Origin: an uncultured Paenibacillaceae bacterium
GTDB lineage: Bacteria > Bacillota > Bacilli > Paenibacillales > K13
Length of the DNA: 64,000 nucleotides
Assembly (NCBI GenBank): GCA_913056365.1
Contig: CAJXLT010000007.1
Coordinates: 1-64,000, forward strand
Direction of reading: 5' to 3'
Within the stretch, counting starts at the first letter, position 1; each line of letters opens with the position of its first letter. Below the pieces are notes generated by a model that was not told the DNA's origin, ran no database searches, and saw nothing but the letters and a program-made list of their open reading frames with translations. A program made the position numbers and the translations under genes. Positions 1 through 64,000 of the stretch are shown here, in pieces.

Positions 1-102
1 CGCTTGGGCTACGCCCACCACTATACAATTCCATGTACCCTACCTAAAGTTGAATACACAAACTTATTGACACTACCACGATTGAAGGCCAACTGGCAGT
101 TT

Positions 103-183
103 AACGGGAAAAAGTGGATCTATTAGCTACCGGAACGAGTGTAGAACGTAGTACGGCGCCTAATAGAACCAACCATTCCCGCT
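103..183. repeat. long imperfect inverted repeat (intergenic palindromic element)
   Basis: Two 24-base arms (103-126 and 160-183) are reverse complements at about 17 of 24 positions. The outer ends are AACGGGAA on the left and TTCCCGCT on the right; the inner ends are CTATTAG and CTAATAG. The 33-base centre is unpaired in this reading. It lies in the 299 bases before the first gene end, where no coding region is seen. The form is that of a REP- or MITE-like intergenic element. A shortened copy lies at 216-234. Confidence 0.55.
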
Positions 184-215
184 ATTTGCACATGAGCTCA
201 AGTCAGTATCGTATT

Positions 216-234
216 AACGGGAACGATTCCCGCT
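216..234. repeat. short derivative of the 103-183 palindrome / possible terminator
   Basis: AACGGGAA and ATTCCCGCT are separated by only two bases, forming a hairpin. Both half-sites and the following TATT match the outer ends of the element at 103-183, so this looks like the same element with its centre deleted. It sits 66 bases beyond the stop of the reverse-strand methyltransferase gene and could act as a weak terminator for it, but no clear U tract follows. Confidence 0.45.
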
Positions 235-299
235 ATTGTTAGATCAACGCGTGCAGCGAGGCAATCATCCGGTCGATGGTCGAGTCTCGCATAGCCGCC

Positions 300-989
300 C
301 TACTCCATATGACGCCACCAAATTCCCGCGCACTCGGGAACACGCACGAGCTGCTGATCGTCGACGCGCTTGGCGAGCTCCTCGTCGAAGAAGAATCGCG
401 TCAGCTCCGCCGCCTCCTGCGCATGCGCGAACGTGTAATCCGTTCGTATCCACTTGTGGGAGAAGCCATACTCCTCGGTCAAGGCTGTGTAATAGTCCTG
501 TAGAAACGCATACACATGCGGTGTTTCATAGCCAGTTCCTAGCGTCTCCAACAGGATAATCGTGCCGCCAGGCCGTAGAACGCGTTGCATCTCGGTTAAT
601 GCTTGCTCCAGCTTTCCGGGCCCGTCAGGAACGTCTGCATGCACAGAGTAGGACAGGCTCCATCCGGCGACTATGAGATCGAAGGCTCCGCTAGCCAAGG
701 GGAGCGGGACGTGCGGAGAGACGATCGTCTGCCAATTGTGCAGACCGAGCTGGGTCAGCTTAGCTTCGGCTACGCGAAGCATAGCGCGGGAAGCATCAAG
801 CGCGATTACCGATCGCGCTTGGCGGGCGATCGGCACAGTCAGCCTGCCGGTGCCAGCGCCAATGTCCGCGACATCGAGTTGCGCGAACGGTCGAATGTCG
901 GCTATCTCGGAAGTAACATCCGGTTGGCGTGAGATCATACGGTCATACGTATCCGCTTCCTGCTCGTAAATAACATGGTGATCAGGCAT
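300..989 (-). CDS. class I SAM-dependent methyltransferase
   Basis: A 229-residue protein with the Rossmann methyltransferase fold. Motif I (DIGAGTGRLT) is at residues 42-51 and the acidic motif II residue is D65 in LDASRAML. The later 'AFDLIVAGWS' and 'RVLRPGGTIILLETLG' stretches match the UbiE/Methyltransf_11 pattern. It should transfer a methyl group from SAM to an unknown small molecule in the cytoplasm; the substrate cannot be read from sequence. The ATG is preceded by GAGGAGGTTATTAAACT, a strong ribosome site. It follows a broken MerR-type HTH gene on the same strand and was probably transcribed with it from the promoter near 1250. Confidence 0.85.
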   Translation of the reverse strand: MPDHHVIYEQEADTYDRMISRQPDVTSEIADIRPFAQLDVADIGAGTGRLTVPIARQARSVIALDASRAMLRVAEAKLTQLGLHNWQTIVSPHVPLPLASGAFDLIVAGWSLSYSVHADVPDGPGKLEQALTEMQRVLRPGGTIILLETLGTGYETPHVYAFLQDYYTALTEEYGFSHKWIRTDYTFAHAQEAAELTRFFFDEELAKRVDDQQLVRVPECAGIWWRHME

Positions 990-1196
990 AGTTTAATAAC
1001 CTCCTCTTGTCGATTGTGACCTTCTGCAAGCGCACACTTACTGCTCAGTGAAGCTGCGGTAGCCGTTGCTAGTTTTCACAGGGGCAATTAGCCCCTTGGC
1101 TTCATAATAGCGGATCGTCCGCGTTGTAATATTCAATTGATCAGCGACTTCCTTAATCTGCAATACGGATTCCCCTTTCGCGGGCGGACCACACAT
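982..1196 (-). pseudogene. MerR-family HTH remnant, truncated and frameshifted
   Basis: From an ATG at 1196 this frame encodes 52 residues ending at TAA (1038-1040). The middle is a clear MerR DNA-binding helix-turn-helix: QIKEVADQLNITTRTIRYYE, then the wing KGLIAPVKTSNGYRSFTEQ. Just past the stop a second frame continues family-like sequence (SVRLQKVTIDKRRLLNYA) and stops at 982-984, overlapping the methyltransferase start. One small indel thus separates two parts of the HTH/wing. No effector-binding C-terminal domain remains. MerR proteins are usually at least 110 residues, so this is a remnant, or an unusual HTH-only regulator if the stop is a sequencing error. The true start could be an upstream TTG or GTG. 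Confidence 0.6.
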
Positions 1197-1246
1197 ACGA
1201 TGCAGCACCAATCCCGTAGTTTCCAGCTCATCATGCCGAAATCATG

Positions 1247-1256
1247 TATAATTATA
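1247..1256. promoter_or_regulatory. overlapping divergent -10 boxes
   Basis: TATAAT reads on the plus strand at 1247-1252 and on the minus strand at 1251-1256, giving a shared core between the minus-strand merR remnant/methyltransferase and the plus-strand FAH-family gene. Neither has a good -35 at 17 bases. MerR-type promoters often have long spacers, so regulation by the intact ancestor of the adjacent merR is possible but inferred. Confidence 0.4.
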
Positions 1257-1313
1257 GCATGCGGCCAGGAGCAAGAGCCTGTGCAAATTCAGATGAAGAA
1301 AGGCTGTGAGCAA

Positions 1314-2210
1314 GTGAAGCTTTTTACTTACGCAGACGAAGGACAACAGAGATTGGGCCTGCATACGGCCAAAGGGGGAATCGCTGTAGCTAAGGCTTGC
1401 GAGGTATACGGCATCACACCTGTGTGGCAGTCCGTTCACGATGTAATTGAGGGCGGAGACGCAGCGATCAGGCAACTGAACGAGCTGGCTGACCAGGTAT
1501 TGGCTGACGAGCGGCAAGACTTGTTGCTTGATGAAGCAACACTTGCTTGGGAGCCGTGCGTGACGAGACCGCAGAAGATTATATGCGTCGGGTTGAACTA
1601 CCGCAAGCATGCGGAGGAAACCGGTGCAGCCGTACCCGAATACCCGATATTGTTCAATAAATTTGCCAATGCGCTAACCGGCCACGAGCAGGAAGTAACA
1701 CTGCCGCGGGTAACATCGCGTGTAGATTACGAAGTAGAGCTGACGATCGTCATCGGCAAGCCTGCAAGCGATGTGCCCCAAGAGCAAGCACTCGATTATG
1801 TGTTCGGCTATTGTACTGGCAATGACTTGTCGGCTCGCGACTTGCAGAAGCGGACAGCGCAGTGGATGCTCGGCAAGACGTGCGACGGCTTCGCACCGAT
1901 CGGCCCATATGTCGTAACGGCGGACGAAGTGGGCAACCCGAACAACCTAACGTTACAGACAACCGTGAACGGCGAGCGTCGGCAGCACTCGAACACGTCG
2001 GACATGATATTCCATTGTGATGAAATCGTTAGTTATATTTCGAAGCACATGACATTGCAGCCGGGGGATATCATTATGACTGGAACGCCAGAGGGTGTCA
2101 TTGTAGGCATGCCGAAGGAGCAACGCGTGTATCTTCAGCCCGGTGATGTCGTCACGGTAGAAGTGGAGAAGCTTGGTTCCTTGACGACTCGATTCACAGC
2201 AGACGTATGA
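1314..2210 (+). CDS. fumarylacetoacetate hydrolase (FAH) family protein
   Basis: About 298 residues from a GTG at 1314 preceded by GAAGAAAGG; an in-frame ATG at 1293 is the alternative. The C-terminal two thirds is the FAH catalytic fold: CVGLNYRKHAEE, VDYEVELTIVIGK (metal-binding glutamates), NDLSARDLQ, GKTCDGFAPIGP and MTGTPEGV. The N-terminal ~70 residues match the small lead domain of the bacterial group that includes 2-hydroxyhepta-2,4-dienedioate isomerases and acylpyruvases. It probably hydrolyses, isomerises or decarboxylates a 2-oxo or ureidoglycolate-type acid with Mg2+ or Mn2+. No neighbouring gene names a pathway. Confidence 0.85.
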   Translation: MKLFTYADEGQQRLGLHTAKGGIAVAKACEVYGITPVWQSVHDVIEGGDAAIRQLNELADQVLADERQDLLLDEATLAWEPCVTRPQKIICVGLNYRKHAEETGAAVPEYPILFNKFANALTGHEQEVTLPRVTSRVDYEVELTIVIGKPASDVPQEQALDYVFGYCTGNDLSARDLQKRTAQWMLGKTCDGFAPIGPYVVTADEVGNPNNLTLQTTVNGERRQHSNTSDMIFHCDEIVSYISKHMTLQPGDIIMTGTPEGVIVGMPKEQRVYLQPGDVVTVEVEKLGSLTTRFTADV

Positions 2211-2389
2211 GCGTTCGAAGCATGCGGTGAGGACCAGTGATTCATTGCGTAGCGAATGGAGGAGCCATGCATCAGCTTGGAGCAAGGAGTGGAGGAGGTG
2301 CGCACTGTGTTGCGTTCCCGTCTTGCCGAATGATGCGAATGTGCAGGAACTCCTCTCCATATCCGCATCCAAGTAACATTTTCCTGCGA

Positions 2390-2530
2390 AGATGCAGGCT
2401 TTAACCGACTAACTAACCGATATCCGAGATTTCGAGCAAGGGAAGATGCACAATTGCAGGAATTTCCGCATATGTCCTCATAGACGGAGGAAAAGGATGT
2501 AGAATTGCATGTATTTCAGTATGCTGGCAG
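2390..2530 (+). repeat. cluster of dispersed TGCA-type repeat units
   Basis: The 449 bases between the FAH gene and glpK hold no gene. They carry three related units: a CCTGC..GCAGG hairpin near 2391-2407, AAGATGCACAATTGCAGGAA near 2442, and a weaker GATGTAGAATTGCATG near 2497. The middle unit matches, with two differences over 21 bases, a unit on the opposite strand at about 25516-25536, so this is a genome-dispersed intergenic repeat. No GlpP-type leader terminator could be assigned with confidence. Confidence 0.5.
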
Positions 2531-2617
2531 ATGTTCTGGAAATAACGAAGGACGACAAGCGAGCGATGGGAGTTCAGCAGCTGCCAAGCTGCGCATAGCC
2601 GGACGGCAGGCGCATAG

Positions 2618-4153
<1,536 letters not shown>

Positions 4154-4296
4154 TAAGCCGCCAGCAAGGCGTAGCCTTGTCAGGCTGATCTTGTCTAAGC
4201 AGGTAGAACGTGGACGCAAGCAAGCATAGGAGTGCAGGTTTTTTGACAGCAAGCAGCAGTCAGCGAGTATGATTCTAGGAAGGAGCGGTGATAGCG

Positions 4297-5961
4297 ATGC
4301 ACACAACGATGGACGGCAAGGACAGATCACAGCTGCTAAGCCGCATGGAACAAACGACCTTTGACGTGTTGATTATCGGCGGCGGCATTACCGGTGCTGG
4401 CATTGCGCTGGATGCGCAGTCCAGAGGCTTGTCCACAGCGCTCGTCGATATGCAGGACTTTGCCGCGGGTACGTCCAGCCGCTCGACGAAGCTTGTGCAC
4501 GGGGGGCTGCGGTACTTGAAGCAGTTCGAATTCAAGCTCGTCGCGGACGTAGGGCGGGAGCGCGCGATCGTCTACGAGAACGGTCCGCATGTGACGGAAC
4601 CGGAATGGATGCTGCTTCCGATCTACAGAGGCGGAACTTTCGGACGGTTCACCACTTCGCTAGGTTTGCGCATCTATGACTTCCTTGCCGGTGTTCGTAA
4701 GCATGAACGCAGACGCATGCTCGGCACAGAGGAAACATTGGCGCGTGAACCGTTGCTGAAGCGGGAAGGGCTACTCGGCGGCGGCTGTTATGCCGAATAT
4801 CGGACGGATGACGCCAGACTCACACTTGAAGTGCTGAAGGCGGCTGTTCAACGGGGCTGTATGGCGGCGAACTATGTGAAGGCGAAGGAATTTCTGTATG
4901 ATGCCGGCCGTGTCGTCGGCATTCGGGCTGAGGACCAGCACTCGGGCTGCTCATACATAATCCAAGCTAGCAAAGTAGTCAACGCAGCAGGACCGTGGGC
5001 GGATACGCTGCTCAAGCTGGACCGCTCGAAGGTGGATAAGACGATCTTGCACACGAAGGGCGTGCATCTCGTATTCGATCGCAGCCGATTTCCGCTGCGC
5101 CAGGCGGTCTACTTCGACACGCCGGACGGGCGCATGGTATTCGCTATTCCGCGTGCGGACAAAACCTATGTCGGCACCACCGACACCTTCTATACAGGCG
5201 ATTTGTCGCATCCTCGCATGACGGAGGAAGATCGGGATTACTTGCTGCGTGCTATCTGCGGAATGTTTCCAGAGGTCCAGCTGACAGCGGCGGACGTGGA
5301 GTCGAGCTGGGCGGGACTGCGACCGTTAATTCGAGATGCAGGCAAGGCTCCTTCCGAACTGTCTCGCAAGGACGAAATATGGCGTTCGAGGTTTGGTCTG
5401 ATTACGATCGCAGGCGGGAAGCTGACAGGCTATCGGAAGATGGCGGAAGCTGTGGTGGATCTAATAGCCGACGCATTCAAGCGCGAAGAAGGGCGGCTGC
5501 TTGCTCGTTGCCAGACGCGTTCGATTCTTATTTCGGGCGGTGAGGTAGGAGGAGCATCCGGCTTCCCGAATTATGTCCGTGAAATGACAGAGCAAGGGCA
5601 GGCATACGGATTTACAGCTGTGCAAGCGGAGCGTCTAGTGCGCCTGTACGGGTCGAATGCGGAACAGGTCTTCCGTTACGCAACACCTGCTGAACCGAGC
5701 GCAGCACGAAGCGGGCTTCCCCTCGACTGGCAAGCCAGCTTGCTGTATAGCATGCAGGAGGAGATGGCACTGACCTGCGCGGACTTCTTCGTTCGCCGGA
5801 CAGGCGCGCTGTATTTCGCTCGCGATGCGGTCCTGCGCTACAGAGAAGCGGTCGCTGCAATGATGGCCGAACGGTATCAATGGAGCGAGGAAGAGAAGCA
5901 GGAGGAACTGGCTGTGCTTGAAGTATTGCTGCAGGATGCTGTGAGCCCAGAATTAGGATAA
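4297..5961 (+). CDS. glpD: aerobic glycerol-3-phosphate dehydrogenase
   Basis: 554 residues from the ATG at 4297, which has AGGAAGGAG about 11 bases upstream; a GTG at 4288 is too close to that site. The FAD-binding GGGITGAG motif begins at residue 28. The family blocks AGTSSRSTKLVHGGLRYL, DDARLTLEVLKAA, VNAAGPWAD, HTKGVHLVF and GLRPLIRDAGK are present, and the C-terminal DAO_C-like helical domain is complete. The enzyme oxidises glycerol-3-phosphate to DHAP at the membrane and passes electrons to quinone. It follows glpK and ends 16 bases from the convergent Crp/Fnr gene. Confidence 0.95.
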   Translation: MHTTMDGKDRSQLLSRMEQTTFDVLIIGGGITGAGIALDAQSRGLSTALVDMQDFAAGTSSRSTKLVHGGLRYLKQFEFKLVADVGRERAIVYENGPHVTEPEWMLLPIYRGGTFGRFTTSLGLRIYDFLAGVRKHERRRMLGTEETLAREPLLKREGLLGGGCYAEYRTDDARLTLEVLKAAVQRGCMAANYVKAKEFLYDAGRVVGIRAEDQHSGCSYIIQASKVVNAAGPWADTLLKLDRSKVDKTILHTKGVHLVFDRSRFPLRQAVYFDTPDGRMVFAIPRADKTYVGTTDTFYTGDLSHPRMTEEDRDYLLRAICGMFPEVQLTAADVESSWAGLRPLIRDAGKAPSELSRKDEIWRSRFGLITIAGGKLTGYRKMAEAVVDLIADAFKREEGRLLARCQTRSILISGGEVGGASGFPNYVREMTEQGQAYGFTAVQAERLVRLYGSNAEQVFRYATPAEPSAARSGLPLDWQASLLYSMQEEMALTCADFFVRRTGALYFARDAVLRYREAVAAMMAERYQWSEEEKQEELAVLEVLLQDAVSPELG

Positions 5962-5977
5962 GGCGGGCGGTTAGCGG

Positions 5978-6574
5978 TTATCCGAGTGGAGATGGCTTTC
6001 GCGCCTGATTATTGCGAATTCTGCTTAGCGAGACCGGATTGATGCCGAGATAGGAAGCGATTTGGTACTGGGGCAGCCGCTGCGCAAGCTCCGGGAACCG
6101 TTGCAAGAAGATGCGGTACCGCTCCTCTGCAGCATGCACCAGCAGCAGATGCTCTCTGCGTTCCTTCAAGATATACAGCATTTCGGCAAGCTTGCGTCCC
6201 CATCTGTCCCAGCAAGGATGCCGTTCGTACAAGCGATCCATCAGCGCTCGGGGGATCACGGCCACCTTGGACGGTTCCATCGCTTGGATTGACAGCGTTG
6301 ATGGCTCGCGCGTAAGCATGGAGCTATATGCGCTGAAGAACATTTGCTCGGCGAAAAAATTTTTGTTAAATTCAGTTCCATCCTCGCTCGAATAATAGAT
6401 GCGAACCAACCCTTCGGCGCAATAGTAGGCGCTTGTACACACCTCCCCTTCTCGCAGCAACAGCTCTCCTTTCCCAGCAAATCGCCATTCTACATGTTGT
6501 TCCAGATATCGCGCTTCCGCCTCCGGAATGGCCGTAATGCGGTTCAGCGCTTCCTGCAATCGGTTGTTTTCCAT
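5978..6574 (-). CDS. Crp/Fnr family transcriptional regulator
   Basis: 198 residues. The N-terminal ~120 residues form a cyclic-nucleotide-binding-like beta barrel (FAGKGELLLREGEVCTSAYY, then GLVRIYYSSEDGTEF). A short HTH follows with recognition segment YQIASYLGINPVSLSRIRN near the C-terminus. There is no FNR-type N-terminal cysteine cluster, and the cAMP-binding residues are not obvious, so the ligand is unknown. Proteins of this compact type often regulate a neighbouring membrane gene, and here the divergent partner is the DUF2306 protein 140 bases away. The ATG is preceded by GGAGGTGAGCCGAC. Confidence 0.85.
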   Translation of the reverse strand: MENNRLQEALNRITAIPEAEARYLEQHVEWRFAGKGELLLREGEVCTSAYYCAEGLVRIYYSSEDGTEFNKNFFAEQMFFSAYSSMLTREPSTLSIQAMEPSKVAVIPRALMDRLYERHPCWDRWGRKLAEMLYILKERREHLLLVHAAEERYRIFLQRFPELAQRLPQYQIASYLGINPVSLSRIRNNQARKPSPLG

Positions 6575-6714
6575 GTCGGCTCACCTCCATACATCTGTCA
6601 TTAACATAAGTTAATGCATCTGTTTCCAAACGTCTAATACGATTAGCATATCATATGTGCTAATGCGGGCATATGTATTGATCTGAGATTGAGCCAATAA
6701 GAGGAGGAGACAAC

Positions 6715-7362
6715 ATGAGGAAATGGTTGTGGGGAGGAATGACGATTTCGGCGCTGCTCGTATCCGGGTATGCGATCGTCCTGTTCGTCATCTTAGGGGC
6801 CAATGCGGCTCCATTGATACAAGGGAAGCTGGAGCAATTCAGCTTGAGCGAGTGGTGGTACGCCATGCTGTACGTACATATAGTGTTTAGCGTAGTGGCT
6901 CTGGCCATCGGTCCTTTCGCACTATCTGAGAAAATCCGGAGCCGGAACATAGTTCGTCATCGCAGATTAGGCAAGCTGTATATGCTCGGTATTGGACTAG
7001 GAGGTCTTAGCGGACTTTACTTGGCGTTCTATGCCTCTGGAGGGCTTGGCGGCAAGCTTGGCTTCGGTGTCATGGCTGTGCTCTGGCTGCTTACTGCGAC
7101 GTTGGCGCTGACGGCAATTCGCCGCAAGCAGATCGTCGGACACCAGCATTGGATGATCCGTAATTATGCCTTGACGCTGGCTGCGGTCACTCTGCGCATC
7201 TACTTGCCTTTATTTATGGCGTTTGGCGATGAAGCCTACTTCGAGACTGCTTATGCAATTATTGCCTGGATGTGTTGGGTACCGAACTTAGTCATAGCAG
7301 AGTTGATGGTGCGGTATATGCGCAGGAAAGCGTCCAGTCACGCTTCATTCGTTCGTTCATGA
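6715..7362 (+). CDS. DUF2306-type membrane protein
   Basis: 215 residues with about six predicted membrane helices and short loops. Conserved features of the DUF2306 group are visible: HIVFSVVALAIGPFAL, the HRRLGKLYMLGI segment after helix 2, and GHQHWMIRNYALTLAAVTLR. The function of this family is not established. The histidines at helix ends resemble those of cytochrome-b-like or quinone-interacting proteins, which is only suggestive. The ribosome site is AGAGGAGGAG. It is divergent from the Crp/Fnr gene, which makes that regulator its probable controller. Confidence 0.75.
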   Translation: MRKWLWGGMTISALLVSGYAIVLFVILGANAAPLIQGKLEQFSLSEWWYAMLYVHIVFSVVALAIGPFALSEKIRSRNIVRHRRLGKLYMLGIGLGGLSGLYLAFYASGGLGGKLGFGVMAVLWLLTATLALTAIRRKQIVGHQHWMIRNYALTLAAVTLRIYLPLFMAFGDEAYFETAYAIIAWMCWVPNLVIAELMVRYMRRKASSHASFVRS

Positions 7363-7450
7363 GGAAATATATGACTGGCATATGACGATTTTCACTAGAC
7401 ACAGGTACGCTCTGCTCGCTAACATAAGGAGGTAAGATTATAGGAGCGGA

Positions 7451-8506
7451 GTGAATACAAAGATGCGAATGAGCAAAGGAATCGTAATAGCAGCAGCGTT
7501 CGCGCTGTTGACAGCATGCGCCAGTCCGCAGCTTCCGGTGGAAGGCGAGCAGGAAGAAGCAGTGAGAAAAGTAAAGGTAACGGAGGTCAGTGCCGTCTCA
7601 ATGGGGGAGGCGGTCCGGGTGGAAGCTGCCGTACAACCTTCCTCACGGGTAGAAATCGCCGCGCAGGTGAGCGGAGATCTGTTGACCAAGCACGTCAGCG
7701 TCGGCGATACCGTCGAATCCGGTCAAACGTTGATCGAATTGGATCAGGCGGATTATCGATCGGCACTTTCTCGCGCGCAGCTGGCCAAGGAGAAGGTGCT
7801 GCTGCAGCTGGACAATCACAAGATTCAGTTGAGAAATGACAGCAACAGTCAGAATACGGAGGTCGATATTCTTCAGGTAAGCTTGCGTGAAGCGGATCTC
7901 AGCATCCAAGAAGCACAGCGCAACTTGCAGAAGGCGGTCATGAAGACACCGATCTCAGGCGTTGTCGTAGACATGCCAGAACTAGCCATCGGCCAGCAGA
8001 TTAGTCCTGGCCAGCAGCTCGTTCAGGTGGAACAGATCAATCCGCTGCACGTGGAAGCAGCTGTGAAGGAACAAGACCTGCAGCTTATTCAGGCTCGTGA
8101 GCAATTGTCTGTATACGTGCCAGTGCTCGATCAGATGATGGAGGCTGAGGTTATCTACTTGTCGCCGTCGGCATCCAGCCAGCAAGGCAGCGGCTTCGAG
8201 GTCAAGCTGAAGATTGCCAATCCTAACGGGGACATTCGGCCAGGTATGAGTGCGCAAGTTATACTTGATGATTCCTTGGCACAGCAGGTTCTGGCAGTAC
8301 CGATCGCTTCCGTGCTTGAGGAAGAGGGCAACACTTATGTATATGTCGTGAATGCCGAGTCCGCCGCTGTGAAGACCGAAGTACAGGTCGGTCGCAAGAA
8401 CAAAGATTACGCCGAGATCGTGAACGGCTTGCAGGAGAACGATCGCGTCGTTTCGGTCGGACAAAGCTTGCTGTCTGACGGTGATCAAGTAGAAGTGGTA
8501 GAGTAA
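7451..8506 (+). CDS. RND efflux adaptor subunit (lipoprotein)
   Basis: 351 residues from GTG 7451 (TAGGAGCGGA directly upstream), or 347 from ATG 7463. The N-terminus is a lipoprotein signal with lipobox LTAC and lipidated Cys near residue 23. A barrel-sandwich lipoyl half (VEIAAQVSGDLLTKHVSVGD) follows, then a coiled-coil hairpin rich in Gln/Leu, the second lipoyl half (VMKTPISGVVVDMPE) and a beta-barrel domain (NGDIRPGMSAQVIL). It links or stabilises the RND pump encoded 16 bases downstream. In Gram-positives the adaptor is anchored on the outer face of the cytoplasmic membrane. Substrate unknown. Confidence 0.9.
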   Translation: MNTKMRMSKGIVIAAAFALLTACASPQLPVEGEQEEAVRKVKVTEVSAVSMGEAVRVEAAVQPSSRVEIAAQVSGDLLTKHVSVGDTVESGQTLIELDQADYRSALSRAQLAKEKVLLQLDNHKIQLRNDSNSQNTEVDILQVSLREADLSIQEAQRNLQKAVMKTPISGVVVDMPELAIGQQISPGQQLVQVEQINPLHVEAAVKEQDLQLIQAREQLSVYVPVLDQMMEAEVIYLSPSASSQQGSGFEVKLKIANPNGDIRPGMSAQVILDDSLAQQVLAVPIASVLEEEGNTYVYVVNAESAAVKTEVQVGRKNKDYAEIVNGLQENDRVVSVGQSLLSDGDQVEVVE

Positions 8507-8522
8507 GGGGGCGCTATACAGA

Positions 8523-11500
8523 ATGATCAAAATGTTGCTGCAGCGTCCGCTTGCCGTCTTCTTGCTTGCAATTATGGTGCTAGTGTCTGGGGTCATATCT
8601 GCACTCTTGCTGCCGATTAAGCTTCAGCCTAATGTGAGTGCGCCATTCCTGCTTGTAAGTGCGAATGTAGAGCAGGATACCGACTTGGATACGATGGAGA
8701 AGGAAGTTACGCTGCCGCTTGAGACGATTGCTAACGGTCACAGCATAGTGAATGATATTCATGCTACAACGACAACGAAGAGCGTACAACTGCAAATTAT
8801 TATGAAGGATTCTGCAACAGAAGACGATATTGGCAAGCTGGAGGAAGAGCTCAATCAAGGGATGAACAGCGTGCCGCTCGACTTGTCAAGCAGCGATGTC
8901 CGTCAATTCTCCACAAGCGACAATGTCATTATGGTCATTGCGGTCACATCGGATGCACCTGATCAGGATAACGTGCGCAGTGAGCTGAAGGATCGCCTGA
9001 TTCCCGCACTACGTGAAGTGACTGGTGTCAGCAAGGTTGAGCATACGCTGGATAATTATGAGGAGAGCTACAAGTTTGACTTGAAGGCAGACAAGATCAA
9101 GAGCCTGCAGCATGCATCGCAGCTTGTCGATGAGCTGCGAAGCGGCTTCGCCTCCCCGCTACTCGGCACATTGGAATATGACGGTGATGAATTCCGCGTG
9201 CGCAGTGAAGCAGCGATCACGAGCGTGGATGAATTAGCGCAATATCGGTTCCAATCTGGTGAACGGCTGGCGGATATCGCGGACGTTGCGATCGATAGAC
9301 CTGCTGACCATACGTATACGATGATGAATGGTGAGCCGTATTATGAGATCAATATTTTTGCGACAGATACTGCTAGTGAAGTGAAGGTTTCCGAACGGGT
9401 TACCGCTGTGATGGACGAGAGGCTTGCTGATCAGCATACGCAATGGGAGTACTTGTACGCATGGGATGCTTCGGGCTTCATTGGCCTCGCGATTAGTGAG
9501 CTGGTCACCAATATTATGTTTGGCGCTGGATTGGCTGCGCTTATCCTATTGCTCGTATTCCGAAATCTGCGGACGATGCTTATTGTAGGGTTCAGCATGC
9601 CGATCTGTATCTGTGCCACCTTGATCGCTATGTCGATGGCCGGATACAGTCTGAACATTATTACACTGATGGGCATCGGTCTTGGGACCGGTATGATTGT
9701 CGATGCTTGTATTGTCGTTATCGAGAATATTTACCGTAAGCTGCAAGACGGCGGCAATCGCTTGGATGCAGTAGTGGAAGGGACGAAGGAAGTATTCGCG
9801 CCTGTACTGGCATCCATCCTGACGACGATTGCCGTGTTCCTGCCAATCTCCTTCATTGACGGAATGATCGGTGTGTTCATGAAGCAGTTGGCCTTGACGA
9901 TTACCGTGTCGCTTGCGGCATCACTAGTCGTTGCGCTTACGATTATTCCGATATTGTCGAATAAATTCATGAAGCTGTCCGAGAAAGCTGAGAAGAAGGA
10001 TAGCCGAATCTTAGCTGTCTATGAAAGATTGCTTCATTATGTATTGAGGCGCAGATGGCGCACACTGCTCAGCTTCGTGTTAGTGCTGGTCATAGCGCTA
10101 TATGCCTTGGTGGCGTTCGTGCCGAAAGGGTTCATACCGAATGTAACCGATCGCAGCTTGTTTATTAATGTAGAAGTCGATGAGCATATCGACTACGAGA
10201 CGAACCTGCTCATGATGAATACGACAGCCGAGGCGATGCTGCCTATAGATGGCGTTAAGGAAGTGCTGTACTGGGGAAGTGATCAGAACACGTCCAGCGG
10301 GACGTTCATCGTTCTATTCGAAGACCGTGACGATATGGAACAATCCGATGAAGACATGCAGGATGATATCCGAGAGACGATTGACCGGTTGATTCCTTAT
10401 TCGTTCTTAAGTATCGGAGCCGGTCAAGGAGATACGTCTGGCCAGATGTCGATTGCCTTGTCTGCTTCTTCCATGACGGATCTTGTCCGCAACGTGCCGG
10501 CCGTTCAGGATGAGATTGAGCTCATTCCGGGTGTTACGGGGACGGAAGCGGAGCTGACGGAAGGCAGCAAGGAATGGGTCATCGAATTCTCCAAGGAACA
10601 GCTGGCTTATCATGGCGTTACCCGCCAAGAGGTTGAGCAATATACTAGCTTGATGCTGAATGGCGTGCCGGATATCGATGTGACAATTGACGGCGAGGAT
10701 ACGACCGCATCGATACAATTCCCTGCAATTTATCGGCAAAGTTCAGACGGTTTGGTGCAGTTGCCGATTCGCAGTGACCTGAACTTGACGATTGAAGATG
10801 TGGCAAGTCTGGAGCAGACTGATGCCGAATCGAGACGTGTCCGCCGTGACGGTGAATACGAGTTGATCCTCAGTATTTACTTCGATGCGGAGCAGCGCAA
10901 TGCCGTGATCGGTCAGGTCAGCAGCTTCGTGAACAACTATCAAGGCGAACTGCGTCCTTCCTTGTCGGGAACGCAGCAACAGCAGCAGGAAGGCTTCGAG
11001 AATTTGCTCATCGCTGTTGCAGTCTCATTCGCAACAGTGTTCCTGATCTTGACGATTCAGTTCAACCGCATGCGGTTGCCGTTCTTGATTATGCTCTCGC
11101 TGCCATTCGCGATGATTGGCGTCGCTCTCGGCTTCCTGATCACCCAGCGGACGTTCGACTTGATTGCTATGATCGGTATCGTTATGCTCGTCGGTATTGT
11201 CGTCAACAATGCGATTGTGCTGATCGACTTCATTAATAAGCATCGCTCGGATTACCCAGATGTGATCTCAGCAATCGTGGAAGGCGCCAAGCTGCGGCTT
11301 CGCCCGATCTTCACGACGACGCTGACGACAGTCGGCGGCTTGCTCCCGATGTTCCTCGGGGGAAGCGAAGCGTCCGAATTCCAGACACCGCTCGCAACCG
11401 CCGTCATCTTCGGTCTCTTGTTCTCGACGTTCGTCAGCCTGGTACTCGTGCCGGTGCTGTACTACTTCTTCGAAGGACGTGCTGATCGGAAGCAAGCCAA

Positions 11501-11567
11501 GGCGGAACGGAAGCTGCAGAAACAACTGGAGAAGCAACAGAAGCAGTCTGCGGCGGAGTCTGTGTAA
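8523..11567 (+). CDS. RND family efflux permease (SwrC/AcrB type)
   Basis: 1,014 residues, near the usual length for AcrB/SwrC pumps. Topology is the RND pattern: helix 1 near the N-terminus (FLLAIMVLVSGVISALLLPI), a large extracytoplasmic domain, helices 2-6 with the proton-relay motif GMIVDACIVVIENIY, a second large loop, and a second helix bundle with GIVVNNAIVLIDFINK and RLRPIFTTTLTTVGGLLPM. It exports amphiphilic compounds using the proton gradient. The B. subtilis homologue SwrC exports surfactin, but the substrate here is unknown. It is translationally close to the adaptor. The C-terminal tail is Lys/Gln-rich and cytoplasmic. Confidence 0.92.
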   Translation: MIKMLLQRPLAVFLLAIMVLVSGVISALLLPIKLQPNVSAPFLLVSANVEQDTDLDTMEKEVTLPLETIANGHSIVNDIHATTTTKSVQLQIIMKDSATEDDIGKLEEELNQGMNSVPLDLSSSDVRQFSTSDNVIMVIAVTSDAPDQDNVRSELKDRLIPALREVTGVSKVEHTLDNYEESYKFDLKADKIKSLQHASQLVDELRSGFASPLLGTLEYDGDEFRVRSEAAITSVDELAQYRFQSGERLADIADVAIDRPADHTYTMMNGEPYYEINIFATDTASEVKVSERVTAVMDERLADQHTQWEYLYAWDASGFIGLAISELVTNIMFGAGLAALILLLVFRNLRTMLIVGFSMPICICATLIAMSMAGYSLNIITLMGIGLGTGMIVDACIVVIENIYRKLQDGGNRLDAVVEGTKEVFAPVLASILTTIAVFLPISFIDGMIGVFMKQLALTITVSLAASLVVALTIIPILSNKFMKLSEKAEKKDSRILAVYERLLHYVLRRRWRTLLSFVLVLVIALYALVAFVPKGFIPNVTDRSLFINVEVDEHIDYETNLLMMNTTAEAMLPIDGVKEVLYWGSDQNTSSGTFIVLFEDRDDMEQSDEDMQDDIRETIDRLIPYSFLSIGAGQGDTSGQMSIALSASSMTDLVRNVPAVQDEIELIPGVTGTEAELTEGSKEWVIEFSKEQLAYHGVTRQEVEQYTSLMLNGVPDIDVTIDGEDTTASIQFPAIYRQSSDGLVQLPIRSDLNLTIEDVASLEQTDAESRRVRRDGEYELILSIYFDAEQRNAVIGQVSSFVNNYQGELRPSLSGTQQQQQEGFENLLIAVAVSFATVFLILTIQFNRMRLPFLIMLSLPFAMIGVALGFLITQRTFDLIAMIGIVMLVGIVVNNAIVLIDFINKHRSDYPDVISAIVEGAKLRLRPIFTTTLTTVGGLLPMFLGGSEASEFQTPLATAVIFGLLFSTFVSLVLVPVLYYFFEGRADRKQAKAERKLQKQLEKQQKQSAAESV

Positions 11568-11682
11568 ACAGCCCGCAATCGTTCATGCTTTATAACCGAA
11601 CCGTGCCAGTAGAGATGTCGTACTGCTGTGTCACTGGTGGTGCCGGTGCAACTGGCAGCATTCAAACATCGTTCCATCATTC

Positions 11683-11724
11683 TCTCCCCGCTTGCAAGTG
11701 AATTGCAGGCGGGGAGTTTCATTA
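11683..11724 (+). terminator. intrinsic terminator of the RND operon
   Basis: CTCCCCGC and GCGGGGAG form an 8-bp GC-rich stem around a 17-base loop, followed by TTTCATT. It lies 116 bases after the pump stop codon and before the ABC importer promoter. Confidence 0.7.
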
Positions 11725-11782
11725 TCCCATGCGTAATTGCCATCTATAAATCAAGGTGCAAGTAGCGGATCGGGTCTATTCG

Positions 11783-11791
11783 TGGTACTAT
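11783..11791 (+). promoter_or_regulatory. extended -10 promoter of ABC importer operon
   Basis: TGGTACTAT fits an extended -10 (TGn plus TACTAT), about 44 bases before the chosen ATG of the binding protein. The same TGGTACTAT string occurs before the membrane coiled-coil gene near 61871. No good -35 is visible, as expected for extended -10 promoters. Confidence 0.4.
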
Positions 11792-11834
11792 TTAGATATT
11801 TCGTGTGTTATCAAGATCGGGAGTGAATACTTAC

Positions 11835-13433
11835 ATGCACGTATATAGACGAATGGGGCTATTGCTGGCGATATGTCTCTTCCTCGCTATTGCAGGCGGA
11901 TGCTCGAATGCGAGGGACAAGGGAGCAGACCAGCAGAGCAAGGATGAATTAGTACTGGCAATTGGCGGGGAGCCGGATGAAGGATTTGATCCGACAACAG
12001 GATGGGGGCGCTACGGCTCACCGCTCTTCCAGAGCACACTATTCAAGCGCGATCAAGAGCTGAAGCTGGTGTCGGATTTGGCAACTGGCTACGAGATTAG
12101 CGAGGACGGCTTGCGCTGGACGGTGACGCTGCGGGAAGATGTCGTATTCTCTGACGGCGCTCCCTTGACTGCGGATGATGTGCGGTATACGTTCGAGCAA
12201 ACGGCGCAGAGCGGTTCAACGATAGATCTAAGCAATCTGAATCGAGTAGAGGCGCAAGATTCCTATACGGTTGCATTTCATCTGGTGGAGCCGCAGTCCT
12301 CCTTCCTGCACATGCTGGCAGCGATAGGGATTGTGCCAGCGCACGCGCATGATGAGAACTATGCCCGGAACCCGATCGGCTCGGGGCCGTACAAGCTTGT
12401 GCAGTGGGACAGAGGCCAGCAGCTGATCGCTGAAGTGAATCCGAATTATTACGGCAAAGCTCCACAGTTCAAGAAGCTTGTCTTCCTATTCTTATCCGAA
12501 GACGCCGCGTTCGCAGCAGCCCAGGCAGGACAGGTACACATTGCGGCAATTCCGTCTGCATTCAGCAAGCAGCAGATCACGGGTATGCGGCTGGAGTCCT
12601 TGCGCAGTGTGGATAATCGTGGAATCATGTTCCCTTATGTACCGGCTGTCGGAGAGACAGAAGAAGGGTTTCCTATCGGCAACGATGTGACGGCGGATAC
12701 GGCGATACGCAAGGCAATTAATGTGGCGCTGGACCGGGAAGCGCTAGTGGACGGCATTCTGGAAGGTCATGGCACGCCAGCCTATACGCTGAATGACGGA
12801 TTGCCTTGGTTTCAGGAGCAAGCGGTCATTGAAGATGGACGCCCAGAGGAAGCGCGGCGCATGCTGTCTGAGGCAGGATGGACAGACGAGGATGAGAATG
12901 GTGTGTTGGAAAAAGGGGCGCTGGAAGCCCGCTTCCGCTTACTGTACCCAGCTGGCGATGTGACGCGGGAATCGTTGGCGCTCGCGGCAGCAGATATGAT
13001 CCGTCCGATCGGCATTGATATTGAGGTAGAAGGTATGAGCTGGGAGGATATCCGCAAGCAGATGCATGCGAACGCTGTGCTGCTTGGTTGGGGCAGCCAC
13101 GATCCGCAGGAAATGGCAGCGGTCTACGGCAGCGCCTACCGCGGCGTGGATTTTTTCAATCCGGGTTATTACAGCAATGCAGCGGTAGACGGATACATGC
13201 GCGATGCGCAGTATGCCACAAGTGAAGAAGAGGCCAACGACTATTGGAAGCTTGCCCAATGGGACGGAACAACAGGACTGAGTGCTAAGGGTGATGCTCC
13301 ATGGGCGTGGCTCGTGAATGTGAATCATCTGTATGTGGTAAGGGAGGAATTGGATATCGGCGAGCAGCCGATCCATCCGCATGGTCATGGTTGGCCGGTA
13401 ACCGCCAACATTGAGGAATGGCAATGGCGGTAA
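11835..13433 (+). CDS. ABC transporter substrate-binding lipoprotein, nickel/peptide (family 5)
   Basis: About 532 residues from the ATG at 11835, with GGGAG 11 bases upstream; an upstream GTG at 11805 lacks a site. Signal peptide with lipobox ending in Cys near residue 23 (IAGGC). The body is an SBP_bac_5 protein: ATGYEISEDGLRWTVTLRED, FSDGAPLTADDVRYTFE and NPIGSGPYKLVQWDRGQ. The C-terminus has the histidine-rich HPHGHGW segment followed by TANIEEW, a pattern I associate with NikA-like or metallophore-binding members. It captures the ligand outside the membrane for the permeases encoded next. Nickel or a metal chelate is likely but not proven; a peptide remains possible. Confidence 0.85.
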   Translation: MHVYRRMGLLLAICLFLAIAGGCSNARDKGADQQSKDELVLAIGGEPDEGFDPTTGWGRYGSPLFQSTLFKRDQELKLVSDLATGYEISEDGLRWTVTLREDVVFSDGAPLTADDVRYTFEQTAQSGSTIDLSNLNRVEAQDSYTVAFHLVEPQSSFLHMLAAIGIVPAHAHDENYARNPIGSGPYKLVQWDRGQQLIAEVNPNYYGKAPQFKKLVFLFLSEDAAFAAAQAGQVHIAAIPSAFSKQQITGMRLESLRSVDNRGIMFPYVPAVGETEEGFPIGNDVTADTAIRKAINVALDREALVDGILEGHGTPAYTLNDGLPWFQEQAVIEDGRPEEARRMLSEAGWTDEDENGVLEKGALEARFRLLYPAGDVTRESLALAAADMIRPIGIDIEVEGMSWEDIRKQMHANAVLLGWGSHDPQEMAAVYGSAYRGVDFFNPGYYSNAAVDGYMRDAQYATSEEEANDYWKLAQWDGTTGLSAKGDAPWAWLVNVNHLYVVREELDIGEQPIHPHGHGWPVTANIEEWQWR

Positions 13434-14416
13434 TCCGACAGCTTGTGCCATGGGCATTGGCCCAATGTGTGAAGCTGTTGCTGCTGCTGGCAGCTGTAAG
13501 CGTTGCATCCTTCGGACTGATGGAGCTGTCGCCGATTGATCCGGTGCAAGCTTATATCGGTGCGGATATGATGCGGGTCAGCGCAGAACAGCGCGAAGCG
13601 ATTGCGGCTTATTGGGGGCTTGATCAGCCGCCGATCGAACAGTTCGGACGATGGTTAACGTCGCTATTGCAAGGCGATATGGGCACATCGATGATTTATC
13701 GTACGCCAGTGACAGAAGTGTTGGCGGAGAAATTCACTGCTTCCATGTGGTTAATGGGAACAGCTTGGCTGCTCTCGGGATTGCTCGGATTCGGCGCAGG
13801 CGTGCTCGCAGCGATGAAGGAAGGAAGCTGGCTAGATCGCGTAATTCAATGGGTGTGCTATACGTTGGCATCGACGCCTTCCTTCTGGCTTGCGATCATG
13901 CTGCTGCTTGCCTTCTCCGTATGGCTCGGCTGGTTGCCAGTCGGTCTTGGCACTCCGGCAGGCGTGCTGCGCGAGGAGGTCAGTATAGCAGATAGACTCC
14001 ATCATATGATCTTGCCTGTACTCACGTTAAGTGTGGTCGGTATTTCCGCGATCGCACTCCATACGCGCGAGAAGCTGATCGAAGTCTTGCACAGTGACTA
14101 TGTGCTGTATGCGAGAGCACAGGGTGAGCGGGGCTTGCTTCTCGTCTGGCGGCACGGTCTGCGGAACATCGCACTGCCCGCAGTGAGCCTGCAATTCGCT
14201 TCCTTCAGCGAGCTGTTCGGCGGTGCTGTGCTCGCTGAGCAAGTGTTCGCTTATCCGGGGCTTGGACAAGCGACAGTAGAGGCCGGGTTGCGAGGCGATG
14301 TGCCGCTCTTGCTCGGGATCGTGCTGTTCAGCACGGTGTTCGTGTTCTGCGGGAATATGACCGCTGACATGCTATATCGGATCCTCGATCCGCGTACGCG
14401 GGAGGTGAAGGCATAG
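13424..14416 (+). CDS. ABC transporter permease, NikB/OppB type
   Basis: About 330 residues from the ATG at 13424, preceded by TGAGGA with 6-base spacing and overlapping the binding-protein gene by 10 bases; an ATG at 13418 is also in frame. One N-terminal helix, an extracytoplasmic segment, then five helices with the inner-membrane coupling motif in ALHTREKLIEVLHSDYVLYARAQGE and the C-terminal AEQVFAYPGLGQ typical of OppB/NikB. It forms half of the membrane channel with the next gene product. The overlap implies translational coupling. Confidence 0.88.
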   Translation: MAVIRQLVPWALAQCVKLLLLLAAVSVASFGLMELSPIDPVQAYIGADMMRVSAEQREAIAAYWGLDQPPIEQFGRWLTSLLQGDMGTSMIYRTPVTEVLAEKFTASMWLMGTAWLLSGLLGFGAGVLAAMKEGSWLDRVIQWVCYTLASTPSFWLAIMLLLAFSVWLGWLPVGLGTPAGVLREEVSIADRLHHMILPVLTLSVVGISAIALHTREKLIEVLHSDYVLYARAQGERGLLLVWRHGLRNIALPAVSLQFASFSELFGGAVLAEQVFAYPGLGQATVEAGLRGDVPLLLGIVLFSTVFVFCGNMTADMLYRILDPRTREVKA

Positions 14417-15276
14417 TGATACGGAAGGCGCACACCTTCTTGTCGTTCCGGTCAACGTCTTGGTCTGCTAGACGTCTGCAAGCATGGCTATCCGTTGCAA
14501 GTGTGGCGTTACTGCTGCTGCTGTTCGCCATCGGCGCACTATGGGCGGCTGGCCAGCCGATCGTGACAGCGCTCACGCTGCGGAATTTGCCTCCGTCCGC
14601 CGCATATTGGTTCGGAACCGATTGGCTTGGGCGCGATATGCTTATCCGAACACTTCAAGGCTTGCAACTTAGCTTGCAGGTTGGATTGGCGGCTGGCATC
14701 ATGAGCGCGGCAATTGCCACATTGCTCGGTGTGCTTGCAGCATCCGGCAAGTGGGCAGACCGAGTAGTCTCTTGGTTGATCGACTTGTTCTTAAGTATGC
14801 CTCACCTCGTTCTCTTGATCTTGATTTCATTCATACTTGGCGGCGGCGTACAAGGCGTGCTGTTCGGTGTGGCGCTTACCCACTGGCCGAGCTTGGCACG
14901 GGTTATCCGCGCTGAGACATTGCAGCTTCGCCAAGCAGAATTCATCCAAGTGTCCCGCCGCATGGGGAACAATTGGCTGTGGATAGGCTGGCATCACATG
15001 CTCCCGCACTTGCTGCCTCAGCTGCTTGTCGGCACACTGCTCATTATTCCACATGCAATTCTCCATGAAGCAGGTGTCACATTCCTCGGTATGGGCTTGT
15101 CTGCTCAGCAGCCGGCAATCGGCATTATTCTGGCCGAATCCATGCGTTACCTGTCGACCGGTATGTGGTGGCTCGCTTTATTCCCTGGACTTAGCCTGCT
15201 CATTATCGTTCGCTGCTTCGATCGGCTCGGCCATACGCTACAGCGCTGGACCGATCCGCATCGCGCTCGCAATTAG
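14416..15276 (+). CDS. ABC transporter permease, NikC/OppC type
   Basis: 286 residues starting at a GTG that overlaps the previous TAG by one base, with GGGAGGTGAAG as ribosome site. It carries the family marker FGTDWLGRDMLIRTLQGLQLSL after the first helix, the coupling EAA-like loop VIRAETLQLRQAEFIQVSRRMG, and EAGVTFLGMGLSAQQPAIG near the C-terminus. It pairs with the NikB/OppB-type permease. The first ~25 residues are basic and cytoplasmic. Confidence 0.88.
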   Translation: MIRKAHTFLSFRSTSWSARRLQAWLSVASVALLLLLFAIGALWAAGQPIVTALTLRNLPPSAAYWFGTDWLGRDMLIRTLQGLQLSLQVGLAAGIMSAAIATLLGVLAASGKWADRVVSWLIDLFLSMPHLVLLILISFILGGGVQGVLFGVALTHWPSLARVIRAETLQLRQAEFIQVSRRMGNNWLWIGWHHMLPHLLPQLLVGTLLIIPHAILHEAGVTFLGMGLSAQQPAIGIILAESMRYLSTGMWWLALFPGLSLLIIVRCFDRLGHTLQRWTDPHRARN

Positions 15277-15311
15277 ATTGGGAACACGAAGAGGAAGAGG
15301 GTGAGTAACGG

Positions 15312-16235
15312 ATGGCATTATTGGAAGTGAACGATCTGTCTATATCGTTCGAACAATCTGCGGGATGGCTGCGGCAGCGGTACATTCCTGTCCTGCATCA
15401 GCTTCAGCTTACAGTGGATGCTGGCGAGGTAGTAGCTGTGCTAGGCGCAAGCGGAGCAGGCAAGAGCTTGCTCGCACATGCCATACTCGGCATCCTTCCA
15501 AGTCATGCGCGGATAACTGGCGAGATGACTTACAGAGGCGAACGGCTGACGCCGCAACGGCAAGCAGCGCTGCGCGGCATGGACATTGCACTCGTCCCGC
15601 AATCGGTCGCCTATCTCGATCCGCTCATGCCAGTCGGCGAGCAGGTGCGGCATGCGGTGAAGCAGGGCAACAAGCGCGAGCGGCAGCGGGAGAGCTTCCG
15701 GCTGTATCGGCTCGGCGAGGAAGTAGAACGGCGCTATCCGTTCCAGCTGTCGGGCGGCATGGCCCGCCGCGTGCTCGTCGCTGCCGCAACCGCCAGCGGA
15801 GCGCGGCTGATCATCGCCGATGAGCCTACGCCGGGGCTCGATCCGGATGTCATGCGCGAGGCGCTCGGACGCTTCCGTGAGCTGGCAGACGTTGGCTGCG
15901 GCGTGCTGCTCATCTCGCACGACATCGCCTCCGCGCTAACCGTCGCAGATCGTATCGCCGTCATGTACGCCGGGACGGTCGTCGAAATTGCCCGCGCCGC
16001 AGACTTCGCCGGAGATGGCACTGCCCTCCGCCATCCGTACACGCGCGCGCTCTGGCAGGCGCTCCCGCAGAACGGCTTCGTTCCGCTGCCAGGAGAGCCG
16101 CCTCAGCTCGGTGAGCGCCCGCATGCGTGCGCCTTCGCCTCTCGCTGCTCCGCTGCGACCGATGCCTGCTTGCACGAACAGCCGCCCGTACGTGAGCTGC
16201 GGCGCGGCCTCGTGAGGTGCGTCCATGCTTCTTGA
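15312..16235 (+). CDS. ABC transporter ATP-binding protein, NikD/OppD type
   Basis: 307 residues. Walker A GASGAGKS at residues 45-52, signature LSGGMARRV, Walker B LIIADEPTP, and an oligopeptide-type C-terminal extension with a cysteine-containing stretch (CAFASRCSAATDACL) that matches the family's C-rich tail. It hydrolyses ATP to drive import. The signature is followed by ARR in place of the common QRV. Local GC rises clearly here (15.6-16.3 kb), with GC-ending codons. The stop overlaps the next gene by 11 bases. Confidence 0.88.
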   Translation: MALLEVNDLSISFEQSAGWLRQRYIPVLHQLQLTVDAGEVVAVLGASGAGKSLLAHAILGILPSHARITGEMTYRGERLTPQRQAALRGMDIALVPQSVAYLDPLMPVGEQVRHAVKQGNKRERQRESFRLYRLGEEVERRYPFQLSGGMARRVLVAAATASGARLIIADEPTPGLDPDVMREALGRFRELADVGCGVLLISHDIASALTVADRIAVMYAGTVVEIARAADFAGDGTALRHPYTRALWQALPQNGFVPLPGEPPQLGERPHACAFASRCSAATDACLHEQPPVRELRRGLVRCVHAS

Positions 16236-16830
16236 AGCGCGTGACGTCAGCTTTCGCTACGACCGGCGCGAGGATTGGCTGCTGCAGCGAGCTAACCTGC
16301 GCATAGAGGCAGGCGAGATCGTCGGCTTGACCGGGCCGAGCGGGATCGGCAAGTCAACGCTGGCCCGCCTGCTTGCCGGTTATAGGAAGCCGCAGCAGGG
16401 CGAGGTTCGGCTCGCGGGGAAGCCGCTGCCCTCATCCGGCTATCAGCCGGTTCAGCTCGTGCTTCAGCATCCGGAGAAGGCGGTCAACCCGCGCTGGCGC
16501 ATACGACGCATATTGCGTGAAGGCTGGCAAGTCGACGCTGAGCTGCGTCACATGCTCGGCATCGCTGAGCAGTGGCTCGACCGTTGGCCGAACGAGTTGT
16601 CCGGGGGCGAGCTGCAGCGGATCTGTGTTGCTAGAGCATTGGGACCTGGTACGCAATTTCTGCTTGCCGACGAGATGACCACAATGCTCGATGCCGTGAC
16701 ACAGGCGCAAATTTGGAACGCAGTATGTGAGATCGCTGAAGCGCGGCGAATGGGCATGCTTGTCATTAGCCATGATGCGCATTTGCTCGGACGGCTGTGC
16801 AACCGCATTGTGGATATTGACACGATCTAA
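16225..16830 (+). CDS. ABC transporter ATP-binding protein, NikE/OppF type (short)
   Basis: 201 residues with Walker A GPSGIGKS at 37-44, Q-loop region VQLVLQHPEKAVNPRW, signature LSGGELQRI, Walker B FLLADEMT and switch histidine in VISHDAHLL. It pairs with the preceding ATPase. It ends soon after the H-loop, without the usual 60-100 residue C-terminal extension, so it is a minimal nucleotide-binding domain. Its start lies inside the previous gene, indicating translational coupling. It is the last gene of the importer operon; no strong terminator was recognised downstream. Confidence 0.85.
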   Translation: MLLEARDVSFRYDRREDWLLQRANLRIEAGEIVGLTGPSGIGKSTLARLLAGYRKPQQGEVRLAGKPLPSSGYQPVQLVLQHPEKAVNPRWRIRRILREGWQVDAELRHMLGIAEQWLDRWPNELSGGELQRICVARALGPGTQFLLADEMTTMLDAVTQAQIWNAVCEIAEARRMGMLVISHDAHLLGRLCNRIVDIDTI

Positions 16831-16900
16831 GGAACTTGCATTAGCACCAGATAATAAAAGCACATGACAAACATCATACTGGGGCACTGACGTTTATGAC

Positions 16901-16929
16901 TTATACGTTTCGCCATGTTCTCCTATACT
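16901..16929 (+). promoter_or_regulatory. promoter region of des operon
   Basis: A -10-like TATACT (16924-16929) lies about 70 bases before the desaturase ATG. The -35 position is poor (TTATAC), as expected of an activator-dependent promoter. The upstream bases contain repeated ATGAC/CATGAC motifs (about 16863, 16888 and 16896) that could be part of a DesR operator. This is inference from position; I cannot confirm the operator consensus. Confidence 0.35.
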
Positions 16930-17002
16930 AAGAGTAGAAAGCCGCACAAGTCGGTTGAACCGACCTCTAATCAAGCGGCAACCTTAAGGAGGAACCTACT
17001 TC

Positions 17003-18100
17003 ATGGCCCAATCCCCAACGATGGAGCTGAAGCGATCGGTCGCGCCATACGAGCAAATCGACCTGAAAGCGAGTCTCAAGCAAATTGCGAATACGATACC
17101 GCCCCTGCTGCTGCTGTGGTTTGCAGCGTATCTTAGTCTGTCGGTGTCCTATTGGCTGACCTTGCCGATTGTCATCGCTGCCGCGGGCTTCATGGTGCGG
17201 ACCTTCATCTTATTTCACGACTGCTGTCACCAGTCATTCTTCAAGAATAAACTGGCTAACGATATATTAGGAACGATCACTGGCATCTTGACCCTCGTAC
17301 CTTATGAGCAATGGAAGCGAAGCCATGCGATCCATCATGCGACGAGCGGCAATCTTGACAAGCGCGGCGTCGGTGACGTCTGGCTAATGACCGTACAAGA
17401 GTATGCCGAAGCTTCCCTTTGGACGAAAATCCGCTACACGATCTACCGTCATCCGTTAGTGCTGTTCGGACTTGGTCCGATTGCGCTGTTCTTGCTCCAG
17501 CATCGCTTCAACCGCAAGGCTGCGCGCGGCAAGGAACGCTGGAATCTGTATTTGACGAACGTCGGAATAGTTGGACTGTACAGCCTGTTGATCTGGCTGA
17601 TTGGCTGGCAGGCGTTCCTGCTCATTCAAGGACCGATCTTCTTCTTGGCGAGCGCGATGGGCATTTGGCTGTTCTATGTGCAGCATCAATTCGAGGATTC
17701 TTACTTCGAGAAGGAAGAGGAATGGAGCTATGTGCAAGCGGCTGTAGAAGGAAGCTCCTATTATAAACTGCCTAAGGTGCTGCAGTGGATCAGCGGAAAT
17801 ATCGGCTTCCACCACGTACACCATCTGAGCCCACGTGTTCCGAATTACAATTTGGAGAAAGCGCACGAAGCAGCGCCGCCATTGAAGATGGCGACGACAG
17901 TTACATTCAGAACAAGCCTCAAGGCGCTTCGCTACCGGCTCTGGAATGAAGAGACGCATACATTCATGAGCTTCCGCGAGGCGAGAGCCTATATTGCACG
18001 GACGCAGACAGCGAAGCCGAAGGAGCATCCGCTTGCCGCTAAGGCCGAAGCTGCGAAGGCGAGAGTGGTGCCTGCGCGTCCCCGCTTGCAAGGGGACTAG
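17003..18100 (+). CDS. des: membrane fatty-acid (acyl-lipid) desaturase
   Basis: 365 residues. Three histidine boxes of membrane di-iron desaturases are present: HDCCH at residues 72-76, HAIHH at 108-112 and HHVHH near 270-274. Membrane helices lie between them. The B. subtilis counterpart Des introduces a delta-5 double bond into phospholipid acyl chains after cold shock. The next two genes are a DesK-like kinase and a DesR-like regulator, as in B. subtilis, which supports the same role. The C-terminal ~35 residues are Ala/Lys-rich and probably disordered. The ribosome site is AAGGAGGAACC. Confidence 0.92.
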   Translation: MAQSPTMELKRSVAPYEQIDLKASLKQIANTIPPLLLLWFAAYLSLSVSYWLTLPIVIAAAGFMVRTFILFHDCCHQSFFKNKLANDILGTITGILTLVPYEQWKRSHAIHHATSGNLDKRGVGDVWLMTVQEYAEASLWTKIRYTIYRHPLVLFGLGPIALFLLQHRFNRKAARGKERWNLYLTNVGIVGLYSLLIWLIGWQAFLLIQGPIFFLASAMGIWLFYVQHQFEDSYFEKEEEWSYVQAAVEGSSYYKLPKVLQWISGNIGFHHVHHLSPRVPNYNLEKAHEAAPPLKMATTVTFRTSLKALRYRLWNEETHTFMSFREARAYIARTQTAKPKEHPLAAKAEAAKARVVPARPRLQGD

Positions 18101-18112
18101 CAGCAATTGGCA

Positions 18113-18124
18113 CATATGATACAA
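18113..18124 (+). promoter_or_regulatory. possible extended -10 for desK-desR
   Basis: TGATACAAT (TGn plus TACAAT) lies about 35 bases upstream of the desK start, so the two regulatory genes may have their own constitutive promoter besides read-through from des. The -35 is weak. Confidence 0.4.
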
Positions 18125-18157
18125 TAGAGACAGCATGAGAAAGGAAGGGGATCCGAC

Positions 18158-19300
18158 TTGCTGAACTTAAGCGAATTATCCCGTCGCAATACGGGACTTA
18201 GTCCTTATGTGTGGGTCGTCTTCTACATCCTTCCTTTCTACTTTATCTTTCGCTCTACATCTACCTATACTATAGTGATTGGCATTACGCTGATCATCGT
18301 GTTCTTTATTTGCTACGTGCTATCCTTTGTATCCAAGGGATGGCTTGTTTACTTTTGGACTAGTGTACAGGTAGCCATCTCCGTCGCGATGAGTCTCATA
18401 TACGGCTATGTGTACTTTTCGTTGTTTCTAGCCTTTTTTATCGGCCATCTGAAGAACCGTGTCGCCTTCATCACCCTGTACACGATTCATCTTATCAGCA
18501 CGATCGTCACGATCAACTATGGCTTTGCTACGCAAAATCCGATCATGATCACGCAGCTGCCCTTCGTCTTCCTCAGCCTGATCGCCGTCGTGCTCTTGCC
18601 CGTCAGCACATACAACAAGAACAAGGAAGACCGTCTGCAAGGTCAGCTGGACGATGCGAACAAGCGCATCTCCGAGCTCGTTAAGTTGGAGGAGCGCCAG
18701 CGCATAGCGCGCGATCTGCATGACACACTCGGGCAGAAGCTGTCATTGATCGGCTTGAAGATCGATCTGGCCTCTAAGCTGATGAACAAGGATTCGCGCA
18801 AAGCGAAGGCCGAGCTGAACGATGTCCGGCAGACAGCGCGGGTCGCACTGCAGGAAGTGCGCGAATTAGTCACACAGATGCGCGGCAGCAAGCTGGAGGA
18901 TGAGTTGTTTCGGATCGAGCAGATTCTGAAAGCCGCCGAAATCTCCTTCACACTCGAAGGGGACCCGAAGCTAGCCAACACGTCGCTCATCGCTGAGAAT
19001 GTCATCAGCATGTGCCTGAAGGAAGCCGTAACCAATGTCGTCAAACATAGCGGAGCGAGCAACTGTCGGATCGACCTGATCCCGTCCCATACCGAGCTCG
19101 TCGTACAGGTGCAGGACGACGGCGTTGGCATCCCGCCTGGCATCAATCACTTTCGTGGCAACGGCTTACGCGGCATGCGCGAACGGCTCGAATTCGTGAA
19201 TGCTAGCCTTGAGATCGTGTCAGGGCAAGGACAGGGTACGACGCTGAAGATGAAAGTGCCATATTCAACCGTCAAACCGGAGGAGGGAGAAGCAGAATGA
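18158..19300 (+). CDS. desK: sensor histidine kinase DesK-like thermosensor
   Basis: 380 residues starting at TTG 18158 (AAGGAAGGGG upstream). About five hydrophobic helices fill the first ~150 residues. A HisKA_3 dimerisation domain follows with RIARDLHDTLGQK; the phosphoacceptor is His188, the same number as in B. subtilis DesK. An HATPase domain with an N-box (EAVTNVVKHS) and DDGVGIP completes it. It senses membrane thickness or order and controls phosphorylation of DesR. The stop overlaps the desR start by 4 bases (ATGA), so the pair is coupled. Confidence 0.92.
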   Translation: MLNLSELSRRNTGLSPYVWVVFYILPFYFIFRSTSTYTIVIGITLIIVFFICYVLSFVSKGWLVYFWTSVQVAISVAMSLIYGYVYFSLFLAFFIGHLKNRVAFITLYTIHLISTIVTINYGFATQNPIMITQLPFVFLSLIAVVLLPVSTYNKNKEDRLQGQLDDANKRISELVKLEERQRIARDLHDTLGQKLSLIGLKIDLASKLMNKDSRKAKAELNDVRQTARVALQEVRELVTQMRGSKLEDELFRIEQILKAAEISFTLEGDPKLANTSLIAENVISMCLKEAVTNVVKHSGASNCRIDLIPSHTELVVQVQDDGVGIPPGINHFRGNGLRGMRERLEFVNASLEIVSGQGQGTTLKMKVPYSTVKPEEGEAE

Positions 19301-19896
19301 TTCGCATTGTGATCGCTGAAGACCAGAAGATGCTACTCGGCGCGTTGGCCGCCTTAATTGACATGGAAGAGGACATGACCGTCGTCGGCCGCGCCGGGAA
19401 CGGCGAAGATGCCGTCAAGCTCGTGCGTGAGCTCGAACCAGACGTCTGCATGATGGACATCGAGATGCCTAGCATGAGCGGCCTGGAAGCCGCCGAAGAA
19501 CTGAAGGGGAGCAGCAGCAAGCTCGTCATTCTGACGACCTTCGCCCGCCCTGGCTACTTCGAGCGCGCAGTCAAGGCCGGCGTCGACGGCTACCTGCTCA
19601 AGGACAGCCCGAGCGAAGAGCTTGCAAGCTCCATCCGCAGCATCGTAGCAGGCCGGCGCATCTACGCCTCCGAGCTCGTCGACGAAGCATACAGTGAAGT
19701 CAACCCGCTCACCGAGCGGGAGAGCGAAGTGCTCGTGCTCATGGCCGACGGCAAGAACACGAAAGAAATCGCAAGCCAGCTGTTCTTGACAACCGGCACC
19801 GTCCGCAACTACATCAGCGTCATCCTCGACAAGCTCGACGTCACCAATCGCATCGAAGCGATCAAGCGGTTCAAGGAGAAGGGTTGGTTTAAGTGA
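19297..19896 (+). CDS. desR: response regulator DesR-like (NarL/LuxR family)
   Basis: 199 residues. A receiver domain contains D54 in CMMDIEMP, the acidic pair in IAEDQ and Lys in LLKDSP. The C-terminal LuxR-type HTH (LTERESEVLVLMADGKNTKEI) carries recognition helix TTGTVRNYISVILDKL. Phosphorylated DesR activates the desaturase promoter in B. subtilis. The gene is the last of the operon and is followed by a strong terminator. Confidence 0.93.
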   Translation: MIRIVIAEDQKMLLGALAALIDMEEDMTVVGRAGNGEDAVKLVRELEPDVCMMDIEMPSMSGLEAAEELKGSSSKLVILTTFARPGYFERAVKAGVDGYLLKDSPSEELASSIRSIVAGRRIYASELVDEAYSEVNPLTERESEVLVLMADGKNTKEIASQLFLTTGTVRNYISVILDKLDVTNRIEAIKRFKEKGWFK

Positions 19897-19960
19897 GGGG
19901 TTGATATTGAGACTCAGCAAAATTAGTAGCTTGAGAAATAACTATTGATGAACTTATTTA

Positions 19961-19995
19961 GTGAATGCCTACGGTTCAGGTATTCACTTTTTTTA
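19961..19995 (+). terminator. intrinsic terminator after desR
   Basis: GTGAATGCCT pairs with AGGTATTCAC (one G-T pair) around a 7-base loop and is followed directly by seven T residues. The rest of the 373-base gap up to 20269 has no convincing gene; a weak cre-like sequence (GGTGAGCGCTATCG, 20071-20084) lies in it. Confidence 0.85.
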
Positions 19996-20269
19996 TTGAT
20001 GATGGCAAATGGACATAGGCAAGTGATACATACTTCATATAACAATTTTTACTTGAATAGATTTGGGTGAGGTGAGCGCTATCGTTTGAATTGAAGGTCC
20101 ATGCAATGGTCGAGTATCTTACAGCGATCACGAAAGTTCATAGACTTTTCTCGGTTGATGGGGGCACGAAGTCATTTTATACTGTAAAGAGAAGAAAGCA
20201 ATTGGAGAGACTAAGGATACGCAGAGATAATATGGCAAGAGCATGCAGCAGCAGGAGGTGGCATGAAAT

Positions 20270-21040
20270 ATGGGGAAGGTAGCAGTGATAACAGGCGGGG
20301 CGTCTGGTTTGGGACTTTCCGTAGTGGAACGATTCGCGCGCGAGCACTATAAGGTTGTAATCGTCGATCTGTCAACCGAGCAAGGTGAGGCGCATGCCAA
20401 GCGATTGAATGAGGAAGGGTTGGACGTTCACTTCATCACAGCCGATGTGTCGCGCCAAGCGAATGCGAAGCAAGCGGCAGAACGGATCTTCCAGCAATTC
20501 GGCGGGATTGATGTGCTGGTGAACTCAGCGGGCATTATTCGGCGCAGGAACAATGTCGATGTACCCGACGAGGAGCTAAATGCGGTACTGAATGTCAATC
20601 TGAATGGCACCGTATATATGAGCCAAGCGGTTCAGCCTTACATGGCGAAGAGCGGAGGCGGAGCGATCTGCAATATGGCATCGATGTTGGCTCACTATGG
20701 AAGCAAGAACTTGCTTCCATACGCAGCGTCGAAGGGCGGCGTTGTCCAGGTGACCAAATGCTTGGCCGTTGATTGGGCAGAGCAACACATTCGCGTGAAT
20801 GCGGTCAGTCCCGGGTATATCGAGACACCATTATCATCGGGCGCAACGAGAGACCCGGCCTTCAACGAACGGATTTTGTCGAGAACACCGCAGCGGCGAT
20901 ACGGCAAGCCCGAAGAGGTAGCCAACGCTATATATTTTCTATGTTCGGAGGAGGCAAGCTTCATCACAGGCGTCGTACTGCCGATAGACGGCGGATTGCT
21001 AGCTGGCGATCCTTCGTTGTTCCCGCCGTCAGCTCATTAA
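20270..21040 (+). CDS. short-chain dehydrogenase/reductase (SDR)
   Basis: 256 residues, classical SDR. The nucleotide-binding TGGASGLG is near residues 8-15, NSAG at 85-88, catalytic Ser138, Tyr151 and Lys155 (YAASK), and the PGYIETPL segment follows. D33 after the second strand (IVDLS) favours NAD(H). The substrate is unknown; alcohol or sugar-alcohol oxidation is typical. The ribosome site is AGCAGGAGGTGG. The cupin gene begins 21 bases downstream, so the two probably act in one pathway on a carbonyl compound. Confidence 0.9.
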   Translation: MGKVAVITGGASGLGLSVVERFAREHYKVVIVDLSTEQGEAHAKRLNEEGLDVHFITADVSRQANAKQAAERIFQQFGGIDVLVNSAGIIRRRNNVDVPDEELNAVLNVNLNGTVYMSQAVQPYMAKSGGGAICNMASMLAHYGSKNLLPYAASKGGVVQVTKCLAVDWAEQHIRVNAVSPGYIETPLSSGATRDPAFNERILSRTPQRRYGKPEEVANAIYFLCSEEASFITGVVLPIDGGLLAGDPSLFPPSAH

Positions 21041-21061
21041 ACTAACTATGGAGGGATTTCC

Positions 21062-21547
21062 ATGCAAATTCCAAAAGACTTAAATAGCTTTACCCAAGCA
21101 GCGGGATTGCCGGATCAAGCGATTGATATCGATAAGCTGCCTTGGGTGCCGCAGTCGGATCGTGTCTGGTTCAAGCCTGTTCGATTTGATTTGTCTACAG
21201 GGCGTTGGATCAATCTTCTCAAGGTGACACCAGGCGGTGTTGTGAACCGTCATCGTCATACTGGCGGCCAGGTCATGGCTTATACGATCCAAGGAACATG
21301 GCGTTATCTGGAGAGAGATTGGGTTGCGAAGCCGGGCACATTCGTATATGAACCACCGGGCGACATTCATACCTTGCTTGTAGAAGGGCAAGAGGAAATG
21401 ATCACCATGTTCATTCTGGAAGGCACTGTTCAATATCTAGACGAGGACGATCGCGTGTTCTACCAGGATGATGTCTTTACGAAGCTGAAGCTGTACCAAG
21501 AGTATTGTCGCGAGCATAATATTGCTGAGGTGAACTTGCTCTACTGA
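21062..21547 (+). CDS. cupin protein, 2,4'-dihydroxyacetophenone dioxygenase (DAD) type
   Basis: 161 residues with a single cupin barrel. The metal-binding motif is RHRHTGGQV followed by a later GDIHTLL histidine, and the order of blocks (WINLLKVTPGGV, YTIQGTWRYLERDW, GTFVYEPPGDIHT) matches the DAD-like group that cleaves C-C bonds or binds Fe or Ni. Dioxygenase activity is inferred, and the true substrate may be an acetoacetate or acylpyruvate-like diketone. It is co-transcribed with the SDR (ribosome site GGAGGGATTTCC). Confidence 0.75.
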   Translation: MQIPKDLNSFTQAAGLPDQAIDIDKLPWVPQSDRVWFKPVRFDLSTGRWINLLKVTPGGVVNRHRHTGGQVMAYTIQGTWRYLERDWVAKPGTFVYEPPGDIHTLLVEGQEEMITMFILEGTVQYLDEDDRVFYQDDVFTKLKLYQEYCREHNIAEVNLLY

Positions 21548-21564
21548 GCACGATGCCTCTTGTC

Positions 21565-21597
21565 ATCCCGGTGCAGATCGATCGTGCCGGGATTATT
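21565..21597 (+). terminator. hairpin after the SDR-cupin pair
   Basis: ATCCCGG-GCA and TGCCGGGAT pair with one bulged base around GATCGATCG and are followed by the T/A-rich TATTTAC. The U tract is short, so termination is probable but not certain. Confidence 0.6.
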
Positions 21598-21695
21598 TAC
21601 GGTGATAAGGAGATGTTGCCTCCCAAGTTGCATCGATGCTGCGGTTATTGTACATTGAGTAATAATGCGGAAATTAGATAGGGGCATGGGATACG

Positions 21696-22235
21696 ATGAG
21701 CAAAAAAACAGGGTGGTCGATAGCAGGATTAGGCTTTGCGGTGCTCGTGATTTTGTTGATAGTAGCAAATCTTCAGGATGGAACAACTACGAACGAAGCA
21801 ACAGTAGATGTGAAGCAATTGGTGGAGGATTACAGTTTGGGGAAAATCCAGAGCCAGTCCGCATCCATCACATCGCATCAGCTTATCGTGACGAACAGTG
21901 ATAAGAGTCAAGTCACTTATGATCTGCCGGATGAGGAGTTTTTCGTTTCGATAGCACCATATGTGACCGGTACCCATACTTGCGCAATTCATAGCCTGAC
22001 GGGCTGCCGCGGCGAAATGCCGGATGAAGCGTTTCAAGTTCATATCATAGACGAGACTGGCAATGTTGTGTTGAACCAGTCTATGAAATCTTATGAGAAT
22101 GGATTTCTAGATCTGTGGCTGCCTCGCAATCAAACCTATCAGGTAACCATCACGCACGACGGCAGAACGCAGTCTTCGGAGATCTCCACTTACGAAGGAG
22201 ATGACACTTGCATCACTACGATGCAGCTGATTTGA
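21696..22235 (+). CDS. cueP: CueP family metal-binding protein
   Basis: 179 residues with one N-terminal membrane anchor or signal helix (WSIAGLGFAVLVILLIVANL). The rest matches the CueP family: YDLPDEEFFVSIAPYV, the Cys pair in THTCAIHSLTGCRGE, the block NGFLDLWLPRNQTYQVTI and the C-terminal Cys in DDTCITTMQLI. CueP binds copper in the Salmonella periplasm; in a Gram-positive it would act on the outer face of the membrane. No CueR or copper ATPase is nearby, so the regulation is unknown. Confidence 0.85.
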   Translation: MSKKTGWSIAGLGFAVLVILLIVANLQDGTTTNEATVDVKQLVEDYSLGKIQSQSASITSHQLIVTNSDKSQVTYDLPDEEFFVSIAPYVTGTHTCAIHSLTGCRGEMPDEAFQVHIIDETGNVVLNQSMKSYENGFLDLWLPRNQTYQVTITHDGRTQSSEISTYEGDDTCITTMQLI

Positions 22236-22274
22236 CGTTACAGCATGGTATATAGCATAGGGACACCATCGATG

Positions 22275-22306
22275 ACACATTCGCTTAGGTGCGGATGTGT
22301 TTCTTC
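22275..22306 (+). terminator. intrinsic terminator after cueP
   Basis: ACACATTCGC pairs with GCGGATGTGT (one mismatch) around a short loop, followed by TTCTT. The remaining ~250 bases up to the toxin gene have no clear gene. Confidence 0.65.
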
Positions 22307-22558
22307 GACATGGGGGTCAGCTGCTTGAACAAGTGAATGAAGCTGGTAGTATGAAATTCATCATAATATAAGATCAACTATTTCGAAAAAGGATTTCTGT
22401 AGAAAATGTCGAATAATGGAATGATCTACTCACTTGGTTCCGGCACTCTTGATTTGCTTGCGCATTGTTCTAGTTAGCATCTTGACCTCACACCGCATAC
22501 AAGCAGCATCCAGTGGTTAGCCGTCAGCTTCCGGAAGGCTGTAATCGTGAGGAGGGAG

Positions 22559-23947
22559 ATGAAGATAAGTCAGATCTACATCAATCTTACCGAAGTCCGG
22601 GCACTGCATAGCCAGTTATCAGGTCAGTATCGCCAATTAGCAACATCCCGTGAAGATTTCAATCGGTTGCGGCCGCAAGTAGATCGAGACATCCTGTATC
22701 GGCACGGCATACAGGGACAGCTAAATCGGATTCAGCATGCGATGCAGCAAGTAGAAGGGCGCATGCTTGCCTTAACGCAATACATGAAGGATAGCGCAGA
22801 TCAATATGAGCAGACCGAGCATGATTTGCTGCAAGCTGCACAGTCAATCGGAACGGCGATGCACACTGTCCCCCTCTATGCTGGCGGGTCTGCCCTAACT
22901 TCCGAGCAGCGAAGGCAACAGCTCGCCGATCTATTCCGCGATATTGGGATAACCCCGAATGCAATTGTCTCCTTTCTACAACAGAAGGACAACGTCAAGA
23001 AGATGGTGAGAATCTTAAGCAGCATTAGTCCATCAGCAGCGGTATCCTTATTCTTGCAAGAAGGAATGCAGAAGTGGGGACTGATCTCCCCGCAGCAGGC
23101 AGACCAGTTACGGACGGGCCTTCAACAGAAGCAGATGGCTAAACATGAAGATGAAGTCGCGCTGCCAGTACATCAGGACATTCCTCCCTTCGGCCGCTAT
23201 GACCGGAATCGGGAATTGAATCAAGTGATCTATACCGATGCCAATGGACAGCAGACTGTGATCGACGATGACAACATGACCAAGCTTATATATGCCTACC
23301 ATGCAACAGGGCGAAACGTGCATGCAGGAGATATCCTGAATTTCATGAATGTAGACATCAGCGAATTCGCGGAGTATGTCATGGAACAGGGCTACGATCC
23401 CCGCACATTCCTGCCACTTCAAGCAGGAGAAGAGGATGGCATTGAAGCCTACGTGCAAGCAAGGATCACGGAAGGGACCGAACGCAGGCAAGAAGCAAGG
23501 GAATGGCAGTCTGAGTCATTGGAATACGTACCGGGCATAGGAACGGGAAAAGAAATGATAGAGCTGATCATAGGTAAGGATATACTGACAGGCGAAGACA
23601 TACCCGCGATTGATTATGCATTAGCTCCGCTCATGGTAATGGGCCCTTTTGGCAAATTAGTACGTCGTGGCGGAGACGAAGCAGCAGACGTTGCCTCGAA
23701 CATAGTACGGAAGAATGCGGATGATGTGGTTGAGGGTGGTCTTTTCCAATCAGGTGCTAATGCCTTAAGGAATTTTGATATTGATAATGCTTTTGTCAAA
23801 ACAAAACATCTATCTACAACTGGCGGCAATGGTGCGAAGTTTTTAGGAAATACAAAAGCAGAATCAGAAGCTCTATTAAAGGACGTAATGCAAAATGGTA
23901 AAATCAGAGATGTCTTAGAAAATGGATTAACAAAAAAAAGGAAATAA
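22559..23947 (+). CDS. polymorphic toxin with pre-toxin (PT-TG-like) domain, C-terminus frameshifted
   Basis: 462 residues from ATG 22559 to a TAA just after an A8 tract. The first ~100 residues are Gln/Arg-rich amphipathic helices resembling WXG100/LXG-type secretion domains of type VII systems; there is no signal peptide. Around residues 325-370 the block YVPGIGTGKEMIELIIGK resembles the pre-toxin TG domain. The last ~70 residues shift to AT-rich codons (DIDNAFVKTKHLSTTGG onward), marking the toxin cassette. Reading is cut at LTKKRK; skipping one A in 23932-23939 restores 40 further residues ending SAYPVK. An intact 94-residue gene of immunity type follows. Either a phase-variable tract, a decayed toxin or a sequencing indel. 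Confidence 0.7.
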   Translation: MKISQIYINLTEVRALHSQLSGQYRQLATSREDFNRLRPQVDRDILYRHGIQGQLNRIQHAMQQVEGRMLALTQYMKDSADQYEQTEHDLLQAAQSIGTAMHTVPLYAGGSALTSEQRRQQLADLFRDIGITPNAIVSFLQQKDNVKKMVRILSSISPSAAVSLFLQEGMQKWGLISPQQADQLRTGLQQKQMAKHEDEVALPVHQDIPPFGRYDRNRELNQVIYTDANGQQTVIDDDNMTKLIYAYHATGRNVHAGDILNFMNVDISEFAEYVMEQGYDPRTFLPLQAGEEDGIEAYVQARITEGTERRQEAREWQSESLEYVPGIGTGKEMIELIIGKDILTGEDIPAIDYALAPLMVMGPFGKLVRRGGDEAADVASNIVRKNADDVVEGGLFQSGANALRNFDIDNAFVKTKHLSTTGGNGAKFLGNTKAESEALLKDVMQNGKIRDVLENGLTKKRK

Positions 23948-24062
23948 ATCATATGAAATTATTATTGATGCGGGGAAAAAAGTAGGGACACGTGGTGAAT
24001 CATCTGTAAAGATTATTCTTTCTGAAGACGGCGGGTTGTTATCTGCATATCCAGTAAAATAA
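23932..24062 (+). pseudogene. displaced C-terminal 40 residues of the toxin domain
   Basis: In the +1 frame after the A8 run (23932-23939) the sequence reads GNKSYEIIIDAGKKVGTRGE and on to LLSAYPVK, stopping at 24060-24062. It has no start codon or ribosome site of its own, has the same AT-rich composition as the end of the preceding frame, and stops 13 bases before the immunity gene, whose ribosome site follows immediately. KHL near the domain start and a C-terminal YP recall RNase toxins of the Barnase-EndoU-ColicinE5-RelE fold; this is inference. Confidence 0.65.
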
Positions 24063-24075
24063 GGAGGTATATCTA

Positions 24076-24360
24076 ATGGAGAACTTAGTTGGAAGGTTTT
24101 TAGATGACGAAATTTCATCACAAGAGTTATATCAATCTATTCATGATTTCATCACATCCTATCACATCAGAAGTGGTGAGTTCGAAGCAAACTATTATGT
24201 TATAAAAAAAATGGATCATGATAATTTTATTGTTTTCCCTGAAAATGTTTTCCCTGATAATCATAGAGAAATCCCAAATTGCTTTTCAATCTATAAGGAT
24301 GATTTAATTGCTAGAATTAATGAACATGCTAAAAATCAAGGTTTCACAGTACCAGATTAG
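24076..24360 (+). CDS. putative immunity protein for the adjacent toxin
   Basis: 94 residues, acidic, AT-rich, cytoplasmic (no signal or membrane helix). It begins after AAGGAGGTATATCTA, an excellent ribosome site, 13 bases past the reconstructed toxin stop. Position, size, acidity and composition shared with the toxin C-terminus are the evidence; I do not recognise the family. The frame is intact although the toxin frame is broken, which fits selection to keep immunity. A strong terminator follows. Confidence 0.65.
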   Translation: MENLVGRFLDDEISSQELYQSIHDFITSYHIRSGEFEANYYVIKKMDHDNFIVFPENVFPDNHREIPNCFSIYKDDLIARINEHAKNQGFTVPD

Positions 24361-24386
24361 GAGCACCAATTAACCGCCATAAGGTC

Positions 24387-24430
24387 AAACACCGGGAAAT
24401 TCATCACATGCGGATTCCCGGTGTTTGTTT
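24387..24430 (+). terminator. strong intrinsic terminator after the immunity gene
   Basis: AAACACCGGGAA and TTCCCGGTGTTT form a perfect 12-bp stem around a 15-base loop, followed by GTTTGG. It can also serve the convergent isomerase gene because the stem is symmetrical. Confidence 0.8.
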
Positions 24431-24478
24431 GGTGCGGAACGTCAATCAACTTCAGAAGGATTTAACTGAATATTCACC

Positions 24479-25261
24479 TTAACGTCCGACCCCAGACTCA
24501 CGAACTGCGCGTTGAATCGTGAGCAGATCGTGGGCAGTTTCGATATACTCGTCCTTGCCACCGCGGAATTCTAGCGACCAGCACCCTTGATAACCGGCTC
24601 TCTGCAGCAGCTGTATCTTCTGAACAAGCTCCGGTCCGGTGAAATCGACGAATGCGCGGTCCAGCTGGGCGTGCATCGTGAATGGAGCTGCGATCTCATC
24701 GCCGATTGCTTGGTCCGCCTCCCAGCGGTTCACATTCAGGACGATGCCGAATGCGGGAGAGTCGACAGCCTCGGCAAGTTGCTTCAGATTGGCAGGCACC
24801 TGTGCCGCCAGCTGATGTGTTTGCGGACCTACTCGGAAGCCATGCTCCTCGGCAAATTTCGTGTATTCCTTATAACGCTTCACGCAAAAGGCAAACTGCT
24901 CTTCGGTCAAGGTCTTATCATGAATCCCGAGATCGATGCGCAGCGATTGCACACCCCACTTGCGAGCGATATCCAGGTAGGTGCGTGCTTTGTGTGCATT
25001 GTGCTCGCGAACTTCGGGATCATCGTGCCAGATGTCGGCGCCGTCCACGGCTAGATTGGCTACGATTAGTTCTTCTTCTTGTAACGTTGCTTGAATGCTG
25101 TCTATGTATGTCTCGTCGAGCGAGGCTAACATGCCGTTCCAAATATCTGCATGCTGCAGACGGTAACGGTATTTGATGCTTTCGAGGTAACCGAACACAT
25201 TCATTTTGCCTGCTTCAAACAATGCATGGTACGACCAAGATCCAACGGAATAGGCTGTCAT
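24479..25261 (-). CDS. sugar phosphate isomerase/epimerase (xylose isomerase-like TIM barrel)
   Basis: 260 residues of the AP_endonuc_2/xylose-isomerase-like TIM barrel. Characteristic strand ends are visible: LESIKYRYRLQHADIWNGML, EEELIVANLAVDGADIW, GVQSLRIDLG, HGFRVGPQTHQL, FGIVLNVNRW and GCWSLEFRGG with metal-binding Glu, His and Asp residues. It likely isomerises or epimerises a sugar or cyclitol derivative with a divalent metal. The ATG follows a GGAGGACAAT ribosome site. It stands alone between two toxin/immunity pairs, so the pathway is not evident. Confidence 0.85.
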   Translation of the reverse strand: MTAYSVGSWSYHALFEAGKMNVFGYLESIKYRYRLQHADIWNGMLASLDETYIDSIQATLQEEELIVANLAVDGADIWHDDPEVREHNAHKARTYLDIARKWGVQSLRIDLGIHDKTLTEEQFAFCVKRYKEYTKFAEEHGFRVGPQTHQLAAQVPANLKQLAEAVDSPAFGIVLNVNRWEADQAIGDEIAAPFTMHAQLDRAFVDFTGPELVQKIQLLQRAGYQGCWSLEFRGGKDEYIETAHDLLTIQRAVRESGVGR

Positions 25262-25340
25262 ATTGTCCTCCTTGATGTTTGGGTCAAGCCCTTGCTATAC
25301 GGATATCATAGCATACTGGACGATGAAGATGTAGGGATCG

Positions 25341-25540
25341 AGTATATGATTCCTGCAAATGTGCAGGCTTAGTCCCCTCATAGTAGGGGATATTCCGAAA
25401 TTGCTGCGAATCTGCAGCTTTCTCTCTCTGAATTCGCGGTTTGAGGGTGCTGTCGATGATTAAGCCTGCACAATCGTAGGTATTTTGCCAGCAGGTCCTA
25501 ATAACGAGTATCATTCCTGCACTTTTGCATCTTTTTCCCT
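25341..25540 (-). repeat. second cluster of dispersed TGCA-type repeat units
   Basis: The 456 bases between the isomerase and the second toxin hold no gene. Read on the minus strand they contain four related units: AAGATGCAAAAGTGCAGGAA (about 25517-25536), ACGATTGTGCAGGCTTAATC (about 25461), AAGCTGCAGATTCGCAGCAA (about 25402) and CCTGCACATTTGCAGGAA (about 25351). The first and last match the unit near 2442 with two and one differences in their cores. Several form CCTGCA..TGCAGG hairpins. A CCCCT..AGGGG hairpin lies at 25374-25389. Confidence 0.5.
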
Positions 25541-25568
25541 CGCAGTTCCCTCTGAAGCGAATGAAGCG

Positions 25569-25600
25569 CTCTCACGCACCCGATGTGAGGCTTTTTTTAT
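25569..25600 (+). terminator. intrinsic terminator without an upstream gene
   Basis: CTCAC and GTGAG pair around a 9-base loop, with flanking AGC/GCT pairing possible, followed by seven T residues. No plus-strand gene ends upstream, so either a non-coding transcript crosses the repeat cluster or the hairpin is fortuitous. Confidence 0.45.
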
Positions 25601-25717
25601 GTGGAAAAAGCACAAAAAAGTAAACAAGATTTTGAAATTCGCTGAATAAACTGTAGTAAGCACTTTGTTAGACCTGACACGCTTAGTAGGGGCTGATCTT
25701 GAAAGGGGAGACCAAGT

Positions 25718-26161
25718 ATGTACATTGACCATTTGCCGTCGGTACAATTCTTAGTCACCACGATGGACTATTTCCCTGAAGTAGTGAATAAATATAGTGA
25801 CAGTGAAACGCCCACACCGACAGTTGTCGTGAAGATGCCTATTGTCGTTGGTGAGAATATGAGGCGCGTCAAGCATTATGCGAACAAAGTAGGCGGCCAC
25901 ACTTATCGGCCCAGGAAGCTGGAGCCGTTCGATCTGGCCACGGCCTTGCGCCGCAATCGCCAGTGGATTCTTAAGATGAAGCGACAGGGCAGGGAGTTCA
26001 TTGACATAGGTCCGGATTTTGCTAGAAGAGAAGCGGGGGCTAATCCAAGTCTTTTTTACAATACAGAACGAAGACAGTTGGACGGGTATGAGAAGTATAG
26101 TAAAGTATTTATAAGATTGGGGAAGAGTAATGGCGGCGTGTACGGCATCGACTGCTGGTGA
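25718..26161 (+). CDS. polymorphic-toxin-type C-terminal domain protein (stand-alone)
   Basis: 147 residues, ribosome site AAAGGGGAG. Residues ~60-147 match a pattern I recall from C-termini of polymorphic and RHS-type toxins: RNRQWILKMKRQGREFIDIG, PDFARREAG, FYNTERRQLDGYEKY and a Gly-rich end (GGVYGIDCW). The first ~55 residues are unlike a secretion domain and there is no signal peptide, so this is an orphan cassette lacking its delivery module, or the domain acts intracellularly. The enzymatic activity of this domain is not known to me. A small gene starts 4 bases after the stop, in the position of an immunity gene. Confidence 0.6.
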   Translation: MYIDHLPSVQFLVTTMDYFPEVVNKYSDSETPTPTVVVKMPIVVGENMRRVKHYANKVGGHTYRPRKLEPFDLATALRRNRQWILKMKRQGREFIDIGPDFARREAGANPSLFYNTERRQLDGYEKYSKVFIRLGKSNGGVYGIDCW

Positions 26162-26165
26162 GGTG

Positions 26166-26567
26166 ATGAAGGGACACATGTGCAAGGAGTGGGGAGATTA
26201 TTTTCTGTTCTTGGGTAGCGAGTGGGGGATGGAAGGACCGCATGTGACTCGTTATGCAGGGGTGGAGACGATAACCTATATGGGGAATGCGATTGCGATC
26301 GAGATCGAATGGGATAGACGGGAGCAACGCATTTTTGTGCTGGTCGTCAAGCTCCAAGATGGTCAATTGCCTGCGGATTATTATGTGTCAGAAGGTGAGG
26401 TCGTGCGCATTCACTTGCCCAAGCTTTTATCGCATTGTGCTGGAGGCTCACCAAGTGACTATGTATCCAGTCATAATGAGTCGGTGAGTCAGGCAGAGGA
26501 GTACGCAAGCTTGCTTAGAGTGTATGCAGATTGTATTGTGCTGAGCGGTGATTGGATGGTGCAGTGA
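26166..26567 (+). CDS. putative immunity protein paired with the 25718 toxin-like gene
   Basis: About 133 residues from ATG 26166, 4 bases after the preceding stop with GGTGAGGTG just upstream; ATG 26178 with AAGGGA is the alternative. It is acidic, has no signal peptide, and contains GDYFLFLGSEWGMEGPHVTRY then a short hydrophobic strand IFVLVVKL. The family is not recognised; the role is inferred only from the tight pairing with a toxin-like cassette. Confidence 0.5.
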   Translation: MKGHMCKEWGDYFLFLGSEWGMEGPHVTRYAGVETITYMGNAIAIEIEWDRREQRIFVLVVKLQDGQLPADYYVSEGEVVRIHLPKLLSHCAGGSPSDYVSSHNESVSQAEEYASLLRVYADCIVLSGDWMVQ

Positions 26568-26635
26568 ACGTAGTGCATGCCGACCGATGAAGCTCCTGTG
26601 AGTGGAAGCATCCAAGCGGATAGGATTGTCGTAGA

Positions 26636-26668
26636 GAGTCATTCGAGGGCGGATGGCTTTTTGTTTTG
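26636..26668 (+). terminator. probable terminator after the second pair
   Basis: AGTCAT pairs with ATGGCT (one G-T) around a GC-rich loop, followed by TTTTTG. The stem is short. Confidence 0.5.
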
Positions 26669-26764
26669 TGAAATTTCGAAAAATATATGTATTCCAAGAA
26701 TTCACTGTGCTAAAATAAGACGTTGTATATATTAGGAAGATATTATAATCTGCGGGAGGAAGAA

Positions 26765-29700
26765 ATGGACAAGTTGCTGGGTAGAAAACTATTCGTGGGT
26801 TTGATGGCAATCGCGATTGCTGTCGGTGCGCTTGCGCTGCCCCCAGGTGCGAATGCGGAAATCATTAACGGTTGGGTATTTACTGCTGAAGATGAAAACG
26901 GCGATCCGTTAACGGATGGGAAGATTTATGTATATGAACAGCACTATTGGAACGTACAATATGTTGGTGACAATGGTCAGGAATATGATGTTCATAAGGT
27001 GTATGAACAATCCATAGAAGCTGGTGAGTTTTTTGTACCGAATGCATTTTTATTGACAGGCAAACAATATCAGATCGTAATTATGAGCGAGGCAGCGGAC
27101 GGTACGCCTATTATTTATCAATCTGATTTTGTGCCGGGAAGTGGACAAGTGCTCGAATTTACTAGCGAGTCCCTTGTTCAGCGAACATTCACTACAACAC
27201 ACGTACCTGACTATGCGGAGTTGAGTGTGGATTTTGAATATCTGGAGAATTACGTTACCTGGCCGATCTTGTTGCCAGTTGTAGATGGTGAGGCTTCCTT
27301 ATACATAAGCGCCTCGGCTGACATCGTAGTGACATCGGGTTTGCATGAGAACGAAACGAACACAGGATATATTTTGCAACAGACTGTCTCACCTTCCGAC
27401 CCAGTTAGTACAAATCTGGATACCGACTTGGTAGAAGTAACTCCTCCATCTGGATTTGAAGAGGCAGGAATATTGCTTAGTAGCCTATATGGCATTGTAG
27501 GTGGAGACTTTTATTCTGATAAATATTTCGTAAGTCGAGATATGGACATTATAGCGTCGATGCGTATTTCTGATGAAGAATATGTGTATGAAACTTTCAA
27601 TCCCCATAGTATTCGTATTACTTCGGATACGGAACTACAGATTGATTCCAATTTTCAAGGGGTTGCATATGCGCAAGGCTGGTTAGAGTCAGCGGAGTTC
27701 AACGAGTTATTAACAACATATACTGATAAGTATGGGAATCGATTGGAACGTATCTCCCAAGATTCGACATATTCACTTCGTGACTTTTCTTCCCATGAAG
27801 GATTTTATGCAGCGGGGGAAGATGGCAAACTGCGAGCTATTTCTGGCAAGCTGCAGAACGGGGTGATGTTATACGAAGAGGGAGAAGAATGGTCACCTAG
27901 CCGTGCTGCTCCGGTGACTTCATCCGACTCTGATCATCTATTGGCGTACAACTGGGTGAGCGAATCTGGTGACACGGCTGATAGTTTGCTATTCTCCAAC
28001 GATATCCGTTACGTGAAGGTCGCTGCACCGATGCTGGGTGATTATAGGTTGACATTGTCAAGGCAGAATTTCCCGACATCTTCGTTCACCTTATCCTTGG
28101 ATGATACGGTAACCATTGCTGAGAGTGAGTGGGAGCAGGAAGCGACGTATGTCGACATCGAGATTCCTGACGGCTATGAAGTCGTACGTTTGGCAAGTGC
28201 AAGTTTATTCATGATTGGCTCTGAATCAGCTACTTCTAGTTACCAATATGATTATAATGGGACATCGAATAGATTAAGGCTGCAATATACGATAGATCCA
28301 TCTGAGTCACGTACGTATGAACTGCATGTAGCTATGGTGTTAGTAGATGACAATGACGAACAAACGATTTATTATGCGTCAGAAACATACAGTGAGGAGC
28401 AGATGCAAGACCAAGTTATTCTTCCTGTTCCTGATGATTTAATTGAAGCACAAGCTAGTGTTCCTGCTCCGCTTGGAGGAGGAGCGCATGAGTTGATAGA
28501 TTTTGAAATCAAAGCTTATTCTGACTATATGCCCATGTCGTTCAGGTTCAATCTACCTGGTTCCTTCTATGGTAATACCTCTTGGAGTATGCTTCTAAGT
28601 CCGCAACAGCTTCAAGTGACATTCGAAGGGATTGACGATGATCGTAATGGCTACCATGTCCATAAGACAGTGGATATCTCACCGGAATCCACTTTAATTC
28701 GTTTTGAAGATGAGTTTGCGCAAGCAGTATCCTTGCAGTTTGTGAACGAAGGAGAGCCTGTAGCTTTCCACGAGTTTTCTTATAGAACAGGACAAGATTA
28801 TATAACAAGAAATGAGTTTTACTCAGGCATTGATAGCCTTTATGTAACACCGGGCAGCTTCGAAGAAGTTCGTATCGGCGTGGAGCCAGCGTTTGCGAAT
28901 GAGCATACGTGGATGCATTATTGGGGAATACAACAGTTAGATATTGTATCAGATACAGAAGTAGCATTTACTGGACAAGTCGAATCGGCCACCTTCGAGC
29001 AGCTATATGCTACCGATACCGGTCAGAATATGGTCGTGATTGCAAAACCAAAAATCACAAGCGGTGATCTTCAATTGTATGGTGTAGATGTACACCGTGA
29101 CTTGAATCAATTCTACGGGGTCACAGCAGCATACCAGGATAGCAGAGAATATGAAAGTTCATTCTATATGATTTATAACGTGCCAGCGACCATTAGCATG
29201 ACAGATTCTGCTGGTCAACAACTGTTGACGAGAGAAACGCTGTTCGATTTTAATAATTTAAGTTTTACAGCTAATTATGAGCCAGAAACTTATACAGTGG
29301 CGTTTTCTTTGCCGCTCGGGCCGAACGAGGAGCTGAAGTTTTCACAGTCGTTGTATCTCGGCGCCATTTCCATTACGAGCCCTGTCTCGAACACGATTAC
29401 AAATCAAGCAGATATAACTGTCAATGGGAAGTTCGCGCCTAATCAAAGCATTACCGTCACGGCAAGAATGTCGGGAGATACGACCATTGCAGCCTCCCAG
29501 CAGACCGTAACCAATTCTGAGGGTTTGTTCGCAACGCAGCTGCATCTGGGGCAAGATGGTAATTATGTGATTAGGGTATATAATCCGGATGATGAAACCG
29601 TTCAATCTACGGTAACGCTAGTAACCCTTGACACCCTACCTCCTGCGAAGCCGAACGTGACGGTCAGCGATCTCGGATTGATCGAATGGGAGAAGGATGA

Positions 29701-32700
29701 CGATGTAGACTCCTATATCTTGTACGCAGGATTGAAAGGGGAAATTCTCGATCCGGTAGCAACAGTTGTGAGCGAAGATGATTATCAGCTCGAGGGGTTG
29801 GAAGCAGGACGTACGTATGATGTGAAGCTCATAGCTCGAGATGCCGCTGGAAATCAAGCTTCCACGGATCTAACATTCACGGTTCCTGAGTATGCAGCAG
29901 TCGGACTGGAAGTCGATTCGGAGACAAGTGAAGCAGGACTGTTCATGATTGGCCGTTCGCTGCAGTTGTCCCTACAAGGATCTTATGCAGAGAACGAACC
30001 ATATCAAGCCGAAGCGGTTGTTCATTACATCGATGATGAGGGTAATCAACAGCAGACAGTAATGCTAGCATACGATAAGCAGACTGGAGCTTATCTGGGA
30101 AGCTTCGATATTGAAGAAGGCATGCGCAAGCTTGTGAAGGTCGAAGCTCAAATTACGAAGGGTGAAGATGAGAAGTCGAATGTGCTGGAGCATGTATTGG
30201 ATCAACAGGTAGGTGCTACTTTATCCGGCACAGTCACTCGTAATGGCGAAGCCGTAACGGATGCCAAGGTCTATGTGAACTCTAGTAAAAATCATCAGCT
30301 AATGGCAGAAACAGACGAATTCGGAGCATTTCAAATCCGTGGTGCACACGGTAGTCAGTCTGCCGATGATCTTGCTCGCTTGACGATTGTCTCGGATCAG
30401 CATACGTACTCGCAAATTGTGCGTGACATTGAACTAAGCTACGGGACGATCACAGAACTAAGTGAACCTATACAACTGCCGACGCTAAAGCAAATCGCTA
30501 TTGAGTTCGTAGAGTCTGGTTCGGCCAATGCTGTTACTAGCAAGCTTCAAGTGAAATTGTATGGAACGGATGAAGCGAATAAGAATGTGTTCCGGAGCGG
30601 ATATATCGATGTAGACGGACGCCTCACTTCCTGGTCCGGCGATAAGCAGTTCGAGCGGATTCCAACAGGAAACTACTTGATGAACATAACAGGCAAGGGG
30701 AGCTATGCTTCTTCCGAGCAACCGTTCACGCTGCATGCGAACGCTGATTACATCGAGCAACCGCTGCAGGTGGAAGTGAGTAAGCGGGTTCAAGAGACGA
30801 CTGATGTCACGCTCAACATTCAAGTACCGGATGAGAGCATCACTCGGATTGACTATTATGGGTTGAGCAGCCAGAAGGTTATTGAAGCCTTTGGCTATGA
30901 TGCGGGCACACACTATCAATACGGACAGGTCATAACTGTTACTGAAGCAGTATATGAAGGTGAAGATGCGCCCACTGTGACGGGCAGTGTTTATGGCGGT
31001 TTCATCACAATTCCGAATGTGGTGTTATCAGATGATTATCATTTGGACGTTCAGGTAGATGGATACCGGACAATTGTGCCGTCGTATCCGATTGTCATCT
31101 CCGAGACGGATGCGGCTGTTGACATTATGCTTGATCCAGGCATGACTGTGAAAGGCACGTTAGTCAATGAAGACGGTCAGGCTGTGCACAATGCGTCTGT
31201 TTCGGCTAGCAGTAGAAGCAGTTACGCTTATGAGACAATAGGATTCGATTCGAATTTTGCTTTGCAAGCATTGGCAGCAGGAGAAGCATTGACGGTTACG
31301 ATTGAGGCCCCTGGATATGCATCGAAGAGAGTAACTATTCCTGAATACGCCACAGACAGTCAGCTTGTGTATGAGCTGGGTGAAATCCAACTGGAAGCCG
31401 AGAGCTATATTCATGGTGTGGTGCTGGATGCGAACGGTGAAGCTGTGAAGGGGGCTTCCGTGCATGCGCGCGGGGAAGGGATGAATGCTTACGGATACAC
31501 GCGTACAGATCGAAACGGATACTTCAAGCTTAGAGACTTGGTACAAGGTTCCTTTACACTCGACATTTATAAATACGGCATGCCCACCGTAACGTATCAG
31601 GGCATCGAGACTTCTGCTGATGAGCAAAGCTTCGTATTAGCGGAAACGTCTGCTGGCAGCTTTGCAGGTGAAGGGAATCAATTCACAGCGGATACTAGCG
31701 TGGTCGTACCGGGCAAATCTATCAAGTATCGACTCGATTACACCAATAACGGAAGCAACGCAGAGGAACAGGTGGAACTGGCCATCGAATTGCCTGCATC
31801 CTTGTCTGTAGACGAGGCGACAATCCGATTGAACGGCATGTCGACGGCAACGACGGTAAGTGGTCAGACTTTACGAGTCGAGGTACTCACGGTAGAAGCG
31901 GGAGAGTCGGGCACCCTTACGTTCGAAGGGACGGTTGCTCCGGACGCAGAGGCACCAATCTCCGTCATTGCTTCTATCGATGAACATAAGATGGCGGCGA
32001 CTACACAGGTGCTGTTCGTGACAGTACAAGCGCCAACGTATACAGCAGACCAGACGATCCAAGTGTATGGGAAGGCCAAACCAGGTACAGTTGTTAAACT
32101 TTACAGCGGCAACGTACAATTGACTGAGGTGCAAAGTGAAGGTCGTTGGTGGTATGCGACTGTCCGCTTACCTGTTGCAGATGCCGCTGCGCCATCCGTA
32201 TATCCGTTGGTAGCCAAGGTGTACGACGGTACGGAAGTATATGTGTCTGAACCTGTTATGGTAAATTATTCACCTGATATTCCTAGCATCGAGGATGTGA
32301 ACGTGACAGCAGGCTGGAACGGTGATGTCACCCTTAATCCTTATGCAGGTGTTGCGACCTTTGCTATAACAGAATATACGCCGCTCGACACGAAGATTGT
32401 ATTCGATCAGGAAGTAGACTCGGCTACCTTGACTTTCCTCGGTGAATCTTATCCGTTAGATAAAGGCAACGATGGCGTAACGTTCACAGGAGGCGTTCCC
32501 GGAACGTGGAGTTCGTATGGCGAGCAGCTGTTAACTATCACCTTCACCCAAGGTGATAAGGTAGTAACACTACCGTTGATGGAGATCATTGTACTGATCG
32601 ATCCTTCCGGCTATGTGTTCGAAGGCAGTATGGACAACCGCTTAGAGGGTGTAACAGCCATTGTCCAGGAGTTCAATGAAGATAGTTCGACTTGGCACGA

Positions 32701-34390
32701 TTGGAACACGGATTTCTACGGTCAGGTGAACCCTCAGCTTACAGATCAGGAAGGACGATACGGCTGGGATGTCATAGATGGGAAATGGCGCGTACAGTTC
32801 GCCAAGGAAGGTTATGAAGGATATATTTCTCGGGTTATGGAAGTGCCGCCAGCCGAGACACAATTGAACGTACCGTTGGTTCGTACGACAACGCCTGAGA
32901 TTATAAGTGTATCCCCACAAGACGGGGCTAATCAAACAGCAGTGAATACTTCTATTCTGATTGAATTTGATCGGCCGATGAAGGAAGCGTTGATGGATGA
33001 GGGCATACAGCTCATTCAGCAACATACCGGGGAGTTAGTTGCAGGTGAATTTGTTCTGCAAGGCTGGAATGGCATTAAGGAAGATACTTCCGAAGGCGGC
33101 GGCAGTCTCGCGGATGGGAATGGGCAGACGGGTTGGTTTGTTGCCGATCCAGATCTAAAGCTTTCCAAACAGATTGTGTTTGAACCGAATGAGGCTTTAG
33201 CGTACGACACCGTTTATACGATTCACATTGACGGCATGCTGGAGGACTACGCAGGTAATTCGCTCTTGAATGATACGACCTACAACTTTACAACGGCTTC
33301 CCTTCCAGCGGTTGAAGATGTAGGCGGACCGGCCTTCGGCGGAGGCTTCTTCATCCCGACGGAATCAGTTGCGGAAGCTGATGTGACGATACAGAAGGGC
33401 GATCTGTCTAAGTTGCTGCAGGATGGAGAAGTGATGATTTCGTTAACTCGTAACCAAGAGAGCTTGGCATTCAGTCGCGAAGCTTGGAAGGAGATCGCGG
33501 AAGGAGGCTATGCCGTACAGGTGCAAGCAGCAGGAGGGAGCTTGTACATTCCTGGTAAAGCGATCCAATTGAACAGCGGCGAACAGCTGTTGGTTCAATT
33601 GACGGAGACAGTCGTTTCCTTGCCGGACAATTACAGCAAGGCTGGAACTGTTCTGACAATGGGCTTATACGCCGTGCACAATGATGAGCAAAGACTAGTG
33701 GGAACGAATGACTACGTAACCTTGACGCTTACAGGCAACACGAATAACCCGACACTGGTCGGCAGCTATAAAATGAATAATGTAAAGCCTGAGTATTTGG
33801 GTAGAGATACAGCTATTCAGACGAAGCAATCAGGTACGTACGCATTACTCATCTACGAACAGAAATTTGCGGATGTTGCCGACAATCATTGGGCGAAAGG
33901 TTCGATCGACTTCCTCGTTGCGCATCATATTGTAAGCGGAATGGAGGAAGGACGCTTCGCGCCATCGCAATCCATCACGAGAGCGCAAGCAGCCAAGATG
34001 ATTGCGGATATGCTTCAGTTGAATACAACGATATCCAGTACAGACTTCCGTGATGTGAAGGACGGTGCTTGGTATACGGGCTACATTGTCGCAGTGGAAC
34101 GAGCGGGGATATTCCAAGGTTCAGTTGATCTCTTCCGACCGAATGATACGATTACGCGAGAAGAATTGGCAGTTGCAGTTGCCAAAGTGTTGGATGTGCA
34201 GGATGCAGCGGAACTCACCTTCGCTGATGCATCAAGTATTGCAGGATGGGCGGAAGATGCGGTAGCTGCTGCTGTACAGGCAGGCATCATTGCGGGTAAT
34301 CAGGATAATTTGTTCGAACCTCAGAATCAGGCTACTCGAGCCGAAGCGGCTTCTATGCTGCAACGTCTGATTCAAGTGCTAGATCAATAA
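26765..34390 (+). CDS. giant S-layer-homology surface protein
   Basis: 2,541 residues from ATG 26765 (GCGGGAGGAAGAA upstream). A signal peptide ends near GANA (about residue 28). Recognisable modules in order: a long repetitive beta-rich N-terminal half (no family assigned); an Fn3-like unit near 959; carboxypeptidase-regulatory-like beta sandwiches near 1150, 1460 and 1548 (GTVTRNGEAVTDAKVYV, GVVLDANGEAVKGASV); a DUF11-like segment near 1641 (VVPGKSIKYRLDYTNNG); a Big_5-type Ig domain near 2043-2179 (SVSPQDGANQTAVNTSILI); and three SLH repeats near 2368, 2427 and 2486 that bind pyruvylated cell-wall polysaccharide. No catalytic module seen, so a structural or adhesive role is likely. It is followed by a long hairpin and a YesM/YesN system. 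Confidence 0.88.
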   Translation: MDKLLGRKLFVGLMAIAIAVGALALPPGANAEIINGWVFTAEDENGDPLTDGKIYVYEQHYWNVQYVGDNGQEYDVHKVYEQSIEAGEFFVPNAFLLTGKQYQIVIMSEAADGTPIIYQSDFVPGSGQVLEFTSESLVQRTFTTTHVPDYAELSVDFEYLENYVTWPILLPVVDGEASLYISASADIVVTSGLHENETNTGYILQQTVSPSDPVSTNLDTDLVEVTPPSGFEEAGILLSSLYGIVGGDFYSDKYFVSRDMDIIASMRISDEEYVYETFNPHSIRITSDTELQIDSNFQGVAYAQGWLESAEFNELLTTYTDKYGNRLERISQDSTYSLRDFSSHEGFYAAGEDGKLRAISGKLQNGVMLYEEGEEWSPSRAAPVTSSDSDHLLAYNWVSESGDTADSLLFSNDIRYVKVAAPMLGDYRLTLSRQNFPTSSFTLSLDDTVTIAESEWEQEATYVDIEIPDGYEVVRLASASLFMIGSESATSSYQYDYNGTSNRLRLQYTIDPSESRTYELHVAMVLVDDNDEQTIYYASETYSEEQMQDQVILPVPDDLIEAQASVPAPLGGGAHELIDFEIKAYSDYMPMSFRFNLPGSFYGNTSWSMLLSPQQLQVTFEGIDDDRNGYHVHKTVDISPESTLIRFEDEFAQAVSLQFVNEGEPVAFHEFSYRTGQDYITRNEFYSGIDSLYVTPGSFEEVRIGVEPAFANEHTWMHYWGIQQLDIVSDTEVAFTGQVESATFEQLYATDTGQNMVVIAKPKITSGDLQLYGVDVHRDLNQFYGVTAAYQDSREYESSFYMIYNVPATISMTDSAGQQLLTRETLFDFNNLSFTANYEPETYTVAFSLPLGPNEELKFSQSLYLGAISITSPVSNTITNQADITVNGKFAPNQSITVTARMSGDTTIAASQQTVTNSEGLFATQLHLGQDGNYVIRVYNPDDETVQSTVTLVTLDTLPPAKPNVTVSDLGLIEWEKDDDVDSYILYAGLKGEILDPVATVVSEDDYQLEGLEAGRTYDVKLIARDAAGNQASTDLTFTVPEYAAVGLEVDSETSEAGLFMIGRSLQLSLQGSYAENEPYQAEAVVHYIDDEGNQQQTVMLAYDKQTGAYLGSFDIEEGMRKLVKVEAQITKGEDEKSNVLEHVLDQQVGATLSGTVTRNGEAVTDAKVYVNSSKNHQLMAETDEFGAFQIRGAHGSQSADDLARLTIVSDQHTYSQIVRDIELSYGTITELSEPIQLPTLKQIAIEFVESGSANAVTSKLQVKLYGTDEANKNVFRSGYIDVDGRLTSWSGDKQFERIPTGNYLMNITGKGSYASSEQPFTLHANADYIEQPLQVEVSKRVQETTDVTLNIQVPDESITRIDYYGLSSQKVIEAFGYDAGTHYQYGQVITVTEAVYEGEDAPTVTGSVYGGFITIPNVVLSDDYHLDVQVDGYRTIVPSYPIVISETDAAVDIMLDPGMTVKGTLVNEDGQAVHNASVSASSRSSYAYETIGFDSNFALQALAAGEALTVTIEAPGYASKRVTIPEYATDSQLVYELGEIQLEAESYIHGVVLDANGEAVKGASVHARGEGMNAYGYTRTDRNGYFKLRDLVQGSFTLDIYKYGMPTVTYQGIETSADEQSFVLAETSAGSFAGEGNQFTADTSVVVPGKSIKYRLDYTNNGSNAEEQVELAIELPASLSVDEATIRLNGMSTATTVSGQTLRVEVLTVEAGESGTLTFEGTVAPDAEAPISVIASIDEHKMAATTQVLFVTVQAPTYTADQTIQVYGKAKPGTVVKLYSGNVQLTEVQSEGRWWYATVRLPVADAAAPSVYPLVAKVYDGTEVYVSEPVMVNYSPDIPSIEDVNVTAGWNGDVTLNPYAGVATFAITEYTPLDTKIVFDQEVDSATLTFLGESYPLDKGNDGVTFTGGVPGTWSSYGEQLLTITFTQGDKVVTLPLMEIIVLIDPSGYVFEGSMDNRLEGVTAIVQEFNEDSSTWHDWNTDFYGQVNPQLTDQEGRYGWDVIDGKWRVQFAKEGYEGYISRVMEVPPAETQLNVPLVRTTTPEIISVSPQDGANQTAVNTSILIEFDRPMKEALMDEGIQLIQQHTGELVAGEFVLQGWNGIKEDTSEGGGSLADGNGQTGWFVADPDLKLSKQIVFEPNEALAYDTVYTIHIDGMLEDYAGNSLLNDTTYNFTTASLPAVEDVGGPAFGGGFFIPTESVAEADVTIQKGDLSKLLQDGEVMISLTRNQESLAFSREAWKEIAEGGYAVQVQAAGGSLYIPGKAIQLNSGEQLLVQLTETVVSLPDNYSKAGTVLTMGLYAVHNDEQRLVGTNDYVTLTLTGNTNNPTLVGSYKMNNVKPEYLGRDTAIQTKQSGTYALLIYEQKFADVADNHWAKGSIDFLVAHHIVSGMEEGRFAPSQSITRAQAAKMIADMLQLNTTISSTDFRDVKDGAWYTGYIVAVERAGIFQGSVDLFRPNDTITREELAVAVAKVLDVQDAAELTFADASSIAGWAEDAVAAAVQAGIIAGNQDNLFEPQNQATRAEAASMLQRLIQVLDQ

Positions 34391-34401
34391 TATACAGATC
34401 A

Positions 34402-34470
34402 TATGAAGCCGCGGCTTGCTCGACGAAAGTAATGTTTGCTTTCGTCGAGCCAAGTCGCGGTTTGCTTCAT
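34402..34470 (+). terminator. very long hairpin after the SLH gene
   Basis: ATGAAGC, CGCGGCTTG and CTCGACGAAAG pair with CTTTCGTCGAG, CCAAGTCGCGG and GCTTCAT, giving about 27 bp with a couple of bulges and a loop of roughly 9 bases. It begins 12 bases after the stop. No clean U tract follows, so it may act as a bidirectional terminator, a 3'-end stabiliser for the long mRNA, or both. The remaining bases to 34651 contain no gene. Confidence 0.7.
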
Positions 34471-34651
34471 GTCTAATTCATGCAATCAGCAGAACTTCCT
34501 TGCCAAACAGGTCTGTCGAAAGCTACTATATGGCTATGAAGTAAGTTAGTCGGAATTGTCGGAATACTAGATTTCCATACAGCAGCTTGTATCGATGATC
34601 GATTAACGTATAGACCTGCAGGTCAATTTATGGTGAAGAGAAGGGTTGACG

Positions 34652-36394
34652 ATGTCCGTATCCAAGCATAATACGCTGCGTAATCAGATGCTGTTCGGGT
34701 TTTTGCTTGTCATGATCTTGGTGTTGGGCGGGGTTGCGCTTGCCACCTTCCACTCGGTATCTACATTGCTGCGGAACAACGCGGAGAAGAATATTCAACA
34801 GACTGCGATTCAGGCGAATGGGCGATTGGAAGGCATTCTGCAGCAGGTCGATACGCTGACGACACAAGTGGCGACGAATGCTTATGTGCAGCAGTTGCTG
34901 ATGGAAGAAGCGAACGGCACTATGGCGATGTTCTCGGAACGGCAGCGGCTTGCGTCTGTCGTCAATATGGTGCAGCTGTTCGGCAGCGGCGTGCAGTCAG
35001 TAGAGCTGTATAGCTTTGAAGGGCGCAGGTTATATCCGCTCGATGGCAATCGCATTCAGGACAGGGTCCAGCATGCGTGGATTGGGCAGACGGTCAGCGG
35101 CAAGGGGAGCTTAGTTTGGCTAGGGCTTGACCCGCAATATCCGGATTCGATTGTCGCTATTCGTTTAGTGAAGCTTATGGACCAGCACTTTGCGCCTGGC
35201 GGATTTCTGCTCGTTCATCTGCAGAGAGAATTGTTCGATTTGCAGCCTGCACCTCTCGAGTCAGAGGCTCCATTGAGTATGCTGCTGACGGATGATCAAG
35301 GTGTTGCGTTGGCAGTCAATCATACTACTCTGGAGCAGCCTGCTATTCGTGACCTGCTGCATTCTTCAGCGAGTACGATCGATATAGACGGCGTTACCCA
35401 TATGGTCGTTCGGCAACCGTCTGAGGAGACAGGCTGGACGATGCTGATTTTGACACCTATACGTGAAATTATGGGCGGCATATCTGTGCTTCGCACAGCG
35501 ATCTGGATTGCTGCTGGCATCGGATTACTGCTCTATGCATTTCTCTCCTTCTTCTTGTCTACGGCGATTACGAAACCGATCCTGCAGTTGAAGCGGACGA
35601 TGCGCAGTGCACGGTTAGGTGCATTGAAGCCAGTAGAAGAAGCTACGTCAACGATAGAAATACAGGAACTGAACCGTTCTTACAATGAGATGGTTCGGGA
35701 TATGAACGATCTGATTCGTCTCGTATATGAGAAGGAAATCATTCAGAGCCGTACGGAGCTGAAGGCGCTTCAAGCTCAGGTAAATCCGCACTTTCTGTTC
35801 AATACGATGGAAGCGTTGTATCGTTCTCTGCATGATCGAGGTGAATATGAGCTTGCGGAGTTTGTCATTACGATTTCTGAATATTATCGCTATACGATCA
35901 CGCCGCACAATCGAGAGGAATGGGTCACACTTGAAGTGGAAATGGAGCATATCGAACGGTATTTGCAAATTATGAAGCTGCGGTTAGGGGATCGATTGAA
36001 TTGGGAGATTGATTGCCCTCCAGCGCTTGCACAACGATTCATGCCTAAGCTGTTACTACAACCGATTGTGGAGAATGCGATCGTCTATGGTGTTGAAGAT
36101 AAGCTAGGACCGGGGCACATCAAGGTCGCAGCGATGTATCGCGAGCAAGAGCATGCGTTATTGATTGAAGTGGAGGATAATGGTGCAGGTATGGACGAGC
36201 AGACATTGGCCGCTGTGACTGCTGCTATGCAGGATGGACATCTTACATCTGCCAGAGGAACAGGGATGGGGCTAGCCAATGTGGAGAGGCGCATTCAGCT
36301 CTATGCGGAAAGTAACAACCAAATTGGTAATGTAAAAATTAGCAGTCGAAAGGGTGAAGGAACGTGTGTGCAGTTAACCATTCCTTGCAAATAG
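34652..36394 (+). CDS. sensor histidine kinase, YesM type
   Basis: 580 residues from ATG 34652 (GAGAAGGG 7 bases upstream; an in-frame TTG at 34646 is too close). One membrane helix near 12-35, an extracytoplasmic dCache-like sensor of ~240 residues, a second helix near 280-300, HAMP (TKPILQLKRTMRSARLG), then a His_kinase domain with ALQAQVNPHFLFNTMEALY, phosphoacceptor about His380, and an HATPase with VENAIVYGVE and EDNGAGMDE. It likely senses an oligosaccharide and phosphorylates the AraC-type regulator encoded 9 bases downstream, which would control the following sugar importer. Confidence 0.9.
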   Translation: MSVSKHNTLRNQMLFGFLLVMILVLGGVALATFHSVSTLLRNNAEKNIQQTAIQANGRLEGILQQVDTLTTQVATNAYVQQLLMEEANGTMAMFSERQRLASVVNMVQLFGSGVQSVELYSFEGRRLYPLDGNRIQDRVQHAWIGQTVSGKGSLVWLGLDPQYPDSIVAIRLVKLMDQHFAPGGFLLVHLQRELFDLQPAPLESEAPLSMLLTDDQGVALAVNHTTLEQPAIRDLLHSSASTIDIDGVTHMVVRQPSEETGWTMLILTPIREIMGGISVLRTAIWIAAGIGLLLYAFLSFFLSTAITKPILQLKRTMRSARLGALKPVEEATSTIEIQELNRSYNEMVRDMNDLIRLVYEKEIIQSRTELKALQAQVNPHFLFNTMEALYRSLHDRGEYELAEFVITISEYYRYTITPHNREEWVTLEVEMEHIERYLQIMKLRLGDRLNWEIDCPPALAQRFMPKLLLQPIVENAIVYGVEDKLGPGHIKVAAMYREQEHALLIEVEDNGAGMDEQTLAAVTAAMQDGHLTSARGTGMGLANVERRIQLYAESNNQIGNVKISSRKGEGTCVQLTIPCK

Positions 36395-36403
36395 GAGGTT
36401 ATT

Positions 36404-37207
36404 ATGGCGAACAAGGCATTGCTTCTTGTTGAAGACGAACCGATGACGAGAGAAGGCATGCGCAAGGCGCTTGATGCCTGGAGTGCAGGCCGCTATCCGA
36501 TCTATGCGGCGGAGAATGCCCGTGAAGCATTGCTAAGGATGGAAGAGGTTGATATCGATCTTGTTGTGTCCGATATCCGCATGCCGGAGATGAATGGACT
36601 GGACTTCGTGCAGGCGATGTCAGATAAGCTGCAATCCGCTATGCCAACTGTTATTTTGATATCCGGCTATGCGGAATTTGCCTATGCGCAGCAGGCAATT
36701 CGCCTTGGAGTCGTGCGTTACTTGTTGAAGCCGGTTAGCAATCAGAAGTTGATTGAGGCTGTTGAACATGCGCTTGCCATTCAAGCTGAGCGCAGCCGTA
36801 TAGGCATGATGGAACGGCTATTGGACCCTGTGCTGCATGAAGCACACGCACAGCAAGATCAGACGAGCGATTCGGTGGCACTGGCACTCAGTTACATCGA
36901 TGAGCACTTGGAACAGTCTTTCGGACTTAGAGAGGTAGCGCAGCATGTGCATTTGAACCCGAGCTATTTCAGCGTATTGTTCAAAGATGAGATGCAGTTG
37001 ACCTTCAGCGACTATGTAACACGGAGGAGACTGCAGCGGGCGAAGGAATTGTTAGTGATGACGAAGCTGCCGATTGTGGAAATTGCCGAAAAGGTGGGCT
37101 ACAAGACTGCGAAATATTTCAATAAGCTGTTCAAGGAGTATGAGCAATTGAGTCCGGGACAATACCGCAAGCGCATGTCTGCTCGCTTGGACGATTCCGA
37201 CAACTAA
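36404..37207 (+). CDS. response regulator with AraC-type DNA-binding domain (YesN type)
   Basis: 267 residues. The receiver domain has VEDEP and phosphoacceptor Asp57 in VVSDIRMPE, with Lys in YLLKPVS. A short linker leads to an AraC double HTH (LEQSFGLREVAQHVHLNPSYFSVLF; VEIAEKVGYKTAKYFNKLFK). It is shorter than most YesN proteins because the central linker is small. It is co-transcribed with the kinase (ribosome site AGGAGG) and sits 157 bases upstream of the carbohydrate-binding lipoprotein, whose promoter region contains repeated AGTGGA motifs. Confidence 0.9.
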   Translation: MANKALLLVEDEPMTREGMRKALDAWSAGRYPIYAAENAREALLRMEEVDIDLVVSDIRMPEMNGLDFVQAMSDKLQSAMPTVILISGYAEFAYAQQAIRLGVVRYLLKPVSNQKLIEAVEHALAIQAERSRIGMMERLLDPVLHEAHAQQDQTSDSVALALSYIDEHLEQSFGLREVAQHVHLNPSYFSVLFKDEMQLTFSDYVTRRRLQRAKELLVMTKLPIVEIAEKVGYKTAKYFNKLFKEYEQLSPGQYRKRMSARLDDSDN

Positions 37208-37209
37208 AA

Positions 37210-37281
37210 ATAGTGGAAGGATACCTAATCGCAGTGGACTTATTTTCCTCCTCCTGCGAGCGATACAATATAGTGGAAGGA
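37210..37281 (+). promoter_or_regulatory. direct repeats in importer promoter, candidate regulator sites
   Basis: ATAGTGGAAGGA occurs twice without change, at 37210-37221 and 37270-37281, exactly 60 bases apart, with a shorter AGTGGA at 37233-37238. The spacings of about 21 and 39 bases are close to two and four helical turns. A TACAAT -10-like box lies at 37264-37269. The position between the YesN-type regulator and the binding-protein gene suggests binding sites for that regulator; this is inference. Confidence 0.45.
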
Positions 37282-37363
37282 AAGCGTATTCATGCAGCTG
37301 GCTTCATTAGCAGTATGGATAGGCCCATTCTTCGAATATGATAAACATTGGGGGAAATAAGCG

Positions 37364-38734
37364 ATGAATCGGAAATCAATGGCAGTCTTGATGCTGATCG
37401 CAGCTCTGGCTTGGGTATTGGCTGCATGCGGCGGCGGCAACAGCAGTACAGGGGCGAACGGGAATACATCCCAGCAGAACGGAGGCAACGAGCAAGCCGG
37501 CAACGAACAGAGCAGCAGTGAACAGAACGAAGCAGAGCAGGTTGAACTGCATATGATGCATCTGTGGCCGGAAGGAACCACATTGGCTCAATACAATCTG
37601 GTCAACCAAATTGTAGATGAATTCGAACAGGATCACAGCAATGTTACAGTAAATATTGAAGTATTGGACAATGAGCAGTACAAGAACAAGTTGAAAGTAT
37701 TATCTGCTTCTAATAAATTGCCGGATATCGGCTTCACCTGGGCGGCTGGCTTCATGGAGCCGTATGTGAAGGGCGGAGAGTTCGCGAACTTGAACGAGCT
37801 GCTCGATGGAGATTTGAAGGATCTGTTCGTCGGCGGAACGACAGAAGCCTACTCGTTCGACGGAAACACGTACGCTTTGCCTGTCGAGTTGAACATTGTA
37901 CCGTTTTATTATAACAAGGCGATTTTCGAGGAGAACGGGATCGAGGTTCCAGAAAGCTATGAGGATCTGAAGAACGTTATTCAGACCTTGAACGATAATG
38001 GGGTAACGCCATTCACCCTTGGAGGCAAGGATGCATGGACGGCTTCATTCTGGTACATGTATTTGGCTGAGAGACTTGGCGGACCAGAGCTGCTGGATGA
38101 AGCGGTTGCGAGCAGCACGTTCACACAGTCTGAATTGGTCGAGGCAGCAAGCTATCTGCAGGAACTGGTTGATATGAACGCCTTTATTAAGGGCTTCAAC
38201 GGCTTGTCTAATGATGAAGCGAAGGCGGAATTCCTCAATGGCAATGTAGCTATGTTCTTGATGGGTACATGGGAAGTGCCGAATTATACGACGAATGAGG
38301 AGATTCCGCAAGAGTTCAGAGATAATGTAGGATTCTTCAAGTTCCCTGTCATAGACGGCGGCAAAGGCGGTCTAGATGATTGGGTAGGCGGTCCTGGTGT
38401 AGGCATGTTCGTATCTGAGAATTCCGAGCATCCGGAGGAGGCTAAGCAATTCGCTGCTCACTTCGTGAAGCGTTGGGGAGAGCTGTCGGTTACTGAGGCT
38501 GGTGTCATTCCAGCGACGAAGGTAGATACGGCTACAATCGATCTGCCACAAATGTACATCGATCTGCTGAATGAGTTGAACGTTGCCAACAAGGTTACGC
38601 TGTATCTGGACGTACAGATGAAGCCAGTAGCAGCGGAGGAGCATTACAACTTGGTTCAAGCATTGCTTGGCAAGGCGGTCACACCGGAACAATTCGCACA
38701 GCAGCAAGAGGACGTCATGAAGGAAGGCAACTAA
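37364..38734 (+). CDS. carbohydrate ABC transporter substrate-binding lipoprotein
   Basis: 456 residues. Lipoprotein signal with Cys22 in LAAC, then a low-complexity Asn/Gly/Ser/Glu linker of ~35 residues, then an SBP_bac_1 fold: LHMMHLWPEG, YKNKLKVLSASNKLPDIGFTW in part, YALPVELNIVPFYYNKAIFE and WVGGPGVGMFVSENS. It binds a sugar or oligosaccharide outside the membrane and delivers it to the two permeases downstream. No ATPase is encoded here; such Bacillota systems commonly share an MsmK-type ATPase. Control by the adjacent two-component pair is likely. Confidence 0.92.
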   Translation: MNRKSMAVLMLIAALAWVLAACGGGNSSTGANGNTSQQNGGNEQAGNEQSSSEQNEAEQVELHMMHLWPEGTTLAQYNLVNQIVDEFEQDHSNVTVNIEVLDNEQYKNKLKVLSASNKLPDIGFTWAAGFMEPYVKGGEFANLNELLDGDLKDLFVGGTTEAYSFDGNTYALPVELNIVPFYYNKAIFEENGIEVPESYEDLKNVIQTLNDNGVTPFTLGGKDAWTASFWYMYLAERLGGPELLDEAVASSTFTQSELVEAASYLQELVDMNAFIKGFNGLSNDEAKAEFLNGNVAMFLMGTWEVPNYTTNEEIPQEFRDNVGFFKFPVIDGGKGGLDDWVGGPGVGMFVSENSEHPEEAKQFAAHFVKRWGELSVTEAGVIPATKVDTATIDLPQMYIDLLNELNVANKVTLYLDVQMKPVAAEEHYNLVQALLGKAVTPEQFAQQQEDVMKEGN

Positions 38735-38815
38735 GCATAGAGATGGGGAGGGCAGGGTCGCCAGCCGTATGATCCTGCTCTCTCTGCGCTTATTAGGAAG
38801 GAGGAACCATACCGT

Positions 38816-39697
38816 ATGAATAAAGTCATGTCTAACAAACTCGTCCTAGCTCTCTATGTTCTTCCGGCCCTATGCCTGCTTCTCGGTATTGTATATGTAC
38901 CTATTGTGTATACCGGTATTTACGGTTTAATGGAATGGGACGGCATTAGCGACATGCAATTTATCGGATTGGACAACTATGTGAAGCTGCTGAACGATTC
39001 GTCCTTCTGGAACAGTGCGAAGCATTCGATGTACTTCGCCTTGTTGTCAACAGCCAGCTTGTTTCCATATTTACTAGTAGCAGTCTTGTTGACCGGCAAC
39101 ATTCGCGGAGTGAATGTTTTTCGCAAAATATACCTGCTCCCGATGCTGCTCTCCTCGGTCGCTATTGCGCAGCTGTGGTTGAAGGTGTACCATCCAACAT
39201 CGGGTATTCTGAATACATTCCTCGAATGGCTCGGTGTTGAGCAGACACCAAGCTGGTTGGCAGATCCATCGATTGTACTGGGCGCCTTATTTATTCCTAT
39301 CCTGTGGCAGTATGCTGGATTCTATATTTTGATTTACTATGCGGCATTACGGAATATTCCGGCCTCCATCGTGGAGGCGGCCAGAATTGATGGAGCGAAT
39401 GCTTGGCAAATCGCCTTCCGCATTAAGATCCCGCTAATTTCGGAAATCATTAAGGTCACGGTAGTGCTGGCAGTCGTCGGTTCGTTGAAGTATTTCGATC
39501 TGATCTACATCATGACGGACGGCGGACCGAACGAAGCGAGTGAAGTCATGGCATCGTATATGTATCACAAGGCGTTCCGCGCTTTTGACTTTGGATACGG
39601 CAGCGCAGTCGGGTTCTTCTTGCTGTTAATTTGTTTGGTAGCTACCTGGATCATTCGCAAGCTGACCGCCACCAAGGATAAAATCCAGTATTCATGA
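38816..39697 (+). CDS. carbohydrate ABC transporter permease (MalF/UgpA type)
   Basis: 293 residues with six membrane helices and the EAA coupling loop IPASIVEAARIDGANAWQIA. The 'TDGGPNEASEVMASYMYHKAF' region is typical of the MalF/UgpA/LacF group. It forms the translocation pore with the next gene product. The ribosome site is AGGAAGGAGGAACC. Confidence 0.93.
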   Translation: MNKVMSNKLVLALYVLPALCLLLGIVYVPIVYTGIYGLMEWDGISDMQFIGLDNYVKLLNDSSFWNSAKHSMYFALLSTASLFPYLLVAVLLTGNIRGVNVFRKIYLLPMLLSSVAIAQLWLKVYHPTSGILNTFLEWLGVEQTPSWLADPSIVLGALFIPILWQYAGFYILIYYAALRNIPASIVEAARIDGANAWQIAFRIKIPLISEIIKVTVVLAVVGSLKYFDLIYIMTDGGPNEASEVMASYMYHKAFRAFDFGYGSAVGFFLLLICLVATWIIRKLTATKDKIQYS

Positions 39698-39714
39698 TCA
39701 GGGGTGAATGACAA

Positions 39715-40614
39715 GTGAAAAGCAATAATGGACTGGCACTCGGACGCGGACATACACAAAAACCTGCCAGCCCGACAAGTCGGAACTGGAAGGGCGCAGT
39801 GGGAAAGCTTATCTTGTATCTCTTGCTCACTGTGGCGGCGATCGCTCAACTATTCCCGCTTGTATGGCTGTTTCTCTTCTCGTTGAAGAACAACCAGGAA
39901 ATATTTAATTTGCCGCCGCTTGCACTTCCGGAGCAAATCCGTTGGGAAAACTATGTGAAGGTATGGACGACAGGCGATATTGGCTTGTACTTCTTCAATA
40001 GTATCGTAGTGACGGCGTTCTCCGTTGTGTTAACGATTGTACTCGCCAGCTTCGTGACGTTCGCGATTACCCGAATGAGATGGAAGCTACAGCCACTAGT
40101 GCTCGGCTTATTCATGGTAGGACTGATGATTCCGCTGCACGCTACGTTGATTCCGCTGTTTATTTGGTTTGAGCGTATGGGACTTATTGATAGTCTGGTG
40201 AGCATTATACTTACGTATACCGCGTTCAATTTGCCGATTACGATTATGATCTTGCTCGGCTTCTATTATGCGCTGCCTCGCGAGATCGAAGAAGCAGCCA
40301 TCATAGACGGTTGCTCAGTGAATCGGATGTTCCTGCGTATCATCCTGCCGATGACTTCATCGGTCATGGTGACAGCAGCGATTATCAACATGATCTATAA
40401 CTGGAATGAGTTCGTCTTCGTCAATACGTTCATCAGTTCGGATTCACTCAAGACATTGACTGTTGGCGTACAGAACTTCGTTGGACAGTATTCGATCGAT
40501 TGGGGTGCCATCGGTGCGACGTTGATGATCAGTATATTGCCGATTCTAGCCGCGTTCCTTATTATGAGTGAGCGCATCGTAGAAGGTATTGCTGCAGGTT
40601 CGGTGAAGGGGTAA
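39715..40614 (+). CDS. carbohydrate ABC transporter permease (MalG/UgpE type)
   Basis: 299 residues from GTG 39715 with AGGGGTGAAT upstream. Six membrane helices, coupling loop LPREIEEAAIIDGCSVNRMF, and C-terminal SERIVEGIAAGSVKG typical of the MalG/UgpE/LacG group. The first ~25 residues are a basic cytoplasmic tail. It is the last gene of the importer operon, followed by two hairpin-T structures. Confidence 0.93.
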   Translation: MKSNNGLALGRGHTQKPASPTSRNWKGAVGKLILYLLLTVAAIAQLFPLVWLFLFSLKNNQEIFNLPPLALPEQIRWENYVKVWTTGDIGLYFFNSIVVTAFSVVLTIVLASFVTFAITRMRWKLQPLVLGLFMVGLMIPLHATLIPLFIWFERMGLIDSLVSIILTYTAFNLPITIMILLGFYYALPREIEEAAIIDGCSVNRMFLRIILPMTSSVMVTAAIINMIYNWNEFVFVNTFISSDSLKTLTVGVQNFVGQYSIDWGAIGATLMISILPILAAFLIMSERIVEGIAAGSVKG

Positions 40615-40631
40615 ATTAATACAATCATTAA

Positions 40632-40673
40632 GCTGTCTTCTTGCCTATGCGGCTTGGAGGCAGTTTTTTGTGC
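40632..40673 (+). terminator. terminator of the sugar importer operon
   Basis: CTGTCTTC pairs imperfectly with GGAGGCAG, followed by six T residues. A second hairpin (GAAGAGCC with GGCCCTTC, one mismatch, then seven T residues) follows at about 40709-40743 and overlaps the end of the convergent gene. Confidence 0.7.
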
Positions 40674-40739
40674 ATGTGCAGAGGTTATGTACCGAGGACG
40701 TTGAGGAAGAAGAGCCGAGGGGAGGCCCTTCTGATTTTT

Positions 40740-41204
40740 TTAATAATCCAAGCGATCCGTGATGTAACCGGATACGTGCCAGTTGTATTGCGAGTCATAG
40801 AACTTGTACACGCCGCCTACTGGTTGGGACAGACCGGCTACGGTGCCTGTTACTTGGGCTACGAGATTGAAGTTCTTGTAAATATCAAACTTGCCGTAGA
40901 TAGTATCATGCGTAGTGCTTCCAAGTGATACAAGTCTGAACTCGTAACGGTCTCCAGCAGAATTCTGGACGATCGCATTGAAGAAGCCTTGATTCCCGGA
41001 TTGCAGAGGATGCTCGGTCCAGCTGGCGATGGCGTTGCCGCGGACTTGATACTGGTGACCGTTGATCCCGTCAACGACGTACAATGCGCGCTCAGAGAAC
41101 ACACCATGCACGTAAGGAGCAGGTGCAGCTGATCCACCTAGAGACAAAGCCATTGCGAACACGACCAACACCATGACAGCGCTTACATAAAACTTTCTCT
41201 TCAT
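40740..41204 (-). CDS. small secreted protein of unknown function
   Basis: 154 residues from the ATG at 41204, preceded by GAGGAGGGAATTAAT. A signal peptide (KRKFYVSAVMVLVVFAMALS, then GGSAA) suggests export. The mature ~125 residues are beta-rich with many aromatic residues (YVVDGINGHQYQVRGNAIA, YEFRLVSLGSTTHDTIYGK, WHVSGYITDRL) and no Cys. I do not recognise a family. It is convergent with the sugar importer and has no partner gene. Confidence 0.7.
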   Translation of the reverse strand: MKRKFYVSAVMVLVVFAMALSLGGSAAPAPYVHGVFSERALYVVDGINGHQYQVRGNAIASWTEHPLQSGNQGFFNAIVQNSAGDRYEFRLVSLGSTTHDTIYGKFDIYKNFNLVAQVTGTVAGLSQPVGGVYKFYDSQYNWHVSGYITDRLDY

Positions 41205-41433
41205 ATTAATTCCCTCCTCAATCGAATATTGTCCCCTCAAGTGAAATGGTAGCATGAATAAATACATAATGCCTATCTCTCGGGCCGGAATTGGGAATCA
41301 ATGATTCGCATATTAGCGTTATGTCCCAATAGTTTAGACATTATGAATGACAAAGGAATGCTCAAAGTGCAAATAATTTGTCTGCTCCTGTTGCTTTCTG
41401 TCCAACTTCCTTATATAGTAAGGATAAAAATGA

Positions 41434-41535
41434 GCAAAAAGTCCCAAAGGGCAAACCTGTCGAAAGTCGGGGTCGCAAAACCAAGGGTCTAACGTGTTTA
41501 TCACTATGACAGCCGGTTGCTAAGAACTTTTTTCG
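41434..41535 (+). ncRNA. cyclic di-GMP-I riboswitch aptamer (GEMM) upstream of protease
   Basis: The GEMM-I core reads GGGCAAAC, CGAAAG, a G-rich segment, CGCAAA, GGGTCTAA and then GACAGCCGGTTGC in the conserved order. P1 is formed by AAAAAGT (near 41436) with ACTTTTTT (near 41526). Class-I aptamers bind c-di-GMP through this core. It precedes a terminator and the protease gene on the same strand, so it should control that gene by transcription termination. Confidence 0.88.
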
Positions 41536-41555
41536 CCTGCAATTATTGCAGTCTG

Positions 41556-41596
41556 GAAATCTCTTAAGCATGCGTGTATGAAGAGATTTTTTTTTA
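41556..41596 (+). terminator. expression-platform terminator of the first c-di-GMP riboswitch
   Basis: AAATCTCTT and AAGAGATTT form a perfect 9-bp stem around a 15-base loop, with a run of T residues at the 3' end, about 40 bases before the protease ATG. Whether ligand turns the gene on or off cannot be read safely from sequence. Confidence 0.8.
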
Positions 41597-41639
41597 TTTC
41601 ATAATAGTTTAACTCATAGATGATAAGGGAGAGATGGGT

Positions 41640-42797
41640 ATGTTGAAGAAGTCTATCGCTGGAATTATACTGTTTCTTATGTTTACGGGCTCCGTCTCAG
41701 CAGAGAGTTTGCATGGAGAGTATGACGGGAATGCCATTATCAAGATCACTTCAGGGGAACAAGAACTGATGGTAGAGGATGTACCGGCGCTAGCATTAGA
41801 CGGTCGTACCGTAGTACCTATCTATATGCTCAGAGAATTAGGTCTTGATGTGGAGTGGCTGGCAGAGGACAAGACCGTTCAGGTGAATAAGCCCGAGACA
41901 GAGAATGAACAACTCAAACAAATGATTACCGAAACAGGGAATGTAGAATTGTCCTACATAGGTGTGGAGTTAACTGCCACTGCTCTCGTGACAAAGGTAA
42001 ACGGTGAAGAAGAGGATTGGGCACTCATCTATCATACCTTACTGAATATGGCTGTATTACCTGCCGACGTATTATGTGTAGATTATGTCACAGAAGAAGG
42101 TTATTATATTGGTTCGTATTATGTGCAGCGACAGCCCTTTTTAGATTATGATGCTGGAGAATTGGATGATATCAGCAACTATTCATACACAGCAGGAAAT
42201 CTGATGCTGCCAGAATTGGAGACTGAGGAAATAGGCGAATTAAGCAATGCCGTCGGTGTGGTCATGTCCTATGATAAAGACGGGGATTTTCTTGGTCAAG
42301 GCTCCGGCTTCGTCATTCCTGGGGGCATGTTCATTACTAACTATCATGTTGTCGAGGATGCAGCCAAAATTGAAGTAGAGTTGGACGGCACGACATATGA
42401 TATAAGCGAATGGTATATATTCGAGAATCAATACTTGGATTTGTATGGTGCCGAACTCTCCACATCGTACGATGAGAACGGAGAGCCAACGGGCAAAATC
42501 CCTGATCATGCTCTTATGTATGAAACCGAAATGCCGAAGATGGGACAAAAGGTCTATGCAATCGGCAGTCCAAACGGGTTGGAAAATACATTATCGGAGG
42601 GCATCGTCTCTTCGATTCGCGAAATCGATGGAATCACTTACATTCAGCATAGTGCAGATACGGAGCCAGGTTCTAGTGGAGGTGCTTTGCTGGACAGCAA
42701 AGGTCGGGTTATTGGGGTGACGACAATGGGGATTGAAGGAACGACACTGGACTTTGCCATTCCGATCCATTATGTCATTAATGAGCTGGTATACTAG
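41640..42797 (+). CDS. secreted trypsin-like serine protease (S1C type) with copper-amine-oxidase-N-like domain
   Basis: 385 residues from ATG 41640 (AAGGGAGAG upstream). Signal peptide ending near SVSAES. Residues ~25-90 resemble the stalk domain of copper amine oxidase N-terminal type (ALALDGRTVVPIYMLRELGL). A middle region of unknown fold precedes a trypsin-like protease with His236 (TNYHVVEDA), Asp267 (YLDLYG) and Ser346 (PGSSGGALL). No PDZ domain follows, unlike DegP/HtrA. It likely cleaves surface or exported proteins. The 5' leader is a c-di-GMP-I riboswitch, linking the protease to the sessile/motile switch. Confidence 0.88.
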   Translation: MLKKSIAGIILFLMFTGSVSAESLHGEYDGNAIIKITSGEQELMVEDVPALALDGRTVVPIYMLRELGLDVEWLAEDKTVQVNKPETENEQLKQMITETGNVELSYIGVELTATALVTKVNGEEEDWALIYHTLLNMAVLPADVLCVDYVTEEGYYIGSYYVQRQPFLDYDAGELDDISNYSYTAGNLMLPELETEEIGELSNAVGVVMSYDKDGDFLGQGSGFVIPGGMFITNYHVVEDAAKIEVELDGTTYDISEWYIFENQYLDLYGAELSTSYDENGEPTGKIPDHALMYETEMPKMGQKVYAIGSPNGLENTLSEGIVSSIREIDGITYIQHSADTEPGSSGGALLDSKGRVIGVTTMGIEGTTLDFAIPIHYVINELVY

Positions 42798-42859
42798 ATT
42801 GATGATTGATATTGCCGATATCTGTAGAATACTGACGATGAAGTTGGTATAATACTAGA

Positions 42860-42952
42860 TAGCAATAGCGAAGAGGGCAAACTATTCGAAAGGATAGGAC
42901 GCAAAGCTACAGGGGCTTCTTCTACATGAAAAGCCAGCCAGCTGCACGTTGA
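42860..42952 (+). ncRNA. cyclic di-GMP-I riboswitch aptamer upstream of chemoreceptor
   Basis: The conserved order is again GGGCAAAC, CGAAAG, GGACGCAAAGC, a hairpin around CAGGGGCTTC, and GCCAGCCAGCTGC. A TATAAT -10 lies at 42849-42854. It precedes a strong terminator and an MCP gene, the classic target of this riboswitch class in other bacteria. It starts only about 60 bases after the protease stop. Confidence 0.9.
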
Positions 42953-42956
42953 GAGA

Positions 42957-42988
42957 GGACTGCCCCCACTATAGGGGCAGTCTTTTCA
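42957..42988 (+). terminator. expression-platform terminator of the second c-di-GMP riboswitch
   Basis: GACTGCCCC and GGGGCAGTC form a perfect 9-bp stem with a 7-base loop, followed by TTTTC. It lies about 42 bases before the MCP start. Confidence 0.85.
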
Positions 42989-43029
42989 TGCTACTACACA
43001 ACTTGGTAAGACAGAGGAGATGGACTCGG

Positions 43030-44748
43030 ATGGGCAAATGGTTAAACAAGTTTAGATTCAAAAATATGTCATTAGGAAGGAAGTATGCAATCCCTTTAGG
43101 GATCACGATTGTATTGTTTGCGGCATCAACTGTACTAGTAGCTATTTTGTTGAGTCAAGTGAATGAAGATATAAATGCGGTCGAGCGCAGAGGCGAGCGA
43201 GCGTTGAAAATGAACGAGATGGCGTCGTTGTTCCGTTCCAAGGATATTCGAATCGCTGATTTCATCCAAACAATGGAGATTGACTTCATTACTCAGTTCC
43301 AAGATCGTAGAGATAGCTTCAATACGCTCGAGCAGGAAATCCGCGATAGAATGGATACGGAGGAGCAGCAAGAAGTATTCAATCAAATCATTGAAAATGA
43401 CAGGAAAATTAGTAACTTGTTCTTGGAGAAAATCATTCCGGCGTTGAATATGAATGATACGGAAGAAGCGTTGCGGTTAAGAGCGGAAACTTCATCCTTG
43501 CGAGCGGAGACCGTTGATCTGCTTGACGAGCTTATCGAAATCGTCAACAATGAGCGTCAATTAGCGGTCGATCAAGCTAAGTCGCAAGCTAAGCTCTCGC
43601 TCATTATGCTCATAGCTTCGATAGTGATTGCCTTGCTGTTGAGCCTAGTCATCTTCTATTTCATCAATCGCTTGATCAATCGCAATATTAAGGAAGTTAT
43701 AGAAATTAGCGGAGAGATCGCCGAAGGTAATCTGAACGTGCGCTCGATTACATATGATAGTACGGATGAGATCGGTCAATTAGCGAAGACTGTGAACTTC
43801 ATGAGTGAGAGTCTGCGGGAGATGGTCAAAGGTATCGCATCTATCTCGCAAACGGTGTCCAGCCAAAGTGAGGAGCTGACACAAATGTCCAGAGAGGTGA
43901 AGGCAGGAAGCGAGCAAATCGCGACAACGATGCAGGAGCTGGCTTCCGGAACCGAGGTTCAGGCACGCTCCGCTACTGAGATTGCCGAGCTGGTCGATAC
44001 GCTGAATGAACAGGTTGCTGTGTCCAACCGGGATGGCGACGCTTTGAACGATGCCTCGGCAACTGTGCTGAGCCAATCAACGAGCGGCACGGCTCAGATG
44101 GCGCAAACAGCCGGACAAATGTCAGCCATTAACGGTGTTGTGCAGGATGCGCTGAGCAAGATGCAAAACTTAGAGCAAAGCACGAATAATATATCGAATC
44201 TGGTACAAGTGATTCAAGAGATTGCATCACAGACGAACTTGCTGTCGCTGAATGCATCCATCGAAGCAGCCCGCGCAGGCGAACATGGAAGCGGCTTTGC
44301 CGTAGTGGCATCCGAGGTGAAGAAGCTGTCTGAGCAAGTCGGTGAATCCGTCCAGGAAGTAACGGGCATCATTATGGACATTCAACAAGATACGAAGGTG
44401 ATGGTTGAGTCCCTGCAGAGCGGTTATGAAGAAGTAACTGCAGGCACGCAGTCGATGAATGCTACGAAGGAAACGTTCGACAGCATTACGGAAGCGGTCA
44501 ATCAGATGGTAGAGCGCATCGGGAGTGTATCGATGGGGCTGAAGGCGATCAGCACGCATGGTGCGAAGATTGGAACGACGAGTCAAGAGATTGCTTCGGT
44601 GACGGAGCAGGGTGCAGCAGGTGTGGAGCAAACTTCGGCATCCGCACAGCAACAGAACAGTTCAATGGAGGAAATTTCAAGCAGTTCAGAGCATTTGGCT
44701 GTGCTTGCAGAGGAACTGAATCAGATGGTCAGCAAGTTTAAACTCTAA
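43030..44748 (+). CDS. methyl-accepting chemotaxis protein (4HB type)
   Basis: 572 residues from ATG 43030 (CAGAGGAGA 9 bases upstream); in-frame codons further upstream lie within the terminator. Helix 1 near 20-40, a four-helix-bundle ligand domain of ~150 residues, helix 2 near 195-217, HAMP, then a long MCP signalling coiled coil with hairpin tip [20 protein letters not shown]. The ligand is unknown; 4HB domains bind small molecules directly or through partners. It reports to CheA/CheW, which are not in this window. Riboswitch control means receptor abundance follows c-di-GMP. The cellulase gene follows on the same strand. Confidence 0.93.
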
Positions 44749-44854
44749 CTTTAACGCAGTAAATCGGTTGTTTAGACGGGTTGTTACGCCATTCCAGCAA
44801 TGGACACGGCGAAGCAGCCCGTCGCTTATTTATGGCGGAATAGCTCGAATAGCC

Positions 44855-44893
44855 AAAAATTTTCAACCTGAATTCGAACGATAGCCCTCTCGG
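44855..44893 (+). promoter_or_regulatory. conserved upstream element (copy 1), cellulase promoter
   Basis: This 39-base block contains TTCAACCTGAATTCGAA followed by GATAGCCC and CTCGG. It matches the block at 56035-56073 at 35 of 39 positions. It sits just above the -35 position relative to TAAAAT (44913-44918), whose -35 is non-consensus, suggesting an activator site. Distance to the start codon is 216 bases, against 224 for copy 2. The 322-base gap has no gene. Confidence 0.6.
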
Positions 44894-44895
44894 AG

Positions 44896-44909
44896 TGAAA
44901 GCGATTGCA
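44896..44909 (+). promoter_or_regulatory. cre site (CcpA operator)
   Basis: TGAAAGCGATTGCA matches the cre consensus TGWAANCGNTNWCA at 13 of 14 positions and overlaps the spacer of the putative cellulase promoter, so carbon catabolite repression by CcpA is expected. Confidence 0.65.
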
Positions 44910-45017
44910 AACTAAAATGGAGATAAGGAACGAAATATATCTCATTTTGCGTCTGATTGATGAAGCGATCTCGGCTGTCCGCAAGGGGGAGGTGAGGATA
45001 GAACGTATAGGATGACC

Positions 45018-45031
45018 AGAAAACGTTTTCG
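45018..45031 (+). promoter_or_regulatory. second cre-like operator
   Basis: AGAAAACGTTTTCG contains the perfect palindrome GAAAACGTTTTC and fits cre at 12 of 14 positions. It lies 40 bases before the cellulase ATG, where a bound LacI-family protein would act as a roadblock. Confidence 0.55.
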
Positions 45032-45070
45032 TTCCGTGTTCAAATTACAATTATGAAAGCAGGGTGAATA

Positions 45071-48000
45071 ATGTTAAGTTATCGACTGGTATACCGAAAG
45101 AGTCTGTTGTTCTTGATTATGGTATCAATGGTATTGGGCAGCTTCCTTGCTGCATTCGCACCGAAAGCATTAGCAGCGGAGCCGCATGTTGACAATCCGT
45201 TCGTAGGCGCAACGGCTTATATTAATCCAGATTATGCTGATTTGATCGACACGTCGATTGCACAGACAAGCGACAGCGACTTGGCTGCTCGAATGGAAAC
45301 AGTCAAATCCTATCCTACTGCTGTCTGGCTGGATCGAATCGCTGCCATTCATGGTGGACAGGCGAATGCCGGACGGAAGAGCTTAGAGGATCATCTTGAT
45401 CTGGCATTAGCACAAAAAGAACCCGGCGTGCCGATTACAGCGACGATCGTTATTTATGATCTTCCGGGTCGGGACTGTTCGGCATTGGCATCCAATGGAG
45501 AGCTGCCGCTGACGCAGGCTGGACTGGATCGGTACAAAGCTGAATATATTGATCCCATAACAGAGGTGTTCGCCAAACCCAAATTTGAAGATATTCGCAT
45601 CGTAACAGTCATTGAGCCGGATGGGTTGCCTAACCTCGTGACGAACTTAAGCGATCCAGAGTGTGCGCAAGCGAATTCCAGCGGCATTCAAGTAGAGGCT
45701 GTGCAGTATGCATTGGACGAGCTGCATGCGATTCCGAACGTATATATATACATGGACATTGCGCATTCCGGCTGGTTAGGCTGGGATAACAACCTGCAAG
45801 GAGTTGTCCAGCTGTATACACAGGTTGTGCAGGGAACTGCAGCAGGCTTCAACAGCATCGATGGATTCGTTACGAACGTGTCGAACTACACACCTGTAGA
45901 GGAACCGTTCTTGCCGAATCCGAATTTGAATGTAGGCGGGCAGCAAATACGGAGCTCGAACTATTATGAGTGGAATCCAATCTTCGATGAAGCGGACTTT
46001 ACGGATGCGTTGCACAATCAATTCGTAAATTCAGGCTTCCCGACTGATATTGGCTTCTTGATCGATACGTCTCGCAACGGCTGGGGCGGTGACGATCGGC
46101 CGACTGCTGTCTCGACTTCTACGAATCTGAATACGTATGTGAACGAAAGCAAGATTGATCTGAGAGAGCATCGCGGGCTCTGGTGTAATGTGGACGGTGC
46201 AGGAATAGGCGAACCGCCTACAGCATCACCGGCCGGTTACGCCAATGTTGATGCATTCGTATGGGTGAAGCCGCCGGGTGAATCAGACGGGGCTAGTGAA
46301 GATATTCCGAACGATGAGGGCAAGAATGCCGATCCGAACTGCGATCCGACGTATACGAACGGCGGAGGAGCGGGAGTGCCGACAGGAGCTATGGATAATG
46401 CTCCGTTAGCGGGACATTGGTTCCATGAGCAGTTTGCCATGCTAGTGCGGAATGCTTCTCCTGTCATTCCTACATCTGATATAGGTCCGATTGAGGTACC
46501 AGATGCACCGACTGGCTTGACTGCATCGGCAGGAGACGGTCAAGTGAGCTTGAACTGGAGCGCATCGAGCGGTGCGACGAGCTATACGGTGAAGCGCGCA
46601 AGCAGCGCGAGCGGTCCTTATACGGATATAGCCAATGTTAGTGCGACGAGCTATATCGATACAGGTCTGACGAACGATACGACATATTACTATGTCGTGA
46701 GCGCGTCGAACAGCGCGGGCACTAGCGCTGACTCGTCGTCCGCGAGTGCGACTCCAAGCGAGGATCAAGAGCCGCAAGTTCCAGCTGTGCCGACTGGATT
46801 AACGATAGCAGCAGGTGACGGGGAACTGTCCTTGATCTGGAACAGCGCCAGCGGTGCGGACAGCTATTCAGTGAAGCGTGCAACAGTGAGTGGCGGTCCG
46901 TATACGAACGTAGCGAATGTCAGTGCGACGAGCTACACAGATACAAGCGTAACGAATGGTACGACGTATTACTATGTCGTAAGCGCGACGAACAGCGCTG
47001 GAAGCAGTGCTGACTCATCGGAAGTGAATGCGATGCCGGAAGGTTCGATAACACCTCCAACCGGATTGCGTGTAGAGTACAAAGCAGCAGACACGAGCGC
47101 AACAGACAATCAGATGAAGCCGCATCTGCGCATCGTGAATGATAGCAGCAGCACAGTGAATCTGAGCGATCTGACTATACGCTACTGGTATACGAAAGAT
47201 TCTGCGCAAGCGGACAACTTCAATTGTGACTGGTCTGGCATCGGTTGTGCGAACATAAGCGGCAGCTTCGCGAGCATGACTTCGCCGACAGCAGATGCGG
47301 ATGCGTATCTGGAAGTAAGCTTCAGCTCCGGTGCAGGCAGCGTGGCAGCAGGCAGCACGAGTGACGAAATACAAGCGCGCGTGAACCGTAGTGATTGGAG
47401 CAGCTACAACGAAAGCAATGATTATTCCTACAATGCTGCACAAACATCGTTCGGTTCGAACGATCATGTGACCTTGTATCGTAATGGTCAGTTAGTATAC
47501 GGGATAGAGCCAGGTGGCGGTACGGTTGATCCTGATCCGACAGCCCCTGCTGTGCCGGCAGGCTTGACAGCGAGTGCCGGTGATGGACAAGTAAGCTTGA
47601 GCTGGAATGCTTCTTCTGGAGCAACTAGCTACAGTGTGAAGCGTGCAACGGCTTCGGGTGGCGCTTATACGACTGTTGCTGCCAATGTGACAACAACTGG
47701 CTACACAGATACAGCAGTGACGAACGGCACAACCTACTATTATGTTGTGAGTGCCTCCAATCAGGTTGGGGAGAGCGCGAATTCTGCTCAAGTCCAAGCG
47801 CAGCCGACCGGCACGAATAATCCAGCCGAGCTGTCGGACGATATTCGCGTGAACCAGATTGGCTACTTGCCGGAAGCAGACAAGATTGCGACCGTGCTGA
47901 ACAGCTCGACTAGCCCGTTGCAATGGGAATTGCGCAGTACCGCAGACAATTCTACGGTATTAACTGGTCAAACGAGCGTGTACGGGTTGGACCAAGCATC

Positions 48001-50566
48001 TGGTGATCATGTGCATCATGCTGATTTCACGGCAGCGAGCGTACAAGGCACCTATACATTATATGTGGCTAATATGGGGGAAAGTGTTGCGTTCGAAATT
48101 GGTACAGATCTATACTCGAATCTCCCTGAAGAAGCAATGGAATACTTCTACTTCCATCGCATGGGTGCTCCAGTCGAAGGCCAATATTTAACGAACCCGT
48201 CATTCGCGCATGCAGCCCTGCATCCAGGAGATGATCAAATTTCCTGTTATGGCAACTGGTGCAATGGGGATATTCTTGACGTCCGCTATTCTTGGGCAGA
48301 TGCGGGAGATTTCGGCATCTATGCGGTCAACCAAGCTATATCCGCATGGACGCTCTTGAACTTGTATGAGCGGAATCCACAAGCGTTCCCAGACGGTTCC
48401 TTGAATATCCCGGAGAGCGGGAACGGCATTCCAGACATTCTGGATGAGGTCAAGTTCGGTTCAACCTTTATGAACGGTATGCTCCCACCATCTGGCGGGT
48501 TAGCGTCCCATAAAGTGCACAATGAGAATTGGAGTGCGTTCCCGCTGACCGATATTAATGCTGAAAACAATCAAGCGAGATTTGCGCAACCTCCTTCAAC
48601 GAATGCAACCTATGCGGTAGCTCGCAATTTGGCGCATTTGGCAAGAGTGCTTCATCCTTACGACGCCGTGTATGCGCAAGAGCTGTGGGGCATAGCTGAG
48701 GATGCTTGGTCAAGAGCAGAGGCGAATCCGAATGTAGATTATTCCGACACTGTATCCGACTCTGCAGGCGGCGGTGATTACGGCGATGCGGTCAACAGCG
48801 ACGATCAATATGCTGCAGCAGTAGAGATGTATTTGACCGCATACGCGCTAAGTGATGCTACAGATGTCTATTACCTGAGCGCAGCAGCGAGCTCTCCGCA
48901 TTATTTGGAAATTAGCGATTTCTATTGGGGGTATGTTGCAGGACTAGGTACATTGTCCTTATTAGCGGCTCCTAATAATCTACCGGCAGCAGATGTGGCT
49001 CAGCTCGAATCCAATGTGCTGACAGAAGCTGACGGCATCGTATCGACGCTGAATGGGGAAGGATACCCATCCTTACTTCCAGGCAACGATGATTATCCAT
49101 GGGGTTCTAACTCCATTATTGTCAACAAGATGGTAATCTTGGCTTATGCCTATGAGGTTAGTCAAGATGAGAAGTATCTGAAAGCGCTCCATCGGGCAAT
49201 GGATTACATGATGGGCAACAATGCGATGAAGCTGTCCTATGTGACCGGCTATGGCGAAGCTTCGGAGACCGATACGCATGATCGGTGGGCATGGGGCAAG
49301 TATCAGAGCGGCATCTCCTACCCGAAAGGATGGTTGTCCGGTGGTCCGATGAGCGAATATTCGGGCTGCGATTCTGTAACCCCTTATGTGGAAGCGGCGA
49401 AATCTTATGCTCCTGCCAATACGGCACCGGACGCATGGTGCTCCAAGGAAAACACGATCAATTGGAATGCGCCGTTGGCATGGGTGGCGGATTTCATTGA
49501 GGATACACAGGACGACTTGGCAGGCGGAACGGTCGATCCGACTGAGCCTGCTGCACCAACGGGAGTGACAGCAAGTGCAGGAGATGGACAAGTATCCCTG
49601 AGCTGGAACGTCTCGACCGGAGCAGACAGCTACAACGTGAAGCGTGCAACGTCAGCAGGCGGGGCATATACGACTATCGCTGCTAACGTAACGTCTACGA
49701 GCTATGTGGATACGAATGTGACGAACGGTACGACGTATTACTATGTGGTGAGTGCATCCAACCAGGTAGGTGAAAGCGCCAATTCTGCACAAGTCAGTGC
49801 GACACCGCAAAGCTCCATAACGGCGCCAGCGGTGCCAACGGGAGTGACAGCAAGTGCAGGTGACGGACAAGTATCCCTGAGCTGGAACGCCTCGAGCGGA
49901 GCAGACAGCTACAGCGTGAAGCGTGCAACGTCAGCAGGCGGTGCATATACGACTATCGCTGCTAACGTTACGTCCGCTAGCTATATAGATACGAACGTGA
50001 CGAACGGCACGACGTATTATTATGTGGTGAGCGCAGCCAATAGCGCGGGAGAAAGCGCGAACTCCAGTGAAGTGAGCGCGACACCGCAAGGAGTAGTGGA
50101 TCCGCCTCCAGGCGACCTCGCTGTGCAGTATCATGTTGGCGACACTAGCGCGACAGATAATCAAATGAAGCCTTATATGCGAATTGTGAACAACGGTTCA
50201 AGCAGTGTTGCGTTAAGTGAATTAACGATCCGTTACTACTTCTCCCAAGATACGGCGATTGCACAAAGTATCTTCTGCGACTGGGCTACAGTAGGGTGCG
50301 CGAATGTGCAAACACAAGCTGTTGCGCTGGCGTCTCCGGTCAATGGAGCGACACATTATATTGAAGTGAGCTATGCCAGCGGCGCAGGATCACTTGCTGC
50401 GGGAGCCAACAGTGGCGATCTTCAGCTTCGCATTCACAATAACGATTGGAGCAACTTCGCTGAAGCAGATGACTATTCCTATGACGCGACGCTATCTTCG
50501 TTCACCGATTGGAATCGTGTCACGCTCTATCAAGATGGACAGTTGGTGTGGGGAATAGAGCCATAG
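45071..50566 (+). CDS. bifunctional multidomain cellulase GH6-Fn3-Fn3-CBM3-Fn3-GH9-Fn3-Fn3-CBM3
   Basis: 1,831 residues, secreted (signal peptide to about ALAA, residue 36). GH6 domain ~37-470 with Asp135 in LPGRDCSA and Asp184 in IEPDGLP. Fn3 ~476-560 and ~573-655; CBM3 ~660-815; Fn3 ~826-913. A cellulase N-terminal Ig domain (~920-1005) leads to GH9 ~1013-1477 with Asp1077 and Asp1080 in WADAGDFG and acid Glu1460 in SKENTINWNAP. Fn3 ~1491-1578 and ~1585-1674; CBM3 ~1680-1831. GH6 inverts from chain ends or as endoglucanase, GH9 usually acts as a processive endoglucanase; together with crystalline-cellulose binding this is a one-chain cellulase system. No dockerin or SLH anchor, so it is released. 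Two cre sites and a conserved element lie upstream. Confidence 0.95.
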   Translation: MLSYRLVYRKSLLFLIMVSMVLGSFLAAFAPKALAAEPHVDNPFVGATAYINPDYADLIDTSIAQTSDSDLAARMETVKSYPTAVWLDRIAAIHGGQANAGRKSLEDHLDLALAQKEPGVPITATIVIYDLPGRDCSALASNGELPLTQAGLDRYKAEYIDPITEVFAKPKFEDIRIVTVIEPDGLPNLVTNLSDPECAQANSSGIQVEAVQYALDELHAIPNVYIYMDIAHSGWLGWDNNLQGVVQLYTQVVQGTAAGFNSIDGFVTNVSNYTPVEEPFLPNPNLNVGGQQIRSSNYYEWNPIFDEADFTDALHNQFVNSGFPTDIGFLIDTSRNGWGGDDRPTAVSTSTNLNTYVNESKIDLREHRGLWCNVDGAGIGEPPTASPAGYANVDAFVWVKPPGESDGASEDIPNDEGKNADPNCDPTYTNGGGAGVPTGAMDNAPLAGHWFHEQFAMLVRNASPVIPTSDIGPIEVPDAPTGLTASAGDGQVSLNWSASSGATSYTVKRASSASGPYTDIANVSATSYIDTGLTNDTTYYYVVSASNSAGTSADSSSASATPSEDQEPQVPAVPTGLTIAAGDGELSLIWNSASGADSYSVKRATVSGGPYTNVANVSATSYTDTSVTNGTTYYYVVSATNSAGSSADSSEVNAMPEGSITPPTGLRVEYKAADTSATDNQMKPHLRIVNDSSSTVNLSDLTIRYWYTKDSAQADNFNCDWSGIGCANISGSFASMTSPTADADAYLEVSFSSGAGSVAAGSTSDEIQARVNRSDWSSYNESNDYSYNAAQTSFGSNDHVTLYRNGQLVYGIEPGGGTVDPDPTAPAVPAGLTASAGDGQVSLSWNASSGATSYSVKRATASGGAYTTVAANVTTTGYTDTAVTNGTTYYYVVSASNQVGESANSAQVQAQPTGTNNPAELSDDIRVNQIGYLPEADKIATVLNSSTSPLQWELRSTADNSTVLTGQTSVYGLDQASGDHVHHADFTAASVQGTYTLYVANMGESVAFEIGTDLYSNLPEEAMEYFYFHRMGAPVEGQYLTNPSFAHAALHPGDDQISCYGNWCNGDILDVRYSWADAGDFGIYAVNQAISAWTLLNLYERNPQAFPDGSLNIPESGNGIPDILDEVKFGSTFMNGMLPPSGGLASHKVHNENWSAFPLTDINAENNQARFAQPPSTNATYAVARNLAHLARVLHPYDAVYAQELWGIAEDAWSRAEANPNVDYSDTVSDSAGGGDYGDAVNSDDQYAAAVEMYLTAYALSDATDVYYLSAAASSPHYLEISDFYWGYVAGLGTLSLLAAPNNLPAADVAQLESNVLTEADGIVSTLNGEGYPSLLPGNDDYPWGSNSIIVNKMVILAYAYEVSQDEKYLKALHRAMDYMMGNNAMKLSYVTGYGEASETDTHDRWAWGKYQSGISYPKGWLSGGPMSEYSGCDSVTPYVEAAKSYAPANTAPDAWCSKENTINWNAPLAWVADFIEDTQDDLAGGTVDPTEPAAPTGVTASAGDGQVSLSWNVSTGADSYNVKRATSAGGAYTTIAANVTSTSYVDTNVTNGTTYYYVVSASNQVGESANSAQVSATPQSSITAPAVPTGVTASAGDGQVSLSWNASSGADSYSVKRATSAGGAYTTIAANVTSASYIDTNVTNGTTYYYVVSAANSAGESANSSEVSATPQGVVDPPPGDLAVQYHVGDTSATDNQMKPYMRIVNNGSSSVALSELTIRYYFSQDTAIAQSIFCDWATVGCANVQTQAVALASPVNGATHYIEVSYASGAGSLAAGANSGDLQLRIHNNDWSNFAEADDYSYDATLSSFTDWNRVTLYQDGQLVWGIEP
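49557..50095 (+). repeat. near-identical tandem Fn3 coding repeats
   Basis: The two Fn3 units before the final CBM3 start about 279 bases apart and share long identical DNA stretches, including the CCAACGGGAGTGACAGCAAG start and AAGCGTGCAACGTCAGCAGG. Three more diverged copies lie at about 46500, 46790 and 47550. Recent duplication or gene conversion within the gene is likely. Confidence 0.75.
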
Positions 50567-50626
50567 GCTGCGACTGAAGAGAAGAATTCCTGCATCGTGC
50601 ATAAATAGGCATGAGTAGCTCTTGCC

Positions 50627-50663
50627 AGACTGCCCATTCCAAGCGAATGGGCAGTCTATTCAT
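50627..50663 (+). terminator. strong terminator after the cellulase gene
   Basis: AGACTGCCCATTC and GAATGGGCAGTCT form a perfect 13-bp stem with a 4-base loop, followed by ATTCAT. The U tract is weak but the stem is strong. The rest of the gap to 50908 holds an AT-rich promoter-like stretch (TGTTAAAAT near 50756) and no gene. Confidence 0.75.
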
Positions 50664-50908
50664 GATAGCGGGGTATTGTGCGTATACATGAAGTACAGCA
50701 AATCTATGAACACCTGCACGAAACATATTTTAAATATTCAATTAATTCAGTCAATGTGTTAAAATATACCTATCTATGCGTAACAACACGATTCACACGC
50801 TATTCAATTTCCTGACAGGGAGTTGGTTAGGCGTCTATTTCACCATAGCCATGCAGTTGCAGTTAACTCAATGTGTACATACCAATACGGAGAAGGAGGA
50901 ATTTGTGT

Positions 50909-51868
50909 ATGAAGAGAAAATCGCTTGCCGTAATCATTATGCTCATCGGTGCATTAATGCTGGCAGCATGCAGTGCAGGAGCAGGAACTACGGATTTGCT
51001 AATGGGTACAGGCAGTCAAGGGGGAACGTACTTTCCGTTAGGCGCGGAGATGGCGAATGTGTGGAATGAGCACATAGACAGCATTAATGTGACCTCCACT
51101 GAATCAGGAGCTTCTGTAGAGAATCTGGCGAAGATCAGTCGCGGGGAGTTTGATTTAGGCATGTCGGTTAATTTGCCGGCGGTTGATGCTTATGAGGGAA
51201 CGGGGGAATTTGCAGGCAATGCGGTCGATAACTTTGCCTTTATCGGTCATATTTATCCGGAAGTGATGCAGATTGTGACGCGGGAAGCGACTGGCGTTGC
51301 CACGATCGCCGATTTGGCAGGCAAGCGGATAGCCATCGGTCCGCCTGGGAGCGGCACTCAGGCAGCTGCGAAGTTGATTCTGGAAGCGTACGGACTGACC
51401 GATAGCGATTACGAAGCGTATCAGGAAGGGTTCGGCGACGCGAAGTCGAAGCTGCAGGACGGAACGATCGATGCGTCGTTCGGATTGCTCGGCTTACCGG
51501 ATGCAGGAATTGATGAGCTTCAAGCAGCGACTAAGGATGTGAAGTTCCTTGAGGTTACAGGCGATGCGCTGACGTATATCGAAGAGAACAGCGGCTATTC
51601 CGGCTTGACGATTGCAGCGGGTTCCTATGAATGGCTGGAGGCAGACGCACATACGGTATCTGCTTTTGCGATACTCGTTGCCAATACGGACACTGTCGAC
51701 GATGAGCTCGCTTATGAGCTGGCTAAGGTTATGATAGAGAAAAATGCGGACAATACACATCCGCAATCGAACCATACAACGCAACAGAATGCATTGAACG
51801 GTTCGAACGGTCTGCCGATTCATCCCGGTGCGGAGAAATATTATAAGGAGATTGGTATTTTGGACTAA
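50909..51868 (+). CDS. TAXI-family TRAP transporter solute-binding lipoprotein
   Basis: 319 residues from ATG 50909 (GAAGGAGGAATT upstream). Lipoprotein signal with Cys21 (LAAC). The mature protein is a TAXI-type binding protein: MGTGSQGGTYFPLGAEMA near the N-terminus, TESGASVENLAKISRGEFDL, GKRIAIGPPGSGTQAAAK and DASFGLLGLPDAGI. TAXI proteins deliver dicarboxylates or amino acids such as glutamate to the fused TRAP permease, encoded 114 bases downstream; the ligand here is unknown. Confidence 0.93.
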   Translation: MKRKSLAVIIMLIGALMLAACSAGAGTTDLLMGTGSQGGTYFPLGAEMANVWNEHIDSINVTSTESGASVENLAKISRGEFDLGMSVNLPAVDAYEGTGEFAGNAVDNFAFIGHIYPEVMQIVTREATGVATIADLAGKRIAIGPPGSGTQAAAKLILEAYGLTDSDYEAYQEGFGDAKSKLQDGTIDASFGLLGLPDAGIDELQAATKDVKFLEVTGDALTYIEENSGYSGLTIAAGSYEWLEADAHTVSAFAILVANTDTVDDELAYELAKVMIEKNADNTHPQSNHTTQQNALNGSNGLPIHPGAEKYYKEIGILD

Positions 51869-51895
51869 AGCATATGTTCGAGATCATTCATGTGA

Positions 51896-51935
51896 AGAGG
51901 GCCTCGACACTTGGTGTCCCGGTCCTCTTTTCCCT
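51896..51935 (+). terminator. hairpin between TAXI and TRAP genes (attenuator-like)
   Basis: AAGAGGGCC pairs imperfectly with GGTCCTCTT, followed by TTCCCT; an inner CAC/GTG extends the stem. It could partially terminate transcription so that the abundant binding protein exceeds the permease. Confidence 0.5.
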
Positions 51936-51982
51936 AGGGGATTCTACTTCCTAGTTACTTCAGTATTGAAGGCGGTGAGACG

Positions 51983-54007
51983 ATGAAGGAACAGAAGCAA
52001 GACGAACAGCTATCGGATCAAATGAATGCGCTGTCATCCAAGAATGACGTGACTGACACTGTATCCGCCGATGAGATTCTGGAAAAGTACGATCGAGAGA
52101 GCACGTATCGCAAAACGTTGGGAAGATGGGTGTGGGTCGTGTCATTTTTGGCAATTTCGCTCACCTTGTTCCATTTGTATACGGCGTATCGCGGTTCCTT
52201 CGAGGCGCGTATTCAAGGACCGATTCATCTCGGAACCGGGCTCGGACTTATCTTCCTGCTGTATCCTATTCGCAAGGGATTGCAGAGAATACAACGCACC
52301 GTTCCGTGGTATGATGTTGTGCTGGCTTGCCTATCCTTGGCTGTTGGCTACTATAATGTCATTTTTTACGAACAGCTGGTGACAGTGCGCATCGTATTCG
52401 GCTATGAGCTGCTCGACTTCATCGTCGCTAGTCTAGGTGTTCTGCTTGTGCTGGAGGCAGCGCGGAGAAGCGTCGGCTTGCCTATCGTTATCGTATCGGT
52501 TGCAGCGCTGCTGTACGCGATGTACGGCAATCTTATTCCGACGAAGCTGTTCGCACATCGCGGATTTGCCTGGCATGATTTAGTTGCTGATCTGTACTTG
52601 ACGACCAAAGGAATTTACAGCACGCCTATCCAGGTATCCTCGACTTTTATTTTCCTGTTCTTATTATTCGGCGTCATGTTGATTCGCACAGGAATCGGCG
52701 CGTTTTTCAATGATCTGGCATTTGCCTTGACAGGTCGGTTCACAGGGGGACAAGGCAAAGCAGCAGTCGTCGCTAGCGCGATGCAAGGAATGGTATCCGG
52801 CAGCTCAGTTGCCAATACGGTCGGTTCGGGCTCGTTCACGATTCCGATGATGAAGAAGGCAGGCTATAGACCGGAATTTGCAGCTGCAGCTGAAGCCTCT
52901 GCTTCTACCGGAGGGCAGATTATGCCTCCGATTATGGGTGCCGCGGCATTCATTATGGCTACGTACACCGAAACCCCCTATAGTCAAATTATGCTGGCTG
53001 CGATCATTCCGGCTGTGTTGTATTTCAGTGGTGTGTTCTTCGGTGTTCATTTCGAATCGCGGAAGAATGGCATCATTGGCATGCCTAAGAGCGCGTTGCC
53101 CAATCTCAAGCGGCTGCTCGTTCAACGCGGGTATTTGTTGCTGCCGATCTTGGTCATCTTCTATACATTGCTTAGCGGCCGGACACCGATGCGCGCTGCC
53201 TTGCTTGGGATTGCTGTTTCCTTCGCAGTTAGTTTATTCCGCCGAGATACACGGATGACTCTTAAGAGCGTCCTCGGCGCGATGGAGCAAGGAGCGCGTA
53301 CTGCTCTTCCAGTTATAGCTGCTTGTGCTTGTGCCGGTATCATAGTCGGTGTAGTCGTGCAGACCGGCTTAGGCGGACGTATTGCAGACGGTATCATTAC
53401 GCTGGGCGGCGGTCAGCTGTATCTGACGTTGTTCTTTACGATGATCGCTTGTTTGATTCTAGGAATGGGCTTGCCGACAACGGCCAATTATGTCGTGACG
53501 GCAACGATGGCGGCTCCTGCACTTATTCTCGGTCTTGATGTGCCTGTACTTGCTGCGCATATGTTCGTCTTCTATTTCGGTATCGTGGCAGACATAACAC
53601 CGCCGGTATGCTTGGCTGCTTACGCAGGAGCTGGCATTGCCAGAGCTAATCCGTTCCAGAGCGGCGTAACCGCCTTCAAGCTGGCAACTGCTGCCTATAT
53701 CGTGCCGTTCATCTTCGTTGCGAATCCGCAGCTGTTGCTTATTGATTATGAGCCAGTGGCGCTTGCGATCGCTATCATTACGGCACTTATTGGCATGGTT
53801 GGTATAAGCAGCGCTGTAATGGGTTTCTTGATTCGGCCTGCATATGCGTGGGAACGTCTTGTGCTGTTCCCGTCGGGTATATTGCTTATTATTCCTAATA
53901 TTGCAGCAAGCGCGGTTGGCTTGTTGGTCGTCTTGCTGATTATGCTGCTGCAATCTAGACGTCCGCAACAGACGGTGTATAGACAAGGTGTATCACCAGA
54001 GGCATAA
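51983..54007 (+). CDS. TRAP transporter fused permease (DctQM-type, TAXI-associated)
   Basis: 674 residues with a ~45-residue charged N-terminal tail, a small 4-helix DctQ-like part (helices within ~50-170) and a large DctM-like part of a dozen or more helices. Family blocks include GMVSGSSVANTVGSGSFTIP, AAAEASASTGGQIMPPIMGA, LGMGLPTTANYVVTA and FYFGIVADITPPVCLAAYAG. It imports the TAXI-bound solute using an ion gradient. The ribosome site is AAGGCGGTGAG. Fused permeases pair only with TAXI binding proteins, in agreement with the upstream gene. Confidence 0.94.
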   Translation: MKEQKQDEQLSDQMNALSSKNDVTDTVSADEILEKYDRESTYRKTLGRWVWVVSFLAISLTLFHLYTAYRGSFEARIQGPIHLGTGLGLIFLLYPIRKGLQRIQRTVPWYDVVLACLSLAVGYYNVIFYEQLVTVRIVFGYELLDFIVASLGVLLVLEAARRSVGLPIVIVSVAALLYAMYGNLIPTKLFAHRGFAWHDLVADLYLTTKGIYSTPIQVSSTFIFLFLLFGVMLIRTGIGAFFNDLAFALTGRFTGGQGKAAVVASAMQGMVSGSSVANTVGSGSFTIPMMKKAGYRPEFAAAAEASASTGGQIMPPIMGAAAFIMATYTETPYSQIMLAAIIPAVLYFSGVFFGVHFESRKNGIIGMPKSALPNLKRLLVQRGYLLLPILVIFYTLLSGRTPMRAALLGIAVSFAVSLFRRDTRMTLKSVLGAMEQGARTALPVIAACACAGIIVGVVVQTGLGGRIADGIITLGGGQLYLTLFFTMIACLILGMGLPTTANYVVTATMAAPALILGLDVPVLAAHMFVFYFGIVADITPPVCLAAYAGAGIARANPFQSGVTAFKLATAAYIVPFIFVANPQLLLIDYEPVALAIAIITALIGMVGISSAVMGFLIRPAYAWERLVLFPSGILLIIPNIAASAVGLLVVLLIMLLQSRRPQQTVYRQGVSPEA

Positions 54008-54032
54008 TCGAATCATCAAGAGCGTTACCGAT

Positions 54033-54075
54033 ATGCACAGGGGATCTATTCGTGGTAGCATGGTTTCCTGTGCAT
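54033..54075 (+). repeat. inverted repeat after the TRAP permease
   Basis: ATGCACAGG and CCTGTGCAT are perfect 9-base arms separated by 25 bases. No U tract follows; it may be a weak terminator or an operator. The remaining sequence to 54327 has no confident gene. A 20-codon reading frame at about 54187-54249 with GGGAGGAG just upstream is too short to call. Confidence 0.45.
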
Positions 54076-54327
54076 GTTGGCTATCTCTTATATCTGAATA
54101 TTGCCAACCATACTTCTAAATATTTTCAACTTGTGACGACAGGATTCATCTTGAAATAATAGCTTTATAGTGTAAGTTGGGAGGAGATGCAGCTATTGTC
54201 CAGTGCAGAACAATTCGCAAATTGCAGGGAACGGAAAGGAGGAAGGTAGCGAATGAGGTAAGTGGGACAATCCGTACTTGATTCGTGCTGTGAAGTCACG
54301 CTGAATTGAAGATCGGAGGTGAGACAT

Positions 54328-55956
54328 ATGAACCGGCTATATCGTGTGCTGGTAGTGGATGACGAGCCAATGGTTAGCCGCGGTTTATCACTTTTTATAC
54401 CTTGGGACAAGCTGGGACTTCAAGTTGTTGGCAATGCCTCGAACGGTGAGGAGGCATTATGGCAGATTAACAAGCTTAATCCGCACATCGTAATTACAGA
54501 TATTCGCATGCCTGTCATGGATGGATTAGAATTGCTCAAGCGTATCATGGCAGATTGTCCGACCATCCTCATTGTATTGCTGAGCGGGCACGGAGAATTC
54601 GAATATTCCAGAGAAGCGCTTCGTTATGGTGCGTTCGATTACTTGTTGAAGCCAGTTAGCCGCAATGAACTGGAACAATCGATGCGACGCGCTGTCTTTC
54701 ATCTGGAGCAGCTGCAAGGCCGCCTGCCAGAATACTTACATGAATCCGTACCGGCAGTATCTGAAATTGTGCGAGAGCGCTTAATCTGCAGCATGCTGGA
54801 AGGAACAGAGAAGCCGTATGACCGTCTGTATTGGTTGCGCGGTTGGGAGCTAGAGAAGCCGTACTTCCTGCTGCTCATCTCATTGGACGATATGCGGGGG
54901 ATGAAGCAATGGGAACGGGAGGAGCGGAAGCTGTGGAACTTCGCAGTTAACAATGTGCTGGCTGAACTCGGCCGACGGGGCCAGCTCATTACGGTTTTTC
55001 CGTTTCGGAGCGGCGAATGGGTAATGCTCATGCAGCAAATCCCAGACGATCATATTCGTCACATTGCAACGAATATTATTGCCTGTGTCAAAACTTACAC
55101 GAAGCTAAGCTGCTCGATCGGCATAAGCAAGCTTTGCAGAGGGATTGATTCCCTTCATGCTGCTTACCGTAGCGCTCAGCACGCCTTGATGGCTCGATTT
55201 ACAGGAGGCAGAGAGAGTGTATGCCAAGACAGTGAAGATACCCCGTTTGATGAAAGAGGTTCCTACAGTCCGATAGACAGGAAGCTGGACGAGTGGGAGA
55301 GTCGGCTTGCTGCAGCGATTTCCAGCTATGAGCAAGATGCTGTCGCGTCCCTGCTTCTGCAGTGGAAGAAGATGCTGTTGGTCAGTGGAACGAAGCAGCA
55401 GGAAGCAATAGCGCTCATGATTGAGCTTATGGTAGGTGTGTCCAAGCGGCTCGCCGATCTGTTCGGTGTTCCGTTGCCGAATTTGTCTGCGCTCATTTCA
55501 GACTTGCCGTTATGTGTGACGTTGGAGGACATGAATGCACTCATTATATCCGCAGTCGCAGATTACCAACAGCTCGCAGCTAAGGAAGCGGAGCGGGTTA
55601 AGGAAACCAGTTCGGTTCATAGGGCGCTGCAGTATGCGGACAAGCACTTTCATCAAGATGTCAGCATAGATGAGGTAGCGGAGCATGTTGGATTAAGCAA
55701 TAGCCACTTCTGCGTTTTATTCAAAAAAGAAAGCGGTTTCACTTTTTTGGAATACTTGACCAAGAGGCGTATCGAATGGGCTTGTTCCATCTTGAAAAAT
55801 ACGGATACGCGTATTCACAATGTGTCCCATATGGTCGGATACCAAGATCCCAAGTACTTTTCTCAAGTATTCAAAAAATTGATTGGCATGACGCCTTCGC
55901 AGTATCGTGCTATTGAACATAATGAGGGGGGGATTTACGAGAAGCCATCTGTATAG
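54328..55956 (+). CDS. response regulator, YesN type (orphan), AraC DNA-binding domain
   Basis: 542 residues from ATG 54328 (CGGAGGTGAG about 8 bases upstream). Receiver domain with VVDDEP and Asp58 (VITDIRMPV), Lys in YLLKPVS; a ~270-residue central region of the kind seen in large YesN proteins (contains YFLLLISLDD and SCSIGISKL); C-terminal AraC double HTH (DVSIDEVAEHVGLSNSHFCVLF; HNVSHMVGYQDPKYFSQVF). No YesM kinase gene is adjacent, so its partner lies elsewhere. It sits between a TAXI-TRAP importer and the small Fn3 gene and could control either, and perhaps the conserved element shared with the cellulase gene. Confidence 0.9.
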   Translation: MNRLYRVLVVDDEPMVSRGLSLFIPWDKLGLQVVGNASNGEEALWQINKLNPHIVITDIRMPVMDGLELLKRIMADCPTILIVLLSGHGEFEYSREALRYGAFDYLLKPVSRNELEQSMRRAVFHLEQLQGRLPEYLHESVPAVSEIVRERLICSMLEGTEKPYDRLYWLRGWELEKPYFLLLISLDDMRGMKQWEREERKLWNFAVNNVLAELGRRGQLITVFPFRSGEWVMLMQQIPDDHIRHIATNIIACVKTYTKLSCSIGISKLCRGIDSLHAAYRSAQHALMARFTGGRESVCQDSEDTPFDERGSYSPIDRKLDEWESRLAAAISSYEQDAVASLLLQWKKMLLVSGTKQQEAIALMIELMVGVSKRLADLFGVPLPNLSALISDLPLCVTLEDMNALIISAVADYQQLAAKEAERVKETSSVHRALQYADKHFHQDVSIDEVAEHVGLSNSHFCVLFKKESGFTFLEYLTKRRIEWACSILKNTDTRIHNVSHMVGYQDPKYFSQVFKKLIGMTPSQYRAIEHNEGGIYEKPSV

Positions 55957-56034
55957 TTGGTAACAGATTGCTGTGTTGTTTCTTGCTTGTCGCACGTCAT
56001 TCGTATGTCTGATTCACGTTAGGAGAGGACGTTC

Positions 56035-56073
56035 AAAAAAATTCAACCTGAATTCGAAAGATAGCCCCCTCGG
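56035..56073 (+). promoter_or_regulatory. conserved upstream element (copy 2), Fn3 gene promoter
   Basis: Copy 2 of the element at 44855-44893 (35 of 39 bases identical, including TTCAACCTGAATTCGAA). It is followed by a clear TATAAT -10 at 56093-56098 with a non-consensus -35, the same arrangement as upstream of the cellulase gene. Unlike copy 1, the downstream spacer does not retain a cre site. Confidence 0.6.
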
Positions 56074-56181
56074 CTAGTCGAAAGTTATTTACTATAATAA
56101 AGTAAGAGATGGAACAGGTCGGACATGCGATTGAGGTTCGCTGCCTGTCCCGTGTACCGCAACTTGCTTGGGAGGTGATAA

Positions 56182-56262
56182 GTGATAGGATCGGGAAAGC
56201 AAACCGAGTTACTTTGTCGGGATGTCAACAAATATTACAAGTGGAGGAAGGGTGAAGGATGA
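56182..56262 (+). CDS. possible short leader peptide
   Basis: GTG 56182 has GGGAGG six bases upstream and opens a 26-residue frame (MIGSGKQTELLCRDVNKYYK then WRKGEG). Its TGA overlaps the ATG of the Fn3 gene by 4 bases, an arrangement that allows translational coupling. Coding support is only the ribosome site and overlap, and the cellulase leader has no clear equivalent, so this is tentative. Confidence 0.25.
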   Translation: MIGSGKQTELLCRDVNKYYKWRKGEG

Positions 56263-56669
56263 TGATTATGAAATGGACGAATAACAGGACACTGCTTTAT
56301 CTAATCATGTTATCGATAGTAGCGAGCTTCTTCATGGTTTCACATGCATTTGCAACAGAAGCCTCCAACGCACAGACAAGTGTCGGACAAGTGCTGGAGC
56401 CTCCTCTTGCACCGATAGGCTTGGTGGCCACTACAAACTCTAGGGTAGTAGGCATGAGATGGTATGGCATGCAAAATTCGGAGGGCTTTACGGTGAAGCG
56501 GTCGACTACCGCAGGCGGTCCGTATACGGTGATTGCTAATACTAGCAACTGGGGCTATTTTGACTACGACGTAACGACTGGCACGACCTACTACTATGTA
56601 GTGAGTGCTTGGAATAGTGCGGGTGAGAGCCCGAATTCGACGGAAGTAAGCGCAACACCGGGTAGTTAA
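56259..56669 (+). CDS. small secreted protein with a single Fn3 domain
   Basis: 136 residues with a signal peptide (RTLLYLIMLSIVASFFMVSH, cleavage near HAFA) and one Fn3 domain filling ~45-135 (PLAPIGLVATTNSR; GFTVKRSTTAGGPYTVIANT; TTYYYVVSAWNSAGESPNS). No catalytic or binding module remains. The Fn3 closely resembles those of the cellulase, the signal core resembles the cellulase signal (SLLFLIMVSMVLGSFL), and both genes share an upstream element at similar distance. Best explanation: a paralogue of a modular cellulase reduced to promoter, signal and terminal Fn3. It could still bind polysaccharide or protein. Confidence 0.8.
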   Translation: MMIMKWTNNRTLLYLIMLSIVASFFMVSHAFATEASNAQTSVGQVLEPPLAPIGLVATTNSRVVGMRWYGMQNSEGFTVKRSTTAGGPYTVIANTSNWGYFDYDVTTGTTYYYVVSAWNSAGESPNSTEVSATPGS

Positions 56670-56721
56670 CGACTACAATCAAGCCGTCATATGGGCCGTA
56701 TGTCCGGAACTTCTCCGGCTT

Positions 56722-56768
56722 CAAGAGCTGTCCACGGTTGCTCGCGCAACCCGGGCGGCTCTTGTTAC
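56722..56768 (+). terminator. terminator after the Fn3 gene
   Basis: AAGAGC with GCTCTT and an inner GGTTG with CAACC form a two-tier stem, followed by GTTACTG. The U tract is poor. Confidence 0.55.
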
Positions 56769-56821
56769 TGTCACATTCGTCTCACACTTCATCGCATTCT
56801 GCACGAAATACCGAATTTGCC

Positions 56822-56850
56822 TTGTCATCCCGGCGCATTGCGTCTATAAT
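56822..56850 (+). promoter_or_regulatory. sigma-A promoter of the thi operon
   Basis: TTGTCA (56822-56827) and TATAAT (56845-56850) are separated by 17 bases, one of the best sigma-A promoters in the window. Transcription would start near 56857, just ahead of the TPP riboswitch. Confidence 0.8.
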
Positions 56851-56879
56851 AGGGTCGATTCATCTGAATTGCATACGAA

Positions 56880-56972
56880 ACATGGGGGCTTGCGGAAGCA
56901 GGCTGAGAGTACGGCTATACCGTCGTTAACCATCTGAACCTGTTTGGGTAATGCCAGCGTAGGGAATTTGCA
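56880..56972 (+). ncRNA. TPP riboswitch (THI element)
   Basis: The conserved THI-box segments appear in order: GGGGGCTTGCGG, GGCTGAGAGTACGG, ACCATCTGAACCTG, and GGGTAATGCCAGCGTAGGGA. It binds thiamine pyrophosphate and, through the hairpins directly downstream, should stop transcription of the thiamine genes when TPP is plentiful. Confidence 0.95.
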
Positions 56973-57028
56973 AGCGAGCAATCTTGCTCGCGCATGCACA
57001 ATGTCTACGCGGCATTGTGCATTTTTTA
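56973..57028 (+). terminator. TPP riboswitch terminator
   Basis: A GCGAGCAA..TTGCTCGC hairpin (about 56974-56991) is followed by TGCACAATG paired with CATTGTGCA (56995-57021) and six T residues. The second is a textbook intrinsic terminator and forms the off-state platform. Confidence 0.88.
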
Positions 57029-57083
57029 ATTGATTCGTTCGAACATAATGGTGAATGAGCTGCTAGAAGGGAGAGCTTAGTGT

Positions 57084-57716
57084 ATGCTGGCATTTCGGTT
57101 GTATGTCATTACTGGTGAGGAGTTTCATCCTGGCCGTGAGTTGGTGGCAGTCATGGAGGAAGCGATTGTGGGAGGAGCAGACATTGTGCAGCTGCGGGAT
57201 AAGAATAGCTCGAAGCGGGAGCTGCTGCGCAAAGCGCAGGCGTTGCGAGAGCTGACACGTAAGCATCAGGTGCCTTTCATTGTGAACGATCATATCGATA
57301 TTGCATTGGCTGTAGATGCCGACGGCATTCATCTGGGACAGGACGACCTGCCGCTTCGCGAAGCTCGGAAGCTAGTTGGGAATAAGATCATCGGCATCTC
57401 CACCCATGCCATAGAGGAGGCTCGCCTCGCAGAAGCTGAGGGAGCGGACTATATAGGGGTCGGACCTGTATTTCCGACAAAAAGCAAGGTTGATGTAGTA
57501 GACCCCGTAACAACGGATTATGTGCGTCAGGTCGCAGCAGAGATACGTATTCCCTTCGTTGCGATAGGCGGCATCAAGCTGCACAATGTAGATGAAGTAT
57601 TGGCTGCAGGAGCAAGCCGCATCTGTGCGATCAGTGAGATTGTCGGTAGTGCTAACGTCAGCGATACTTGTCGGGAACTGCTGGCGAGGATAGAGAACTA
57701 TCGAGGAGGCGAATAG
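57084..57716 (+). CDS. thiE: thiamine phosphate synthase
   Basis: 210 residues, TIM barrel. Conserved blocks: GADIVQLRDKN, PFIVNDHIDIALAVDADGIH, LGQDDLP, IGISTHAIEEARLAEAEGAD, YIGVGPVFPTKSK and GGI near the C-terminus. It joins HMP-pyrophosphate and the carboxythiazole phosphate to thiamine phosphate. The related aminase-regulator TenI is a possible alternative, but the operon context and intact pyrophosphate-binding residues favour ThiE. It is the first gene after the TPP riboswitch. Confidence 0.92.
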   Translation: MLAFRLYVITGEEFHPGRELVAVMEEAIVGGADIVQLRDKNSSKRELLRKAQALRELTRKHQVPFIVNDHIDIALAVDADGIHLGQDDLPLREARKLVGNKIIGISTHAIEEARLAEAEGADYIGVGPVFPTKSKVDVVDPVTTDYVRQVAAEIRIPFVAIGGIKLHNVDEVLAAGASRICAISEIVGSANVSDTCRELLARIENYRGGE

Positions 57717-57717
57717 T

Positions 57718-57918
57718 ATGGAGTGCATCGTGAATGGAGAGCGAAAGCCGTTCGCTGCCGGTGATACGCTGCTCGATCTGATTCGCAAGCACGGTCTGGA
57801 GCACAAGCGCATCATCGCTGAAGTAGACGGTCAATTGCTAGACTCGCAAGACTGGTCGAGCACAACGCTTCACGACGGCTGTCGAATTGAGCTTGTTCAT
57901 TTTGTCGGGGGAGGGTAA
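57718..57918 (+). CDS. thiS: sulfur carrier protein ThiS
   Basis: 66 residues, ubiquitin-like, with the functional C-terminal GlyGly (HFVGGG). After activation by ThiF it carries thiocarboxylate sulfur to ThiG for thiazole synthesis. It begins one base after thiE (ribosome site CGAGGAGGCG within thiE) and ends 5 bases before thiG. The extra Gly before the terminal GG is common in the family. Confidence 0.95.
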
Positions 57919-57923
57919 CAGGT

Positions 57924-58703
57924 ATGAAGAAGGATCAGCTTGTAATAGGCGGGAAGGCATTGTCCTCACGGTTCTTCCTTGGTACAGGACGCTATCCGAA
58001 TCCGTACGTTCAGAATCAAGCGATAGAAGCATCCGGTGCGGAGGTGTTGACCTTCGCGATTCGGCGGGTCAACTTGGATGAGCCGGAGGACGATTCGATC
58101 CTCCAGCATCTGCAGGAACGGCCATTCACATTCTTACCGAATACTTCCGGCGCGAGTACAGCGGAGGAGGCTGTGCGCATTGCACGTATGGCGCGTGCGT
58201 CTGGTCTGAGTGATTGGATCAAGGTCGAGATCAGTGCGAATGCGCAGACGCTGCTGCCGGACCCGATAGAAACCTTGAAAGCTACTGAGCAGCTTGTCCA
58301 AGAAGGATTCACCGTGCTGCCCTATACATCCGATGATCCGATTCTGTGCAAGCGGCTGGAAGAGGCAGGTGCTGCAGCTGTTATGCCGGGCGGCGCACCG
58401 ATTGGCACTGGTCTCGGCATTCTGAATCCGTACAATATCGGATTGGTTGTCGAGTCAGCAGACGTTCCGATTATTGTAGACGCCGGACTTGGATCTGCAC
58501 AGGACGTAGTGCAAGCGATGGAGCTAGGTGTAGATGGGATATTGATGAATACACCAGTTGCCCGGGCGAAGGACCCTGTGCGCATGGCCCGAGCGATGAA
58601 GCTGGCAATTGAGGCTGGTCGGGAATCGTACCTTGCAGGACGAATCGACAAACGGCGCTATGCTTCAGCAAGCAGTGAATACGAGCATCTGATAGTGAAA
58701 TAA
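57924..58703 (+). CDS. thiG: thiazole synthase
   Basis: 259 residues. Contains [13 protein letters not shown], the Schiff-base lysine segment [27 protein letters not shown] and [20 protein letters not shown]. It condenses deoxyxylulose-5-phosphate, ThiS thiocarboxylate and dehydroglycine into the thiazole. GGGGGAGGGTAACAGGT supplies the ribosome site inside the end of thiS. Confidence 0.96.
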
Positions 58704-58720
58704 CTCAAGACAGATAGGTT

Positions 58721-59836
58721 GTGTCATATGTGGGAGATCGCATTATCGTATTGGGCGGCGGAGTCATCGGCTTATCTTGCGCCTTGGAACTGGCGAAACG
58801 GGGTTATGACGTAACGGTTCTGGAGATTGGAACCTGCGGCGGGCAGGCTTCTGGCGCCGCAGCAGGCATGCTTGCGCCTTATTCAGAAAATCCTGAGTAC
58901 GCGGACGGCTTCTTCCGCCTATGTCTGGACAGTCTGCGCCGTTATCCGGCATGGCAGGAAGAGGTGAAGCAGCTGTCTGGCATGGACTTCGAATATACGG
59001 AGAGCGGCAGCTTGTACGCGGTGTATCACGAAGCGGATTTGTCAGCATTGACAGCTCGTCTGTCCTGGCAGCAAGCGTTCGGCACGCATGCGGAGATTGT
59101 GGAAGGCGGGAGATTGGAGCAGCTGGAACCCCAGCTTGGACAAGCGCGCGCCGCCGTCTATTGTCCAGAAGAAAGTCATGTGCACGCACCAGACTATGTG
59201 CACGCACTCGAAGCAGCCTGTCGCAAGGTCGGGGTGTATATACATGAGCAACTTCAGGAATTGACGCTCACCGATTGGAAGAATGACATTCGTGTTCACG
59301 ATCGAGCAGGTCAAATTTATGAGGCGGATCGGATTGTGCTGTGCACAGGCGCATGGAGCGGCAGCTGGACAGAGCAGTTCGGCTTTTCCGTCCCGATCTA
59401 CCCGATCCGGGGCCAAATCTGCGCGTATCCGGTAGAACCGTCCATGCTTCGGCATATTGTGTTCACTAGCCAAGGCTACATGGTTGGCAAGGCGAACGGC
59501 ATGCTCGTATGCGGCGCCTCTGAGGACATTGCCGGATTCGCAACGAGTGTGACTGACAGGGGTATTGATCGATTGGAGAAGCTGAGCAAGAAGGTGTTGC
59601 CGTTCCTCAATCGTATGCAGCCGACATTGCGATGGGCTGGATTGAGACCGGCTACTCAGGACGGGTATCCGCTGCTAGGTGTCGGCTCGGAACAGCCTCG
59701 CGTCATATTCGCATGCGGGCATTACCGCAACGGCATCTTACTCAGCCCAGTTACGGCAGCAGTGGTAGCAGATTTAGCTGACGGGCATGTGCCGGAATTG
59801 GCGCTTGGTGCATTCCAGCCAGACCGGTTCGGATGA
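58721..59836 (+). CDS. thiO: glycine oxidase ThiO
   Basis: 371 residues from GTG 58721; the ribosome site is weak (AGATAGGTT), and a GTG at 58730 is also possible. The N-terminal FAD motif GGGVIGLSCALELAKRGYDV is followed by GQASGAAAGMLAPYSE and, near the C-terminus, RWAGLRPATQDGYPLLG and CGHYRNGILLSPVTA, as in DAO-family ThiO. It oxidises glycine to the imine used by ThiG, the aerobic alternative to ThiH. The stop overlaps an ATG (59833) of the thiD frame. Confidence 0.94.
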   Translation: MSYVGDRIIVLGGGVIGLSCALELAKRGYDVTVLEIGTCGGQASGAAAGMLAPYSENPEYADGFFRLCLDSLRRYPAWQEEVKQLSGMDFEYTESGSLYAVYHEADLSALTARLSWQQAFGTHAEIVEGGRLEQLEPQLGQARAAVYCPEESHVHAPDYVHALEAACRKVGVYIHEQLQELTLTDWKNDIRVHDRAGQIYEADRIVLCTGAWSGSWTEQFGFSVPIYPIRGQICAYPVEPSMLRHIVFTSQGYMVGKANGMLVCGASEDIAGFATSVTDRGIDRLEKLSKKVLPFLNRMQPTLRWAGLRPATQDGYPLLGVGSEQPRVIFACGHYRNGILLSPVTAAVVADLADGHVPELALGAFQPDRFG

Positions 59837-59874
59837 ACCATCTTTACTTTGAGTTTTGGAAGGGGACAATCACG

Positions 59875-60675
59875 ATGAATACTGCAATAGCATTGACTAT
59901 AGCTGGTTCGGATTCAGGTGGAGGGGCAGGCATTCAGGCGGACCTTAAGACTTTTCAAGAGTTGAATGCTTACGGCACAAGTGTCATTACAGCGCTCACG
60001 GCACAGAACACTATGGGCGTACACGGTGTGTATCCGCAAGATGTCGATTGTGTAGGTGCGCAATTGGATGCCGTACTTAGTGACATGGGCGCCTCTGCGG
60101 TGAAGACAGGCATGTTGTTCTCCGCGGAAATCATATCCCTCGTAGCTGCTAAGCTGAAGCGGTACGAATCGGGGCATATTGTCGTCGATCCGGTAATGAT
60201 TGCCAAGGGCGGGGCTTCGCTGCTCCAACCGGAGGCAGTTCAGGCGTTGAAGGATCAACTCCTTCCGATCGCAACGCTCGTTACACCGAATATACCGGAA
60301 GCTTGCCATCTGCTCGGTATCGATCCGTTGACCGATGTCGAGCAGATGAGGGAAGCGAGCTCTCAGCTGCTGGAGCTTGGCGCGCAGGCGGTGCTGTTGA
60401 AGGGGGGACATCTGGAAGGAGATATGGCAGTAGACCTGTTCTATGACGGTCACACTTTCCTCGAGCTGGCACATCCCCGCATCGATACCCCGCACACGCA
60501 TGGGACAGGTTGTACATTGTCAGCAGCGATTACTGCCGAACTGGCCAAAGGTGCTGCGCTGGAAGCGGCCGTTCGCACGGGCAAAGCATTCATATCTGCA
60601 GCGATTGCCCATGCGGCTCCAGTTGGAGCAGGCATCGGACCGACATATCATGCTGCTTACCGTCTGTATCGATAA
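59875..60675 (+). CDS. thiD: hydroxymethylpyrimidine/phosphomethylpyrimidine kinase
   Basis: 266 residues from ATG 59875, preceded by GAAGGGGACAATCACG; an in-frame ATG at 59833 overlaps the thiO stop and would add 14 residues. Ribokinase fold with ALTIAGSDSGGGAGIQADLK at the start, VKTGMLFS, VVDPVMIAKGG, LVTPNIPEA and HGTGCTLSAAI with the catalytic anion hole near the C-terminus. It phosphorylates HMP and HMP-P. It is the last thi gene here; thiF, thiC, thiM and thiI are not in the window. Confidence 0.95.
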   Translation: MNTAIALTIAGSDSGGGAGIQADLKTFQELNAYGTSVITALTAQNTMGVHGVYPQDVDCVGAQLDAVLSDMGASAVKTGMLFSAEIISLVAAKLKRYESGHIVVDPVMIAKGGASLLQPEAVQALKDQLLPIATLVTPNIPEACHLLGIDPLTDVEQMREASSQLLELGAQAVLLKGGHLEGDMAVDLFYDGHTFLELAHPRIDTPHTHGTGCTLSAAITAELAKGAALEAAVRTGKAFISAAIAHAAPVGAGIGPTYHAAYRLYR

Positions 60676-60690
60676 TGTGCGTATGGACGA

Positions 60691-61704
60691 TTACGATAAA
60701 GTTGTTAACAGTTTTTCCAACACCTTGACTTCGAGTTGCTTAGCCTCCTCCATAAATTGTGACATGGTGTCGATCAGCGCCATGTCCTGTCTGCGTTCAA
60801 ATTTCAAGTACAGTGATCTGGTCATTTCAGCTTTGTGCTTGACCTCCTTGTATTGCTCATGGAGCGAAAGATTCTGAAGATAGCCTTGCTCGTGTAAGTA
60901 TGCAAGCCGATCGAGCATGATCTTCTTATGCTCCCAGATGACCTGCACCGGTCGAATATCATTGCTGAGCTCCCCGCTGCGCAATAGCTTGAAGTATTCC
61001 TGCATAGAGTCGTAGGTGGCGATTCCGAAGTTGGTCGGTTGATTGAATCTGCCAGACGGTCTGATGAACGGGAGCGTATCCGTCTGCGGATTTCGGGCTT
61101 GCAAGTAGTCTCTTACTTGTGTCTTCAGATAGCCGATATCGAATGGGTAGTCTCCATTGTCGAACTTGAATAAGTTCACATAGTTTTGCCAGCTGAAATG
61201 TGCATGCCCATTCGCATTAGCAGCAATAAAATCATCGTACGATACTTGATAGTTTCCGAAACTGCCGTTCTTCAGAAACCCCTTTAAGTAGAGCTGGCGC
61301 TCGTCATTGTCATAGCCGTGCACGAAGACATCGTGGGTGAAATGTGTTGTCTGATAATGTCTGGAAGCACTTATATAATACAGGTCCACATAGAGAAGCG
61401 CATAAAATTGTTGGTCAATGAGTCGAATGAGGAAGTCAATAACGTGCTCCTTAAGGTAATCAGAAATGAAATCTGCAGTCATTTGCTCAAGCGTTAAGCA
61501 AGGATAATAGGTGAAATTATAGAAGTTAAAGTAGTCATAGGATCTGTATGCCGCGATATCTTGATAACAGCGAAGTGAAATGTAGTTATTGTAGAAGTAA
61601 GGAAGAAATTGCTGTTGATGGGCGAAGTTAATCGACAGCGCATAAGCATGATGCAAATACGATATAATAGGGGGTTCTGCTGTCGGCAATAGATTACGAC
61701 GCAT
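60691..61704 (-). CDS. uncharacterised Tyr/Phe-rich protein
   Basis: 337 residues from ATG 61704 with AAGGAGG 12 bases upstream. The N-terminal half is unusually aromatic (FLPYFYNNYISLRCYQDIAA; YDYFNFYNFTYYPCLTLEQM). It contains the segment HFTHDVFVHGYDNDERQLYL, resembling the His-Asp/GYD core of BtrH-like acyl or peptide transferases tied to natural-product genes; this resemblance is weak. The C-terminal ~100 residues are charged alpha helix. No signal peptide or membrane helix. It is convergent with thiD and has no partner, so its role is unknown. Confidence 0.6.
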   Translation of the reverse strand: MRRNLLPTAEPPIISYLHHAYALSINFAHQQQFLPYFYNNYISLRCYQDIAAYRSYDYFNFYNFTYYPCLTLEQMTADFISDYLKEHVIDFLIRLIDQQFYALLYVDLYYISASRHYQTTHFTHDVFVHGYDNDERQLYLKGFLKNGSFGNYQVSYDDFIAANANGHAHFSWQNYVNLFKFDNGDYPFDIGYLKTQVRDYLQARNPQTDTLPFIRPSGRFNQPTNFGIATYDSMQEYFKLLRSGELSNDIRPVQVIWEHKKIMLDRLAYLHEQGYLQNLSLHEQYKEVKHKAEMTRSLYLKFERRQDMALIDTMSQFMEEAKQLEVKVLEKLLTTLS

Positions 61705-61952
61705 TTTTGTAAATGACCTCCTTGTTGTCATAGTAGGTTTAAATGAGTTTGAAAAATGAGAAAATGGTCATGTCGAATTGTAGGAATTTGACATCCACAA
61801 GTCAATTATACAAGGCTAAGGTCATAGTCGCAATACATGATCAAAGTGCCATCGCGCTTCATGCTGTTGTGTGGTACTATCATTAATATGGAGGGAATCT
61901 TGAGAAATTGTGGAGCTTCGGTGTGAACGGCAACCGAAACACGGGAGGGTCA

Positions 61953-62621
61953 ATGAAGCAAGTTAATAAGTGGATGTATGTATTGCTTATCCTGCTGTTG
62001 CTGATCAGCTTCCTCTACATAACAATGACAACTCGGGAGCACAACGCCGAACTGAACAAGCTGCGTACAGCGTTGGCGTCTTACGAAGGACGAGAATCCA
62101 ATTATGAGAAACGGCTCGATGACCTAAGGAGAGAGCGGCAGGATGTGATTGACAGTATGGTCGCTGCGTATAAGAACAACGTCGATCTCCAGAATGATAA
62201 CAAACGGTTATCCAGTACAGTCGAAGAGCTGTATCTGCGCAATGTGTCCAATCTACAGCTGCTGTTCGAGGAATCCTACACAACGAGACTGAGTTCCGAA
62301 TTTGATACGAACATGCAACATTGGCTGATCGGCTATATGGATGCCATTCTGTTGGAAGATGCAGCGACGCATCAACAGCTGTTTGCTGCTGACGGCATGA
62401 GCGAAGACGATGTGCTGTGGCAGGAGAGGGAGAAGGTAATCAGTTTTCTGATCGCAGAACCGGCTTCCGAACAGGCAGTAGAGCAAATGCTAGCGGAAAC
62501 CAGCCTATCTAATTATGATCAAGCTGTTCAGGTATTCGTGCTTACTGATGAATATGAGGTGATGACAGCATTGTTCATCATCCGGCAATTCGGCAACGAA
62601 TATCGAATCATACACCTATAG
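61953..62621 (+). CDS. membrane-anchored coiled-coil protein of unknown function
   Basis: 222 residues from ATG 61953 (CGGGAGGGTC upstream). One N-terminal membrane helix ([18 protein letters not shown]), a coiled coil of ~70 residues ([20 protein letters not shown] through [14 protein letters not shown]), and a compact C-terminal domain ending [10 protein letters not shown]. The orientation is probably outside the membrane, as for bitopic sporulation or cell-envelope proteins. The family is not recognised. An extended -10 (TGGTACTAT) lies near 61872. The esterase gene follows 25 bases on. Confidence 0.65.
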
Positions 62622-62646
62622 AATATTGATGGGAGGCAATGGCACA

Positions 62647-63432
62647 ATGGCTTTAATTGAATGTAAATTTTACTCCGAGGTTCTGAAGCTGAGCACGTCT
62701 ATGACCGTCATCTTACCGCAGCAGACATATTCCCAAATTGGGATGGAAGGACGAGGCAATGACGGTGACGACAAGCATCAGACGTTGTACTTGCTGCACG
62801 GCTATACGGATGACGATTCGATCTGGCTGCGCAGAACATCCATCGAACGCTATGTCGCTCCGCTCGGATTGGCAGTTGTGATGCCTAATGTGCACAAGAG
62901 CTTTTACACAGATATGAAATATGGTGATAAGTACTGGACATTTCTGTCTGAAGAGCTACCGGCTGTTGCACGCTCCTTCTTCCCGCTGTCAGTAAAGCGC
63001 GAAGACAACTTTGTAGCGGGCTTGTCGATGGGCGGATACGGTGCATTCAAGTGGGCATTGCGCCGACCAGAGCAATTTGCGGCCGCTGCAAGCTTATCTG
63101 GCGCTCTGGATATGGCTGGTCATATTCATCGAGCTACGGTAGAACCGCCTGAATTTTTCCGGTTAATCTACGGCGATGAGGAGATCACAGGAACACCGGA
63201 GGATTTGCTCTGGCTGTTGGAGCAGAGCGGACAGATGAAGGAGAAGCCGGCGTTGTATCAATACTGCGGAACGGAGGATTTCCTCTATGAAGATAACCAA
63301 GCATTTCGTAGTAAATGTGAGGAAGTAGGCTATCGTGATCATACTTACGTCGAAGGCCCAGGCGATCACGTATGGGCGTATTGGGATGAGTATATTCAGC
63401 ACGTATTAGAGTGGCTGCCGCTTCGCAAGTAG
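62647..63432 (+). CDS. esterase (D-type alpha/beta hydrolase)
   Basis: 261 residues from ATG 62647 (TGGGAGGC 9 bases upstream). Putative esterase family with [20 protein letters not shown], nucleophile Ser127 in [15 protein letters not shown], Asp in [11 protein letters not shown] and His in [15 protein letters not shown]. The family includes feruloyl/acetyl-xylan esterases and S-formylglutathione hydrolases; no signal peptide suggests a cytoplasmic enzyme, perhaps deacetylating imported oligosaccharides. It is probably co-transcribed with the preceding gene and ends at a strong terminator. Confidence 0.88.
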
Positions 63433-63478
63433 AGCGGACGCAAGACAAGGCTGACCGATAGGTTGTTATTTATGATCA

Positions 63479-63522
63479 GGCTGCTAGTTACGGACACGAA
63501 TTGTCCACTAGCAGTCTTTTTT
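63479..63522 (+). terminator. intrinsic terminator after the esterase
   Basis: CTGCTAGT and ACTAGCAG form a perfect 8-bp stem, with an inner GGACA/TGTCC extension, followed by TCTTTTTT. Confidence 0.85.
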
Positions 63523-63684
63523 CGTTCTGTTGTTGTTCTTTTTTGGATTGAATATCCAAGTGCTCCAATTGTTTGGCACACAGTTCGATTGCTTTTTGTT
63601 ATCTGGCGTGCTAAAGTATGTATGGGCATTTAGTTTCACTATCAAACTATTAGATGATGAAATTAATAGAAAGGAATGGGGAAG

Positions 63685-64000
63685 ATGGATACATGTATGC
63701 TCAGGAATATTATTGAGCGCTATGAAGCAGCTTCCTTCACAATTAACCGCATGATGGATGCAGCGATTTCGGACTGCTTACCCGACAACTTGACTCCCGA
63801 TCAAGGTGCGATCCTGCGATTTGTACAGGAACGGGGCACTTGCACATCCTCGGAGTTGGCGGATCAGTTTAAGGTGAGTCGAAGCTCTGTGACAGCTATT
63901 ATCAACAGGCTGGCAGACAAAGGACTTGTGATGCGAAAGACAGATGACCAGGACCGGCGTGTGACATACCTGTCATTGACTGCGGCGGGGAAGCAAGTAT
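63685..64000 (+). CDS. MarR family transcriptional regulator (partial, cut by window end)
   Basis: At least 105 residues from ATG 63685 (AAGGA 9 bases upstream) to the window edge without a stop. The winged HTH is clear: CTSSELADQFKVSRSSVTAI for the HTH, RLADKGLVMRKTDDQDRRVT for the wing with the conserved D-x-R-R, and LTAAGK at the last visible residues. MarR proteins are usually ~140-160 residues. They repress neighbouring efflux or catabolic genes; the target lies beyond the window. Confidence 0.88.
   Translation, partial: MDTCMLRNIIERYEAASFTINRMMDAAISDCLPDNLTPDQGAILRFVQERGTCTSSELADQFKVSRSSVTAIINRLADKGLVMRKTDDQDRRVTYLSLTAAGKQV

Follow-up and report, generated by a model that had tools for sequence, protein, structure and literature searches.

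Two c-di-GMP-I riboswitches, most simply read as OFF switches, in the separate leaders of genes for a secreted protease and a chemoreceptor of an uncultured Paenibacillaceae bacterium

The window analysed here is a stretch of 64,000 nucleotides from an uncultured Paenibacillaceae bacterium (GenBank assembly GCA_913056365.1, contig CAJXLT010000007.1, positions 1 to 64,000). It contains a gene for a secreted HtrA-like serine protease, followed by a gene for a methyl-accepting chemotaxis protein (MCP) and, further downstream, by a cellulase gene (Table 1). The protease and chemoreceptor genes are each preceded by a GEMM-I aptamer and a terminator hairpin; these aptamers, hairpins and genes are established by the sequence. 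The initial annotation treated the two genes as a tandem unit, which does not agree with the presence of a leader in front of each of them.

Table 1 Features of the protease–chemoreceptor–cellulase region (positions in the window)
Feature	Position	Strand	Evidence and remarks
P1 helix closing aptamer 1	41436..41532 (41436-41442, AAAAAGT, with 41526-41532, ACTTTTT)	+	sequence; 7 consecutive pairs
GEMM-I (c-di-GMP-I) aptamer 1	41440..41524	+	protease gene leader; RF01051 70.1 bits, E 1.1e-11
Predicted antiterminator hairpin 1	41518..41570 (41519-41535 with 41554-41569; one more pair when folded alone)	+	truncated-leader folds; alone, z -3.06, 0/200 shuffles as stable
Intrinsic terminator 1	41556..41590 (41556-41565 with 41581-41590)	+	T-rich tail; z -2.33, 3/200 shuffles as stable
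Secreted HtrA-like (S1C-type) serine protease, 387 aa	41634..42797	+	signal-like N terminus; Trypsin_2 domain 5.1e-22
Extended -10 promoter-like box TGGTATAAT for chemoreceptor	42845..42853	+	by eye; sister has TGCTATAAT (alignment)
GEMM-I (c-di-GMP-I) aptamer 2	42866..42949	+	chemoreceptor gene leader; RF01051 64.5 bits, E 2.5e-10
Predicted antiterminator 2	42912..42966 (42912-42923, in aptamer P3, with 42954-42966, terminator 5' arm)	+	truncated-leader folds; z -1.69, 14/200 shuffles as stable
Terminator hairpin 2	42953..42987	+	14 pairs; z -6.72, 0/200 shuffles as stable
Methyl-accepting chemotaxis protein, 572 aa	43030..44748	+	HAMP (PF00672) 1.4e-15; MCPsignal (PF00015) 1.7e-39
Cellulase (GH6, CBM3, GH9)	45071-50566		begins 322 nt past chemoreceptor stop codon

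Residues His238, Asp269 and Ser348 of the protease are invariant across nine aligned orthologs. A profile of these orthologs matched the anti-sigma factor RsgI9 (PDB 7sjy; 1.9e-29), but only over the protease domain; this trypsin-like domain is what the window protease has in common with RsgI9 and with HtrA-type (S1C) proteases. A match to Cu_amine_oxidN1 stayed below threshold. The protein would fall outside HtrA/DegP (Do) in the strict sense, since no NCBIfam HtrA/Deg model reached its cut-off (TIGR02037 gave 86.9 bits vs 416.2, over residues 218-383 only) and the Pfam matches at E 0.001 included no PDZ family. A GEMM-I aptamer was found at two of the nine protease orthologs examined, namely the window's own and one in another family of the order. 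In truncated folds of the leader of the G006 ortholog, whose start codon lies 44 nt past the aptamer, no clear terminator was seen. For leader 1, a sigma-A promoter-like sequence can be recognized by eye at about 41391-41419 (TTGCTT with TATAGT 17 nt downstream); it did not appear in the promoter consensus scan. An origin as a mobile cassette was considered and not supported: the plasmid collection held no near match to 41268-44748, and none of the protein matches (635 plasmid and 13 phage records, those listed mostly to the HtrA-type domain) covered 80% of the protease.

The product of the second gene is a predicted chemoreceptor in which both HAMP and MCP signalling domains are present. Its start was placed at ATG 43030 rather than at the upstream TTG 42949, at the end of the aptamer, because the ortholog in a sister genome aligns from residue 1 (76% protein identity). 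Motifs after the SigD-type flagellar promoter consensus were also searched. The form TARA-N15-GCCGATAT occurs once in the window, without mismatch, at 42795-42821, but when one mismatch is tolerated it also occurs in 54 of 100 shuffles; TAAA-N14-16-GCCGATAW has no match in the window, and TARA-N15-GCCGATAW gave three matches genome-wide vs one for the reversed control. Because shuffles match, genomic matches are few and the motif is changed in the sister, which carries GTCGCTTC at the aligned position, a SigD-type promoter was rejected for the chemoreceptor. The better candidate appears to be the extended -10 box, which the sister retains.

Both aptamers belong to the c-di-GMP-I class, and c-di-GMP is the predicted ligand. 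In an Rfam scan of the whole window they matched positions 1-87 of RF01051 full length, with scores well above the gathering score of 35 bits, so that the two riboswitches with a full GEMM-I core noted in the initial annotation are confirmed. A study on Bc1 gives the Bc1 equivalents of the ligand-contact bases G20, A47 and C92 of Vc2 (PMC11218506). Model positions 11, 38 and 83, which were matched to these contact bases within the present analysis, are G (41450, 42876), A (41477, 42903) and, by the Rfam alignment, C in both aptamers. A G at the position of G20 (Vc2 numbering) also counts against a cGAMP-type variant. The whole aptamer, the contact positions and a terminator-type expression platform are shared with the class, no difference being found in the aptamers, and the differing part is the gene controlled. 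No sign was seen that the first riboswitch is a recent copy of the second: in the sole comparison made, the sister's second riboswitch and the first one of the window align over just 33 bases at 76%.

The terminators were initially described as strong. This holds for the stability of both hairpins but less for the T tract of terminator 2, because its T run is short and located within its own stem; a consensus terminator scan, which required a loop of 3-8 followed by five or more T within 8 bases, picked up neither hairpin. Each terminator 5' arm has an alternative pairing partner upstream, and this pairing is incompatible with the closed aptamer; for this reason both switches are most simply read as OFF, with the genes on at low c-di-GMP, a direction that we infer from predicted folds. 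Antiterminator 1 occupies C41520 (model position 83), three bases of the seven-base P1 3' strand and the larger part of the terminator 5' arm. As long as the 3' arm of the terminator has not yet been made, the lowest-energy folds contain the antiterminators: antiterminator 1 in leader 1 truncated to 139, 145, 151 and 157, the aptamer also being refolded at 151 and 157, and antiterminator 2 in leader 2 truncated to 114 and 119. With the aptamer pairs enforced (plus P1 in leader 1), the antiterminator helices vanish and the terminator still folds in both leaders.

At high c-di-GMP, the ligand would keep the aptamer closed, through P1 in leader 1 and P3 in leader 2, by which the competing antiterminator would be blocked, the terminator could fold and transcription would stop. 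At low c-di-GMP, the antiterminator, built from aptamer bases and the terminator 5' arm, would form first and RNA polymerase would go on to transcribe the gene. Both the chemoreceptor and the secreted protease would then be made in the low-c-di-GMP, motile state, and the protease may perhaps trim surface proteins during departure from the surface. The occurrence in the genome of 15 GGDEF and five flagellin matches was counted in favour of this explanation.

The folding controls on the direction of the switches gave a mixed picture. In both full leaders the terminator is already part of the lowest-energy fold without ligand, and the OFF model therefore requires antitermination during transcription. 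The complete fold of leader 1 is no better than that of shuffles (z -0.16, 89/200). When everything past the aptamer was shuffled, the energy gap between the free and the closed-aptamer fold was reached, depending on length, by 236 to 456 of 500 shuffles for leader 1 and by 96 to 437 of 500 for leader 2; in this control, in which only the Rfam core pairs were enforced and P1 was left out in leader 1, the native leaders did not stand out from the shuffles. In a further control, run after this negative result, P1 of leader 1 was enforced and only the stretch past P1 was shuffled; the number of shuffles out of 500 that attained the gap was then 154 with the leader ending at 41568, 35 at 41574 and 15 at 41580.

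We consider it probable that the locus carries two independent c-di-GMP-I OFF riboswitches that allow expression of the chemoreceptor and the protease at low c-di-GMP, the cellulase being separate. It is rather unlikely that one or both are ON switches, in which c-di-GMP prevents termination and the protease and/or chemoreceptor is made in the sessile state. Bc1, a GEMM-I riboswitch, is reported to turn genes on (PMC11218506), and both the terminators in the ligand-free full-leader folds and the lack of preference for the antiterminator model in the post-aptamer shuffles fit such a direction. However, with the aptamer pairs enforced the terminators fold unhindered, and their stems lie entirely outside the aptamers, so no overlap is seen through which a closed aptamer could block them; moreover, the class I switches of Clostridioides difficile are described as uniformly OFF. 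It is improbable that degeneration or locking of the aptamers leaves the genes unresponsive to c-di-GMP in practice. Such behaviour has a precedent in Bc1, which after its description as gene-activating was later reported as off in vivo whatever the c-di-GMP level (PMC11218506), and aptamer 1 has two stems with a single U-U mismatch each and a P1 with predominantly A-U pairs. Scores far above the cut-off, retention of the three ligand-contact positions and conservation of aptamer 2 in the sister argue against it.

The genus comparison comprised two genomes, that of the window and the sister. The riboswitch and the chemoreceptor are kept together in the sister, where the counterpart of aptamer 2 scores 70.0 bits (G001:C3:17457-17541). 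The strands of antiterminator 2 are retained at 11 of 12 and 12 of 13 bases; the segments AGAGGACTGCCC (terminator 5' arm) and GGGGCTTCTTC (P3) are unchanged between the two genomes, the 3' arm differs, and the pairing of the two segments is worth -17.5 kcal/mol in the window and -13.8 in the sister. In truncated folds of the sister leader, the terminator arm pairs with the 5' GGGCA of the aptamer, which is another helix but likewise disrupts the aptamer. A protease ortholog was not found in the sister genome. We propose that the riboswitch with the chemoreceptor is the shared part and that the protease unit may be an extra, either gained in the window genome or lost from the sister.

The cellulase was initially said to follow directly and to form, with the protease and the chemoreceptor, a module for leaving or attaching to cellulose particles. 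That the three genes constitute one c-di-GMP-controlled module for handling such particles is very unlikely, even though they are adjacent on one strand and a set resembling an ABC sugar transporter (by family, the sugar specificity being only putative) and a sensor kinase are encoded nearby. In the sister, no protease ortholog was detected and the cellulase comes after three other genes; in the window, the whole-window Rfam scan gave no c-di-GMP aptamer upstream of the cellulase. The 322-nt gap holds a stable hairpin just 3' of the chemoreceptor gene (z -4.28, 0/200 shuffles) and a cre-like box, TGAAAGCGATTGCA (44896-44909), the sole exact match in the window. We propose that the cellulase is a neighbour under separate control.

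Control of chemoreceptors by this riboswitch class was rightly presented as known: Bc1 of the Bacillus cereus group is reported to lie frequently upstream of MCP genes (PMC11218506), as aptamer 2 does. In Bc1 the expression platform is long and contains two terminators, whereas the leader in the window is short, with a single terminator hairpin. Control of a secreted protease, initially termed unusual, is indeed rare, since a survey of further downstream proteins contained one trypsin-like protein among 132 and a Pfam run on 20 of these gave one M60 peptidase, but it has a direct precedent: as described in PMC11477304, PPEP-1 (CD2830, ZmpI) of C. difficile is a secreted protease preceded by a GEMM-I riboswitch. 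In that organism, as predicted for the window genome, the same switch class also controls motility genes. PPEP-1 is a metalloprotease, in contrast to the HtrA-like serine protease of the Trypsin_2 type found here, and its substrates are known, wall-anchored and inversely controlled by class II switches, whereas for the window protease surface proteins are putative substrates. GEMM-I control is known for chemoreceptors and for a secreted protease; the protease family is what differs. Elsewhere in the genome, sortase and transglutaminase genes also lie behind GEMM-I aptamers.

With this locus, an HtrA-like serine protease joins the genes found behind c-di-GMP-I switches, PPEP-1 being the printed protease precedent found, and the close relative shows that a unit of riboswitch and gene can be gained or lost beside a conserved one. 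Should the protease release surface proteins when c-di-GMP is low, the dispersal problem that PPEP-1 solves would have been solved here independently. It is improbable that the system is a convergent counterpart of the PPEP-1 circuit; in such a system the HtrA-like protease, placed in this lineage under a c-di-GMP-I OFF switch, would shed surface proteins as c-di-GMP falls, while the GEMM-I-preceded sortase and transglutaminase genes would build or cross-link that surface. Overall, the locus as found represents a modest extension of known biology.

The covariance-model scan of the whole window gave three RNA matches above threshold, two of which are c-di-GMP-I (GEMM-I) aptamers that lie above the RF01051 gathering score of 35 bits and for which, in view of their E-values (see table), chance can be excluded. 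Both carry G at model position 11, A at 38 and C at 83 of the RF01051 alignment; for Bc1, the GEMM-I riboswitch of the Bacillus cereus group, ligand contacts are predicted at G11, A38 and C81, equivalent to G20, A47 and C92 of Vc2 (PMC11218506). The pair of full-core aptamers described in the initial annotation is real and correctly placed, and it is ordinary in kind, as it adds two members to a known riboswitch class. The third match, a TPP riboswitch, barely exceeds its cut-off of 54.3 bits.

Features of the riboswitch region and of related loci (window positions unless a locus or contig is named)
Feature	Position	Strand	Remarks
c-di-GMP-I aptamer 1	41440-41524	+	RF01051, 70.1 bits, E 1.1e-11, full length
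Predicted antiterminator 1	41519-41535 with 41554-41569
Protease gene	41634-42797		387 residues
Imperfect inverted repeat	42812-42866		z -4.62, 0/200 shuffles
c-di-GMP-I aptamer 2	42866-42949	+	RF01051, 64.5 bits, E 2.5e-10, full length
Predicted antiterminator 2	42912-42923 with 42954-42966
Chemoreceptor gene	43030-44748
Cellulase gene	45071-50566		1831 residues
TPP riboswitch match	56872-56982		56.3 bits
Aptamer before M60 peptidase frame	G359:C1:1355463-1355550		L113
Aptamers of sortase and transglutaminase-like genes	G000:C1, 992671-992770 and 993502-993587		L082, window genome
Locus with aptamer before GGDEF frame	G000:C12:90549-92532		L004, window genome
G006 overlap of protease frame and 507-residue frame	L075 7546-9069

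The terminators had been called strong, and a terminator hairpin indeed closes each leader (z -2.33 in leader 1, -6.72 in leader 2), although the T tract of leader 2 is poor. Upon folding at growing length, a competing hairpin is present in both leaders before the 3' arm of the terminator is made. Predicted antiterminator 1 uses C41520 (model position 83), three of the seven 3' bases of P1 and most of the terminator 5' arm, and predicted antiterminator 2 pairs part of P3 with the terminator 5' arm. When the aptamer pairs are enforced (together with P1 in leader 1), neither antiterminator is formed, and the terminators can still fold. In these folding models the layout is that of an OFF switch, with the genes on at low c-di-GMP, and the leaders probably act in this way. 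The antiterminators would have to act during transcription, since the complete ligand-free leaders already fold into the terminator, an outcome that counts against the OFF switch, as does the stability of the whole leader 1, which does not exceed that of its shuffles (z -0.16). The hairpin of antiterminator 1 is more stable than 200 of 200 shuffles and that of antiterminator 2 than 186 of 200. A first energy-gap control, in which all sequence after the aptamer was shuffled and the Rfam core pairs alone were enforced, came out negative for the antiterminator model: depending on length, the native gap was reached by 236-456 of 500 shuffles for leader 1 and 96-437 of 500 for leader 2. For leader 1 this control lacked P1, the helix that competes with antiterminator 1; in a control run after the negative result, with P1 enforced and just the stretch behind it shuffled, the native gap was reached by 154, 35 and 15 of 500 at three lengths. 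In leader 2 of the sister genome G001, the other genome of the genus in the comparison, the terminator 5' arm and its P3 partner are almost identical and the 3' arm is altered, as would be expected, in this single comparison, if the 5' arm served two functions; shortened folds of the sister leader use a different helix that also disrupts the aptamer.

For the chemoreceptor (HAMP and MCP signalling domains), ATG 43030 is taken as the start codon, since the alternative TTG begins on the final base of aptamer 2 (42949) and the alignment of the sister ortholog starts at the later methionine. A strong inverted repeat lies across the -10 box of the gene; the corresponding sister stretch is unexceptional (z -0.45). 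That such control is known agrees with the literature, in which Bc1 often precedes genes for chemoreceptors among bacteria of the B. cereus group (PMC11218506).

The genus and family comparison comprises the window's genome and G001, where 11 window proteins have orthologs on one stretch (76 to 91% identity). Its order, with two short mechanical frames left out, is sensor kinase, regulator, binding protein, two permeases, small divergent gene, riboswitch with chemoreceptor, orthologs of window genes 50873, 51983 and 54319, and cellulase. A protease ortholog was not found in G001; the best match (34%, protease domain only, E 1.6e-10) was not counted because it resembles distant paralogs in the window's own genome. 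Riboswitch and chemoreceptor are therefore the pair that both genomes share; the protease unit has been gained in the window genome or lost in G001, and the cellulase stands at a different position. The window cellulase is a single protein that combines GH6 and GH9 with two CBM3 and four fn3 stretches; the sister match at this place extends over residues 2-920 alone, its open frame is 1219 residues long, and the sister cellulase thus seems to be shorter as well. The 322-nt gap between chemoreceptor and cellulase holds a stable hairpin (z -4.28) and the sole exact cre-like match in the window, where three matches occur against 0.87 expected if one mismatch is allowed. The proposed cellulose module of three genes is not supported; this gap, the relocated cellulase and the protease without a G001 ortholog speak against it.

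In the domain search the protease shows a signal-like N terminus, a Trypsin_2 domain and a sub-threshold Cu_amine_oxidN1 match. His238, Asp269 and Ser348 do not vary across the window protein and the eight orthologs aligned with it and form, from the residue order usual in the family, a putative catalytic triad. Against solved structures the ortholog profile matches HtrA-type proteases and, as its best hit, the anti-sigma factor RsgI9 (PDB 7sjy, 1.9e-29), over the protease domain only, and none of the NCBIfam HtrA or Deg models attains its own cut-off with the window protein. RF01051 is present in 334 of the 392 genomes of the order, window genome included, and 39 encode a sequence that matches the protease at least in part (E 1e-20 or better). 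Among the nine aligned proteases, two have a GEMM-I aptamer in the examined DNA, namely the window's and that of G006, a genome from another family, in which the leader is shorter and laid out differently. The G006 protease frame shares one base with a downstream 507-residue frame, and its aptamer may control both genes. In the named-genome collection, a single-protein query covering close relatives gave one ortholog, from Cohnella, without aptamer.

The genes behind GEMM-I were surveyed at 142 aptamer places: another 6 in the window genome, 26 in G001 and G006, and 110 taken from the top-scoring matches listed across the order, so that the sample is biased to high scores. After exclusion of three places without core or frame and seven with masked stretches, 132 proteins remained (L111 and L170 are one place entered twice), from mechanically chosen frames, some of them wrong. 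A chemoreceptor-holding cluster accounts for 13 of these, and the G006 ortholog is the one trypsin-like protein. The 20 proteins run against Pfam included a sortase, a transglutaminase-like protein and, as a second kind of peptidase behind GEMM-I in the order, an M60 peptidase with an F5/8 type C domain (L113). Neighbouring sortase and transglutaminase-like genes of the window genome, with one aptamer each, form a second gene pair with individual GEMM-I aptamers; G001 also has relatives of both behind aptamers (L187, L172), and transglutaminase-like genes of Bacillota are tabulated behind tandem c-di-GMP-I aptamers in PMC12452182. Feedback on c-di-GMP synthesis is possible where an aptamer precedes a long GGDEF frame (L004; G001:C25 is arranged alike).

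Control of a protease, regarded as unusual in the initial annotation, is rare in this sample but not unique. A published precedent is PPEP-1, a secreted metalloprotease of Clostridioides difficile that is under a class I switch and frees two surface proteins (PMC11477304; PMC6366702). The open-licence literature searched held no paper joining c-di-GMP, riboswitch and trypsin-like, and three papers joining c-di-GMP riboswitches and Paenibacillus. Of the two window aptamers, one precedes a protease, secreted like PPEP-1 and likewise behind a class I switch, from a family for which that literature yielded no previous account of such regulation, and the other a conserved chemoreceptor.
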